Shown: positions 1 through 53,535 of the stretch, one piece after another
How the letters are laid out: every line of letters starts with the position of its first letter
How positions within the stretch are numbered: position 1 is the first letter of the stretch
DNA from: an uncultured Desulfuromonadales bacterium
GTDB lineage: Bacteria > Desulfobacterota > Desulfuromonadia > Geobacterales > CAIOGM01
DNA: 53,535 bases
Assembly: GCA_903929485.1 (NCBI GenBank)
Contig: CAIYUY010000290.1
Coordinates: 1 to 53,535 of the forward strand
Reading direction: 5' to 3'
Program-made: the position numbers and the translations under genes
The notes under the pieces: generated by a model
Databases searched by the model: none
Told to the model about the DNA's origin: nothing
What the model saw: the letters and a program-made list of their open reading frames with translations, nothing else

Positions 1-30
1 TGATGCAGTCGCAAAAAGTCCGTTCAGAGT

Positions 31-119
31 CTTTGCGAGGAACGAAGTGACGAAGCAATCTGTTTTTATTTCAGCATGTTGCCAGTTTCTAGATTGCTTC
101 GCTTCGCTCGCAATGACAG
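31..119. repeat. Dispersed inverted repeat, copy type A
   Basis: An imperfect inverted repeat. The left arm runs from TTGCGAGGAACGAAG to GAAGCAATCT; the right arm runs from AGATTGCTTCG to CGCAATGAC, around a loop of about 30 bases. It lies in the non-coding space past the 3' end of the minus-strand gene at 230-1501. It resembles the mobile intergenic palindromes common in Geobacter-like genomes and is related in style to the copies at 1661-1727 and 6550-6623. Nothing coding was seen in positions 1-229. Confidence 0.7.
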
Positions 120-229
120 AATTTGCGAGTGCATCTGTTTTTAGCTTTCCTCTGCGTGCTCTTAAGTGAGCGGAGCGAACGGGCGAGAGACGAATTTGAC
201 GTCTCCCTGTTTTTTTGTCTCGTTGCGGT

Positions 230-1501
230 TCAAAGTATTTTTGTGCTTTCCCGCCGGACGAGATCGTTTTCCTGCACGGAAAACGGGAGCGCCACCTTGA
301 TCCTGCTGTTGGGGTGGGCCACGGAGAGAGGTAATCCCTCCTGGCTTGTCATGGTTTCCAGGGTGAGAGTTGAAGCAGTCATGCGTGGGCCGATGACCTC
401 CAGCTTATCCCCGATCAGTATCCGGTTTCTGACACCCACGGTGGCGACACCGTCATCGGTTACCGATTCCACCATGCCGACGAAATCGTGGCTCCTCACA
501 TAGCGGGAATCAAGCTCCACCCCCACGTCGCGGGGGGTCCCGAAGAGGAATCCGGTAGTGTACCCCCGATGGCTGATCTTGGTCAACTCCTCCAGCCATT
601 CGTTCTTGCAGACGTAGCGCCGGGGGTCGTCCTGATAACGATCCAGCGCTTCCCGGTAGACCCTGACCACGGAGGCGACATAATTGGCCCCTTTCATCCG
701 TCCCTCGATCTTCAGGGATGTTACCCCCGTGGCTATGATCTCCGGCAGATAGGGAAGGAGGCAGAGATCCCGTGAGTTGAAGATGAAGCTTCCCCGCTCA
801 CCCTCTTCCACCGGGAAATACTCTCCCGGTCGGCTTGCTTCCACAATGGCGTAATTCCAGCGACACGGGTGGGTGCACTCCCCCTTGTTGGCGTTACGGC
901 CGGTCATGACGCTGGAGAGGAGGCAGCGCCCCGACTGGGAGATACAGAGGGCGCCGTGAACGAAGATCTCCGTCTCCATGGCCACCAGCTGGTTAACCTG
1001 GCGGATCTCATCCAGGGGCATCTCTCGCGCCAGATTGATCCGGCTGATCCCCTGGCGCTGCCAGAAACGGGCGGCCGCCCAATTGGTGCTGTTGGCCTGG
1101 GTGGAGAGGTGTATGGTCCGATCCGGCGTTACCTGGCGAATGAGGTCGATGACTCCCGGGTCGGCGGCGATGAGGGCATCGAAGGGAATGGAGGCGGTTT
1201 TTTCAAGGAAACAAAGCAACTCAGGGATGTCCCCTCCCGACGGATACCAATTCACCGTCAGGTAGACCTTCTTTCTCCGCTGGTGGGCGTAGTCGACGGC
1301 TTCGGCCAGTTCGTCGTCGGTAAAATTATCGGCCCTGTTCCGGAGACCGAATGATTTTCCTCCCAGGTAGAGTGCGTCAGCGCCGTAATGGATGGCCAGC
1401 GCCAGTTTCTCACGGTTGCCTGCCGGAGCCAGGAGTTCGGGAAGTTTTGGCCGGAGAGCTTCAGGCGGTCTGTCCACGGATGGTGAGGTAGTATTGATCA
1501 T
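230..1501 (-). CDS. trhP: U32 family peptidase-like protein, TrhP-type tRNA hydroxylation protein
   Basis: A 423-residue protein that follows the U32 'peptidase' family along its length. It has an N-terminal barrel start (PELLAPAGNREKL, residues 21-33), then HLSTQANSTNW (131-141) and EIFVHGALC. The four cysteines expected for a metal cluster are at 186, 193, 209 and 213, followed by LKIEGRMK (263-270). Family knowledge: members of this size (E. coli YegQ/TrhP) take part in prephenate-dependent 5-hydroxyuridine formation at tRNA position 34, while the related RlhA is longer and acts on 23S rRNA. The length and motif order favour the TrhP type; proteolytic activity is not expected. I chose the start at 1501 (MINTTSP) because the open frame further upstream is arginine-rich and does not look like the family. 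No strong ribosome binding site is visible. Confidence 0.85.
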   Translation of the reverse strand: MINTTSPSVDRPPEALRPKLPELLAPAGNREKLALAIHYGADALYLGGKSFGLRNRADNFTDDELAEAVDYAHQRRKKVYLTVNWYPSGGDIPELLCFLEKTASIPFDALIAADPGVIDLIRQVTPDRTIHLSTQANSTNWAAARFWQRQGISRINLAREMPLDEIRQVNQLVAMETEIFVHGALCISQSGRCLLSSVMTGRNANKGECTHPCRWNYAIVEASRPGEYFPVEEGERGSFIFNSRDLCLLPYLPEIIATGVTSLKIEGRMKGANYVASVVRVYREALDRYQDDPRRYVCKNEWLEELTKISHRGYTTGFLFGTPRDVGVELDSRYVRSHDFVGMVESVTDDGVATVGVRNRILIGDKLEVIGPRMTASTLTLETMTSQEGLPLSVAHPNSRIKVALPFSVQENDLVRRESTKIL

Positions 1502-1660
1502 GGGTGCTCGCACAGAGAGCCGGAGGCATGACACTTCCAGTCTGAAGGTATCTCGTCTACAAAATCGCCGAATGTTACCACACTCCGCGGTGCAAGAAAA
1601 CAGCAAAGGAAGGGCAAGGTGTAATTGAAACTGTCGGTTACTTGATTCATCCCCGCTGCG

Positions 1661-1727
1661 CTGTCATGCTGAGCGAAGCGAAGCATCTGCTTTATAAACA
1701 GATCCTTCACTACGTTCAGGATGACAG
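1661..1727. repeat. Dispersed inverted repeat, copy type B
   Basis: The arms CTGTCATGCTGAGCGAAGCG and its imperfect complement (CGTTCAGGATGACAG) face each other around a short AT-rich loop. It lies in the 375-base gap between the divergent genes ending at 1501 and starting at 1877, which otherwise shows nothing clear apart from a possible promoter for the LysM gene. The same family recurs at 6550-6623. Confidence 0.75.
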
Positions 1728-1876
1728 GCAAGGGACAAGTTTTCCGGCTATGGGCCAACAGTTTCAAACGCGCCCGGAAGAGCAGGAGAGTGGTTAGCAA
1801 TATCCTTTCTTCTTGACAATAACAACATTATGGAAGTATTAATAATTCAAACTTTTCGCCAACCATGAGGTGTCCC

Positions 1877-2890
1877 ATGAAAATGCTTGCCATGGTCATC
1901 GGTATTTACGGCATCTTCGCCGCCACGGCGCCACGGTTGTTTGCCGAACCGGTGCGGGAACCGTCCCTTTACGTGGTGCGGAAAGGGGACACCCTCTGGG
2001 ATATTTCGGAGCGATTCTTCAAGGATCCCTTCTTCTGGCCGAACCTCTGGTCCAAGAATCCCGCCATCGGCAATCCTCATTTTATCTATCCCGGTCAGAA
2101 GCTCCTTGTTTTTCATGACAGGATCCAAGTCGTCACCCCGGCCGCTCCGCTCCCCACGCAGCCCAAGAAAGAGGTCCTATCCACCGTGCCGGTGGGAGCT
2201 GAACCGGTTCGTGAAAAAACCTTTTCGGTCCTGGGGAGCGAGGGATTCATCGGGGAAAACGACCTGGCCGGCGTCGGGCGGATTATCTCCACCAATCACC
2301 AACGGGTGATCGTCGGGTCGGGAGATACGGTTTATACGGACATGGGTACGAGTCAGGGGGTCCGGAAGGGGGACCGGTTTTCCATCTTCGGCAAAGGTGA
2401 GGTTGTTACCCATCCTCTCCGCCATGTTGCCGTCGGCCGCAAGATCGTTCCCCTGGGAACGCTGGAGCTGACGGAATTGACCCCTACAGGCTCCCGAGCC
2501 GTAATCACCGAATCCTATCGGGAGATCGGCAATGGCGCGCTTCTTCTCCCCCGCCGTGACGGCAGGCGTGAGATCCCCTTGAAATCTTCCGATCAGAGCC
2601 TCTCCGGTATCATCCTGGCATCGTTTTCGGGGAACAACTTCGTTGGGGTCGGAGACCTGGTCTACCTGGACCTGGGAAGAGATCAGGGGGTCGCGGTGGG
2701 AAACATGTTCTACGTTGTTCGGCAGCCGGTCCCGGAGAAGGGGTATGGCGGCGTCAACCTTCTTCCCCAGGAACTTCTGGGCGCCCTGGTAATAGTCGGC
2801 ATCAGCAGTGACACCTCAACCGCCCTGGTGGTGAAAAATGTCCAAGAGCTCGACCTGGGGGACAAGGTCGTGACGGTTATTCCTCAGTAA
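1877..2890 (+). CDS. Exported LysM-domain protein
   Basis: A 337-residue protein with a signal peptide (residues 1 to about 23, MKMLAMVIG...LFA). A single LysM domain follows directly (about residues 31-80: YVVRKGDTLWDISERFF, then NPHFIYPGQKLLV). The remainder has no motif I recognise beyond a repeated DLG/DMG..QGV..GD pattern (around 155-170 and 260-275), which suggests two similar beta-rich units. LysM binds peptidoglycan, so a periplasmic or outer-membrane-linked role is inferred. I prefer the start at 1877 over the ATG at 1865 because GAGG at 1867-1870 then serves as its ribosome binding site. It is followed three bases later by dprA. Confidence 0.85.
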   Translation: MKMLAMVIGIYGIFAATAPRLFAEPVREPSLYVVRKGDTLWDISERFFKDPFFWPNLWSKNPAIGNPHFIYPGQKLLVFHDRIQVVTPAAPLPTQPKKEVLSTVPVGAEPVREKTFSVLGSEGFIGENDLAGVGRIISTNHQRVIVGSGDTVYTDMGTSQGVRKGDRFSIFGKGEVVTHPLRHVAVGRKIVPLGTLELTELTPTGSRAVITESYREIGNGALLLPRRDGRREIPLKSSDQSLSGIILASFSGNNFVGVGDLVYLDLGRDQGVAVGNMFYVVRQPVPEKGYGGVNLLPQELLGALVIVGISSDTSTALVVKNVQELDLGDKVVTVIPQ

Positions 2891-2893
2891 CTC

Positions 2894-3979
2894 ATGATGG
2901 AGCACTATTTCTGGTTTGCCCTCAAATCAGTCCCCCTTGTGGGGAACGTGACCTTCTGTCGGCTCCTGCACCATTTCGAGAGCCCGGAAGCGGTTTTCAA
3001 GGCGACTCCCCAGGAACTTGCGGGGGTGCCCGGTCTACCTCCCGCTGCCGCCGCCCAGATCCGCGGTCACGATTATCGCGAAGCCGCCCGGAAGGAGTGC
3101 GCGTTACTCCGCGACAGTGGTTTCCGCATCGTCGATTTCCTTTCGGAAGAGTATCCGAAAATTCTCCTGGAGACAGCCGATTTCCCGCCGTATCTGTACG
3201 TGAACGGTACTCTCAGGGGGAGTGAGTTTTGTATTTCGGTGGTCGGTTCCCGACGAGCTTCGTTCAGCGGCCTGAGTATCACGGAACGTCTTGCCCGGGA
3301 TCTGGCTTTGAGGGGGATCACCGTTGTCTCCGGCATGGCGCGGGGAATCGACAGCGCGGCCCACCGGGGAGCGCTGAAGGGGGGAGGGCGAACCATCGCT
3401 GTTCTCGGCTCGGGACTGGATCTGCTTTACCCCCCCGAGAATCGGAAGCTGTTGGAAGAGGTCGCTCTTCAGGGGGCCGTGATTTCCGAATTTCCCCTGG
3501 GGACTCCCCCCCTGGCTGAGAATTTCCCCCGGCGTAATCGGATCATCAGCGGACTTTCCCGGGGGGTGCTCGTGGTGGAGGCGGCGGCAAGGAGCGGCTC
3601 CCTCATCACGGCCCGGTTCGCCCTGGAACAGGGACGCGAACTCTTCGCCGTACCCGGTAATATCAACTATTCCGGCAGTCGGGGCCCCAATCAGCTCATC
3701 AAGGAGGGGGCGACTCTGGTGGAAAACGTGGACGACATCATGGTGAACTTCCCCCGTCATGGCGCATCAACCGCTCCGGAAAGTCAAGAGGCGCCATCGT
3801 TTTGCCTTACCCCCCAGGAGGCGTCGGTTTACACTCTGTTGGCCAATGCCCCGCTCCATGCGGACGAGATCACCGTCAAATGCGGATTGACAGCCGGGGA
3901 GGTTTCGGCTATGTTACTTCGCCTTGAGCTCAAGGGGGCGGTAACCCGTCTTCCCGGCGATTATTTCATGATTTCGTGA
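2894..3979 (+). CDS. dprA: DNA-processing protein DprA
   Basis: A 361-residue DprA/Smf protein. Visible parts are an N-terminal helix-hairpin-helix region (about 1-65) and the Rossmann-like core with SGMARGIDSAAH (146-157), FPRRNRIISG (211-220), SGSLITAR (234-241) and VPGN (253-256). A C-terminal winged-helix segment spans about 300-361. Family knowledge: DprA binds incoming single-stranded DNA and loads RecA during natural transformation, and it is widely kept in species not known to be competent. It is probably co-transcribed with the LysM gene upstream (3-base gap). The start could be either of two adjacent ATG codons at 2894 and 2897. Confidence 0.96.
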   Translation: MMEHYFWFALKSVPLVGNVTFCRLLHHFESPEAVFKATPQELAGVPGLPPAAAAQIRGHDYREAARKECALLRDSGFRIVDFLSEEYPKILLETADFPPYLYVNGTLRGSEFCISVVGSRRASFSGLSITERLARDLALRGITVVSGMARGIDSAAHRGALKGGGRTIAVLGSGLDLLYPPENRKLLEEVALQGAVISEFPLGTPPLAENFPRRNRIISGLSRGVLVVEAAARSGSLITARFALEQGRELFAVPGNINYSGSRGPNQLIKEGATLVENVDDIMVNFPRHGASTAPESQEAPSFCLTPQEASVYTLLANAPLHADEITVKCGLTAGEVSAMLLRLELKGAVTRLPGDYFMIS

Positions 3980-3993
3980 CCACGGGGACCGGA

Positions 3994-4133
3994 GAACCTT
4001 GAACCTTGAACCTTGAACCTAGAACCTAGAACCTAGAACCTAGAACCTAGAACCTAGAACCTAGAATCTAGAACCTAGAACCTAGAACCTAGAACCTAGA
4101 ACCTAGAACCTAGAACCTAGAACCTTGAACCTT
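3994..4133. repeat. Tandem heptamer array, 20 copies of GAACCTA/GAACCTT
   Basis: Exactly 140 bases made of 20 seven-base units with no spacers. The first three and the last units read GAACCTT, the interior ones GAACCTA, and one is GAATCTA. It fills the gap between dprA and topA and ends about 30 bases before the topA start. Interior copies contain CTAG. The same heptamer appears inverted, in two copies, at 44533-44546 upstream of purC. Confidence 0.97.
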
Positions 4134-4162
4134 ATCCTTTTCCTGACTTCATTAGGTATATC

Positions 4163-6505
4163 ATGCCCCAGCACCTCGTTATTGTCGAATCTCCGGCTAA
4201 GGCCAAGACCATTGAAAAGTTTCTCGGCGACGATTACCGGGTTCTCGCCTCTTTCGGCCATGTGCGGGCGCTCCCCAGCAAACAGGGGTCGGTGGATGTG
4301 GACGACGACTTCACCCCCAAGTATGCGATCCTCCCCGAGAGCAAGAAGCACCTGGACGCTATCAAGAAAGAGCTGAAGGGAGCCACTTCACTCCTTCTCG
4401 CAACTGACCCGGATCGCGAAGGGGAAGCCATTGCCTGGCACCTTCTGGCGGCTCTCGGTCTGGACAAGAAGCAGACCGATATCGATATCAAGCGGGTCGT
4501 CTTTCACGAAATCACCAAGGACGCCATTATCCACGCCGTCCGGAATCCGCGTGCGATCTCCGATGAGCTTGTGGACGCCCAGCAGGCCCGTTCGGTCCTG
4601 GATTATCTGGTGGGTTTCAATCTCTCCCCCTTCCTCTGGAAGAAGATCCGGTACGGCCTTTCCGCCGGGCGGGTTCAGTCGGTGGCTCTGCGGCTTGTCT
4701 GCGAACGGGAGAAAGAGATCCAGGCCTTTGTCCAGCAGGAGTACTGGACCATCGGCGCCCGTCTGGAAACGGAACGGAAGCAGGTTTTCAGCGCATCCCT
4801 TATTGAGGCGCACGGAAAGAAGCTGGGTAAGTTTGATATTCCCGACCAGGCCGCCGCGGATGGACTGGCGGAACTGCTGGCGGGACGGGAGTACCGGGTC
4901 GCCAAGGTCACCAAAAGTGAGCGGAAACGGACCCCCTCTCCCCCCTTCACCACCTCGACTCTTCAGCAGGAGGCTTCGCGCAAGCTCGGTTACTCCGCCA
5001 AGAAGACCATGGGGACGGCGCAGAAGCTTTACGAGGGTCTTGACATCGGCGCGGAGGGGACTGTCGGTCTCATCTCCTACATGCGTACGGACAGTGTGGC
5101 TCTCTCCACCGTCGCCACCACCGAGGCCCAGGAGGTCATCAGCTCCCTGTACGGCAAGGAGTATGCTCTTGCCAAGCCGAGAATCTACAAGACCAAGACC
5201 AAAAACGCCCAGGAGGCTCATGAGGCGGTCCGTCCTACCTCCATCGCCCGGACCCCGTCGGAGGTCAAAAAGTTTCTCACCCCCGACCAGTTCAAGCTCT
5301 ACGATCTCATCTGGAAAAGGACCGTCGCTTCCCAGATGGCCGAGGCGCTCCTGGATCAGACCAGTGTGGATATCTCCGCCGGCATCGGTTTTACCTTCCG
5401 GGCCGCCGGCACCGTAATCCGCTTTGCCGGCTTCATGAAACTCTATATCGAGGGTGAAGACGACAAGAGCGAAGAAAAGGAGAACCTGGGGGCCAAGAGC
5501 GACGACAACGAGGAGCGACTCCTGCCGCCGTTGGCGGAAGGGGAGCCGGTGGAGAAAAAAGAGCTTCTTCCGGAGCAGCACTTCACCCAGCCTCCACCCC
5601 GGTATACCGAAGCCACGCTGGTGAAGACCCTGGAGGAGTACGGCATCGGTCGACCCTCCACCTACGCCAGCACGCTGAATACCCTCGTGGAGCGAAAATA
5701 CTCCCGGCTGGAAAAAAAGCGTTTTTTTCCCGAGGATGTGGGGATGGTGGTCAGCGACCTCCTGGTGAATCATTTCGGAACCTATGTGGATTACAACTTC
5801 ACGGCGGGGCTGGAAGAGCAACTGGATCAGGTTTCACGGGGTGAAAAAGAGTGGAAGCCGGTTCTCCGGGAATTTTGGGGACCCTTCACGGCTCTTTTGA
5901 AGCTGAAAGAGGGAGAGGTGAGCAAGTCGGACCTCACCACCGAGGCCACGAATGAGCTCTGCTCCGACTGCGGCAAGCCGTTGGTGGTGAAACTGGGGAA
6001 ACGGGGGAAGTTCATCGCCTGCTCCGGCTATCAGGAAGGGTGCAAATTTACCCGTAACATCGACAAGGAGACCGGTGAAGCCATGGAGCCGGTGGAGCCG
6101 GAGGTTTCCGATGAGCTCTGCGGGAAGTGCGGCAGCCCCATGCTGGTCAAGGATGGCCGGTTCGGCAAGTACTTGGCCTGCTCCGGTTATCCGGCCTGCA
6201 AGAACATTCAACCACTCATCAAGCCCAAGGCGACCGGTGTCATCTGCCCCGAATGTAACGAGGGGGAGCTCATTGAGAAGAAATCCCGCTATGGCAAGAT
6301 GTTCTACTCCTGTAATCGTTACCCGGAGTGCAAATTCGCCCTCTGGGATCTTCCGGTGAAACAACCTTGTCCCAAGTGCGGTTTCCCCCTGTTGGTGAAA
6401 AAGATTTACAAGCGGGAGGGGGAATTTCTCAAGTGTCCCAAGGAGGGGTGTGATTACAAGGAGGGGGGAATTCAGAAGGGATCTTCCTCTCCGGCGCCGT
6501 CTTAA
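4163..6505 (+). CDS. topA: DNA topoisomerase I (type IA) with four C-terminal zinc ribbons
   Basis: A 780-residue type IA topoisomerase that relaxes negatively supercoiled DNA through a 5'-phosphotyrosine intermediate. The Toprim domain begins with IVESPAKAKT (7-16) and contains TDPDREGEAIAWHL (81-94). The catalytic tyrosine is Tyr306 in YMRTDS (306-311). GIGRPSTYA is present around residue 495. The C-terminus (about 597-770) has four tetracysteine zinc ribbons (CSDC, CGKC, CPEC and CPKC starts), which bind single-stranded DNA in this family. The ribosome binding site is weak (AGGT just upstream), and the heptamer array ends about 30 bases before the start codon. A second, ribbon-less paralogue lies at 13046-14878. 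Confidence 0.97.
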   Translation: MPQHLVIVESPAKAKTIEKFLGDDYRVLASFGHVRALPSKQGSVDVDDDFTPKYAILPESKKHLDAIKKELKGATSLLLATDPDREGEAIAWHLLAALGLDKKQTDIDIKRVVFHEITKDAIIHAVRNPRAISDELVDAQQARSVLDYLVGFNLSPFLWKKIRYGLSAGRVQSVALRLVCEREKEIQAFVQQEYWTIGARLETERKQVFSASLIEAHGKKLGKFDIPDQAAADGLAELLAGREYRVAKVTKSERKRTPSPPFTTSTLQQEASRKLGYSAKKTMGTAQKLYEGLDIGAEGTVGLISYMRTDSVALSTVATTEAQEVISSLYGKEYALAKPRIYKTKTKNAQEAHEAVRPTSIARTPSEVKKFLTPDQFKLYDLIWKRTVASQMAEALLDQTSVDISAGIGFTFRAAGTVIRFAGFMKLYIEGEDDKSEEKENLGAKSDDNEERLLPPLAEGEPVEKKELLPEQHFTQPPPRYTEATLVKTLEEYGIGRPSTYASTLNTLVERKYSRLEKKRFFPEDVGMVVSDLLVNHFGTYVDYNFTAGLEEQLDQVSRGEKEWKPVLREFWGPFTALLKLKEGEVSKSDLTTEATNELCSDCGKPLVVKLGKRGKFIACSGYQEGCKFTRNIDKETGEAMEPVEPEVSDELCGKCGSPMLVKDGRFGKYLACSGYPACKNIQPLIKPKATGVICPECNEGELIEKKSRYGKMFYSCNRYPECKFALWDLPVKQPCPKCGFPLLVKKIYKREGEFLKCPKEGCDYKEGGIQKGSSSPAPS

Positions 6506-6549
6506 ATAATTTAAGGTGTAGGTCCGTAGTCGGATAACTTGTCTCCGCT

Positions 6550-6623
6550 TGTCATCCTGAACGTAGTGAAGGATCTGATGTGCAAACAAAAAGCAGATTC
6601 TTCGCTTTCGCTCAGAATGACAA
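6550..6623. repeat. Dispersed inverted repeat, copy type B
   Basis: The arms TTGTCATCCTGAACGTAGTG and CTCAGAATGACAA form an imperfect inverted repeat just after topA. It is the same family as 1661-1727, but its arms are swapped: the left arm here matches the complement of the right arm there. This fits either orientation of a mobile palindrome. Confidence 0.75.
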
Positions 6624-6643
6624 CCTTTGCTTGTTAGATAATC

Positions 6644-6745
6644 ATGCCGAAATCCTTCATTTACGAGTATAAGTTGCTGACGCCTCGCTCCCTGCGGGGC
6701 GTTTTAATTGCCGACGCATGCATTAATAAGGGAGCCGAGAGATGA
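6644..6745 (+). other. Possible 33-codon leader ORF overlapping the next gene
   Basis: An ATG at 6644 opens a 33-codon frame whose TGA (6743-6745) overlaps the ATG of the next gene at 6742 as ATGA. It contains the hairpin at 6679-6705. No convincing ribosome binding site precedes it, so translation is uncertain; it could be a chance frame. Confidence 0.25.
6679..6705 (+). terminator. Hairpin followed by TTTT, terminator or attenuator
   Basis: The stem CGCCTCGC (6681-6688) pairs with GCGGGGCG (6694-6701) through one G-U pair across a five-base loop. TTTT follows at 6702-6705. It lies 37 bases before the start at 6742. It may end topA transcription or attenuate the membrane operon that follows. 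Confidence 0.6.
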
Positions 6746-6993
6746 CGGAAATCGAGCTTGAACTGCTGTCTCGCATCGAGGAACTTGAGCGCCACACCTG
6801 GCGTAATAGCGCCATTCTCAGGTCGGTGGCCATGGTCGCCTTCACCGCCATGGTGGGGATCGTTGTCGCCTCGGGGGTCGTGGGTGGCGGTCGCGGCAGT
6901 CACTGGGCCGGTCCGGCCTGGAACACCATGTGGCTCTACGGACTGTTCGCCGCCAACGCCGTCTCCATGTTCTGGACCACCCACAAGGAGTAG
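6742..6993 (+). CDS. Small membrane protein of unknown function
   Basis: An 83-residue protein not recognised as a known family. It starts with a charged amphipathic stretch (MTEIELELLSRIEELERHTW), followed by two predicted membrane spans (about residues 25-47 and 60-76) separated by a glycine-rich turn. A ribosome binding site, GGGAGCC, precedes the ATG. The next gene begins six bases after its stop. The pair probably forms a two-subunit membrane complex; this is inferred from the spacing only. Confidence 0.7.
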   Translation: MTEIELELLSRIEELERHTWRNSAILRSVAMVAFTAMVGIVVASGVVGGGRGSHWAGPAWNTMWLYGLFAANAVSMFWTTHKE

Positions 6994-6999
6994 AGTTCC

Positions 7000-8034
7000 A
7001 TGCCCATGTCGTTGAAAAACATACTTCTGCTCCTGATAGTCGTGACGGCCTGCAGCGCTTTCAACATGCAACTGTTCCGCGGTCTCGACCAGATGATGGG
7101 CGATCAGTACTGGGTCATCGACACGACCCAAGGGGATAACGGATGGTACGCCATGGGGATTCTTCCCCATGTGAAAAAGGTTTCCAAGGAGCTGGTCAAG
7201 GCCGCCAACAGCGACGCGGATCCGAAAAATGATTACATCATCTACGCCCAGTCCGGTGATTTTGCCGGCGAATCCGTCTACGGTATCTGCTTCGGTATCC
7301 CGCTTATCATGTACCTGATCTGGTTCGCCTTCATCATCGGCTTTCCCGACAAGGTGGATCCCTACCTGTTGCCGCGCCGCATCTTCACCATCGCCGTGAT
7401 CATCTGTTGTTCCGTAATCGCCAATCTCTTCCTCATGAGGGTTGCCGCCGACTTTTCCCGCGAACCGATGTCCCGCATCGCCAACGTGGCCGGCAACCAT
7501 GCCTCGCTCCTTTTTCATAGCGCCGGCATCTGGTTCGCCATTCTCTTCTCCGCCCTGGGAACTCATACTCACTCCTTCAGGGAGACCTCCGCTCCTGACA
7601 GTCGGAACTGGCAGAGTCAGGCTAACGAGAAGTTTTCCTGGATGTTCACCCTGCTGGCCGCCGTCACGCTCCTGGAACTCCTCTTGGTGCGGCAGCACCT
7701 CGCTCTCCCCGACGCCGCCATGGACTACTCCCTCTGGCTCATCTGGGTGGTCGTTTTCATGCGGATATACGGTTTCTCCCCCAAATACTGGATCAAGCGG
7801 GGGCGCGGTATCGGCATCATGCTGGGGGGAACCCTGGTCACCCTCCTGATCTTTTACTTCCTGGAGCGGTCCACCGGAACCTTGGGGGCCGGTTTTGCTT
7901 CCCCGATTCTCGCCAAGGGGCTTGGGGCGGAGAACGCCAACATCGGCCTTTCCGCCATGATCTCCATCTATCTGATCTTCTGGACGGAATTCACCGCAGC
8001 CATCAGGATGAACGGTCCGGTGAAAAATAACTAA
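7000..8034 (+). CDS. Polytopic membrane protein of unknown function
   Basis: A 344-residue protein with an N-terminal hydrophobic segment (MPMSLKNILLLLIVVTACSA), which may be an uncleaved anchor or a signal peptide. An extracytoplasmic loop of about 75 residues follows, then at least six further predicted membrane helices (starting near 95, 125, 170, 205, 235, 270 and 310). No haem-binding CxxCH, nucleotide-binding or transporter motif is visible. It is coupled to the 83-residue membrane protein upstream. The function is not known to me; a role in transport or energy coupling would be a guess. Confidence 0.75.
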   Translation: MPMSLKNILLLLIVVTACSAFNMQLFRGLDQMMGDQYWVIDTTQGDNGWYAMGILPHVKKVSKELVKAANSDADPKNDYIIYAQSGDFAGESVYGICFGIPLIMYLIWFAFIIGFPDKVDPYLLPRRIFTIAVIICCSVIANLFLMRVAADFSREPMSRIANVAGNHASLLFHSAGIWFAILFSALGTHTHSFRETSAPDSRNWQSQANEKFSWMFTLLAAVTLLELLLVRQHLALPDAAMDYSLWLIWVVVFMRIYGFSPKYWIKRGRGIGIMLGGTLVTLLIFYFLERSTGTLGAGFASPILAKGLGAENANIGLSAMISIYLIFWTEFTAAIRMNGPVKNN

Positions 8035-8088
8035 TACCGGACGGATATAAAATCAAATCCCCCCTATCCAAATTCCTCTCCTCTCGGT

Positions 8089-8104
8089 TGTCCCACCCGG
8101 GACA
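8089..8104. other. Short hairpin after the membrane operon
   Basis: TGTCCC and GGGACA arms surround ACCC, 55 bases past the stop at 8034. There is no T-tract, so this is at best a weak terminator. Confidence 0.3.
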
Positions 8105-8119
8105 GCCTGTCTCTCCAGT

Positions 8120-8153
8120 GACAACTTTTCCTTCCTCACTTTATGTAACCTGC
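8120..8153. repeat. 34-bp direct repeat, left copy
   Basis: A 34-base sequence beginning GACAACTTTTCC and ending TATGTAACCTGC is repeated without mismatch at 12176-12209, 4056 bases away in the same orientation. It brackets the RAYT element, the truncated surface gene and the cohesin-like gene. Confidence 0.95.
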
Positions 8154-8223
8154 TTGAAAACCACAATTTTATTTTTGGCACGGTTTTAGTGACAGATACC
8201 CCGTAAAACCTGTTCCATGAGGT

Positions 8224-8249
8224 GCTACTGTTCGTTTCGGGACAGTAGC
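8224..8249. repeat. Hairpin abutting the left end of the RAYT element
   Basis: GCTACTGT (8224-8231) and ACAGTAGC (8242-8249) are perfect eight-base arms around a ten-base loop. The element end sequence GGTAGGGTGGGGG starts two bases later. Y1 transposases recognise hairpins near their element ends, so this may be a recognition structure. Confidence 0.5.
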
Positions 8250-8250
8250 C

Positions 8251-8411
8251 GGTAGGGTGGGGGACGTTCATGCAATTATGCGTTTCTCAGCTAAAAATTA
8301 CCAGTCATCGTTCTCGGTAAGGTAGGGTGGGGGACGTTCAGGGTAGAGTGGGGGACGTTCATGCAATTATGCGTTTCTCAGCTAAAAATTACCAGTCATC
8401 GTTCTCGGTAA
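8251..8411. repeat. Duplicated left element end (70-bp unit twice, with a partial unit between)
   Basis: Unit 1 spans 8251-8320 and unit 2 spans 8342-8411. They are nearly identical, differing at GGTAGGG/GGTAGAG. A 20-base partial unit at 8321-8340 lies between them. Each unit ends inside the transposase 3' coding end. Confidence 0.9.
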
Positions 8412-9372
8412 TGATTTCACCACGTTCGGCAGCCCTGCTTACCGCAGATTGGCTCATTCCCATGGCCGTGGCCAAGGCCGTGGCTGTGATGCCAAAATCC
8501 CGGGTGGCAAGATAGCAGAGAATGCTTTTCGCTTTTACGACCTCGGGTTTCTTGGTTTTTTTGAAAAGATCCTTGACATCGGTACCGGCACGCTCGGCTA
8601 CCTGTTCGGCCAACTTCGGCAGGTCAACCACCCGCTCCTTCTTCGCCAGTTTGGTCTCCTGTGCCGAGTAGAGCACTTCCTCGACAAAGTCGCTGTCACC
8701 CAGGATACGTTCGTCGCTCCAGAGGAAGATCCCGGCCTTTTGCGCGTCTTTGACTTCCTCCCATCCTCCTGAACTCCTTATGAGGCCACCTCCGATGAGG
8801 TCCTCACGCTTACCCTGATGTGCGCCCTCAGCAACGAACGCTTGATATTTTTCACGTGCCAATAATGGGGTGAGGGAAAAAAGTTCCATTACCTCGTCTG
8901 TCTCCTGCCAATCCGAACCTGACCCGGTCATGAGTTGACGATGACCGGAATAGGGGTAACGGGCCAGGGCTGTCAACTCCCTTACGATTCCCGCCCGAAA
9001 CGGGTTGAGATGGATGTACCTGATGAGATCGAGAAGGTAGTTTTCCTTCTGGCACAAAATTGATCTGTATCGGTTCTGGAACAAGTGTCCCGTTCGGGAG
9101 TGCCGGCGGTTGAACTCCACCGCATACCCGGTGAGCAATCTGTGCATAATGGTCGTGATCGGAACTGATTGCGTTTGAAGCAGGAGGTGGAAGTGGTTGG
9201 GAATCAAGGCCCATGCGTAGCAGACGGTGCGGGTGCATCTGACCAGGCGCCCAAGGCGTACGAGAAATCTGTCCCGGTCAGTGTCATCCGAGAAGATCTT
9301 ACGCCGCTCGATGCCGCGACAGATAATGTGATGGATTGCGCCGGGGGCGTCTATGCGTGCTTGACGAGGCAT
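8389..9372 (-). CDS. REP-associated tyrosine transposase (Y1_Tnp / IS200-like)
   Basis: A 327-residue protein starting MPRQARIDAPGAIHHIICRG, the typical RAYT opening. The metal-binding HUH-type motif is NHFHLLL (near residues 66-72), and the catalytic tyrosine is expected in the helix with NYLLDLIRYIHLNP. GHLFQNRYRS follows the family pattern. The C-terminal third carries a helix-turn-helix-like segment (ITATALATAMGMSQSAVSRAA) found in the longer members. Family knowledge: these single-domain enzymes cut and join single-stranded REP hairpins and usually do not move as classic insertion sequences. The frame is intact, so the enzyme may be active. I set the start at 9372 because the upstream 48 codons run through the repeated element end and are not family-like. 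Confidence 0.92.
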   Translation of the reverse strand: MPRQARIDAPGAIHHIICRGIERRKIFSDDTDRDRFLVRLGRLVRCTRTVCYAWALIPNHFHLLLQTQSVPITTIMHRLLTGYAVEFNRRHSRTGHLFQNRYRSILCQKENYLLDLIRYIHLNPFRAGIVRELTALARYPYSGHRQLMTGSGSDWQETDEVMELFSLTPLLAREKYQAFVAEGAHQGKREDLIGGGLIRSSGGWEEVKDAQKAGIFLWSDERILGDSDFVEEVLYSAQETKLAKKERVVDLPKLAEQVAERAGTDVKDLFKKTKKPEVVKAKSILCYLATRDFGITATALATAMGMSQSAVSRAAERGEIITENDDW

Positions 9373-9400
9373 GCTAAGAAGAGTGCCACGTTTTGGGGGA

Positions 9401-9477
9401 AAGGCAACGCATAATCGCATGAACGTCCCCCCCTTGTGCAAGGCAACGCATAATCGCATGAACGTCCCCCCCCTTGT
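9401..9477. repeat. Duplicated right element end, two 38-bp units
   Basis: Identical 38-base units occupy 9401-9438 and 9440-9477, separated by one base. Each contains AACGCATAATCGCATGAACG followed by seven C. They are inverted relative to the left-end units, with one mismatch in the shared 26-base core. Confidence 0.95.
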
Positions 9478-10689
9478 GTGGCTGCCAGGCAAGCCAAGGT
9501 GATGCTCCGCTTTCACTACTACAAGGCAAACAATGACTGGTGGTGGGAGGTGGATGATCTGGTGGTGAGGGTGACCGGCGCTTCCGACACCATCGCGCCC
9601 ACCGGCGGCATCACCATCAACAACGGCGTTGCGTACAGCGGAGTTACGTCGGTGACGCTTGCTCTCACCGCAACCGACGCCGTGGGGGTCACCGGCTATT
9701 ATCTCTCCACGATCTCGACTCCTCCCCTGGCCGGCGCCTCGGGATGGAGCCCGGTGTCGGCCGCCACGAGTTACAGCGCCACGGTACCCTACACCCTGAG
9801 CGGCGGCGACGGAGGGAAGAGCCTTTACGTCTGGTACAAGGATGCGGCAGGCAATGTCTCGGCGACGGCCGGCGCCGGCATCACCCTGGATGGCACTCCT
9901 CCGGTTAACGGCATCCTGACGGCCACCGCCGGCAACGGTCGGGCCGTCCTGACCTGGAGCGGCTTCAGCGATGGGGGCAGCGGCATCGCCGGGTATACCC
10001 TGGTATCTTCCTCCCTCGCCCCCCCCGCCGGCTGCGCGGCAGGGACCACGCTCTACTCCGGCGCGGCCGCCACCTTTACCACCACTGGCCTGACAAACGG
10101 CGGCGTTTACTACTACCGGGTATGCGCCGTTGATCTGGTCGGGAACATATCCGCGGGAGCCACGGCCACCGCGACACCGCGCCTTCCGGTAACCCTTACC
10201 GCCACCATCATCGGCGGCGGTTCCGTGAACAGCATTACCTCCGGCGTTTCCTTTGCCTGCGGTTCCGGCGTCTGCGGCGGCAGTTACGATCCCGGTGTTG
10301 TCCTGACCCTGCGCGCTTCTCCGGGAAGCGGTTCCCTGTTCGCCGCTTGGTCAGGCGACTGCGGCGGTGGAAGTGACTGTGCTCTCGCCATGACCGGCAA
10401 TAAGGGGGTCACCGCGACCTTTACCGCCGCGCCCAAGGTAAAGGTCGGCGTCAAGGAGTTTGTCACCCTTCAGGCCGCCTACAATGACGCCGCCACGACG
10501 AACGGTTCCGTCATCAAGCTGCTGGAGGGAACCCTTGCCGGCCCATTCACCGGCGGCAGAAATATTGCGATTATCTTGGAGGGGGGTGACAATGCCGCCT
10601 ACTCCGGGGTAACCGGTATGACTACCCTTCAGAGTCCAGTATCAATTTCGCAGGGTAACGTCGTTGTCAGGGGGGTGACTGTCCGGTAG
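9478..10689 (+). pseudogene. 5'-truncated surface protein (Ig-like, FN3 and InlB-like repeat domains)
   Basis: A 403-codon open frame that starts abruptly at the right end of the RAYT element with a GTG and no ribosome binding site. The first 35 residues (KVMLRFHYY...WWWEVDDL) look like the last strands of a jelly-roll anchor domain, so the original N-terminus is missing. Next come an Ig-like unit ending AAGNVSA (to about 140), a fibronectin type III-like unit (about 145-238) and an InlB-like beta repeat with paired cysteines (about 240-320: CGSGVCGGSYDPG, then GDCGGGSDC). A short C-terminal segment follows. Such proteins are secreted or cell-surface adhesins. The missing N-terminal part is not found on the left side of the element, so sequence was lost rather than simply interrupted. 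No export signal remains. Confidence 0.75.
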
Positions 10690-10712
10690 ACACGACCCCT
10701 GCTTTACGCGAA

Positions 10713-10738
10713 AAGGGACACGGCATGCCGTGTCCCTT
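10713..10738. terminator. Perfect 26-bp palindrome, likely transcription stop
   Basis: A perfect palindrome centred on GGCATGCC, with arms starting AAGGGACACGG, lies 24 bases after the stop at 10689. No T-tract follows, so it could be a factor-dependent terminator or a dispersed palindrome. Confidence 0.5.
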
Positions 10739-10851
10739 ACGTCCCACCCTTCACCCTTCACTCTTTTTACAAATACCTCCGGTGTCGGAGCAACCATCAG
10801 GATAAACTGTCCGCCTCTCTTGAAGAGGCGGCGCAAAGAGGAAAAAATTAC

Positions 10852-12168
10852 ATGGCGACGGCATGTGGAATGAGCCTCCGGGGGGCGGTTGCGGCGACGC
10901 TCCTGGGTATCCTCTCCACTCCGGTCTGGGGGATACCGACCTTGACGGCGGTGGGGCAGGGAGACGGCCGGTACGAACTGTTGGGAGAGGGGCTGGAAGG
11001 GATCGGCGGCGTGGCCATGACCCTTTCCCATGATGGCGCCAACCCCAACGTCACCCTGGGGGGACTGTTCGCCGGCGCCATCATGGCGCCCAATCTCACG
11101 GTTCCGGGAGTGGTGAAGATCGGGATCATCTCTCCCAATCGCCTGGGGGTCTCCGGCAAGGGGAGCATCGTCACGCTCACCTTGAGCCCCGTGGCCGGAA
11201 TTCAGGGGACCGTCACCACCTTCACGGCGCAACTGGTTTCCGCCGCGGGTGGGGGGGCTGTTCCCGCCGTCACTCGGATCATGGGCGCCGCCGATACCGC
11301 CGCCACGACTGCCGGCGGGAGCGGCACGTCGGCCACCTTCACCCCCATGGCCACCTCCGTCGCCACGGTTATCGCCATCGGTTCCGGGGGAGGGGGTGTG
11401 ACCTCCCAGGGGAGCACAACGTCCGCGGGGCTGGGAAATGTCGCCATCTCCATGGCGTCGGGCGCCGGCCGGCAACCCTCCCCGCCGCCGGAAGCGAAAC
11501 CCGGAGTCCCTGAAATCGAGGCGAATATTCCCCCTCTCTCGCCGGAAGCTCCCGTGGCGGCTCCCGAAGAGCTTCGTGCCCCCCCCACCGTCGTTGCCGG
11601 GACGCAAACACTTCCCCCGGTTGTTCTCCGGAGGAGCGTCCGGGAGCTGTTCCGTGACTATGGGGGAGAACGGAATCCCGCCGCGCTGGCCACGCTCTTT
11701 ACCTCGGAGAAAAACGCCGGAGTCCGTCAGGAGCCGGCCATCGCCCTTTCCGACGGGAACTCGACCGTCTCAGTCTCCCTGAGCGTACCGCCGGGTGTTC
11801 GAGCCCCCACCTTTGCGTTGCAGGGCGCCAAGCTGGTCTCCCTGGGTAGCGACGGTGACCTTTATGTCTTTGAACTCCGTCCCCAGGTCGGAGTCAACGA
11901 AGTGAAGATCACGATTATGAACAACGGCGTTGTCAGCGGCGTACCGTTGGTGGTGGCGCAACCCCTGGCTCCCGATTTTATCTCCGGAGAAATACTCAAC
12001 GAGTCGGCGGTGGCGCTCTATCTCAAGGGGGCGCCGGGAAAAAGAAAAAGTAACGGAGGGGATCCCTGGTTGGACGACTACATCGTCATGGCCAACTATC
12101 TGGCGGGGAAGGGGACCTCTCCGACGAAAATTTCGACAAAACGGGAAGCGGAGAGTGACAAAAAGTAA
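10852..12168 (+). CDS. Exported cohesin-like domain protein
   Basis: A 438-residue protein with a signal peptide ending near PVWG (residues 1-28). A cohesin-like beta domain follows (about 30-135: [12 protein letters not shown]...VVKIGIIS...[10 protein letters not shown]). A Gly/Ala/Thr linker (about 150-200) and a Pro/Glu-rich segment (205-260) lead to a separate C-terminal domain (about 265-410). The tail contains [15 protein letters not shown] before a lysine-rich end. The cohesin fold mediates protein-protein binding in cellulosomes; in Geobacter-like bacteria such domains occur in surface proteins of unknown partner. A ribosome binding site (AGAGG) precedes the ATG. The leader holds two hairpins (10777-10790 and about 10810-10830). 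It may have acted with the truncated surface protein just upstream. Confidence 0.7.
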
Positions 12169-12175
12169 TTTCGGA

Positions 12176-12209
12176 GACAACTTTTCCTTCCTCACTTTAT
12201 GTAACCTGC
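12176..12209. repeat. 34-bp direct repeat, right copy
   Basis: Identical over 34 bases to 8120-8153. It starts 7 bases after the cohesin-like gene and runs directly into the histidine-kinase remnant. Confidence 0.95.
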
Positions 12210-12364
12210 ATGATGATTTTGTTCATGCGGTGGTGGCCGATAACGGTCACGGTATTCCCGATGAGCTGAAAGAGCGGATCTTCGAACCGTTTTTTACCAC
12301 CAAGGTGGTGGGGCAGGGGGTTGGTCTTGGTCTGATCTCAACAATTCAGGTTTGGGGGGACTGA
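12207..12364 (+). pseudogene. Histidine kinase C-terminal remnant
   Basis: About 50 codons encode the G1 and F boxes of a histidine-kinase ATPase domain ([17 protein letters not shown], then EPFFTTK) and the start of the G2 box (GQGVGLGL). The sequence then diverges and stops at 12362-12364. The part upstream of the G1 box is missing and is replaced by the 34-bp repeat. It is clearly a fragment. The 313 bases between the cohesin-like gene and the YaeQ gene hold only this and the repeat. Confidence 0.85.
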
Positions 12365-12481
12365 AACGTATCGTGACATCATTTCTTTGAATTCCTCCGA
12401 AATAGCTGTATACTTACGAACCGGTCGGATCTCCGCCGTGTGTTTTCTCCGATGGAATCTGAAAAAGGAAACTTAAAAACC

Positions 12482-13024
12482 ATGGCGCTCCCTTCAACCA
12501 TCTATCGAGTCTCCATCGAACTCTCCAATGTGGATCGCGCTGTTTATGAAGCTCTCACGACAACGGTGGCCCGTCACCCCTCGGAAACGGCCGAGCGGCT
12601 GGTGACCCGGCTCCTGGCCTACGCCCTGTTCCAAGAGCCCGATCTTCTCTTCACCAAGGGGGTTTCCGCCGGTGACGAGCCGGATCTTTGGGTGAAAGGG
12701 GCCGACGGTCGAGTCCTCCTCTGGATCGAGGTGGGGCTTCCCGAACCGGAGCGTCTCCTCAAGGCCTGCCGCCATGCGGAGCAGGTGGTGCTGATGGCCT
12801 GTGGCAATGGCCTCCCGCAGTGGGAAAGCCGGCAGCTTCCCAAGCTGACTGCCGCAGCCAACCTCACCGTTGTCTGCTTCGAGAAGACGTTCATCAGCCG
12901 CCTGGCTTCCTTGGCGGAGCGGGTCATCTCCTGGCAGATCACTCTCAGTGACGGCGTCATCTACCTCGCTGTCGCCGGTGAGACCCTGGAAACTCCTCTC
13001 ACGGTTCGGATCGGGACGTACTGA
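12482..13024 (+). CDS. YaeQ family protein
   Basis: A 180-residue protein matching the YaeQ family: the opening IYRVSIELSNVDRAVY, then ARHPSETAERLVTRLLAYAL (about 27-46) and PDLWVKGADGRVLLWIEVG (about 63-81). YaeQ has a PD-(D/E)XK nuclease-like fold; the D-(x)n-E-x-G pattern in PDLW...WIEVG fits this. Its cellular role is unknown. I chose the ATG at 12482 because family members begin with this segment. A type IA topoisomerase starts 21 bases after its stop, so the two are probably co-transcribed. Confidence 0.85.
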   Translation: MALPSTIYRVSIELSNVDRAVYEALTTTVARHPSETAERLVTRLLAYALFQEPDLLFTKGVSAGDEPDLWVKGADGRVLLWIEVGLPEPERLLKACRHAEQVVLMACGNGLPQWESRQLPKLTAAANLTVVCFEKTFISRLASLAERVISWQITLSDGVIYLAVAGETLETPLTVRIGTY

Positions 13025-13045
13025 CCCAAGAAGGAAGAGCGCTCC

Positions 13046-14878
13046 ATGCTGATTATCGTAGAGTCTCCCACCAAGGCAAAAAAAATCCGGTCACTCCTTC
13101 AGGTAAAGACCCTCTCCACCGTGGGGCATTTCAAGGACCTACCCGATGCCGCCATCGGCGTCGATCTGACCACCTATGAGCCGACTTTCGTCTATCACGA
13201 GAAGAAGCGGCATCTTCCCGAGGAACTTCGCGCGGCGGCGGTGGGAGAAGTGGTGATGCTGGCTGGTGACCCGGATCGGGAAGGGTATGCCATCAGTCGT
13301 CATGTGTATGACGAGGTCAAGGATGTGGCCAAGGAGTGTCGCCGCATGGAGATCTACGAGGTGACGGAGAAAGGGCTCAAGGAGGCACTGGCCAAGGCGG
13401 AGCTCTTCACTGAAACCAACGCGGGACTTTATCACGCCTTTCTGGGGCGTCGTGTCGGCGATCGATTGGTGGGATATATCCTTTCCCCCATCGCCAGCCG
13501 CAGCCTCAAGGCCTCGTGCAGCGTTGGTCGGGTCCAGTCCCCGGCGGTCCGCTTGGTGGTGGATCGGGAGCGGGAGATCCGCGCCTTTACTCCCGCCCCC
13601 TACTGGATACTGAGCATCCAGCTGGTGAAGGATGAGGCGACTTTTACCGCCTATCACCTGAAGGGAAAGTTTCAAGCCCAGGAGGACGCCGCGATTCTCA
13701 TGGCCGCCATCCGGGAGCAAAGTCATGCCCTCACCGAGAAGGTGGATAAGAAGGAGGTAAAACAGTCACCAAAACCCCCGTTTACCACTGTGGACCTGCA
13801 GGCTGCCGCCGCATCCCGGCTGAAGTTTGCTCCGGAACAGACCATGAAGCTGGCCCAGGGGCTGTTTGATCAGGGGCTGATCACCTATCACCGCACCGAT
13901 TCGGTTCGGATGGATGCGGCGTTTGTCGCCGAGATCCGGGAATTTTTGGGGAAATCGCTGGGGCGCGGCTACCTGCCGGCCAAGCCCAACGAGTTCAAAT
14001 CCAAAAACTCCCAGGCCGAAGCTCATGAAGGGATACGGCCGACTCATATCCATTCCGTTGCAGAGATCTCCACCCGCATCGCCGCCGAGCGTCTCAGTCC
14101 CGACCATGCGCGGATCTACGACTTGATCTTCCGTCGGGCGGTGGCAAGCCAGATGGCGCCGGCCCGTTATGACGCCACAAATCTTCGTTTCGATGTGGCC
14201 GGGGAGAAGTTCAAGGCTTCCGGCCGGGTTCTTACTTTTGACGGATTTCTCAAGCTTTACACTGATAGCGGTGATGAGAAGGAGAAGGGGGGGGATGACG
14301 AAAAAACGCAGGAGCTCCCGCCGCTCACCGTGGGGGAGCTGGTCCCCAAGGGCGGGGAAACCCTGGAGGAGAAGAAAACCAAGCCGCCGGGACGGTATAC
14401 CCTGGGATCGTTGGTGAAGGAGCTGGAACGGTTGGGGATCGGACGCCCTTCCACCTACGCGGCCATTACCAGGAACATCACCGACCGGGGGTATGTGAAG
14501 GAGGAGAAGGGAAAAGTAGTCCCCTTGCCCAGCGGGGAGACGCTCATCGACTATCTGCGGCAGCAGCATCCCTGGGTGATCGATTATGCCCTCACGGGGC
14601 GGATGGAAAGCTTTCTGGACCGGGTTGTGGAGAATCAGGAGAGCTGGCAGCGTTTCTGCAAGGGGGTTCATCAGAAGATGGGGTATGTCGTCCCTCCGGC
14701 GCGGAGTCCCGGCGGTGGGCCCAGCGAGGCACAGCTTCGCTACGCTAATGACCTGGCGGCGAAGCAGAAGTCCACCATCCCACCGGAGAGTCTCAAATCC
14801 GGTCCGGCTCTCTCTGCCTGGATCGCCGCGGCAATCGCGGTAGGGAAGGGGGCTGGGGACAAATCACCACGGGACTAA
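13046..14878 (+). CDS. Second type IA DNA topoisomerase, no zinc ribbons
   Basis: A 610-residue type IA topoisomerase. It has the Toprim start IIVESPTKAKK (3-13), GDPDREG (74-80) and a catalytic Tyr281 in YHRTDS (281-286). GRPSTYA lies near residue 470. It differs from the TopA at 4163-6505 in being shorter and in lacking all C-terminal zinc ribbons. It ends in a helical segment (SEAQLRYANDLAAKQK) of a kind seen in topoisomerases of plasmids and integrative elements. The residue after DREG is Tyr rather than Glu. A strand-passage role in decatenation or element transfer is possible but not shown. GGAAGAG precedes the start. It ends at a strong hairpin shared with the convergent hemerythrin gene. 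Confidence 0.9.
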   Translation: MLIIVESPTKAKKIRSLLQVKTLSTVGHFKDLPDAAIGVDLTTYEPTFVYHEKKRHLPEELRAAAVGEVVMLAGDPDREGYAISRHVYDEVKDVAKECRRMEIYEVTEKGLKEALAKAELFTETNAGLYHAFLGRRVGDRLVGYILSPIASRSLKASCSVGRVQSPAVRLVVDREREIRAFTPAPYWILSIQLVKDEATFTAYHLKGKFQAQEDAAILMAAIREQSHALTEKVDKKEVKQSPKPPFTTVDLQAAAASRLKFAPEQTMKLAQGLFDQGLITYHRTDSVRMDAAFVAEIREFLGKSLGRGYLPAKPNEFKSKNSQAEAHEGIRPTHIHSVAEISTRIAAERLSPDHARIYDLIFRRAVASQMAPARYDATNLRFDVAGEKFKASGRVLTFDGFLKLYTDSGDEKEKGGDDEKTQELPPLTVGELVPKGGETLEEKKTKPPGRYTLGSLVKELERLGIGRPSTYAAITRNITDRGYVKEEKGKVVPLPSGETLIDYLRQQHPWVIDYALTGRMESFLDRVVENQESWQRFCKGVHQKMGYVVPPARSPGGGPSEAQLRYANDLAAKQKSTIPPESLKSGPALSAWIAAAIAVGKGAGDKSPRD

Positions 14879-14884
14879 CGACTG

Positions 14885-14918
14885 CCGGGGCGAAGCATGT
14901 TCATCCGCTTCGCCCCGG
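14885..14918. terminator. Bidirectional hairpin between convergent genes
   Basis: A perfect 12-bp stem, CCGGGGCGAAGC with its complement, closes a ten-base loop, 7 bases after the topoisomerase stop and 7 bases before the hemerythrin stop. No long T-tract is present on either side. Confidence 0.7.
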
Positions 14919-14924
14919 TGTGGA

Positions 14925-15332
14925 TCATTTCAAGCCCTTGGAGTTCATGTACTGGGAATACTTCTTGTCTTCCAAACTGATATGCTTCAGAAGCCAGTCG
15001 CGCAGGAAATTCAAGGTAGACTGAGTGATGGCGGCATTACCTTCCGCATGTTTTTTTTGGAGGTCCGCAATCTGTTGCACGAAGATCGCGTGTTCCTTTA
15101 CCTGTCGATCATAATCCCCGTAGTTGTGTGTTTTGAGCTGTCGTTCTTCTTCGGCAAAGTGGGTTTTAGTGTAGGTCAGGAGTGATTTTAGAACATCACC
15201 CATGATCTCTTTCCCCTTACCTACCATCATTGAGTCGTGAAGCTGGTTGATCAGGTCAAAAAGTTGCTTATGCTGACTGTCAAAGAGTTTGATGTTGACG
15301 TTAAAGCTGTCGTTCCAGGTAAATAGCGCCAT
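14925..15332 (-). CDS. Bacteriohemerythrin, copy 1
   Basis: A 135-residue single-domain hemerythrin, a four-helix di-iron protein that binds oxygen. Ligand positions in sequence are His21 (DSQHKQL), His58 and Glu62 (HFAEE), His81, His117 and Asp122 (HISLED). At position 77, where family members carry the first His of an HxxxH motif, this protein has Gln (RQVKEH). It is 135 residues like the second copy upstream, and the two are about 75% identical by eye, so they arose by tandem duplication. An inverted repeat at 15356-15379 sits 24 bases before the start. Likely roles are oxygen storage, delivery or sensing at low oxygen. Confidence 0.93.
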   Translation of the reverse strand: MALFTWNDSFNVNIKLFDSQHKQLFDLINQLHDSMMVGKGKEIMGDVLKSLLTYTKTHFAEEERQLKTHNYGDYDRQVKEHAIFVQQIADLQKKHAEGNAAITQSTLNFLRDWLLKHISLEDKKYSQYMNSKGLK

Positions 15333-15355
15333 TGAGTGATCTCCCTAACCTGACA

Positions 15356-15379
15356 TTATGTTGCGTTCTTGCAACATAA
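15356..15379. promoter_or_regulatory. Inverted repeat upstream of hemerythrin copy 1, possible operator
   Basis: TTATGTTGC and GCAACATAA are perfect nine-base arms around GTTCTT. The repeat sits 24 bases upstream of the start at 15332. It could be a regulator-binding site or a hairpin ending transcription from copy 2. Confidence 0.45.
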
Positions 15380-15458
15380 CTCATTTCAGGGCCAATGTGG
15401 AAGAAAAAGTTTCGGAGTGGAAATCTGCAACAGAGGTGAAAAGCCGGATGACGTCGGG

Positions 15459-15866
15459 TCAGCTGACCCCTTTGGTATTCAGGTAACTTGAATACTTCTT
15501 GTCATCTCCATTGATATGTTTCTGGAGCCAGTCGCGCAGAAAATTCAGGGTTGTGAGCGTGATGGCGGCATTGCCCTCCGTCTGCTTTTTTTGAAGCTCG
15601 GCAATCTGCTGCACAAAGAGATCGTGCTCCTTTACTTGCCGCTCGTAATCCGGGTATTTGTGCATCTTGAGCAATCGCTCTTCATCGGCGAAGTGGGTCT
15701 TGGTGTAGTTCAGAAGCGATTTTAAAACTTCCGCCATGACCTCTTTTCCCTTACCCACCATCATGGAGTCATGAAGCTGGTTGATAAGGTCGAAAAGCTG
15801 TTTGTGCTGACTGTCGAAGAGTTTGACGTTGACATTATAACTGTCGTTCCAGTTCACGAGCGCCAT
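15459..15866 (-). CDS. Bacteriohemerythrin, copy 2
   Basis: A 135-residue paralogue of the gene at 14925-15332, with the same ligand layout (His21, His58, Glu62, His81, His117, Asp122) and again Gln at position 77. A ribosome binding site, AGGGAGG, precedes the ATG. It is separated from copy 1 by 126 bases, enough for copy 1 to have its own promoter. The shared Gln77 shows that the substitution came before the duplication or is selected. Confidence 0.93.
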   Translation of the reverse strand: MALVNWNDSYNVNVKLFDSQHKQLFDLINQLHDSMMVGKGKEVMAEVLKSLLNYTKTHFADEERLLKMHKYPDYERQVKEHDLFVQQIAELQKKQTEGNAAITLTTLNFLRDWLQKHINGDDKKYSSYLNTKGVS

Positions 15867-16050
15867 GGATTGACCTCCCTAATTTTTTAATGTGACCTGC
15901 TTCGGAAGAATAATTCATTATGTGCCCGATGTCCAGAGCCAAAGTTTCAGGGAGAGGTTATTCTTTTCCTGGCGGGAGCGGATAGGTCGTTGTACTCATG
16001 ATGTTTTTGTGTCTTAATAGAAAAATGTGATCATAAATCCGGAGGAATAA

Positions 16051-17541
16051 ATGCAATCACTTCGTACCAGCGGTATTCTGCTCCACCCGACCTCACTGCC
16101 GGGATGCGGCGGCATCGGCTCACTGGGGGCCGAGGCCCGCTCATTCATCGACTTTCTTGCCCAATCGGGCCAGTCACTATGGCAACTGCTCCCTCTGGGG
16201 CCCACTGGGTACGGCAATTCCCCCTACTCCTGTTATTCCGCCTTTGCCGGCAACCCGCTGCTCATCAACTGTGAAATTTTGGCCCAGGAGGGAGATCTCA
16301 GCCGCGAACAGTGTCTTGATGATGAGGGGACGCATCAGGTGGATTATCCGTTGGTGCAGGAGCGCAAGCTCCGCCTCCTTCGGAAGGGGGCGGATACCTT
16401 CCTGGAGCGTCAGGATGTCGCGGGGGGGGAAGATTTTCTTCGATTCCGGGAGACGACTCCGTGGCTTCAGGATTTTGCGCTGTTCATGTCGTTGAAAGAG
16501 CTGTTCGGCGGCGCCTGTTGGAATGACTGGCCTGAAGAAATCCGACTTCGCGCCCCCCATGCCCTGGCGGATTACGCCGCGCGATTGGTCCGTGAGATAA
16601 CCATTCACTGCTACATGCAGTGGCGTTTTTTTCGGCAATGGCGCAGCATCAGGGGATATGCCGCCGAGCGGGGAGTGAGGATAGTCGGAGACCTTCCCAT
16701 CTTCGTCGCCTATGACTCCGCCGAGGTCTGGGCGAATCCCACCCTGTTCAAACTGGACGCAAAAGGAACCCCTACGGTTATCGCCGGCGTTCCTCCCGAT
16801 TACTTCAGCCCCACCGGCCAGCTTTGGGGAAACCCGCACTATGACTGGGACGCCTTGGCGCGTACCGGCTATGCCTGGTGGATTGCGCGGATGCAAAATT
16901 CCCTGGAGCTGTACGATATCGTCCGGATCGATCACTTCCGGGGATTTGCCGCCAGTTGGGAGGTTCCCTTCGGGGACGACACCGCAATCAACGGGCAATG
17001 GGCGCCTGGTCCCGGGGCTGAACTATTTCTGGCTTTGGAGGGGGCCCTGGGGAAGATGCCGATCATCGCCGAAGATCTGGGAATCATAACTACCGATGTG
17101 GAGGAACTGCGGGATCAGTTCGGATTCCCCGGGATGAAAATTCTCCATTTTGCTTTCGATTCCGGGCCGGACAACAAGTATCTCCCCCATAACCATCTGC
17201 CGGAATCGGTGGTCTATACCGGGACCCATGACAATGACACCACTGCCGGATGGTTCGCCAAGCTTTCCGAACATGAACAGCTGCATATCCGGCGGTACCT
17301 GCGGTATCAGGGTGATGACATGGTCTGGGAGATGATCCGGACGGCGCTTATCTCCGTGGCGGAGACCGCCATTATTCCCCTGCAGGACCTCCTCTCTTTG
17401 GGGAGTGACTATCGGATGAACATGCCGGGGACCGTGGGGAGCAACTGGTCGTGGCGGTTTGCCCCGGGCGACCTGACAAGCGACCTGGCTACCCGATTGT
17501 GTGATCTTACCGAACTGTATGGTCGGAAACGGCAAAAATGA
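16051..17541 (+). CDS. malQ: 4-alpha-glucanotransferase (amylomaltase)
   Basis: A 496-residue GH77 enzyme that transfers alpha-1,4-glucan segments between maltodextrins in glycogen or maltose metabolism. The catalytic residues sit in the expected motifs: nucleophile Asp294 in RIDHFRG, acid/base Glu341 in IIAEDLG, and Asp394 in THDND. The opening SGILLHPTSLPGCGGIGSLG is typical. A good ribosome binding site, GGAGG, lies 5 bases before the ATG. It stands alone between the hemerythrins and metY, with no other glycogen gene in view. Confidence 0.97.
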   Translation: MQSLRTSGILLHPTSLPGCGGIGSLGAEARSFIDFLAQSGQSLWQLLPLGPTGYGNSPYSCYSAFAGNPLLINCEILAQEGDLSREQCLDDEGTHQVDYPLVQERKLRLLRKGADTFLERQDVAGGEDFLRFRETTPWLQDFALFMSLKELFGGACWNDWPEEIRLRAPHALADYAARLVREITIHCYMQWRFFRQWRSIRGYAAERGVRIVGDLPIFVAYDSAEVWANPTLFKLDAKGTPTVIAGVPPDYFSPTGQLWGNPHYDWDALARTGYAWWIARMQNSLELYDIVRIDHFRGFAASWEVPFGDDTAINGQWAPGPGAELFLALEGALGKMPIIAEDLGIITTDVEELRDQFGFPGMKILHFAFDSGPDNKYLPHNHLPESVVYTGTHDNDTTAGWFAKLSEHEQLHIRRYLRYQGDDMVWEMIRTALISVAETAIIPLQDLLSLGSDYRMNMPGTVGSNWSWRFAPGDLTSDLATRLCDLTELYGRKRQK

Positions 17542-17599
17542 GGGAAAGGGACTTGGTGGAGATGTAATTGACGATCAGGAACAGTGCCCCTTTTTGTTA

Positions 17600-17628
17600 T
17601 TGACAGGTTCGGTGTGGTATACGAATAT
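17600..17628 (+). promoter_or_regulatory. Sigma-70-like promoter for the metY-like gene
   Basis: TTGACA at 17600-17605 is a perfect -35 box. With 17 bases of spacing the -10 is GAATAT (17623-17628), a moderate match. The start codon lies at 17665. Confidence 0.5.
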
Positions 17629-17646
17629 TACGTGTTTAAAAATTGA

Positions 17647-18948
<1,302 letters not shown>

Positions 18949-18950
18949 GC

Positions 18951-19111
18951 GGTGAATGGTGAATGGTGAATGGTGAATGGTGAATGGTGAATGGTGAATG
19001 GTGAATGGTGAATGGTGAATGGAGAATGGTGAATGGTGAATGGTGAATGGTGAATGGTGAATGGTGAATGGTGAATGGTGAAAGGTGAAAGGTGAATGGT
19101 GAAAAGTGAAT
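18951..19111. repeat. Tandem heptamer array, 23 copies of GGTGAAT
   Basis: Exactly 161 bases, 23 units of seven, beginning two bases after the metY stop. Most units are GGTGAAT; variants are GGAGAAT (19021), GGTGAAA (three units near the end) and AGTGAAT (last). A reverse-strand open frame through it only reflects the 21-base reading period and is not a gene. Confidence 0.97.
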
Positions 19112-19119
19112 ACAAAAAA

Positions 19120-19150
19120 GCCGCTTCCCTGGGGGAGGCGGCCTTTTATT
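19120..19150. terminator. Rho-independent terminator after metY
   Basis: GCCGCTTCC (19120-19128) pairs with GGAGGCGGC (19134-19142) through one G-U pair. TTTTATTT follows, and a run of A precedes it, so it can work in both directions for the convergent genes. Confidence 0.85.
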
Positions 19151-19178
19151 TATTCACTATTCACTATTCACTATTCAC
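19151..19178. repeat. Four copies of TATTCAC, inverted relative to the main array
   Basis: Four perfect heptamers. Read on the other strand they are GTGAATA, a near match to the GGTGAAT units at 18951-19111 but in the opposite orientation. The terminator lies between the two arrays. Confidence 0.9.
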
Positions 19179-19183
19179 AATTT

Positions 19184-20902
19184 TTATTTAAGCTTTCCGC
19201 AGATAAACGGATCTCTTCCCCGCTGCATCTGTGAAGTGTAAGGTTCCATGGCGGTGTTCAATACCGTGTATCCCGCAGGGCAGGCGCCGAAACTAGGGGT
19301 ACAACCTTCTTCGCATTCCCATCCTGAAGTCTCGACCTGATCCGGAGCTATATCAATGGAGCCGAACCCTGGGTTGGAGTAGAATACGTGAACAGCGTAT
19401 GAGCAGTTATTCCTGTACGCCAGCCAGTTGTTAATGTTTATGTTGCTGAAAGTACTGATACAGTCGGTGGCGGGTTTTACCAGGGCATACTGCTTCTTCT
19501 CATCGCTCTCACCCCCATCGCCCCGTGGTGTCGATGGGGAGGCTCGGTCGATAACTCGGCGAGCTTGGCTAAGCTGAAGTCGTTGCGGTTCTTCCTTTTG
19601 TTTGGTCTCTTCCCGTTGTTGCGGCGGGAGAGCCGCATTTACGTGTGTCTTTTTCTTCAGTTCTTCGGTTTTTAGTTCCACGGGTTCAAGCTGCCGCGCT
19701 TTTTCAGCCCGACGGAGATCTTCCTGCTCCTGTTGCCGAGCACGTTTTGCCCGGCGTAACTTTTCCTGCTCCTGCTGCCGTGCTTTCTCAGCCAGGATCA
19801 GCTCTTCCTGTTCCTGCTGTTGCGCCTTCTCCGCCGCTTTGATCAACTCTTCCTGTTGCTGCTGTTGCGCCTTCTCTGCCGCTCGGCTCAACTCTTCCTG
19901 CTGCTTTGCCCTCACTGTGGCGCGGCTCAACTCTTCCTGTTTTTGCTTCTCCGCCTTCTCCGCCGCGCGGCTCAGCTCTTCCTGCTGCTTTGCCTTCTCT
20001 GTTGCGAGGCTCAACTCTTCCTGTTTCTGCTTCTCCGCCTTCACTGCCGCACGAGCCAGCTCTTCCTGCTTTTGCGCCTTCTCCGCCGCGCGGCTCAACT
20101 CTTCATGCCTTTGCTTCTCCGCCTTAGCTGCGGCGCGGCTTAGCTCTTCCTGCTTTTGCGCCTTCTCCGCTACCTGTTTAAGTTCTTCCCGCTTCCGCGT
20201 CTCGATTTTCTCTGCCGCACGGCTCAGCTCTTCCTGTTTCTGCGCACTGTCTGCCGCACGGTTCAACTCTTCCTGCTTCTGCTTCTCTACCTTCTCTGCC
20301 GCGCGAGTCAGCTCTTCCTGCTTCTCTGCCTTCACTGCCGCGCGGTTCAACTCATCCTGTTGCTGCTTCTTCACTTTCTCTGCTAGCCGAGTCAGCTCTT
20401 CCTGTTGTTGCGCCTTTTCGGCCCGGCGCAGGTCTTCCTGCTCCTGCTGCTTTGCCCGCTTGGCCCGGCGCAGCTCTTCCTGCTCCTTTTCCGTTAGCGG
20501 CGCCGGTTGGGGCTCGGTCCGTGTCGGCTCCGCCTCTTGCACCAGCTTCGGATCGGTGACGACTCGTACCGAGATCTCCTCCAGATCCGCGCCGGAGACG
20601 GTGAACGAAGTGCAGCTGTTTTCGCCTGGTTGCAGGGTGATCCGTCGATGCTCGCTCTTTAGTTGATTGCCCACATCCCACGCAATGGTGTACTCCACCA
20701 TCACCGGTTCCTCGTAGTTGCTGAGAAAGCGCCATTGCAAGGTGCAGTTGGGCCCCTTCATTGCGGCGCTGCACTCATTCCGATGACTGAATTCGATGCC
20801 GTTCAGCGCTCCGTCATTCAGTTGATCCCATTGTGTCCAGTCATCAGCTAAACAGCAGATAGGCACCAAGAAAAATAAGAATAAAACCAGTAGTTGTTTC
20901 AT
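19184..20902 (-). CDS. Exported protein with a long 28-residue-repeat coiled coil
   Basis: A 572-residue protein with a signal peptide ending near CLADD (about residue 20). A small beta domain (about 22-115) carries three cysteines near the start. From about 130 to 410 it is a Glu/Ala/Lys/Gln coiled coil made of alternating 13- and 15-residue units, each starting EEL(S/T/N)RAAEKA. Together they give a 28-residue period, exactly four heptads. The C-terminal domain (about 470-572) holds six cysteines, which probably form disulfides. The layout recalls TolA-like periplasmic rods, but there is no membrane anchor other than the signal peptide. AGGGAGGGGG precedes the ATG. The SUMF-fold gene upstream is separated by 79 bases. 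The function is unknown. Confidence 0.8.
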   Translation of the reverse strand: MKQLLVLFLFFLVPICCLADDWTQWDQLNDGALNGIEFSHRNECSAAMKGPNCTLQWRFLSNYEEPVMVEYTIAWDVGNQLKSEHRRITLQPGENSCTSFTVSGADLEEISVRVVTDPKLVQEAEPTRTEPQPAPLTEKEQEELRRAKRAKQQEQEDLRRAEKAQQQEELTRLAEKVKKQQQDELNRAAVKAEKQEELTRAAEKVEKQKQEELNRAADSAQKQEELSRAAEKIETRKREELKQVAEKAQKQEELSRAAAKAEKQRHEELSRAAEKAQKQEELARAAVKAEKQKQEELSLATEKAKQQEELSRAAEKAEKQKQEELSRATVRAKQQEELSRAAEKAQQQQQEELIKAAEKAQQQEQEELILAEKARQQEQEKLRRAKRARQQEQEDLRRAEKARQLEPVELKTEELKKKTHVNAALPPQQREETKQKEEPQRLQLSQARRVIDRASPSTPRGDGGESDEKKQYALVKPATDCISTFSNININNWLAYRNNCSYAVHVFYSNPGFGSIDIAPDQVETSGWECEEGCTPSFGACPAGYTVLNTAMEPYTSQMQRGRDPFICGKLK

Positions 20903-20981
20903 GCCCCCTCCCTCTCCAAGGGCGTTGAAAAGCTCCCCGTATCCTCTCGGACATTATGAATTAGAAGTATAAAGTTCAGGA

Positions 20982-21839
20982 TTACTGGGAAGTGAAGACC
21001 ACACGCAGACCGTTAGTTCTGATCTGAGAGTCTTGGGCCGCTCCGCTTCTGAATGCAGCCCGTGAGCTGAGATCGGTGGATCTGCCGTCGCTGCCGCGAA
21101 TGACGCGGTTCAACCCTTGAGACGGTCCCTTGGGATTATCCTTGGGACTGTTCTTGTAGTAATCCTGGTTAAACCAGTCGCTGCACCACTCCGAAACATT
21201 ATCGTTCATGTCGTAGATCTCAAGGCCGTTGGGCTGCTTGGTTCCCACCGGTTGTGTCTTCTTCACGGTGTTGTCGCTGTTCCATCCCAGATCGTCCAGA
21301 TTGTTGCCGCCGCAAAACTTCTCTCTCTTGCCACCGCTGCGGCAGGCAAATTCCCACTCGGCTTCGGTGGGCAACCGGAAGACCTTATCTCTATTTTTTC
21401 GATACCTGCTCATAAATGCGCCGGTATCTTCCCATGTCATGTTCTCCACCGGGCAATCCTTGCCGCATTTTATGTTATGGGCGGGATTATCCCCCATTAC
21501 CTTGATCCATTCACCTTGTGTTACTTCGTATTTTCCCATCCAGAAGTCGGATACACAGACCTCGTGGGGGGTAACTTTTAAATCGGCTGGAAATTCTCCG
21601 AATGTGTCCCCCATCTGATAGCAGCCACCCTTAACGAAGACGAATTCCATGCCGGTGTACGGGTCCTTATAGGTCGGTGGCGCTCCGGCGGGAAGTTGAG
21701 CCACCGCCGTGGGTGGGGTCAGTTCCGGTGCAGAGGTGCTCCGCAGTTTCAGTTTCGTCGGCGGGACGTCGGCAGCCTGAGCTGCTACGGCGAGGCCGAC
21801 CAGCGATATGAGAGTCAGGGCAACGGTGCGAAAGGGCAT
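20982..21839 (-). CDS. Exported SUMF1/FGE-fold protein, probably non-catalytic
   Basis: A 285-residue protein with a signal peptide (about 1-22, ending AAQA) and a formylglycine-generating-enzyme-type domain (about 60-285). Motifs include FVKGGCYQMGD, YEVTQGEW, RLPTEAEWEFACR (about 152-164) and GLEIYDMNDNVSEWC. In active enzymes the C-terminal strand region has two copper-binding cysteines in the RGGSW...CR pattern; here it reads IRGSDGRSTDLSSRAAFR, with no cysteine. It is therefore likely a binding or lectin-like scaffold rather than a sulfatase activator. GAGGAG precedes the ATG. An inverted repeat at 21898-21919 may regulate it. It may act with the coiled-coil protein downstream. Confidence 0.88.
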   Translation of the reverse strand: MPFRTVALTLISLVGLAVAAQAADVPPTKLKLRSTSAPELTPPTAVAQLPAGAPPTYKDPYTGMEFVFVKGGCYQMGDTFGEFPADLKVTPHEVCVSDFWMGKYEVTQGEWIKVMGDNPAHNIKCGKDCPVENMTWEDTGAFMSRYRKNRDKVFRLPTEAEWEFACRSGGKREKFCGGNNLDDLGWNSDNTVKKTQPVGTKQPNGLEIYDMNDNVSEWCSDWFNQDYYKNSPKDNPKGPSQGLNRVIRGSDGRSTDLSSRAAFRSGAAQDSQIRTNGLRVVFTSQ

Positions 21840-21897
21840 GGTGAATCTCCTCTTGTTTGGGGCATTATGTATAGTTAGTCATCTCAATAAAAGTATC

Positions 21898-21919
21898 TGA
21901 CTCTTATCATAAAGAGTCA
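21898..21919. promoter_or_regulatory. Inverted repeat upstream of the SUMF-fold gene
   Basis: TGACTCTT and AAGAGTCA are perfect eight-base arms around ATCATA, 59 bases upstream of the start at 21839. It is a candidate operator. The rest of the 343-base gap at 21840-22182 shows no gene and no clear promoter. Confidence 0.45.
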
Positions 21920-22182
21920 CGGAATCACCAAATTGACGGAACTCAGGACGGAAATCAACCTACAGTTCGGATGATAAAAAACCGTGACCGTAATTACTAC
22001 CTTATCTGAGGTGTCATGTCAACAGTAGACACTCATCTGCCGGCTCATATCCTTGATTTTTGGCCAACATCACGGGAGACCCCCTCCGGATTCACTCTTG
22101 AGGGGTGAAACTTTTTTATTATGGGTGGTAAGAGTGGTAATCGAGAAGATCTCACCGGGGAGGTGAATGCAGATGGAGGGGG

Positions 22183-22749
22183 TCAACGTCGTGAAAGCTT
22201 GAGGTAGCATTCCCCCCGGTGGAAAATTGCGTCGCTTGCCTGAAGAGAGGTGGGGTATTCACGGAGAAAACGGTCAAAGAGGCCAAGGGCGGCACGGTAG
22301 TGTCTTTTCCGGTATTGGAATTTTGCCTTGGTAAAAAGTTCCTGTTCCCCCGCTGCTGTTAACGTTGGCCTCGTCGCGGTGGCCGCGGCAGAGGACGATT
22401 CCGGCGCCTCCTGCCGCAGCGTCTCCGGTCCAACCGGAGGCGCTGCATGTCTGGCCAAGAGATTGTGGGGAATCGGTACGCGGATTATCTCTCCCGTGAA
22501 GATGAGGTTGGGATCGGCGATCCGGTTGAAAAGGAGTATTTGGGGGAAGTAGTACCCTTTGCCGGTAAAACGTCGGGACAGCTTACTCAGGCTGTCGCCC
22601 CTTTTGATGGTAACGACTTTAACCGCTATCCCCTCATCGGGAGTCGTGGGGAGTTGACCGGTAACGGTTTCCGGACGATAGATCAGCACGCTATCCGCTG
22701 TTGCCGGGGGCGGGAGTAGAAGGGTAGCGACAAGCAACAGGCGTTTCAT
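22183..22749 (-). CDS. Exported LysM protein with a TPR-like C-terminus
   Basis: A 188-residue protein with a signal peptide (about 1-18, ending ATA). A LysM domain spans about 45-93 (VTIKRGDSLSKLSRRFTGKGYYF, then ADPNLIFTGEIIRVP). A low-complexity Ala/Pro/Ser linker leads to a helical pair at 135-188 (FTKAKFQYRKRHYRAALGLFDRFLREYP) that reads as a tetratricopeptide unit of the YbgF/CpoB type. It starts two bases after the stop of the 810-residue gene, so the two form one transcript. A peptidoglycan-associated periplasmic role is inferred. Confidence 0.82.
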   Translation of the reverse strand: MKRLLLVATLLLPPPATADSVLIYRPETVTGQLPTTPDEGIAVKVVTIKRGDSLSKLSRRFTGKGYYFPQILLFNRIADPNLIFTGEIIRVPIPHNLLARHAAPPVGPETLRQEAPESSSAAATATRPTLTAAGEQELFTKAKFQYRKRHYRAALGLFDRFLREYPTSLQASDAIFHRGECYLKLSRR

Positions 22750-22751
22750 GA

Positions 22752-25184
22752 TCAGTACCTGTTCCCCTGATAATCCTCATAGAATACCTTGCCGGCGATG
22801 GCGAGGCTGGAGCCGGCTCTGATACCATGGCGGACCCGGCTAATAATCCTGAAACTCCTTTTTTCACCGGCGCCCAGTTCCTCAATGGTCCAAGCGGGCT
22901 CTTTTCCTCGCAGGGACGCCACCGGTTCCGTCCCCACTAGTTCAAGCTGTTCCGGTATCACGCTCTCCAGGGAGACGGAACGAGCAACGGCGGAACCACG
23001 ATTGAAGCAGGTTAATTCGATGATGGCAATCTCCCCCGGTTTGAGTCGTCCCCCTTCACCAACCAGTGAGAGTTCCACAACCGGTCGGGCAAAGGTTATT
23101 TTCAGTTTTGCGCCGGCCCTGACAGCACTGCCTGAAACCGACTCTGCTGCAAGGGATATGGAGACTTCAGCTCTGTCGGCGGTTTCCGGTGGGGTGGTCA
23201 CCGCCATGATGAAATGTTGCGTTTCGTCCGGGGCCAAGAGGAACGGGCCGGTCACCGGAGGTTCACGATTGTCACGTTGTCCGTTTCCTTGGACATCTTT
23301 GTAGAACTGCGCGGTAAAGCCCATGGGGAGGATGGCGCTCATGCTCACCGGTTCCTTCACATTACCGCTGTTGGTTACGGAGACCGGTACGGAGAGAAGC
23401 TGTCCCGGCACGGCAACCAGTCGTTCCTGGTTAAGCGAGAGCGCAACACCGCTGACGGCGCTCACCGTTGCCGCCGGTGATACAAAAATAGTCTTGGTTT
23501 GTAGGGCAGGATTAGTCATCTCACCACGACAGATCAACTCCTGTCCGGCTGGGCTCCCCTTTTTTAGCCGGAAAGTGACGGAGAGTTCCCTGCTTGCTCC
23601 CGATGCGAGATCGATGTTCTCAAGAACGAGATTGCCTGACTCGTAGAGAAAGCCGGGATAGGAAATCGGCTCAAGGAGGGACGGATAGTCCAATCGCACG
23701 TAGGCGCCATGCACCGGCGCCGAGCCCACATTCAAGAGCGTTATCCGGTAGACGATTTCTTCTCCTTGTTTAACCGAATCCTGAGCCGGCTTCACCACAC
23801 CACGGAGTAACGGCGCGGAGACTGCCAGCACCATTTCGCTGGTCCGGGAAACGGCCGTGCTGAACCGGGATACGGCCCTCACCGGGTAGCGCAATTTCTG
23901 GCCGTCAACACTCCCCCTGGGGACATCGATGAGCAACAAGCCGCGCCACCCCTCCCCAGGCCCCAGAAAAGGGGTCGCCGACAAGGGAAGCTCCGCCGCG
24001 GATGCAACAAAACGTGGGGCGAATTCCGTGGGAAAACCGGTCTCCAGGGTGAAACTGTCCGAACCGTTTCCATTGTTCACGACGGCAACGGGGATGAAGT
24101 ACCTTCTCCCTGCTTCCGGTCGCGCCGGCGGCGGTGTCACGGAAATTGTCAGGTCGGAAAATTGCTCCACTTCAATGGTCAGCGTATGGCTCGCTCCAGC
24201 TGTGCTTCGTGAAGCGACCTCTTTCTGTTGTTGTGGAATTTCCCGTTGAGGCGCCGGTTCGCGCTGCGCCACGGTAACCACATCGACTCCCAGCTTACGC
24301 AGACGCGCAGCGGCTTCGATGGCGGCCGGAGTTCCGGGGTACTGCACCAGAGTGGCGCGGTAATCGGAGATAGCCTGCTCTCTGAGGAGCTTGCTTTTTT
24401 GTTTACGAGAACGCTTCACCTTCTTGGCGGACTGCTGCTTGACCGGTTGCGCCGAAGCCGGAAGAGGCGTTTTTATCGCGGCTTCTTCCGGTGTGGCGGC
24501 TGGTGCAGGCGAAAACGTTCCGTTTGAGGCAGATAGCGCTATTATTTGCGCCCCGGTCTCGGCCGAAGATGATGGTTGAACCCTTGCACCTGACGCTCCG
24601 TTGGGCTGGGGTGATTGCAGGGTAGGTGGCGTTTCCGGTGATGGGGTCACACCTCGTGAAGAGTGGTTAAGTTTTACTTCTACATTTTCCTTCTGCTGCT
24701 GAGTCGGGAGAGTAGTCGGGGCATTTTCAACCGGAGCCGCCGTCGAGCCTCTGTTCAGAGTCGTTTCGGGATTTTCCGCTCCAACCCCTTTGGTTGTGCC
24801 GCCGCCGCGACCGTAAAGTTCAGCCGATGCGAGCAAATCCTCTTCCACTGTTTCCTTGAGAGGGTGATCGGGGAACTCCTTGAGGAACAGGGACATGTTC
24901 AATGCGGCCCCTATCCTGTCACCTGAACGGTAGTTGGAGCGAGCGAGCCAGAAAAGGGTCATGTCACGAAGTGGAGTTGTCGGATAATCCTTAAGAACTT
25001 TCGAGAGCTTATCGATGGCGAGTTGGTAATCACCCTTTTGATAGGCGTTAAACCCCGCCAAAAAGAGCGAAGAATCACCCGTCTCCGCTCCCATGAGCGG
25101 CGCGGCAAGCAGCACGATCAAAAGGAGTGACAGTAGCGTCCTGGTAATCGCTCTCCATGAATAAGATGAATTGTGAATTGACAT
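22752..25184 (-). CDS. Exported TPR and DUF11-like repeat protein
   Basis: An 810-residue protein. Its N-terminus has a signal peptide (LLSLLLIVLLAAPLMGAETG, about 14-34) and then tetratricopeptide-type helices (about 38-125: LFLAGFNAYQKGDYQLAIDKL). A Ser/Pro/Thr-rich linker (130-300) follows. The C-terminal half has several beta-sandwich units with the DUF11/CARDB-type pattern of 'VNNGNGSDSF', 'LLNVGSAPVHG', 'VTNSGNVKEPV' and 'CFNRGSAVARSV' (about residues 370, 480, 600 and 710). Such repeats are found in surface or periplasmic scaffold proteins. AGGA lies six bases before the ATG. It is probably co-transcribed with the LysM-TPR gene behind it. Confidence 0.8.
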   Translation of the reverse strand: MSIHNSSYSWRAITRTLLSLLLIVLLAAPLMGAETGDSSLFLAGFNAYQKGDYQLAIDKLSKVLKDYPTTPLRDMTLFWLARSNYRSGDRIGAALNMSLFLKEFPDHPLKETVEEDLLASAELYGRGGGTTKGVGAENPETTLNRGSTAAPVENAPTTLPTQQQKENVEVKLNHSSRGVTPSPETPPTLQSPQPNGASGARVQPSSSAETGAQIIALSASNGTFSPAPAATPEEAAIKTPLPASAQPVKQQSAKKVKRSRKQKSKLLREQAISDYRATLVQYPGTPAAIEAAARLRKLGVDVVTVAQREPAPQREIPQQQKEVASRSTAGASHTLTIEVEQFSDLTISVTPPPARPEAGRRYFIPVAVVNNGNGSDSFTLETGFPTEFAPRFVASAAELPLSATPFLGPGEGWRGLLLIDVPRGSVDGQKLRYPVRAVSRFSTAVSRTSEMVLAVSAPLLRGVVKPAQDSVKQGEEIVYRITLLNVGSAPVHGAYVRLDYPSLLEPISYPGFLYESGNLVLENIDLASGASRELSVTFRLKKGSPAGQELICRGEMTNPALQTKTIFVSPAATVSAVSGVALSLNQERLVAVPGQLLSVPVSVTNSGNVKEPVSMSAILPMGFTAQFYKDVQGNGQRDNREPPVTGPFLLAPDETQHFIMAVTTPPETADRAEVSISLAAESVSGSAVRAGAKLKITFARPVVELSLVGEGGRLKPGEIAIIELTCFNRGSAVARSVSLESVIPEQLELVGTEPVASLRGKEPAWTIEELGAGEKRSFRIISRVRHGIRAGSSLAIAGKVFYEDYQGNRY

Positions 25185-25349
25185 ATTGTTCCTGTCTCCT
25201 TACGGGGTAACACAGTGATTATGAGACTCTGTTTCATATCACCATCGGCGTGAGCTGTCAATGACGATTCATCATTTCCGCTTCTTGTGCATGACCTGGG
25301 TGGCGTGATACACTCTTTACGAACACTATCCTGAGTAAGGGAGGCTGTC

Positions 25350-26168
25350 ATGACGAACATCCGTCCCCCCGCGGTTGCGGGAAGTTTTTATCCCGGTAAT
25401 GCGGCTACATTGGCCGCTGAGATCGACGCCATGTTGGTTGAAGCCGGCCGCCGAAAACCGTTGACGCCGGGTGAGCAGTTGCCAAAGGCGATCATTGTCC
25501 CTCATGCCGGCTATATTTACTCCGGTCCGGTGGCTGCCGAAGCTTTTCTCCGTCTCCGTGCAGGGAAGGGGATTATCACGCGGGTTCTTCTTCTTGGCCC
25601 CGTTCATCGGGTGGCGGTACGGGGGGTGGCGCTTTCCTCGGCTTCTTCTTTCCTTACCCCGCTGGGAACTGTCCCTCTGGACGGTGAAGCGGCGCTGCGG
25701 CTCGTCGGGGCGCCTCATGTCGGCGTCTGTGACCCTGCTCATGCGGAGGAACACTCACTTGAGGTGCAGCTCCCTTTCCTGCAGCGGGTGCTGGAAGAGT
25801 TTTTGTTGATTCCGCTGGCAGTGGGTGATGCAGGGGCCGAGGAGGTGGCCGACTTGCTTGAGCGGCTCTGGGGCGGACCGGAGACTCTCATCGTAATCAG
25901 TTCCGACCTGTCGCACTATCTGCCCTATGACGCCGCGCGGCGGATGGATGACGCCACGGTCCAGGCGCTGCTCAACCTGCAGCTGCTCGTGTCCCACGAA
26001 CAGGCTTGCGGTGCGTCGCCGGTGAACGGCCTGATCGTTGCAGCCCGGCGTAAGGGGCTGCAACCGAGGCTCATTGATCTACGAAACTCCGGCGATACTG
26101 CCGGCGACAAAGAGCGGGTGGTCGGTTATGCGGCCATGGCGTTTTACGAGGGGGATTCCCATGTCTGA
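25350..26168 (+). CDS. amrB: AmmeMemoRadiSam system protein B (MEMO1 family)
   Basis: A 272-residue MEMO-family protein. It opens with IRPPAVAGSFYPG (4-16), followed by IIVPHAGYIYSGPVAAEAF (about 50-68) and LLGPVHR. EEHSLEVQLPF and VISSDLSHY come later; these supply the metal-site histidines and aspartates of the extradiol-dioxygenase-like fold. The biochemical role in bacteria is not settled. It overlaps the AMMECR1 gene by eight bases. The radical SAM partner that gives the system its name is not in this window. GGGAGG precedes the ATG. Confidence 0.93.
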   Translation: MTNIRPPAVAGSFYPGNAATLAAEIDAMLVEAGRRKPLTPGEQLPKAIIVPHAGYIYSGPVAAEAFLRLRAGKGIITRVLLLGPVHRVAVRGVALSSASSFLTPLGTVPLDGEAALRLVGAPHVGVCDPAHAEEHSLEVQLPFLQRVLEEFLLIPLAVGDAGAEEVADLLERLWGGPETLIVISSDLSHYLPYDAARRMDDATVQALLNLQLLVSHEQACGASPVNGLIVAARRKGLQPRLIDLRNSGDTAGDKERVVGYAAMAFYEGDSHV

Positions 26169-26703
26169 TGATAAGGGGAGGATTGTCTTGGCCATTGCTC
26201 GCGCCGCTATCTCTTCGAAATTCGGGAAGGGGCTTTCCTCTGACGAGAGCGCACCGTGGCTATCCGGGCCGGGGGCCTGTTTCGTGACGCTGACTATTAA
26301 CGGCCAGTTGCGGGGATGCATCGGCTCTCTGGAACCGTACCGTCCGCTCCTCCTGGATCTCAAGGAAAATGCCCTGGCGGCAGCCTTCCGTGATCCTCGG
26401 TTTCCGCCTCTGGGTGAACAGGAACTTATGGATATCCGGGTGGAGGTATCGCTTCTTTCACCGGTTATCCCCCTGCGGTTCCGCGACGAGGATGACGCCT
26501 TGGCGCAACTCCGTCCCGGAATCGATGGGGTACTCCTTGAATTCGGTCGAAATCGCGGCACGTTTTTGCCACAGGTATGGGAGCAGCTCCCCACCCCCGG
26601 ACAGTTTTTACATCACCTCAAGATAAAGGCAGGCCTTCCTCCCGCTTTCTGGGATGACGGCCTGCGGCTTTACCGCTACTCGGTGGATAGCTACAAGGAG
26701 TAG
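26161..26703 (+). CDS. amrA: AmmeMemoRadiSam system protein A (AMMECR1 domain)
   Basis: A 180-residue AMMECR1-domain protein: CFVTLTINGQLRGCIGSLEPYRPLLLDLKENA and FRDPRFPPL are the conserved core, with GNR-like FGRNRGTFLPQVWEQ near 125-140. The ATG at 26161 lies inside the end of the MEMO gene and has GAGGGGG upstream. A longer open frame in the same phase is not family-like before this Met. It converges with the tadC gene, with only eight bases between them and no separate terminator. Confidence 0.92.
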   Translation: MSDDKGRIVLAIARAAISSKFGKGLSSDESAPWLSGPGACFVTLTINGQLRGCIGSLEPYRPLLLDLKENALAAAFRDPRFPPLGEQELMDIRVEVSLLSPVIPLRFRDEDDALAQLRPGIDGVLLEFGRNRGTFLPQVWEQLPTPGQFLHHLKIKAGLPPAFWDDGLRLYRYSVDSYKE

Positions 26704-26711
26704 CTTCCTGT

Positions 26712-27620
26712 TTATTTGAGAACCGACTTGAGGTTGATGAAAGCCGGGGTCAGTATGACCACCAGGAGTCCCGGGAAAATGAATAATGCCAGGGGGACAA
26801 GCATTTTAGTGGCGGTTTTAGCGGCCTGTTCCTCGGCGATTTGTCTCCGCTTGATTCGTTGCGCATCGGAATAGGTTCTGAGGGTCTTGCCGAGACTGGT
26901 GCCGAACTTTTCCGTCTGGTGCAGCATGGCGACGAAGGAGCGGACGTCGTCCACCATGGTCCGCTCCACCAGTCCGTTCAGCGCCTCGGTTCGGGAGCGA
27001 CCGGCTCTGATCTCCATGATGACACGGTCGATCTCTTCGATGAGGGGATTGTGGCTGTCATGGAAATTATCCACTGTCTTGATGAGAGCTGCGTCCAGAC
27101 TCTGTCCGGACTCCACGCAGACGGTGAGGAGGTCGAGAACGTCGGGGAGCGTATGGAATATTTCGGTTTTCCTGAGACTTACACGATAATCAAGCCATAG
27201 GGTCGGGAGAAGATAGCCGCAAGCCGCGGCGCATACCGCCACCAGGAGAGAGCTGCTGCTCATTACGTCCCCTCGGGGTATGGCATAGAAGATCAGGTAC
27301 AAGGTCGGTAGGAGGATCGCCAAAAAAAGCTTGCCTCCCAAATAAACGTTTACCTTGTCGCTCTTGAAGCCTCCGCTGGAGACCAGTTCCCGGTACCGGA
27401 GCAGGTCGTTTGATTTCATCTTGATCTTGCTCCCCAGATCCGCCAGGAACGACTGCCATCGAGGGGGGGTGGGAACCAGGTCGGGACGTGACTCAACCTT
27501 GGACATGAGCCGGTGCACCCGGTTCCGGACCGTAACCCTCCGGTATACCATGGGGTAGATCAGCGCCCAGGTGAGAAGCATGACGATAATGAAAACAGTG
27601 GCGACTATGATGACGAGCAT
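26712..27620 (-). CDS. tadC: Tad pilus inner-membrane platform protein TadC
   Basis: A 302-residue type II secretion F-domain protein, the last gene of the Tad locus. Membrane helices are visible at about 1-22, 95-115, 122-145 and 270-295. The F domain lies between them, with PDVLDLLTVCVESGQSLDAAL and GTSLGKTLRTYSDAQRIKRRQIAEEQA. In the Tad machine it pairs with TadB to anchor the motor and pilus base. The start is 10 bases past the TadB stop. Confidence 0.92.
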   Translation of the reverse strand: MLVIIVATVFIIVMLLTWALIYPMVYRRVTVRNRVHRLMSKVESRPDLVPTPPRWQSFLADLGSKIKMKSNDLLRYRELVSSGGFKSDKVNVYLGGKLFLAILLPTLYLIFYAIPRGDVMSSSSLLVAVCAAACGYLLPTLWLDYRVSLRKTEIFHTLPDVLDLLTVCVESGQSLDAALIKTVDNFHDSHNPLIEEIDRVIMEIRAGRSRTEALNGLVERTMVDDVRSFVAMLHQTEKFGTSLGKTLRTYSDAQRIKRRQIAEEQAAKTATKMLVPLALFIFPGLLVVILTPAFINLKSVLK

Positions 27621-27630
27621 TGCGTTCCCT

Positions 27631-28590
27631 TCAGATACGGATATTGACGATTTTTTGAATCACCAGGAACCCGACGGCCTGGGCGGCTAGGACGGCATAG
27701 AGTACGTAACGACAGGTCTCGTTGGTGAAAAAAGGCTCCATGTAGCCGGGACTGACAACGCATATCATGCCGAAAACCACGAAGGGTAATCCCGAAAGGA
27801 TGTAACCGGATATTCTTCCCTCGGAAGTGTAGACGCGGATCTGGCGACGAACCTGGACTCTGGATCTGACTGTCTCGGCGAGTTTTTCCAGAGTTTCCGA
27901 TAAGCCGCCGCCGATTTCGTTGTTCATCTTGACGATGGTCACGAAGAAACGGAGATCAACGCTGTCGATCCGTTCCGGGAGACTCGCCACGGCGTCGGTG
28001 ATCCGCATGCCGAGCTTTTGTTGCTCATAGGTAACGCGAAAGAGTCCACCCGCCGGCTCCGGCATCATCTGACCGACCATTTCCACTGCCCCTGCCAGGG
28101 AGTGGCCTGCCTGGAGGGAGCGGGAAATCAAGATGAGGGCGTCAGGGATCTGTTCATCCAATTTGGAACGGCGCCGGACGCAGATAATTTTCAGGATGAA
28201 CGAAGGCAGGGACGCGGACAGTATTCCTCCCCCCAGGGCCAGGGGGAGGTTTCCCTTCAGAACAAGGACGACGATAAAACCTGTTGTAAAGGCTCCGAAG
28301 TTGAGGATTGTGAAGATGGTGGGACTCAGGCGGGTGCCCGAATATTCAAGAAGCCTCCCCACCGGTCCCTGGAGCGGTAGTCGGTGGATTATCTGTTCAA
28401 CCGGGGTCTCTTTCCTGAAGATGTTTTTAACATTATCCGTGGCTTGATTGTCCCACTCATTTCCCGCCATTCGACGAAGGCGGTGCTTCAGGGTGGCCGT
28501 GGGGGTCTTCCGTATGGCGCCAATGGCGGACCAAAGGGCGAAGACGAGGAGGAAAACAGCTGCAAAGGTAAGGATCAACGCCGCAAGCAT
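27631..28590 (-). CDS. tadB: Tad pilus inner-membrane platform protein TadB
   Basis: A 319-residue protein with an N-terminal anchor (MLAALILTFAAVFLLVFALW), a hairpin of helices near 100-140 and a C-terminal pair (about 255-319). The F domain contains IPDALILISRSLQAGHSLAGAVEMV and GGGLSETLEKLAETVRSRVQVRRQI. It is a paralogue of TadC and its partner in the inner membrane. It starts five bases after the CpaF stop. Confidence 0.92.
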   Translation of the reverse strand: MLAALILTFAAVFLLVFALWSAIGAIRKTPTATLKHRLRRMAGNEWDNQATDNVKNIFRKETPVEQIIHRLPLQGPVGRLLEYSGTRLSPTIFTILNFGAFTTGFIVVLVLKGNLPLALGGGILSASLPSFILKIICVRRRSKLDEQIPDALILISRSLQAGHSLAGAVEMVGQMMPEPAGGLFRVTYEQQKLGMRITDAVASLPERIDSVDLRFFVTIVKMNNEIGGGLSETLEKLAETVRSRVQVRRQIRVYTSEGRISGYILSGLPFVVFGMICVVSPGYMEPFFTNETCRYVLYAVLAAQAVGFLVIQKIVNIRI

Positions 28591-28595
28591 CGTGG

Positions 28596-29903
28596 TTACC
28601 TTTCGTCGAAGAGGTCGGAGGGGAGCTCATAATTGATCATCTTGAACCGCTCGACAAATTTGGGCCTTACTCCGGTGGAGCGGAATTCACCCAGAACCCG
28701 ACCGTCTTTATCGGTGCCCCGTTGCTCGAAGCGGAAAATGTCCTGCATGACGACGATACCCCCCTCCATGCCGGTGATTTCGGAGATCTTGACGATCTTT
28801 CTCGTCCCATCCTGAAAACGGACCAATTGTATGATGAGATGGATGGCGGAGGCAATCTGCTCCTTGATGGCCCGTTCGGGAAGATCCATCCCCGCCATGA
28901 GCACCATGGTGGACAATCGGGCCAGAGCGTCCCGCGCCGTATTGGCGTGGACGGTACAGATCGAGCCGTCGTGTCCGGTGTTCATGGCCTGGAGCATATC
29001 CATGGCCTCGCTACCGCGTACCTCGCCCATGATAATTCTGTCGGGCCGCATTCGCAGGGTATTCCGTAGCAGATCCCGCTGGGTCACCTCTCCTCGCCCT
29101 TCGATGTTCGCGGGGCGGGTCTCCAGGCGAACCACGTGGTCCTGCTTGAGTTGGAGTTCCGCTGAATCCTCGATGGTAATAATCCGTTCGTCGCTGGGGA
29201 TGAAGGCCGAGAGGACGTTGAGGAGGGTTGTCTTGCCGGTGCCGGTCCCGCCGCTGATGATGATGTTGAGTCTGGCCTTCACCGCTCCCTCAAGGATGGC
29301 GCTGATCCGATGGTCGAGGGTTCTCTTCTCCAGAAGATCGCCGATGGCCAAGGGGATCGTGCCGAAGCGTCGAATGGAAAGCGCCGGTCCGTCCAGCGCC
29401 AGCGGAGGGATGATGGCGTTAACCCGTGATCCGTCGGGTAGTCGGGCGTCCACATAGGGCGATAATTCATCGATCCGTCGGCCGACTTTTGTCACGATTC
29501 GTTCGATGATTTGCAACAGATGAGCGTTATCGCGGAAGGTTACATCACTTTTGTGTAATTTCCCGTCCTGTTCTATATAGACATTGTTGAAATTGTTTAC
29601 CAGTATATCCGAGATCCCCGGCGAGGCGATGAGCGGTTCCAGTGGCCCAAGACCAAAGGTCTCGTGCTGAATTTCGATGACCAGTCGCTCCTTCTCCTGC
29701 CGGGTTAGCGGAATGCTCTCCTCGGCGATGAGCGATTCAATGACAAAACCGATCTCTTTTTCCAGCTCGCCGCTCCGGAGGAGGTCGAGCTTGCTCAGGT
29801 CGATCCGTCTGATGAGACGTTTATGTATATGGCTCTTGAAGCTCTGCAGGGAACGGGGCAGGGCGTCGCCGCTCCGAGCCGGCACGGGGATGGTGGTGGA
29901 CAT
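28596..29903 (-). CDS. cpaF: Tad pilus ATPase CpaF/TadA
   Basis: A 435-residue secretion ATPase that powers Flp pilus assembly. Walker A is GGTGTGKT (218-225). The Asp box contains TIEDSAEL (243-250), and the Walker B region is RIIMGEVRG (289-297). The His box follows with [14 protein letters not shown]. The N-terminal helical part (about 20-100) is typical of the CpaF branch. I chose the start at 29903 because AGAGG precedes it; the 16 codons further upstream are not family-like. It is transcribed with cpaE, tadB and tadC. Confidence 0.95.
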
Positions 29904-29985
29904 CAATGACCTCTTCTGATAGGTGGAAGCTGTGAACCCTACGCCCCCCAACGGGTTGTCAAGGGGCAGATACTGAAGCCGGCGT

Positions 29986-31134
29986 TCAATGCGACCCGTT
30001 GCTCAATTCCGCCATTGTTCGGCTTGTTAACTCGGTGAGAGCCTTGGTGACAAGGGAACGAGGATAGCCGACCACCAGCGGGGTCCCTTTATAGATGGAT
30101 TCCTTTATTTCCACGTAGGAATTGGGAATGGTATGAAACGATTTGACGCCAAGGATTCTTTCCGCGTCGCTGATCCTGATGTCGTCTTTGGGGAGATACC
30201 TGTTGACGACTACCTTTACCCGATCCGGACCGAAACCCAGGCGACTCAGCGCCTTCAGGTAACGCCTGGCGTTGTTCAGCGCCGGCAGGGTAAGAGTGAG
30301 AGGATACAGAATGATGTCCGAGCCGTTGAATGTCTCCAGGTTACGCTCCGACAGGGATCCGCCGGTATCTATAATTGTTACACCGAACTGACTCTTGACC
30401 AAGGTAAGGAGATTCAGTATCTGATTCGGGGTGATACCGACGACAGCGCCGACTTCCTCCGGACCACAGAGAACCTTTAGTCCCGAAGCATGCTTGGTCA
30501 TGATACCCATGAGAAAACTTGCATCTATCTGCCCGACAGTCTCTTGTAGACTGCTCAGGGTATATGCCGGGGTGAGGTCCAAAAAAGCCGTGATGTCGTT
30601 GCTGAACGGATTCAGGTCCACCAGTGTCGTCATTTCCCCCTTGGCGCTAAGAGTCGCAGCCAAGTTGACGGCGATGCTGGTTGTTCCCATGCCGCCCGAG
30701 GGGTTATAGACGGTGATTATCTTTCCCCTCGTCTCATCCACCCCCTGTTTCTGGTCAAGCATCCGGGCGGTCCGCTCCACTGCATCGTCTAGTTCCTCGG
30801 TGTTGATGGGAGTCGTCAGATATTCTCCGGCTCCGGCTCGGATCAGCGTAAGTATCCAATCCGGGTGCTTTTCCATGGAGGTGACGATGATCATCGCATG
30901 GGGATTGTTGGCGAGAATGGCGGAGATATCCCTTACCCCCTGGGCGATTGACTGCGCCTCCAGGACGATCACCTGGGGAGGGGTGTCCGATTCAAGATAT
31001 TTCATCCCTTCCTGAAGAGAAGCGACCGAGGCGCTTACTTCAACCGGACGGCGGCATCGCGAGAGGAGATCGGCAATTACTGTCCTGGAAGCTCTGTCGC
31101 TATTGATGAGGAGTATTGTGAGGATGTTGGACAT
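29986..31134 (-). CDS. cpaE: Tad pilus localisation ATPase CpaE/TadZ
   Basis: A 382-residue protein with an N-terminal receiver-like domain (about 1-125, [13 protein letters not shown] to [16 protein letters not shown]). It lacks the acidic pocket of true response regulators. A ParA/MinD-type ATPase domain follows (about 140-375). The P-loop is atypical, SGGMGTTS, with no signature lysine after the glycines, which is common in the CpaE/TadZ group. These proteins mark the pole or site of pilus assembly. A promoter-like pair at 31232-31260 lies about 100 bases upstream, so cpaE may begin a second transcript of the locus. Confidence 0.92.
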
Positions 31135-31231
31135 AGTCACCATCGTGAAATTCGGAATTGATGCCTGGAACCGTACAGGGGGACGAAGAGTGATATCGAT
31201 TCGGTACGGTGACATGAGTGATAAAAACGCT

Positions 31232-31260
31232 ATTATAGCACTGTGTAAATATCATGTCTT
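31232..31260 (-). promoter_or_regulatory. Promoter candidate for the cpaE-cpaF-tadB-tadC half of the Tad locus
   Basis: On the minus strand, AAGACA (31260-31255) and a perfect TATAAT (31237-31232) are 17 bases apart. It lies in the 231-base gap between the tadG-like gene and cpaE. Confidence 0.5.
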
Positions 31261-31365
31261 GATCGGAAAAGCAATAATGCAGTAAGCCGACACTTCCTAC
31301 CAAGGTGGTGCATCCGGTGGGAATCGCCCGGATACAAAAATACCCTGACTTTTTCCCCCTGTTTA

Positions 31366-31815
31366 CTACTTGATCAGATGGGGTTTTTGGGAAGAGTTAA
31401 GGCGCGCCGTTGCCGTTGCCGATACGGGAAAGGAATCCAGCGAGCCGCCGACGCTTAAAATTCGGGCGAAAAAGGTAGGCACCGGACCGCCGTTGTGCGT
31501 GGAGTCCCGACTGACCGTGACCTGAACGCTGCTTGTGGGGGTCGGCGCCGCGCAGGATATAAGGGACTCATTTTCAAGGCAGACAGGTTCAATCGGTTGC
31601 AGTTTGACGCCGTCGGACTTGTTTTCCCGCACATAGTCCATTGCTACTTGCCGTGGGTCGCTGTTGCTTGCAAAGGCGGCTGCTCCAGCCAGCGCTCCGG
31701 CATCGGCAGCGTGTTGAAGTTCTCCTTTCACAATGTAGAGATGCCCCACATCCACCGCAAGACCGAGAAAGCCGATCAGTACCACCATGGCCAGTGCAAT
31801 GAAGACGGTCATCAC
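31366..31815 (-). CDS. tadG: TadG-like pilus assembly protein, possibly frameshifted at the start
   Basis: A 149-residue protein with one N-terminal membrane helix (MTVFIALAMVVLIGFLGLAVDVGHLY) followed by ELQHAADAGALAGAAA. This is the standard TadG/TadE-like opening. The chain is short for TadG, with no C-terminal von Willebrand domain. The ATG at 31815 lacks a properly spaced ribosome binding site. A TAATG junction at 31838 with the secretin stop offers a better start, but its frame (MIASRRRE) ends after eight codons. One extra base in the CGCCGG stretch near 31823 would fuse the two frames into a normal TadG N-terminus. This is a suspected frameshift or sequencing error. Confidence 0.75.
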   Translation of the reverse strand: MMTVFIALAMVVLIGFLGLAVDVGHLYIVKGELQHAADAGALAGAAAFASNSDPRQVAMDYVRENKSDGVKLQPIEPVCLENESLISCAAPTPTSSVQVTVSRDSTHNGGPVPTFFARILSVGGSLDSFPVSATATARLNSSQKPHLIK

Positions 31816-31837
31816 TCCCTCCGGCGCGAAGCGATCA

Positions 31838-34297
31838 TTACTTGCGAGGCATCCATTGAAACTCCGCCTGTTGCTCCGCCGTTAAAGCCTTATTGGCGAG
31901 GATTTCCGGCTTCGGATCGTCGACCGATGGTTTCATCAATCGGGGGGTGATGAAAAAGACCAACTCCTTTTCCATGATGTCGTCGGAAGTGGAGCGGAAG
32001 AGCGCCCCCAGTATGGGGATGTCGCCCATGAAGGGGATCTTGGACAAGGACTTGATGGTTTCACTCTGAAGCAGGCCGGCCAATACCAAGCTCTCACCTT
32101 CTTTCAACTGGACACTGGTTCTCACTTCGCGACTGTCTATGACCGGGTATCCACCCACCGAGGTGCTGGTGACATTGCTCACTTCGGCGGGATCGATCTT
32201 CAGATTAATCATGCCGTTTTCCAGTACTTCCGGTTTGAACTTCAGCTTGACACCCACATCCTGCCAGATGACGGTGGTGGTGCTCGCGCCATTGCTGCTC
32301 TGAAGTACGGGATAGGGGATCTTGCTCCCGGCCAGGAAATTGCCTTCTTCTCCGCTCCGGACCAAAAGATTTGGTTCCGCCAGGATCTTGGCCTTTTTAT
32401 TCGTGACCAAGGCGGTGAGCGCGGCGCCGATGCCCGGCTTGAAGAGTGAAAAACCCAGCTGATAGGCGTCAAAGGGAGAGGCGATTGCTCCCAGCGCCGT
32501 TGCCGAACCTGCCAAACTTCCCCCCAGACTTGTCGGACTGTTCAAGGCCGAGGCGAAACCTTCACCCTTGGTCCCCTTGACAAATGCGGTGACCCCCAGG
32601 CTCTTCAGCGCCTGTTTGTCAACCTGCGCGACTTTAACTTCCAGCAGTACCTGCTGTGGGTTGTCAATCTGTATCAGGTTGATGATCTTATAGATTTCAT
32701 GTGGCTTGCCGTGTTGCCCCGCTACCGTGCCGTCGGCGGCTTTCGGCGCTTCAACGTCACTTCTATTGGCGTAGGCTTTGGCCAGAAGTTCGATTTTGGT
32801 AATGGTCAGGTCATTGGTGGCTTTGCCCGAGAGGACCAGCGTTTCATTGGCATAAGCCACGGTGATCCGGTCATTGGGCGCGGCCTCCCGAATTTTCTCC
32901 TCAAGCTCACTGAGATCGGGTTTGACCCGGATGTTAAATGACTGTGAGCGGCCTTCTCTCTCCATGATGATGAGAGAAGTTTCACCTATTTTAACTCCCT
33001 TTACGATGAGGGTCGAACGGGAATGACCGTTATCCATCACGGGTGTGTAGGTGACGTTACTCCGTTCAACTATTGTCGCTATTTCCTTGTCGGCGATAAT
33101 GGGTGTAAAGATAGTTTGTTCCCCAACCGGGGAATCCTTGCCGTGGGCTGCGCCGTGGCGCGGATCGCTCAGAGTGAAATCCACGGTCAGAAGCTCTATC
33201 TTGTTGAGAGGTACCTCATAGCCTTTGACATGGATGTCATAGGTCTGTTCCCCCCCCCCTTCTTCCCATACGGTAAGGGCGCTTTTACCCAATGTTGTCC
33301 CGCTGATCTGCAGTTGCGTCGGCGTGATTCTGAAACATTTCAGAGAGGTATCCAGAGGTTCGCACCGTGTCACCGGTCTGGGGAGGTTCATGGTACTCAG
33401 GGGAAGAACGAGTTCCTGATAACCCTTCACACGAACAGTGAAGATCTGCTTCCCGCCATTTTCATCAACGACAGCTACCGAGGCTCTCCCCATCTTCATC
33501 CCGGTGATCTGAATTTGTTGCTTAGCCTTGATACTTACGCATTCAACAACAGCTGGATTATCGGATTCGCAACGTTGCGCCGGTTTTACCAGCGGTATCT
33601 TTTCACTGGAGTGGAGGGCGATTTCGCGCTCTACCGGTTGAGTTATCGCCTCGGACCGGCGGACAGTTTGAGCTGTTTTTTTAATCTCGCTCTTGGGGCG
33701 TGCGACTACATGGCCTATCATGGTCGGATCAACTGCTTCCGTTCGCTGGTACGCTGTTCCCCTTTCATTTTTCCTGATGAATCCTTGCGACTCTCCTCTC
33801 ACCACTAGGTCGAAGGACTCTTTTCCTTTTGCATTATCCCAAATAGTTACGGATGTCTCTCCCACAGCCATGCCGTCGATCTGGAGCCTGGAAGGGGATA
33901 TCTTCACGCACTTGACGATGGCGGGATTAGTCGCCTGCCATCGCGTGATCGGTTTTTGCAGGTCGATCACAACCATTTTTCTTAGCTCAATCTCCTTGAG
34001 TTCCCTCACGCGGATCTCGTAGGTGATTTTTTTTCCCTTGATATCCAAGACGGTCAGAGTCGTCTTGCCTGACGCCACTCCATTGATTTGCAGTTGTGTC
34101 GGTGTGATCCTGATGCAACCGGCAATGGCAGGGTCGGCTGATTCACACCGCTGCACCGGATTTTTCAGGATGATGGTCACACTTTTATTGAGACCAACCT
34201 GCGTCGTGTGGCTGGAAACAGCAATTGCCGGAAGCATCAGAAGCAAGGTCGGCAGCATCAGTATCCGAGTTGTCAGTTTCATCAGGTATCGGGTCAT
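31838..34297 (-). CDS. cpaC: Tad pilus secretin (CpaC/RcpA) with multiple N-terminal pilus domains
   Basis: An 819-residue outer-membrane secretin. After a signal peptide (about 1-28) there are four clear copies and one degenerate copy of the pilus N-terminal domain, at about 36-98, 105-168, 226-292, 297-359 and 393-459. Clear copies share a pattern of P-V-(Q/T)-R, (D/N)PA(I/V), (I/V)(T/S/K)P..LQI.G...G...(L/V)TV.(D/E). Cysteine pairs 9-10 residues apart occur in units 1 (51/61), 3 (243/253) and 4 (312/321). The usual architecture has a single such domain. The secretin core (about 540-800) is ordinary, with KAKILAEPNLLVRSGEEGNFLAG and LVLAGLL. The start overlaps the cpaB stop as ATGA. It forms the channel through which the Flp pilus exits. 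Confidence 0.94.
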   Translation of the reverse strand: MTRYLMKLTTRILMLPTLLLMLPAIAVSSHTTQVGLNKSVTIILKNPVQRCESADPAIAGCIRITPTQLQINGVASGKTTLTVLDIKGKKITYEIRVRELKEIELRKMVVIDLQKPITRWQATNPAIVKCVKISPSRLQIDGMAVGETSVTIWDNAKGKESFDLVVRGESQGFIRKNERGTAYQRTEAVDPTMIGHVVARPKSEIKKTAQTVRRSEAITQPVEREIALHSSEKIPLVKPAQRCESDNPAVVECVSIKAKQQIQITGMKMGRASVAVVDENGGKQIFTVRVKGYQELVLPLSTMNLPRPVTRCEPLDTSLKCFRITPTQLQISGTTLGKSALTVWEEGGGEQTYDIHVKGYEVPLNKIELLTVDFTLSDPRHGAAHGKDSPVGEQTIFTPIIADKEIATIVERSNVTYTPVMDNGHSRSTLIVKGVKIGETSLIIMEREGRSQSFNIRVKPDLSELEEKIREAAPNDRITVAYANETLVLSGKATNDLTITKIELLAKAYANRSDVEAPKAADGTVAGQHGKPHEIYKIINLIQIDNPQQVLLEVKVAQVDKQALKSLGVTAFVKGTKGEGFASALNSPTSLGGSLAGSATALGAIASPFDAYQLGFSLFKPGIGAALTALVTNKKAKILAEPNLLVRSGEEGNFLAGSKIPYPVLQSSNGASTTTVIWQDVGVKLKFKPEVLENGMINLKIDPAEVSNVTSTSVGGYPVIDSREVRTSVQLKEGESLVLAGLLQSETIKSLSKIPFMGDIPILGALFRSTSDDIMEKELVFFITPRLMKPSVDDPKPEILANKALTAEQQAEFQWMPRK

Positions 34298-35193
34298 TCC
34301 GTCGCCTCTTGAAGGGGTATTATGGAATGCGATGTTTCTTTTGCTTTGGATGACAGTTGGATGATTTCCATAATGACTTTTGATTTGGGGTGCTGCTGTG
34401 ACCGTGGTGACGCAACGGAGTGTTTGACATGGGTCGGCGTAGGAACCGGTTTTACGTCGGGCGCCTTCGCCCTGTTAAGCGCCTTGGAGACCGTCATGCC
34501 GGTGGTAGTGACATCGGCGGTGTCGATGACATTGCGCAGCAACAGTTGCAGTGATCCTTTTTTTGAACCGACGATGAGTTTTTCCGCATCAGCGGGAAGC
34601 AGATCCAGGGTGACCGTGGGGACGATGGTCGGTTTCCCCTCCTTTTGATCCGTGGCCTGGGCGCTGGCCAAAACCGGAATGTTCTGGAGGATGATCTTGC
34701 TGAACTGATCGTCTTGATCATTGACGTACGTGGGAAGTTGCGTGGTGAGCACCACGTCCACCCTGCTGCCGGGGGTGATGAAGCCGGCGACCCCCGCGAC
34801 TTCGTTTACCGCGACAGTGACGGCCCGATGTCCCTGGGGAACTATGTAGGTCATGACTCCTCCCATCTCGGCGCGATTCACCGGCATAAGTTTGGAATCG
34901 GTGACGATGTCGCCGGCGCTGATCTGCCGGATGGCGACTCTCCCCTGTACTTTGCTGTCACGGGGAAAATATCCCTGTTGGGGCAGATTTTCCTTTGGCC
35001 ATGCCGCCATCTTGAGATTTGCAGCATCCAGTTTCGCTCCCACCGGGATGTCGCGGGCGGCCACGAAAACCGTTATCTCTTGATGTTGTTTGGTCTCCTG
35101 TTTATTGAGAAATTGGTAGACCAGATACGACGCGACGCCCGCCAGTGCGAGCGCGACAACAAGGACTATGGATATGGCGCTTAGTCTGGTCAT
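34294..35193 (-). CDS. cpaB: Tad pilus periplasmic protein CpaB/RcpC
   Basis: A 299-residue protein with an N-terminal membrane anchor (about 5-27). A SAF domain follows (about 40-105: VFVAARDIPVGAKLDAANLKMAAWP and VAIRQISAGDIVT), then the RcpC beta domain with GHRAVTVAVNEVAGVAGFITPGSRVDVV (about 120-147). The C-terminal 60 residues are Pro/Lys/Ser-rich and not conserved-looking. CpaB proteins are thought to support or gate the secretin. It is coupled to the secretin by an ATGA overlap. Confidence 0.93.
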   Translation of the reverse strand: MTRLSAISIVLVVALALAGVASYLVYQFLNKQETKQHQEITVFVAARDIPVGAKLDAANLKMAAWPKENLPQQGYFPRDSKVQGRVAIRQISAGDIVTDSKLMPVNRAEMGGVMTYIVPQGHRAVTVAVNEVAGVAGFITPGSRVDVVLTTQLPTYVNDQDDQFSKIILQNIPVLASAQATDQKEGKPTIVPTVTLDLLPADAEKLIVGSKKGSLQLLLRNVIDTADVTTTGMTVSKALNRAKAPDVKPVPTPTHVKHSVASPRSQQHPKSKVIMEIIQLSSKAKETSHSIIPLQEATE

Positions 35194-35220
35194 GAACTCT
35201 CCAGATTACTATTAGTACAT

Positions 35221-35661
35221 TTAATTTTCATAGCGCATGGCTGCTTCACCCTTGATGGTGATGTTATTCAGCCCGGGGATGATGGAAGGGACAACTGTCT
35301 GGAACGGCAGTGTCACCGTCACGAGAATGGGAAAACCGGAACTGGGTGGGGACGTAATTGTCGCGCCACTGGACGTAAATACGATCGCCAATCCCGGTTG
35401 ATTCGGAACGAGTGCTTTTATCTGAGATATTGCCGTGGTCATGGGCAAAAACGGGCGCGCCAGGGCCGCATATCGTGCCCCAACGCGCGCCGCATTATTC
35501 AGCGTGTTTTTTGTGTAGACAGCCCTGCCGAATTCGATGATACCGAACACGATCAACATCAGAAGCGAAAGTGACAAAGCCAACTCAACCATGGCGGCGC
35601 CCTGTTCCGTTTTTCGCTTCCTCGTTTTTCCTGACTGCTGTAAAAAACGGAGGAAAGACAT
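35221..35661 (-). CDS. tadE: TadE-family pseudopilin-like protein
   Basis: A 146-residue TadE-like protein. A basic N-terminus (about 1-18) is followed by EQGAAMVELALSLSLLMLIVFGIIEFGRAVY, the conserved cleavage-and-helix segment with Gly-Ala and Glu+5. TLNNAARVGARYAA follows. The rest is a small beta domain. TadE-type proteins are processed like prepilins and are minor parts of the Flp pilus. AGGAGG precedes the ATG. Confidence 0.9.
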   Translation of the reverse strand: MSFLRFLQQSGKTRKRKTEQGAAMVELALSLSLLMLIVFGIIEFGRAVYTKNTLNNAARVGARYAALARPFLPMTTAISQIKALVPNQPGLAIVFTSSGATITSPPSSGFPILVTVTLPFQTVVPSIIPGLNNITIKGEAAMRYEN

Positions 35662-35754
35662 TAGGCTTTCCTCCTGAAGTGCGCAAGCATAGTGAGCCTG
35701 TTTTGTGGAATCCGCCCGAAATCCGTCCGACTTACTGGATTTAAGCTGCGTCGG

Positions 35755-35937
35755 TTATTGGAAACTGCACGCGGTAGTACTGAACGCCTGGCTTACCTTG
35801 TTTTTGATCATCGGTAATGAAGCGACCGCGGCGATGGAGATGAGGCTGACAATCAGGGCGTATTCAAGCATCGTTGCGCCTCTTTTGCATTGGAGCTTGG
35901 AAGGAAGCTTTACATACTTGCTGATCATGTTTTTCAT
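35755..35937 (-). CDS. flp: Flp-type major pilin
   Basis: A 60-residue Flp prepilin. A basic leader (MKNMISKYVKLPSKLQCKRG) ends at Gly20. The mature pilin starts ATMLEYALIVSLI with Glu at +5 and Tyr at +6, the Flp signature. It has cysteines at 17 (in the leader) and 57. I chose the ATG at 35937 because AGGAG precedes it; a longer frame begins at 36027 but is not pilin-like. It is the first gene of the Tad locus. No prepilin peptidase gene is in the window. Confidence 0.95.
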   Translation of the reverse strand: MKNMISKYVKLPSKLQCKRGATMLEYALIVSLISIAAVASLPMIKNKVSQAFSTTACSFQ

Positions 35938-36274
35938 GGCGTTTCTCCTGTGGGTTAGAGTTGATCCGGTCGATTTACCTACTGCCAAGTGTTGATTGTG
36001 AGCTGTTGATATGCGCCATTCCATCACAGTGCGGCTGAATGCGATAACAGACGTTTATTTGAAAGAATTACAACCATGGTTTTTGCTGCTACAAAACAAC
36101 TATAATGAGTGATAGCATTTTCATTCAGTTGAGAGGGGTAGAGTGATTTAATTATTCATTGTAGCTCTTGAAGTTTCGTAGCAAGTAAATATTTATCCTA
36201 ATGCGGCGGAGATGTCAACTTTTTTAATTTTCTCTGATTGCGAAAAAACACCAATGCGTGGTATAAGTTCCAGC

Positions 36275-37861
36275 ATGAAAACTGAAAATGTAGACAGCTC
36301 CACCGTGGCGTCGTATCTTGCCCCCTCCTTGGGAAATGCAATTTTTGCCCTATTCTTCTACAGTATAGCCGTTGTTTTCGGCCAAAAGCTGCTGGGAGAT
36401 GGTGACACAGGTTATCACATCCGTGCTGGAGAGTATATCCTCAAAACTTTTTCCATTCCCAGCCATGACATGTTTTCCTTTATCACTCCCGCGCTCTCCT
36501 GGACTGCTCATGAGTGGCTGTCCGAGGTCATCATGGCAAAACTGCACGGTTGGTTCGGCCTGACCGGTGTAGTGGTTTTTTTTGCCGGGATAATTGCTTC
36601 CGTCTATGCGCTGTTGTTCCGGATGCTGCGTCGACTTAACGGCCATATCCTGGTCGCGTTGGCGTTGACCCTGCTGGCCATAGTTTCTTCAATGCTGCAC
36701 TGGTTGGCCCGTCCACATATCTTTTCGTTGTTGTTCATGGTCGTCTGGTACGACCTGCTGGATAGTTACCAGTACCACGGAAAAAATCGACTCTATTTTC
36801 TTCCTCTCCTCATGCTTTTCTGGGTCAATCTGCATGGCGGTTTCATCTCCGGTTTTGTTTTGCTGGGTATCTACGGCGCCGGAAATTTGTTTGAATCGCG
36901 TTTTGGTCCCGTGATAAATCGTGAGGTCGCCAGGGTCAAATGGCGTCTATTTCTCAAGATAACCCTTGTCTGCTTGGCTGCTTCCCTCGTAAACCCGTTC
37001 GGTTACAAGATCCTCCTCTTTCCCTTTACCTTGGTGAACGACCATTACATGATGGATCATGTCCAGGAGTTCCTGTCGCCGAATTTCCACGAAACGACTA
37101 TCCTCCCTTTCAAACTGCTTCTGCTTTTGACAATTTCCCTGTTGGCCGTTACCCGTCGCCGGTTGAGCGTAATCGAGCTCTCCCTGCTGCTCTTTTTTGT
37201 CAACATGGCATTTTTTTCCGTACGTTATATTACCCTGTACGCCATTATCGCCCCCCCCGTCGTAGCTCGGTCTGCGGATTACTTTCTTGGAGAAACCGGC
37301 GGACGGTTCGTTGCCTGGCTGAGACGCAAGGATGCCGGTATCGCCGGGATTGACGCCCGGACCCGTGGTTTCTTGTGGCCTATTGTCGCCACGTCGGCGG
37401 TGCTTTTCTACTCCGTAAATGGCGGCGCTTCCCTTGGCTTTGATGAAAAAATCAAGGTTGTGGCGGCGGTGGAGTTTTTAAAACGTGAGCATATCCCCGG
37501 TAACATGTTCGACAACGACGAGTTCGGTGATTACATCATCTATGCAGCTTGGCCGGAGTATCACGTCTTTGTGGACGGGAGGTTGGACATGTACGGCAGT
37601 GAGCGGCTTAAGGAGTATATGAAAGTCAGAAATTTTGAAGATGGCTGGGAAGCCGTCATGAAAAAATATGATATGAACTGGATAATTTATGATGCCGATT
37701 CCGCTCTTTGTCGCTACCTTCTCGCCCGAAAGGAGTGGCGCCTGATCTATGCCGACAAGGTCGCGGACATTTTTGTGCGCGACACCCCCCTGTATCAGCC
37801 GTTGATCCGTAAGTACCCCAATGTAAAACCGTTGCCTCCCGATCCCGCGGCCCTCCCTTAA
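36275..37861 (+). CDS. Membrane glycosyltransferase-like protein
   Basis: A protein of about 528 residues (549 if it starts at 36212). It has an N-terminal membrane helix, then LGDGDTGYHIRAGEYIL and SWTAHEWLSEVIMAK. This acidic loop is of the kind seen between the first helices of GT-C/PMT-like glycosyltransferases, which use lipid-linked sugars. About ten further membrane spans follow. The soluble C-terminus (about 410-528) contains NMFDNDEFGDYIIYAAWPEY and VFVDGRLDMYG. The start is uncertain; neither ATG has a well-spaced ribosome binding site. It may glycosylate a surface polymer, possibly pilin, since it is adjacent to flp. The methyltransferase follows after two bases. Confidence 0.75.
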   Translation: MKTENVDSSTVASYLAPSLGNAIFALFFYSIAVVFGQKLLGDGDTGYHIRAGEYILKTFSIPSHDMFSFITPALSWTAHEWLSEVIMAKLHGWFGLTGVVVFFAGIIASVYALLFRMLRRLNGHILVALALTLLAIVSSMLHWLARPHIFSLLFMVVWYDLLDSYQYHGKNRLYFLPLLMLFWVNLHGGFISGFVLLGIYGAGNLFESRFGPVINREVARVKWRLFLKITLVCLAASLVNPFGYKILLFPFTLVNDHYMMDHVQEFLSPNFHETTILPFKLLLLLTISLLAVTRRRLSVIELSLLLFFVNMAFFSVRYITLYAIIAPPVVARSADYFLGETGGRFVAWLRRKDAGIAGIDARTRGFLWPIVATSAVLFYSVNGGASLGFDEKIKVVAAVEFLKREHIPGNMFDNDEFGDYIIYAAWPEYHVFVDGRLDMYGSERLKEYMKVRNFEDGWEAVMKKYDMNWIIYDADSALCRYLLARKEWRLIYADKVADIFVRDTPLYQPLIRKYPNVKPLPPDPAALP

Positions 37862-37863
37862 TC

Positions 37864-38589
37864 ATGGATATAAGCCAGTTTGCGCTGCATGCGGCAATGG
37901 AAGATCGGCACTGGTGGTTCGTGGGGAGGCGGGAGATCGTTTTTGAAGTTCTTTGCCGCTATGTTCCTCCCCGTGAGGGAAAACATCTTCTGGAGATCGG
38001 CTGCGGAACGGGCGGTAATTTGCGCTTTCTCCGGAATCATTACCATCTGACCGGTCTGGATAGCGCCGGCGAAGCCGTGCGTCACGCACGGGAGAGGGTA
38101 GAGTGCCCTATCCTGGAGGGAGACTTTCGACTGTTGTTTCCTGAACGGTTTGCCGGCGTGGATGTGGTGCTTCTTGCCGATGTTCTGGAACATGTGGCGG
38201 ATGATGAGCGATTTTTACGGGACATTCTTGAACGGCTTTCGCCGGGAGGTGTGCTGCTGCTGACGGTGCCGGCCCATGATTTTCTTTGGAGCAATCATGA
38301 TCTGGTTCTTGGTCACTTACGGCGGTATTCTCGGCGGCAACTCCTGTCGCTGGTGGAACGGTTGCCGGTTGAGATGGTCTATCGTACCTGCTTCAATTTT
38401 TTCCTGCTGCCTCTGATCACTCTCTACCGTGTTCTGCCCCAGGGAAAGGTGCGAGGCAGTGACCTGACCTTGCCCTGGGCGCCTCTCAATCGGCTCCTTT
38501 GCCTCCTCTTGCGCAGTGAAAAGCTCCTGTTACGATGGTTACCTTTGCCGTGGGGGGTCAGTCACCTGATGGTCCTGATAAAGAAATAG
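37864..38589 (+). CDS. Class I SAM-dependent methyltransferase
   Basis: A 241-residue methyltransferase. Motif I is LLEIGCGTGGNLRFL (42-56). The acidic loop is LTGLDSAGEAV, and DVVLLADVLEHVADD (about 99-113) is motif II/III. A hydrophobic C-terminal segment (about 175-215) suggests membrane association. It has two bases' spacing from the GT-like gene and probably modifies a sugar or lipid-linked intermediate made by it. The substrate is unknown. It converges with the DPM-like gene six bases away. Confidence 0.88.
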   Translation: MDISQFALHAAMEDRHWWFVGRREIVFEVLCRYVPPREGKHLLEIGCGTGGNLRFLRNHYHLTGLDSAGEAVRHARERVECPILEGDFRLLFPERFAGVDVVLLADVLEHVADDERFLRDILERLSPGGVLLLTVPAHDFLWSNHDLVLGHLRRYSRRQLLSLVERLPVEMVYRTCFNFFLLPLITLYRVLPQGKVRGSDLTLPWAPLNRLLCLLLRSEKLLLRWLPLPWGVSHLMVLIKK

Positions 38590-38595
38590 CACCTT

Positions 38596-39570
38596 TTAAG
38601 CTCCGCGACTACCCGACGACTCCTGCTCCTCCACCCCGTACCGGTCACGGACGACGTAAAGAGGTCGCCCCTTGACCTCGTCGTAAATTCTTCCCAAGTA
38701 CTCTCCCACCACTCCCAGTGAAATCAGTTGTACCCCCCCCAAAAAGAGCATCACCACCATGATGGAGGCATAGCCGGGGAGATCGATTCCCCGGATTATG
38801 GTGCGCAGGATAAGAAAACCGGCATAAACAAAAGAGAGGAGAGAACAGACCAGTCCCAGATAACTCCAGACCTTCAGCGGGATCGAACTGAAGGAGGTAA
38901 ATCCGTCGATGGCGAAATTCCAGAGTCGCCAGTAATTCCATGTGGATGTTCCGGCATGGCGGGGTGGTCGATCGTAGTAGACCGTCCCCTGAGTGAAACC
39001 CACCCATGAAAAGAGCCCTTTCATGAACCTCGCCCGCTCCGGCATCTTCTTGAGAACTTCCACCACGGGGCGCGACAATAGCCGGAAATCCCCCGTATTG
39101 GGGGGGATGCGGACCACCGTGATCTTGTTGAGAAAGTGATAAAAGATGGCGGCTGATGTTCGCTTCAGCCAACTATCGGAGAGACGTGACCGCCGGGTGG
39201 CGTTGACCACGTCATGCCCCTGACGCCAGCTATCCACTAATTCTCCGATAAGTTCCGGCGGGTCTTGCAGATCCGCGTCCAGTGGAATTACCGCGTCACC
39301 CACGGCGTGATCGATGCCCGCCGTCAGTGCGATGTCCTTGCCGAAATTACGCGACAGATTAATGATCTTGACTCGCGGGTCGGCGCGACGCAAGTTCAGC
39401 AGGGTCGCCAAGGTGCCGTCACTGCTGCCGTCATTGACACAGATCAGTTCCCAGGTTTCATTCCTGGCGTCCATCAGCTTTCGCAGACGCGCATAAAGTT
39501 CGGCGATGTTGGCCTCTTCATTGTGCAAGGGGACAACAACGGAGATTTCAGGCGCGATCGGTTTATTCAT
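38596..39570 (-). CDS. GT2 family glycosyltransferase (DPM/GtrB-like)
   Basis: A 324-residue GT-A enzyme: ISVVVPLHNEEANIAELY (9-26), VNDGSSDGTLATLLNL, VIPLDADLQDPPELI (the DxD-type site, about 93-107) and TRRSRLSDSWLKR. Two C-terminal membrane helices (about 235-260 and 270-300) are typical of GtrB/ArnC-like enzymes that transfer a sugar from a nucleotide to undecaprenyl phosphate. The lipid-linked sugar could be the donor for the GT-C-like proteins on either side. The adjacent 511-residue membrane protein is upstream on the same strand (21 bases). Confidence 0.92.
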   Translation of the reverse strand: MNKPIAPEISVVVPLHNEEANIAELYARLRKLMDARNETWELICVNDGSSDGTLATLLNLRRADPRVKIINLSRNFGKDIALTAGIDHAVGDAVIPLDADLQDPPELIGELVDSWRQGHDVVNATRRSRLSDSWLKRTSAAIFYHFLNKITVVRIPPNTGDFRLLSRPVVEVLKKMPERARFMKGLFSWVGFTQGTVYYDRPPRHAGTSTWNYWRLWNFAIDGFTSFSSIPLKVWSYLGLVCSLLSFVYAGFLILRTIIRGIDLPGYASIMVVMLFLGGVQLISLGVVGEYLGRIYDEVKGRPLYVVRDRYGVEEQESSGSRGA

Positions 39571-39591
39571 GGGGAGCCCTTCCTTATGGCG

Positions 39592-41127
39592 TTATGGTGT
39601 CTGCTGATGGCTGGTGACGGTGGAACATCGCTCCCAGATGCATAATCTTTTGTCCGTGTAAACCTGTCTGAAATTGCCGAGGCGATAAGGCGAGAGCTTC
39701 GCATCCCACGCGAAAATATATCCGATGGAGGTAAACTGATCGAAATCTATGGTTTCTTTTGCATGGACCATCTGATTCAGTGACGGCATCATGGCGTAGA
39801 GTTCAGGTCGGTAACGCACCGGAAAATAAGAAAATTGCATCTGGTAATTGCCGGCGTTTATGAGACGCTCCCGGAGCGCATAGTGTGAAATCGCGTGGGC
39901 GAGCACGTCAACCCGCGATCCCGGAACTCCATAAACGCGGTACGGCATTACGACGGTTCCTGCCTTCATCGGCAGGCGCGCCGCCGCCATGAACTCTCCC
40001 ACAAGAGAGCTCATTTTCAGAAAGGCCGCGCAATTGCATGCGAGCATAGTGATGACCACGGGAATAACGGCGGATTTAAGGCGAACAGGGTACCGATCAT
40101 GGCCGGCGGCGAAGAGCGGGATCAGGGTCATGAGGAGAATGGTTGGGAGTCTCGGATTCAAAAAACCGCCTCCGCCCAGTGAGGGAGGCGCCAGCAAGGT
40201 AAGGAGCGTAATGGCGACGGCATATGAACCAAAGAGTTTAGAGACATAATCGGTGTAGTCGCTGACGGGTCGCTCTCTTATCAACGTGTAAAGCAGGATC
40301 GCAATGGCGGAACCGCTCACTGCTTGAATGGGAGATAAAAAAAAGGTAGAGCAGGTCAATATGTCCGTCGCCAGGGTGGGAAAACGCTCCAGAAAGCCGG
40401 GGGCTTCGATCCGCTTTGAGTCTGAAACCGCCAGATGCCAGCCGAGAGCGCCGGCGGATGGGGTGAGGAGCATGATCCCCGCGAGGAATCGGTTCCCCCA
40501 TGAGCCCCCTTTCTCAACGAGGAGTGATATCAGGATGAAAAGGGCAAAGCATGCAAAGGGAATGATATGGCAGACAAACAGTATGGCTGACGCCGCGGTG
40601 ATGATGATGAAACGGGTGAACAAGCCGGATGCTCGCAATCTGATCGTAAGCGCCATGGAGATGATCAGAATGGGGAGCGCAATGATGAAGCTGTAGAAAC
40701 CCATGGCCAGCGAGTAGCTCCAGATTATCGGAACAACCAAAAACGACCAGGGAAAATATCGCAGTTTCAGCAGCTTCAGGGAGAGCGGTATGGATACCGA
40801 GAAAAGGACGATATAGATGGTGATGAAAGCTCTTTCCGCTGATTCAGGTGAAAGGAGTGAAAGAAGAGGGTAGGCGACAAGGTGGAAGCCTAGGTTGGGA
40901 GTCACCGTCAGATGCTGCTCAAACCATTGACCCCAGACGCCGCCGCCATTTCTCAGGTCTTTCAGTATGGCAAGGTTATAGATATGGCATGGCCCATCCT
41001 GCGTGGGAAGCCAGGGGAGCCACCAGACAAACGCCACCTGCGCCAGAACAAAGAGGAGGAAAAGCGACGCAATGATCTGCTCATTGTGTTTAATCGGTGA
41101 AGGGATGAGAACCTTGGCGGGTATCAA
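39592..41127 (-). CDS. Polytopic membrane protein, GT-C-like
   Basis: A 511-residue protein with about 11 predicted membrane helices. The first helix (about 18-38) is followed by LPTQDGPCHIYNLAILKDL, an acidic loop that fits the donor site of GT-C-type glycosyltransferases. The C-terminus (about 385-511) is a soluble domain. I do not recognise a family by motif. Its place directly upstream of the DPM-like gene suggests that it uses the lipid-linked sugar made there, which is inference. The start is at 41127. Confidence 0.7.
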   Translation of the reverse strand: MIPAKVLIPSPIKHNEQIIASLFLLFVLAQVAFVWWLPWLPTQDGPCHIYNLAILKDLRNGGGVWGQWFEQHLTVTPNLGFHLVAYPLLSLLSPESAERAFITIYIVLFSVSIPLSLKLLKLRYFPWSFLVVPIIWSYSLAMGFYSFIIALPILIISMALTIRLRASGLFTRFIIITAASAILFVCHIIPFACFALFILISLLVEKGGSWGNRFLAGIMLLTPSAGALGWHLAVSDSKRIEAPGFLERFPTLATDILTCSTFFLSPIQAVSGSAIAILLYTLIRERPVSDYTDYVSKLFGSYAVAITLLTLLAPPSLGGGGFLNPRLPTILLMTLIPLFAAGHDRYPVRLKSAVIPVVITMLACNCAAFLKMSSLVGEFMAAARLPMKAGTVVMPYRVYGVPGSRVDVLAHAISHYALRERLINAGNYQMQFSYFPVRYRPELYAMMPSLNQMVHAKETIDFDQFTSIGYIFAWDAKLSPYRLGNFRQVYTDKRLCIWERCSTVTSHQQTP

Positions 41128-41139
41128 ATCTCTTGATCC

Positions 41140-42675
41140 TCAGGTCGTCCGCATGCTGTTTTTTTGCTTCAGGAGGGGGATCCGGAGTTTCTTCATCCGG
41201 AAAAAGAGAGTGTTCGGGTTGAGATCGAGGATACGGGCGGCTCCACTGTCGCCATGCACTCGCCAACCGGTTGATTCAAGCACCGCGGTGATATGCCGTC
41301 GTTCCACATCCTGAAGCGCCAGTGTCAGGGGGGGGAGTGACTGCGGAAGCGGTTCCGGCAGGGTGACCTGCAGGGTGTCGCCGCTACTGAAAATCAGTGC
41401 ATGCTCGATGATATTGCGCAGTTCACGGATATTTCCGGGCCAAGCATACCGTTGCAGCGCCTCCATGTCGTTGGGTTTGATTTTACTGACGGTGCGCCCC
41501 ATTTTTCCTCCCAGTTCCCTGATAATGGCGCTTACAAGCAGGGGAATATCTTCGGTCCGCTCCCGGAGCAGGGGAAGTTTGAGGGGGAATACATTGAGCC
41601 GATAGTACAGGTCTTCACGGAAACGCCCTTGTTGCACCTCTTTCATGAGATCACGATTGGTGGCGGCGATGACCCGGACGTTGGTTCGGTGGATGGTGGG
41701 ACTCCCCAGGCGCTCGAACTCACCCTCCTGAAGTACGCGCAGCAGTTTCGCCTGGGCGCCGAAGGGGAGTTCACCCACTTCGTCCAGCAGGATAGTTGAG
41801 CCGTCCGCCGATTCGAAATGGCCGATCTGCTGCTCCACCGCACCGGTATAGGCTCCTTTTTCCCGTCCGAAGAGTTCGCTCTCCACCAGATTTTCCGGTA
41901 TGGCGGCGCAGTTGATCTTGTGCAGCACCATCCCACGGCGAGGGCTATTCTGATGGATGAACTGGGCCAGTAACTCCTTCCCCGTACCGGTGTCACCAAG
42001 GATCAGGACAGTGCTTCCCGTGGGAGCTACCCGTTCGGCCATGGTCAGCACTTTTTTCAGCGACATGCTGTCGCCGATGATCTTTCCGTGGTTCAGGTAG
42101 GGTCTGACCTCCTCGCGGAGTTGGAGGTTTTCAGCCGCCAATTTTTTTTCAAGCTTGGTAATCTCGGCGAGCTGTCTCCGGAGTTTTTCTGTTTGGGTCT
42201 GTACCTGCGCCGTCAGATGGCTGTTGCACTTGGTTAATTCATCACGTTGTTCTTTAATGATAGCTGCGAACCGTCGGTTTTCTCTCACCAGTCGATAGCG
42301 ACAGAGTGCGTCTCGAACAGCCTGAAGCACGTCGTGGTCATCCCACGGTTTCCGGATGATCCGACAGGCGCCTCCCCTGTTGACGGCATCCAGGGCCATT
42401 TGCAGGTCGGCATAACCGGTGAGGAGTATCCTGGGGGTATCGGGGGCGACCTTGCCGGCGGCCGCCAGGAAGGTCGTGCCATCCATCACAGGCATCCGGT
42501 GGTCGCTCAAAATAACCCCGATATTTTCGTTATTGGCCAGGGTGGCCAACGCTTCCTCTCCCGACATGGCTGACAGTACCCGGGCCTCTCGCCGCAATAG
42601 ACGGCGAAGTGTCGCCAGTATGGATGCATCGTCATCCACACAGAGGATAGTGAGGGGGTGATCCGAAAAAGTCAT
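41140..42675 (-). CDS. Sigma-54-dependent response regulator (NtrC family)
   Basis: A 511-residue activator with three parts. A receiver domain (about 1-125) carries the phospho-acceptor aspartate in SDHRMPVMD. An AAA+ domain (about 200-430) has Walker A in GDTGTGKE, GAYTGA in place of the usual GAFTGA sigma-54 contact loop, and ILLDEVGELP. A Fis-type helix-turn-helix is at the C-terminus. It activates transcription from sigma-54 promoters. The ATG at 42675 overlaps the stop of the upstream regulator as ATGA. The cognate kinase is not nearby. Targets are unknown; the flanking polysaccharide genes are candidates. Confidence 0.95.
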   Translation of the reverse strand: MTFSDHPLTILCVDDDASILATLRRLLRREARVLSAMSGEEALATLANNENIGVILSDHRMPVMDGTTFLAAAGKVAPDTPRILLTGYADLQMALDAVNRGGACRIIRKPWDDHDVLQAVRDALCRYRLVRENRRFAAIIKEQRDELTKCNSHLTAQVQTQTEKLRRQLAEITKLEKKLAAENLQLREEVRPYLNHGKIIGDSMSLKKVLTMAERVAPTGSTVLILGDTGTGKELLAQFIHQNSPRRGMVLHKINCAAIPENLVESELFGREKGAYTGAVEQQIGHFESADGSTILLDEVGELPFGAQAKLLRVLQEGEFERLGSPTIHRTNVRVIAATNRDLMKEVQQGRFREDLYYRLNVFPLKLPLLRERTEDIPLLVSAIIRELGGKMGRTVSKIKPNDMEALQRYAWPGNIRELRNIIEHALIFSSGDTLQVTLPEPLPQSLPPLTLALQDVERRHITAVLESTGWRVHGDSGAARILDLNPNTLFFRMKKLRIPLLKQKNSMRTT

Positions 42676-43475
42676 ATGAAGATCAGCGCCGAACAATCAT
42701 TGTTGGTGTAGGTGAGCCGCATGCCACGCATGCTGATCCCCCCTTCCTGGTAGTAGAGACTTCCGAGCTTTTCGGAAGTCAGGAGTTCCTGTATGAATCC
42801 GTTCAGACCGGGGCTGAGGGTCTCTTGAGCCGGATTGCCGATGAGACTCTGTGGGGTCATCTTGAGCCAGATGGAGGCGGATTCGTTGCAGATCAGGATG
42901 ATTCCGTCGGAGCCGACACAGAGTATCCCCGGGCCCTGATTGTCCAGGTCGTTGTCGGCGCTGGTCATCATTCTGATCATCCGCTGCACAAAGTCGGCAC
43001 GATCCGCCACGCCGGACTGAGGTGATCCTGCTCGCTTGTTCAGGTTGGCGTTCTCCGTCAGCAGGTTCCGGATCTGCTGACGTTTTTCCCAGGCAGGGGC
43101 TGTCTGTTCGATCCCCTTGCGAACGGTGCTCCTGAGGAGTTCGTCATCCCACGGCTTTGGGAGGTACTTGTAGATGCGACCTTCCTGTACCGCCGCCAGC
43201 AGGATCGGACGATCAGCGAAGCCGGAAAGGACAATCCGTAGAGTTTCAGGGGATCGGTCGTAGACCTCTTTAAGGAACTCAACGCCGTTCATGATCGGCA
43301 TTCGATAGTCGGAAATAACGGCTCTGATAGGTAGGCCGGTGTTGAAAAGTTCCAAGCCCGCCATTGCCGATTCGGCGGTCCGGACTTCGTACGGTTCACT
43401 GCGAAATACCCGGCGCAGTGCCTGGTGAACTGAAGATTCGTCGTCAACCAGTAGCAGTAACGGTCTGTTGCTCAT
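42672..43475 (-). CDS. Response regulator with PAS-like C-terminus
   Basis: A 267-residue protein with an N-terminal receiver domain (about 1-125; LLVDDESSVHQ, the phospho-acceptor in ISDYRMPIMNG, and the KPWDD tail), a helical linker and a PAS-like domain (about 175-260; ILCVGSDGIILICNESA). It has no DNA-binding or enzymatic output domain, so it probably passes a signal to the sigma-54 activator with which it overlaps. The two receivers are similar in sequence (both end in KPWDD), which suggests a duplicated signalling module. Confidence 0.85.
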   Translation of the reverse strand: MSNRPLLLLVDDESSVHQALRRVFRSEPYEVRTAESAMAGLELFNTGLPIRAVISDYRMPIMNGVEFLKEVYDRSPETLRIVLSGFADRPILLAAVQEGRIYKYLPKPWDDELLRSTVRKGIEQTAPAWEKRQQIRNLLTENANLNKRAGSPQSGVADRADFVQRMIRMMTSADNDLDNQGPGILCVGSDGIILICNESASIWLKMTPQSLIGNPAQETLSPGLNGFIQELLTSEKLGSLYYQEGGISMRGMRLTYTNNDCSALIFI

Positions 43476-43553
43476 GGCCTTCCTCCTTGGCGGATTGAAT
43501 TATTATCACAGAGGGAGGGAAAAACGAAGATATTTTTCACGAAGTTGCTCCAA

Positions 43554-43588
43554 ATGGAAAACGGGCGGCCGTTAAAGAGCCACCCGTT
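43554..43588 (-). terminator. Rho-independent terminator after purC
   Basis: On the minus strand, the stem AACGGGTGGC pairs with GCCGCCCGTT through one G-U pair around a nine-base loop and ends in TTTT. It lies about 28 bases past the purC stop. Confidence 0.75.
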
Positions 43589-43615
43589 GATTGTCTGCAG
43601 GGAGAGTACGGCGGA

Positions 43616-44512
43616 TCACACCCGCACAACTCCGACGCCGGTGAGTCGCTCCAGTGCTTCGCGGTATTTGTCGGCGGTTCTGGCTATGATCTCCGCCGGA
43701 AGCGGCGGGGCGGGGGCGGTTTTGTCCCATTCCAGCGTTTCCAGATAATCCCGGAGAAACTGCTTGTCGAAGGAGGGTTGCTGCCCACCCGGCTGGTACT
43801 GCTCTTTTGGCCAGAAGCGGCTGGAGTCCGGGGTCATGCATTCGTCGATAATTATGAGCTTTCCCTCGTACATGCCGTATTCGAACTTGGTATCGGCGAT
43901 GATGATTCCTTTTTCCGCCGCGATATCCCGGGCTCGGCCATAGATTCTCAGAGTGACGTCGCGGACCTGTTCCGCCAGATCATGACCGCAAAGCTCCGCC
44001 ATCGTTTCAAAGGAGATGTTTTCATCATGCGTTCCCAAATCCGCCTTGGTGGATGGGGTGAAAATCGGTTCGGGAAGCTCGTCGGATTCTCTGAGACCGG
44101 GGGGAAGCGCAATGCCGCAGATGGCGCCCGTGGCCTGGTAATCCTTCCAGCCGGAGCCGGAGAGATATCCCCTGACGATACACTCAGCGGGGAGCGGTTG
44201 AGCTTTTTTAACCAGCATGGAGCGCCCTTTGAGGGTCTCCGCATATTTTTGACATGACAAGGGGAAATCGGCCACATCGGTGGAGATGATGTGGTTCGGG
44301 ATGATCTCCTCCATCTCATGGAACCAGAAGGCCGAGATCTGGTTCAGGACATATCCTTTGTCGGGGATACCCTCCTCCATGATCACGTCGAAGGCGGAGA
44401 TCCTGTCCGAGGTTACGATGAGCAGGGTCTCTCCCAGGTCGTAGATGTCGCGGACCTTGCCGCGGCCGGCGAGGGTGAGGTCGGGAAAATCGGTCTGAAG
44501 CACCAGTGACAT
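43616..44512 (-). CDS. purC: Phosphoribosylaminoimidazole-succinocarboxamide synthase
   Basis: A 298-residue SAICAR synthase, which joins aspartate to CAIR in purine synthesis. Motifs: [28 protein letters not shown] (residues 17-44, the ATP-binding start), [16 protein letters not shown] and [11 protein letters not shown] (IADTKFE is the signature). Its length near 300 is that of the longer ADE1-like branch rather than the 237-residue E. coli form. Upstream of its start are two CCTAGAA-type heptamers and three TTTTAACGGG decamers. Confidence 0.97.
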
Positions 44513-44532
44513 AAAAAGCTCCTTAAAAGCTG

Positions 44533-44576
44533 TTCTAGGTTCTAGGTTTTAACGGGTTTTAACGGGTTTTAACGGG
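44533..44576. repeat. Compound tandem repeat: TTCTAGG twice, then TTTTAACGGG three times
   Basis: TTCTAGG at 44533 and 44540 is the inverse of the GAACCTA array at 3994-4133. Three perfect TTTTAACGGG decamers follow from 44547 to 44576. They fill most of the 68-base gap between the ppiD-like stop and the purC start. Confidence 0.93.
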
Positions 44577-44580
44577 GGCT

Positions 44581-46161
44581 CTATTCCGCCATGAGGGCCG
44601 GGTTGATGACGATGGTGGCCTTCTCTCGAAGCCCCTTGAGCCAAGCGCTGAGTGCTTCATCTTGCTTTTGGGGGAGAAGTTTGGCTCGGATTGCCTCTTT
44701 CTGTTTGGCGAAATCGACCTTGGGCGCCTCGACCCGGTTTTTCAGCTTGACGGCGTACCAGACGCTGCCGGTTGCCACCGGAGAGGTGGCGACGGGGGCG
44801 GCGGCGGTCAGCTTGAAGGCTACCTCGGTCAGCTCAGGGGAGGGACCGATCTTTGGTATGGCGCTATTTTTATGGAGGAACAGGCCGGTCTCCTGAAGTT
44901 TGTAGGTTCCGGTCCCCTTGCTCATCCGGGTGATGGCCTCTTCGGCCTTTTTCTTGGCGAATTCCTTGGCTTTTTCCCTCCGGGCCGGTTCTTCCACCCG
45001 GTTGCGGATTTCAGCCAGGGGTGGGACAGCAGCCGTTTTCTTTTCCTTGAGTTTCAGGATGTAGATCCCCCGGGCGGTTTCCACCGGGCCACCCAGTTCA
45101 TTTGATTTGAGCAGGAAGGCCCGGTTGATCACCTCAATCTCACCGACGATGGCTTGAGCCGGTGTTTTGAGAGAGAAGAGGGGGAGCTCCATGATCCTGG
45201 ACCCCAGCGACTGGGCGGCGGCGGTGAGATCGCCTCCCTTGCCGTATTTGTTTATGGCTTCAGCGGATTTCTCGTAGGCCAACTTGGCCCCCTTGTCGCT
45301 GATGGTATCCTTCCGGACCTGTGCCTTGACCTCCGTGTAGGGAAGGATGCCTCCTTTCCCTTGGTACCTGTCCATATGTTTTTGATAATAGGCGTTAGCT
45401 TCTTCCTCGCTGACGGTCACCTTGCCGGTAAAGGCGGTCGGCTCCACGATGAGGTAACTGATGCTCACCTGCTCGGGAGTCCGGAACTCTTCCTGGTGAG
45501 CCTGCAAGTACGTTTGGAGTTCCTGATCGGTCAGCTTGACCTCTTTCACCAAATCGGCAGGGGAAAAGGGAACGAAAGAAAGCTCAACCTTGTCGTTGTC
45601 CAGCTTGTACTGCTTCAGGAGATCGTCGTCGCTCACCTTTACGTCGCCCTTGATCTTATCCTGGGCTTTCTTTATGAGGATCTCTTCCTCCTGGCCCTGC
45701 TCGAAGGCCGCTGGGGTCATTCGCTGGGACTTGAGGAGTTGCTGATACTGGTCGAAGTTGAAGACGCCGTCTTTCTGGAAGGCCGACACACCGGAGATGG
45801 CCTTGACGATTTCGTCCTTGGAGACTGAAAGCCCCATATTTTTTGCTTCGCGTTTTATGAGAACCTGGTTGATAAGGTTATCCATGGCGCTCTTCTTGAT
45901 GCCATACTGCTTTTCCATCTCCGGAGTGATGGAGCCCAGCATCTGCTGGAACATGTTTCTGACACGCAGATAGGTTTGTCGGTACTCATCGTTGCTGATC
46001 TTGGTCTTGTCGACCTTGATGGCGTATCCTGAACCTCCGCTCAGGCCGCTGTCTCCCTTGCCCCAGACCAGGAAAATGGTGCCGATAAAGGAGAAAACGA
46101 TGACACCGAATACGATCTTGATGATGACTGACTGCTTGTATTTCCTCATTACTCCGAGCAT
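44581..46161 (-). CDS. ppiD: Membrane-anchored periplasmic folding factor, PpiD/SurA-like
   Basis: A 526-residue protein with an N-terminal anchor (about 13-33, IIKIVFGVIVFSFIGTIFLVW). The SurA-N type chaperone region (about 45-200) contains NLINQVLIKREAKNMGLSVSKDEI. A rotamase-like region (about 220-400) carries ISYLIVEP and GGPVETARGIYILKLKEK but has no complete parvulin active-site pattern. PpiD assists folding of newly exported proteins and works beside the Sec translocon. The start at 46161 has AAAGGAG upstream (11-base spacing); a second Met at residue 5 is possible. It is divergent from mreB. Confidence 0.88.
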   Translation of the reverse strand: MLGVMRKYKQSVIIKIVFGVIVFSFIGTIFLVWGKGDSGLSGGSGYAIKVDKTKISNDEYRQTYLRVRNMFQQMLGSITPEMEKQYGIKKSAMDNLINQVLIKREAKNMGLSVSKDEIVKAISGVSAFQKDGVFNFDQYQQLLKSQRMTPAAFEQGQEEEILIKKAQDKIKGDVKVSDDDLLKQYKLDNDKVELSFVPFSPADLVKEVKLTDQELQTYLQAHQEEFRTPEQVSISYLIVEPTAFTGKVTVSEEEANAYYQKHMDRYQGKGGILPYTEVKAQVRKDTISDKGAKLAYEKSAEAINKYGKGGDLTAAAQSLGSRIMELPLFSLKTPAQAIVGEIEVINRAFLLKSNELGGPVETARGIYILKLKEKKTAAVPPLAEIRNRVEEPARREKAKEFAKKKAEEAITRMSKGTGTYKLQETGLFLHKNSAIPKIGPSPELTEVAFKLTAAAPVATSPVATGSVWYAVKLKNRVEAPKVDFAKQKEAIRAKLLPQKQDEALSAWLKGLREKATIVINPALMAE

Positions 46162-46289
46162 ATTCCAGTGGCTCCTTTAGGCGTTGTGCGGGGGGATTTT
46201 TCAGATGGACAGCGCGACATAGTAATATAACCGGCTACTAAAAATCAACTGTTAGATTGAATCCGTTCAGATAAAAAGAGATTTCTCCC

Positions 46290-46318
46290 TTGCAACCGGA
46301 GGCTGTTTTTGTTAGCAT
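46290..46318 (+). promoter_or_regulatory. Promoter candidate for the mreB-led operon
   Basis: TTGCAA (46290-46295) and TAGCAT (46313-46318) are separated by exactly 17 bases, about 98 bases before the mreB start. The 254-base gap at 46162-46415 shows no gene. Confidence 0.5.
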
Positions 46319-46406
46319 CGGACACTTTTGAGCAGGAAAGAGGTTAACTCCCGGTTTTTTGGAACATTATGATCCGGTCCCCTTTTCGTGCAAATCACCT
46401 TGTTAA

Positions 46407-47459
<1,053 letters not shown>

Positions 47460-47514
47460 TTGTTCAGATTTGATCCGCGTTCCATTGCTTTTGATCTTTT
47501 TTCGGGGGTAGTTG

Positions 47515-48117
47515 ATGCACGGAAATATAATCAGCCAACTGCGTGCTCATTGCGAGGTAATCGGGGCGGTGGAGCGGGAGCTGACCCCACGCATTGCCGA
47601 AACGGTAGCTCTCCTTGCCGAAACATTCCGCTCGGGGAACAAGCTGCTCGTCATGGGAAATGGCGGATCAGCCGCGGATGCCCAGCACCTGGCGGCGGAG
47701 ATCGTCGGTCGTTTTAAAATGGAGCGGCGCGGGCTTCCTGCCATTGCGCTCACCACCGACAGCTCCATTCTCACCGCCCTGGGGAACGATTACGGTTTCG
47801 ATGCCATCTTTACCAGGCAGATCCAGGCGCTGGCAGCGCCCGGGGATCTGGTCATGGGGATTACCACCAGTGGCAACTCTCGTAATGTGGCCGCCGCCCT
47901 GGAGCTGGCTTTGTCCCAAGGGTGCCGCACGGTGGCTCTTCTTGGAGGTGACGGAGGGATCATTGCCGGGCTTGTGGAGCTCCACCTGATCGTTCCCTCT
48001 CGGGATACTCCCCGAATACAAGAAGGACATATTACCATCATTCATATCCTCTGTGATCTTCTGGAACAGGAGCTGTTCGGAGATGGCGCGAACCTTCCCG
48101 AAGGCTGCCGCGGGTGA
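47515..48117 (+). CDS. gmhA: Phosphoheptose isomerase (sedoheptulose-7-phosphate isomerase)
   Basis: A 200-residue SIS-domain enzyme. VMGNGGSAADAQHLAAEIVGRF (about 46-67) and MGITTSGNSRNV (about 114-125) are the phosphate-binding parts, and QEGHITIIHILCDLLE is the conserved C-terminal helix. It makes D-glycero-D-manno-heptose 7-phosphate from sedoheptulose 7-phosphate, the first step to ADP-heptose for LPS inner core. The ATG at 47515 has a GGGGGTA ribosome site. Its stop overlaps the gmhB start as GTGA. Confidence 0.95.
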   Translation: MHGNIISQLRAHCEVIGAVERELTPRIAETVALLAETFRSGNKLLVMGNGGSAADAQHLAAEIVGRFKMERRGLPAIALTTDSSILTALGNDYGFDAIFTRQIQALAAPGDLVMGITTSGNSRNVAAALELALSQGCRTVALLGGDGGIIAGLVELHLIVPSRDTPRIQEGHITIIHILCDLLEQELFGDGANLPEGCRG

Positions 48118-48686
48118 CGAGCAGAGGACGTCGGGCGGTTTTTCTGGATCGGGACGGCACCATAAATATTGATTATGGGTATGTCTTTCGGACCGCCGAT
48201 TTTCAGTTCATTCCCGGCGCACCGGAGGCGATCAGGGCGTTGAATGGCGCCGGGTATCTGGTAATCGTCGTCACCAACCAGGCCGGCATCGCTCGGGGAT
48301 TGTATGGCGAGTCCGATTTGCACGAACTCCATCGCTATCTTGACCTGGAACTGGCCGGATATGGTGCGACCATTGACGCTTATTATTACTGCCCCCATCA
48401 TCCCAGGGAGGGGAGAGAGCCGTACCTGAAGGAGTGCGCCTGCCGCAAACCGTTCCCCGGCATGCTTCTTCAGGCCGCCGCCGACTTGTTCTTGGATCTG
48501 GATGAATCATTTCTGGTGGGGGACAAGCGTTCGGATATGGATGCCGGTTTGGCGGCCGGCTGCAGACCGATCCTGGTGCAGACCGGTTATGGCTCGGGGG
48601 TGGATGATCTCCCCTCGAATGTTTCACGGGTTGCCGACCTCATGGCAGCCGCCCAACTGATTTTGAAAGGAAAGGTCCTCACATGA
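48114..48686 (+). CDS. gmhB: D-glycero-D-manno-heptose-1,7-bisphosphate 7-phosphatase
   Basis: A 190-residue HAD phosphatase: [15 protein letters not shown] (10-24) with the nucleophile aspartate, [10 protein letters not shown] (52-61), and the zinc-binding CPHHPREG...CACRKP stretch. DKRSDMDAG is near the end. It removes the 7-phosphate in the heptose pathway after GmhA. It uses a GTG start at 48114 that overlaps the gmhA stop. HldE, needed for the other steps, is not in the window. Confidence 0.93.
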
Positions 48687-49597
48687 AACCTGGAATTACC
48701 AAAGGGATTGTTCTGGCCGGCGGCGCCGGCAGTCGACTGTATCCGTTGACCCTTGTTGCCAGCAAGCAACTCCAGCCTGTCTATGACAAACCGATGATCT
48801 ATTACCCCCTGGCTACCCTCATGATGGCCGGTATCAACGACATCCTCATCATCTCGACCCCCCATGACACGCCCCGTTTTCAGTCGCTCCTGGGGGATGG
48901 TTCCCGGTGGGGTATCACCCTCTCCTACCTGGTGCAGCCGGAACCAAAGGGGATCGCCCAGGCTTTTTTGGTGGGGGAAGAGTTCATCGCCGATCAAGGG
49001 GTCTGTCTCATCCTGGGGGATAACATCTTCTACGGCAAGATGGAGCTTGACCGGATCGTCAGCTCATTTACCGGTGGGGCGACCATCTTTGGTTACTACG
49101 TTAATGATCCCGAGCGCTATGGCGTCGTGGAATTCGACGAGCATGGTTTAGCTGTCGGGATCGAGGAGAAGCCGGCAAAGCCCAGGACCAACTATGCAGT
49201 GCCGGGACTCTATCTCTATGACAACCGGGTCGTGGCCATGGCCAGGGAGATGAAACCGTCCCCCCGGGGTGAGCTGGAGATCACCGATATAAACCTGGAA
49301 TACCTCCGTCGCGGCGAGCTCAACGTGGAGAGGCTTGGGAGGGGGATTGCCTGGCTGGACACGGGGACTCATCAAAGTCTTCTTGAAGCCAGTCACTTCA
49401 TCGGCACTCTCGAGGCCCGTCAGGGGCTTAAGATCGCCTGTTTGGAAGAGGTGGCGTTGCGCATGGGGTTCATCGACTGCGAAAAAATGGCGTCGGTCAT
49501 CGCTGAAACGCCGAAATCAAGCTATCGGGAGTATCTTGTGCGGCTGTATAACGAGACTAATCTCTGCGGAGTACAGGCGCCCGGTTCCGGGTTCTAG
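48683..49597 (+). CDS. rfbA: Glucose-1-phosphate thymidylyltransferase
   Basis: A 304-residue nucleotidyltransferase. The signature is [17 protein letters not shown] (6-22), followed by [27 protein letters not shown] carries the metal-binding aspartate, and [21 protein letters not shown] is typical. It forms dTDP-glucose, the precursor of dTDP-rhamnose and other sugars. The other dTDP-sugar genes (rfbB, rfbC, rfbD) are not adjacent. The start overlaps the gmhB stop as ATGA. Confidence 0.95.
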
Positions 49598-49699
49598 GCG
49601 CCGGGCGCCTTGCGTCCGGTTTCAATCGCCTAAGTGTGTGGTGAAATGCTTTAACGAGGGGGGACGGGAGTCTCCCCTCTGTTGCTTTGGGACAGTGCG

Positions 49700-50521
49700 A
49701 TGCTGGAATTCCTGAAAAAATACCGGGTACAGTTGCTGGCAGGGTTCGCCCTTTTTACCGCGCTGATCTTTTTTTCCCTTAACCTTCGTCGCAAGGATTC
49801 TACCTACCCTTTGGAAAAGGTTGTCCTGACGGTGGCCACGCCGGTGATGGGACTCTTTACCGGGGTTAATAACGCCATTTTTTCGGTTTGGGAGGGGTAC
49901 CTGTTCCTCACGAAGGTGAAAGAGGAAAACGGACGGTTGCTCCGGACGATCAAGATCCAGAACGAACGGCTCATCCGGGGTAATGAGGCGCTCCTTGAAA
50001 ACGAGCGGCTCAGGGCGCTCCTGGATATGAGAGCGCGTCTCCCCGGCTCCCCGGTGTCGGTTTCGGTAATTGCCGAGGAGGTTACTCCCTGGTTTCGCAC
50101 GGTTGTCGTCAACCGAGGGTCACAGGACGGGATCCGCGAGGGGTTGCCGGTGGTGGCGCTCAGCGGGATCGTGGGTCAGGTGATCAAAGTGGGGGCGATG
50201 AGTTCCAAGGTGCTGCTCCTTACCGATCACGCCAGCGCCATGGCGGCGACCATTCAGCGCTCAAGGGCACGCGGGGTGGTGAAAGGGAAGGGGGGGGAAC
50301 TCTGTTCACTGGAGTTTGCCAGTCGCCTGGATGACATCAAGCTGGGGGATATCGTCGAAACCTCCGGTGTGGGGGGGCTCTATCCCAAGGGAATTCCTAT
50401 CGGCCAGGTCACCATGGTTAAAAAGGGGGAGTACGGTATCTTTCAGACAGTCACGATCCGGCCCGCGGTGAATCTCTCCCGTATGGAAGAGCTGCTCGTG
50501 CTCGTCTCCCCACCCAAATGA
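49700..50521 (+). CDS. mreC: Rod shape-determining protein MreC
   Basis: A 273-residue protein with a membrane anchor (about 10-28, VQLLAGFALFTALIFFSLNL), a coiled coil (about 65-110) and the two-lobed beta domain with VIAEEVTPWFRTVVVNRGSQDGI and VVALSGIVGQV. It bridges MreB to the periplasmic cell-wall enzymes. I chose the ATG at 49700 (GGGA upstream) over a TTG at 49682. A 102-base gap separates it from rfbA. It overlaps mreD as ATGA. Confidence 0.96.
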   Translation: MLEFLKKYRVQLLAGFALFTALIFFSLNLRRKDSTYPLEKVVLTVATPVMGLFTGVNNAIFSVWEGYLFLTKVKEENGRLLRTIKIQNERLIRGNEALLENERLRALLDMRARLPGSPVSVSVIAEEVTPWFRTVVVNRGSQDGIREGLPVVALSGIVGQVIKVGAMSSKVLLLTDHASAMAATIQRSRARGVVKGKGGELCSLEFASRLDDIKLGDIVETSGVGGLYPKGIPIGQVTMVKKGEYGIFQTVTIRPAVNLSRMEELLVLVSPPK

Positions 50522-51009
50522 TCAGGACCGCCCGTTTCATCCTGGCCCTGGCCGTGGCGACCCTGGCGCAGGTATCCTTTTTTCCCGCCTGGCTGAGCAC
50601 CCCGTTCATTCCCAATCTTACCCTTTTCTTTGTTGTTCATCTGGGGCTGCGGGTGCCGTTTTGCTGGATTAACTGCCTGGCGGCGTTCTTCATCGGTCTG
50701 GTTCAGGACTGCTTTAGCGGCAGTTACTTCGGGCTGCACGGCTTCATCTATCTCTTCGTCTATCTTTTGCTGGAACAGACTTCGGAACGGCTCTACACCG
50801 ACAACAACCTGCTTATCATCATGGGGGTCTTTCTGGGAATCCTCCTTGATGGCGTCATGACGTTTTGTCTGCTCCTCCTTTTTTCCGAAGCGGACGGCAT
50901 CTACGGCTCACTCTTTTCCGGGCTTATCCCCCATGCCCTGACCAGCACCGCGGCGTCCTTGCTCCTGGTCAGGGCTATTCCCGATTCCTCGTCGGGGTAT
51001 GCGCGATGA
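50518..51009 (+). CDS. mreD: Rod shape-determining protein MreD
   Basis: A 163-residue integral membrane protein with five to six helices and no large loops. NLTLFFVVHLGL and GLVQDCFSGSYFGLHGF fit the MreD pattern. It overlaps mreC at the start and mrdA at the end, both as ATGA, which implies translational coupling. Its role is to support the MreC-PBP2-RodA complex. Confidence 0.93.
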   Translation: MIRTARFILALAVATLAQVSFFPAWLSTPFIPNLTLFFVVHLGLRVPFCWINCLAAFFIGLVQDCFSGSYFGLHGFIYLFVYLLLEQTSERLYTDNNLLIIMGVFLGILLDGVMTFCLLLLFSEADGIYGSLFSGLIPHALTSTAASLLLVRAIPDSSSGYAR

Positions 51010-52907
51010 CGGGGAAACGTTTTGTCAAGGAGGCAGCCAAGTCGGAGAGAAACCTGTTTGCTCTTTCCCTGGGGGTTACCGGCCTCTTTTTCATCCTCAT
51101 CATGAGGCTTTGGTATCTTCAGATCATCAAGGCGGAAGATTATCAGAACCTCTCCGAAAATAACCGGCTTCGACTGGTGCCGGTGGCGGCCCCTCGCGGC
51201 ACCATTCTGGATAGAAACGGCAAGTTGATGATCTGGAACCGCCCTTCGTTCAGTGTGGTGCTCTTCAAGCAGGATGTGAAAGATAAGGATCTGCTCCTGG
51301 GACAGCTGATCAAATACCTGGAACTGGATCGCCGGGAGTTGTACGAAAAATGGAACAAGAGCCGGGGGAGGGCCAAATATTACCCCATCACCGTGGCGTC
51401 GGGGATAACGCAGGATCAATTGGAATTCCTGGAGGAAAATCGGCTCAACCTGCCGGGGGTGGATCTGCAGATGAAGCCGATTCGGGAGTACGCCGAGGGT
51501 GGAACCGCGGTCCATTTGGCGGGGTACATCGGAGAGATCAGCGAGCAGGATCTTGCACGGGAGGAATTCAGCGGATACAACTCCGGCGACTATATCGGCA
51601 AGAACGGTCTTGAGCGGGTTTGGGAGAGAGATCTCCATGGTGTGGATGGTGGTCGTCTCATGGAGGTTGATGCGCGGGGGCGAGTCTTGAGGACGGTGAC
51701 CGAGACCGTGCCGACTATCGGCAATAGTCTGGTCCTGACGCTGGATAAAACTATTCAGGAGCGGGCGGAACAGGCCTTGGGCGCCAAGGCGGGGGCGGCG
51801 GTAGCTCTTGATGTCCGCACCGGAGAAATTCTGGCCTTTGCCAGCAGTCCGGTCTTCGCCCCGGAACTCTTCAGCGCCCGGATACCGAAAAAAATCTGGG
51901 ACGGTTATCTGGAGGATGTCAGGCGTCCGCTTATCAACAAGGTGCTCACCGGCCAGTATCCGCCCGGATCCACGTTCAAGATCATCACGGCCCTGGCCGG
52001 TCTGGAGGAGGGGTTGATTGATGAACATACAACCGTCCCCTGCAACGGCTCCTACACGGTGGGTAACCGGACCTTCCATTGCTGGCAGAGACACGGCCAC
52101 GGTGCGGTGAATCTTAAAATGGCGCTGAAACAGTCGTGTGATGTCTATTTCTACCACTTGGCGGACCGTCTGGGGGTGGACCGGATCGCCAAGTATGCCC
52201 GAAAGTATCGCCTGGGGATCCCCACCGGGATCGGGCTGGAACACGAAAAACCGGGGTTGATCCCGACCACGGAGTGGAAGGAAAAGAAGTACAAGCAGAA
52301 GTGGGCGCGGGGTGAGACTATTTCGGTGGGAATCGGTCAGGGATACGTGCTCATGACCCCCTTGCAGCTTGCCTCCATGACCGCCTCCGTGGCCAATGGC
52401 GGAACCGTGTATCGCCCTTACGTTGTTAAAAAGGTGGTGGATCAGGAAGGGAAGGTGTTGCGGGAGTTTAAGCCGGAAGTCATGGGGGTGGCGGGGATTT
52501 CGGAGCGGAGCCTGGCCCTGGTCCGGAGCGGGTTGCAGGCGGTGGTGAACGAGCCGGGAGGAACCGGCGGTGCGTCCCGCCTCGCCGAGGTGATGGTTGC
52601 GGGGAAGACCGGAACCTCCCAGGTGGTCAAGTTGAGGAGCGGCAAGGGGAATCCGTATCAGTTCCGTGATCATGCCCTGTTTGTCGCCTTCGCTCCGGTG
52701 GAGAACCCCGAGATTGCCGTGGCGGTGGTGGTGGAGCATGGCGAGCATGGCGGGTCGGCGGCGGCCCCGGTGGCCAAGGCGATCTTTCGCGCCTATTTCG
52801 AAGGGAAAGGGGTCATCAAGAAGCCGGTGGCCAGGCAGGGGAGATACAGCTCCAATCGTGGTGGAGATGTTGAGCCGGAGGAACAGAGTGATTCGGAAGG
52901 AGAGTGA
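51006..52907 (+). CDS. mrdA: Penicillin-binding protein 2 (elongation transpeptidase)
   Basis: A 633-residue class B PBP. An N-terminal anchor (about 20-40) is followed by the dimerisation domain start APRGTILDRNGKLM (62-75). The transpeptidase domain has its catalytic Ser322 in GSTFK, Ser377 in the SCD motif and KTG near 532 (AGKTGTS). It crosslinks peptidoglycan during cell elongation with RodA. The ATG at 51006 overlaps mreD as ATGA. The C-terminal 40 residues are basic and acidic low complexity. Confidence 0.97.
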   Translation: MTGKRFVKEAAKSERNLFALSLGVTGLFFILIMRLWYLQIIKAEDYQNLSENNRLRLVPVAAPRGTILDRNGKLMIWNRPSFSVVLFKQDVKDKDLLLGQLIKYLELDRRELYEKWNKSRGRAKYYPITVASGITQDQLEFLEENRLNLPGVDLQMKPIREYAEGGTAVHLAGYIGEISEQDLAREEFSGYNSGDYIGKNGLERVWERDLHGVDGGRLMEVDARGRVLRTVTETVPTIGNSLVLTLDKTIQERAEQALGAKAGAAVALDVRTGEILAFASSPVFAPELFSARIPKKIWDGYLEDVRRPLINKVLTGQYPPGSTFKIITALAGLEEGLIDEHTTVPCNGSYTVGNRTFHCWQRHGHGAVNLKMALKQSCDVYFYHLADRLGVDRIAKYARKYRLGIPTGIGLEHEKPGLIPTTEWKEKKYKQKWARGETISVGIGQGYVLMTPLQLASMTASVANGGTVYRPYVVKKVVDQEGKVLREFKPEVMGVAGISERSLALVRSGLQAVVNEPGGTGGASRLAEVMVAGKTGTSQVVKLRSGKGNPYQFRDHALFVAFAPVENPEIAVAVVVEHGEHGGSAAAPVAKAIFRAYFEGKGVIKKPVARQGRYSSNRGGDVEPEEQSDSEGE

Positions 52908-52910
52908 GCC

Positions 52911-52940
52911 ATGAAACAGAGGATTCGCGGATGCCGATGA
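52911..52940 (+). other. Nine-codon leader ORF before rodA
   Basis: A strong ribosome site, GGAAGGAG, sits eight bases before an ATG at 52911 that opens only nine codons. Its TGA (52938-52940) overlaps the ATG at 52937 inside the rodA start. It may couple rodA translation to mrdA. Confidence 0.4.
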
Positions 52941-53535
52941 TCGACCGGCGCCTTCTCACCAATTTCGACTGGACTCTTCTCGGTCTGACCCTGGTCATCG
53001 CCGCCGTGGGGGTCGTTAATATTTTCAGCGCGACGGCTTCGTACAACGTTTCCGGAACGCCTTATTACCTGAAACAGCTCTACTGGATCTTCACCGGTCT
53101 CCTGCTGGTGGTGGCGGTGAGCAGTGTGGATTATCATTTTCTGGATGATATCGCCTTCTGGGTTTATGGAATCATTGTCGTCCTGCTCCTCATCGTTCTT
53201 GTGGCCGGCAGGAGTTCCATGGGGGCCACGAGGTGGCTGCATCTGGGGGTACTCTCCATCCAGCCGTCCGAACCGATGAAGATAGTTATCATCATCATCT
53301 TTGCCCGACTCTTCTCCCGGTATCCGACCCATGTCAGTCTGAGTATCAGGGAACTGGGGCTGCCGGTGATCGTCGTAGGACTGCCTGCGCTCCTCATCAT
53401 GAAACAACCGGACCTGGGAACCGCCATTTTAGTCCTCCTCATTGCCGGTTCCATGATGTTGGCCGTGGGGGTCAAGCCCTCTGCCCTCATTGCCGCCATT
53501 GTGGCGGCAGTGCCGGTGATTTTTATCGGCTGGCA
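52931..53535 (+). CDS. rodA: Rod shape protein RodA (SEDS glycosyltransferase), cut by the window end
   Basis: The first 201 codons of a SEDS-family protein. It has membrane helices at about 16-35, 48-68, 75-93 and 130-145 and beyond. The conserved MGATRWLHLGVLSIQPSEPMK segment is at about 97-117, followed by KQPDLGTAI with the catalytic-loop aspartate. RodA polymerises lipid II with PBP2. The start may be 52931 (AGGA eight bases upstream) or the ATG at 52937, which is coupled to the nine-codon leader. The 3' end lies beyond the window. Confidence 0.95.
   Translation, partial: MPMIDRRLLTNFDWTLLGLTLVIAAVGVVNIFSATASYNVSGTPYYLKQLYWIFTGLLLVVAVSSVDYHFLDDIAFWVYGIIVVLLLIVLVAGRSSMGATRWLHLGVLSIQPSEPMKIVIIIIFARLFSRYPTHVSLSIRELGLPVIVVGLPALLIMKQPDLGTAILVLLIAGSMMLAVGVKPSALIAAIVAAVPVIFIGW

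Follow-up and report, generated by a model that had tools for sequence, protein, structure and literature searches.

A Tad pilus secretin with five tandem N-terminal domains in a Geobacterales genus and a possible role of the array in docking CpaB

The window analysed here, a stretch of 53,535 nucleotides from an uncultured Desulfuromonadales bacterium, carries on its minus strand (31838-34297) a gene encoding an 819-residue variant of the Tad (Flp/type IVc) pilus outer-membrane secretin (CpaC/RcpA), in which five tandem domains of one family, in a 2 + 3 arrangement around a flexible linker, precede a normal BON/secretin core. The feature is real, and it is an even call, in our judgement, whether the array serves as a docking arm that is probably stapled by disulfides, reaches from the secretin toward CpaB and plays a CpaI-like role within one chain. 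The gene limits were already correct in the initial annotation, to which the strand is added here. Both features typical of Tad secretins are present, a C-terminal PF00263 domain (E 4e-45, 153.8 bits against a cut-off of 27.5) and N-terminal PF13629; having one N-terminal domain, which is usual for the class but does not define it, is replaced by having five. Identity as a type II secretion or type IV pilus secretin was not supported by the profiles for GspD (155 bits against a curated score of 351) and PilQ (133 against 284), and the core falls within a clade of single-domain secretins from its own order (support 97/99). As a Tad secretin, the protein would form the outer-membrane ring through which the pilus passes.

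A counting profile built from single-domain relatives gave five domains for the window protein and its two orthologs within the genus and a single domain for all 35 other secretins, in agreement with the previous statement that one domain is the usual architecture. Both orthologs come from metagenome bins (an uncultured Geobacter sp. and an uncultured Geobacteraceae bacterium). When a profile of the whole array was run on 277 genomes from the class, full-length matches came only from the three five-domain genomes, and PF13629, present in 90 of 395 genomes drawn from the phylum, gave more than one match within a secretin frame only in the window genome. Multi-domain secretins were not found in 63 genomes of a further class, and a plasmid search aimed at other phyla returned a single weak partial match. 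The comparison with relatives thus shows an unusual expansion, limited to one genus in everything searched, and the five-domain secretin is apparently rare, judged within its phylum. Further PF13629 matches in three genomes (G099, G122 and G493) proved not to be secretins when the frames were read, and G279 was discarded as a multi-domain case, its two matches lying in separate frames. PF13629 also matches non-secretins resembling Ig/Big-type repeat proteins (L059 3144-4472; L038 7368-9131; L039 6819-8597), and domain counts therefore need a check for the secretin domain. It should be considered that all the evidence is sequence-based and that the genomes are drafts or metagenome-assembled, a circumstance in which an assembly artefact or chance repeat might be suspected; the same architecture, however, recurs on separate contigs in three species, at about 51-57% identity and with the same neighbours, and because the three species agree we rejected this explanation, the chance of which is negligible.

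Run on the whole protein, PF13629 matched five stretches (E 1.3e-33, 115 bits against a cut-off of 23), and on units cut out singly it gave 39.2, 36.1, 29.4, 21.4 and 22.8 bits from unit 1 to unit 5, so that units 1-3 pass the cut-off alone and units 4 and 5 fall just below it with half-length matches. An AlphaFold2 model (23 related sequences as input, single chain only, mean pLDDT 69) likewise shows five seven-strand sandwiches ahead of the secretin core, although its pTM of 0.40 leaves the placement of the units relative to each other unsure; a second model of the array, from three sequences, was too poor for use (pLDDT 38.5). The RcpA N-domain has also been described with seven strands (PMC10499894). 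All features are on the minus strand. After a signal peptide (residues 1-28, 34214-34297; a helix at 2-26 in the model, with no lipobox seen), unit 1 (residues 31-98, 34004-34207) and unit 2 (101-167, 33797-33997) are both modelled at a pLDDT of about 90. They are parted from the rest by a linker of about 54 residues (168-221, 33635-33796), which has no Pfam match when cut out singly, has a pLDDT below 50 at 170-218 and is only 16-28% identical among the three species. Unit 3 (222-291, 33425-33634) is followed by unit 4 (293-358, 33224-33421), the best conserved unit, for which a local model scores 32-62 bits in the three species, and by unit 5 (360-459, 32921-33220), which has an insertion of about 21 residues after strand 2 and directly precedes the BON-type domain, the site occupied by the single domain in relatives. 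The unit ranges of the initial annotation are close to the model, except that unit 5 starts at 360 and not at 393, since the seven-strand model sets it there. The core consists of a BON/N-type domain (460-512, 32762-32920), with a helix-strand-strand-helix pattern and a weak BON match below cut-off (E 0.002), and of the secretin domain (536-790, 31928-32692), which is 68-75% identical among the three species.

This layout bears on whether the five units stack as rings to give a longer periplasmic channel in a wider periplasm. In the model, units 1 and 2 abut, as do units 3, 4 and 5, with only one or two residues between neighbours, and the related VirB9 N-domain forms a ring (PMC10499894). The poorly conserved linker, however, interrupts the stack between units 2 and 3, and CpaB has not shortened (286-299 aa beside five-domain secretins vs 252-339 aa in the others), so there is no length compensation. 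The linker makes a longer tube that is rigid throughout less likely than a docking arm; we consider such a tube unlikely, and the earlier suggestion that the periplasmic vestibule is lengthened becomes doubtful if all units are meant to do so rigidly.

All seven cysteines of the protein lie within units 1-4, and seven and six are present at the corresponding positions in the two orthologs. As previously noted, units 1, 3 and 4 each have a pair (C51/C61, C243/C253 and C312/C321) and unit 2 has C130 only, W120 standing in place of the first cysteine; unit 5 is cysteine-free. Across the three species the pair is kept in 9/9 copies of units 1, 3 and 4, and in unit 2 the first place is tryptophan in all three and the second is cysteine, phenylalanine and cysteine. 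In canonical domains the first position is mostly valine, isoleucine or methionine and the second some other hydrophobic residue, and in close single-domain relatives cysteine is scarce or absent beyond the signal peptide; on this comparison, the pairs are a new acquisition. In the AlphaFold2 model each pair sits on strands 3 and 4, at facing positions across the hairpin, and disulfides within units 1, 3 and 4 are likely. The same conservation argues against duplications that simply drifted to fixation, with extra units doing little: domains are often duplicated in tandem, and the cysteine pair is missing from unit 2, but units 1-4 have been kept in three species at 48-76% identity, against 16-28% for the linker, and all nine copies of units 1, 3 and 4 retain the pair. 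We therefore regard neutral expansion as very unlikely.

The secretin cores of the three five-domain species form one clade among the single-domain secretins of the order, a nesting that makes one domain the older state, and the expansion had one origin, on the branch to these three related species. In single-unit trees each of the five positions groups across the three species, and all five units must therefore have been present before the species parted. Units 1-4 cluster together (100/100 and 96/100), in keeping with their duplication from one unit that would already have had the cysteines; unit 5 is set apart by a long branch, and a tree test of its joining the other units gave p 0.31. The initial annotation had proposed a recent duplication of copies 1 and 4, both of which contain ITPTQLQI. 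Copy 1, however, shares 67% identity with its counterpart in another species vs 48% with copy 4 of its own protein, and in most single-domain relatives the same place is taken by ISPTQLQING or something close to it. We rejected the proposal on the basis of the unit tree and of the generality of the motif; to judge from the trees, the duplications are old. In G001, which is the fourth genome of this genus, the secretin has one such domain and lies in a different cluster (L037 7682-15545), and a tree joining this secretin with the three five-domain ones was rejected (p 3e-5). That Tad cluster is of another lineage, as if it had been replaced or gained separately.

The five-domain secretin is encoded together with cpaB, cpaE, tadA, tadB, tadC and a Flp pilin, in the order flp, tadE, cpaB, secretin, short tadG-like, cpaE, tadA, tadB, tadC, all on the minus strand. 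The Flp pilin (35755-36027) scores 32.0 bits with PF04964, just below the cut-off of 32.2, and its listed start is probably too far upstream. It is followed by a tadE-like minor pilin (35221-35661; PF07811, E 2e-17) and by cpaB/rcpC, encoding the 299-residue alignment-complex protein (34294-35193; TIGR03177, E 3e-64; PF16976 and SAF). Beyond the secretin lie the short tadG-like gene (31366-31815; PF13400, E 5e-12), a cpaE/tadZ-like gene (29986-31215; related to TIGR03815, score below its cut-off) and the tadA/cpaF ATPase gene (28596-29951; TIGR03819, E 1e-103, slightly below cut-off). The platform proteins were assigned by position and membrane pattern only, the tadB-like one (27631-28590) with a weak UpsF match and the tadC-like one (26712-27620) with no NCBIfam match. 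Defence-system families gave no match.

Several neighbouring genes are recorded here in their own right. The tadG-like gene adjoining the five-domain secretin encodes 149 aa in the window, 151 aa at L035 2326-2781 and 143 aa at L036 7602-8033, whereas in single-domain clusters the product has 342 aa (G001) or 387 aa (G048); the three five-domain genomes all lack the large C-terminal part of the protein. A gene of 527-614 aa without Pfam match, with many membrane-like stretches and the motif DTGYHIRAGEYILKT, neighbours the Tad genes in the three five-domain genomes and is likewise close to the Tad cluster in G048 (window 36212-37861; L035 7125-8969; L036 12407-14005; L040 51-1634). A short distance from tadC, an 810-aa protein (22752-25184) combines an N-terminal TPR/YfiO-like part with DUF11 repeats, and its TPR part could be a candidate pilotin.

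This family of N-terminal domains is known for docking, linking the outer-membrane pore to the inner-membrane machinery, and the partner that it is expected to contact is CpaB. In P. aeruginosa the RcpA N-domain binds RcpC, whose C-terminal hairpin is modelled to complete the sheet of that domain (PMC12307814), and a Caulobacter model places CpaI, a separate protein whose fold resembles that of the RcpA N-domain, between CpaB and CpaC (PMC13170226). Comparison of CpaB tails showed that the hairpin region in the window (VIMEIIQLSSKAKETSHSIIPLQ, 34309-34383, minus strand) is altered from the canonical VEIIKG type. Beside single-domain secretins the motif ends in [KRN]G (EVIKG, EIIRG and the like) in 27 of 28 CpaB proteins examined, the remaining one having EVIRR, and beside five-domain secretins it reads MEII..SSK in 3/3, the strand-like motif being kept and the turn differing. 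The CpaB of G001, which belongs to the same genus and has a single-domain secretin, keeps EIIRG. As the three five-domain genomes share one ancestor, the CpaB change and the expansion count as one co-occurrence and not as repeated co-evolution.

According to the proposed mechanism, a single docking domain would have been multiplied into five, and the array would hang from the secretin ring into the periplasm as a disulfide-stapled arm. Units 3-5 would give the pore a taller collar on its underside, and the flexible linker would let units 1-2 extend downward to capture the hairpin of CpaB in the inner-membrane alignment complex. The extra copies may thus carry out, as part of a single polypeptide, the task proposed for the separate Caulobacter protein CpaI. 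In the model, the units share the RcpA N-domain-like fold type of CpaI but sit in the secretin chain. Binding of CpaB by the array units is putative, and we infer it from single-chain models and sequence. The extra units might instead serve to bind something else (the cell wall, the pilus or some periplasmic protein), unrelated to CpaB docking: Ig-like arrays are common binding scaffolds, Foldseek returned mainly bead-on-string Ig and cadherin proteins, and a peptidoglycan-binding Tad protein was not seen among the cluster genes examined. However, no recognisable binding motif or partner was found and the CpaB hairpin has changed in the same genomes, and we give this explanation a slim chance, somewhat below that of the stacked rings.

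Among known systems, the best PDB sequence match is RcpA of P. aeruginosa (8odn, E 4e-33), which belongs to the same secretin family and has the same type of N-terminal domain, but only one (residues 28-112; PMC10499894), whereas the window protein has five, three of them with cysteine pairs. The Acidithiobacillus caldus secretin (8jvb/9wfd), found by sequence and fold, likewise has only one such domain in the matched part. The core is closest in sequence to single-domain CpaC proteins of other Geobacterales (e.g. L019, L015 and L037), which are 389-543 aa long, compared with 819 aa, and nearly cysteine-free when mature. The likeness to Caulobacter crescentus CpaI, drawn from its published description (PMC13170226) and not from sequence, has the difference that CpaI is a separate small protein and the extra domains here are part of the secretin chain.

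We tentatively suggest that this Tad secretin may have taken the bridging function into itself, as a disulfide-stapled and partly flexible coupler to the inner-membrane machinery, to which the CpaB hairpin has been retuned and for which CpaI is unneeded. The link from pore to motor in Tad systems is now being worked out, and it passes through the same domain that is multiplied here; a naturally occurring five-copy case, together with a matching change in the CpaB hairpin, would test which domain docks and whether the link lengthens.
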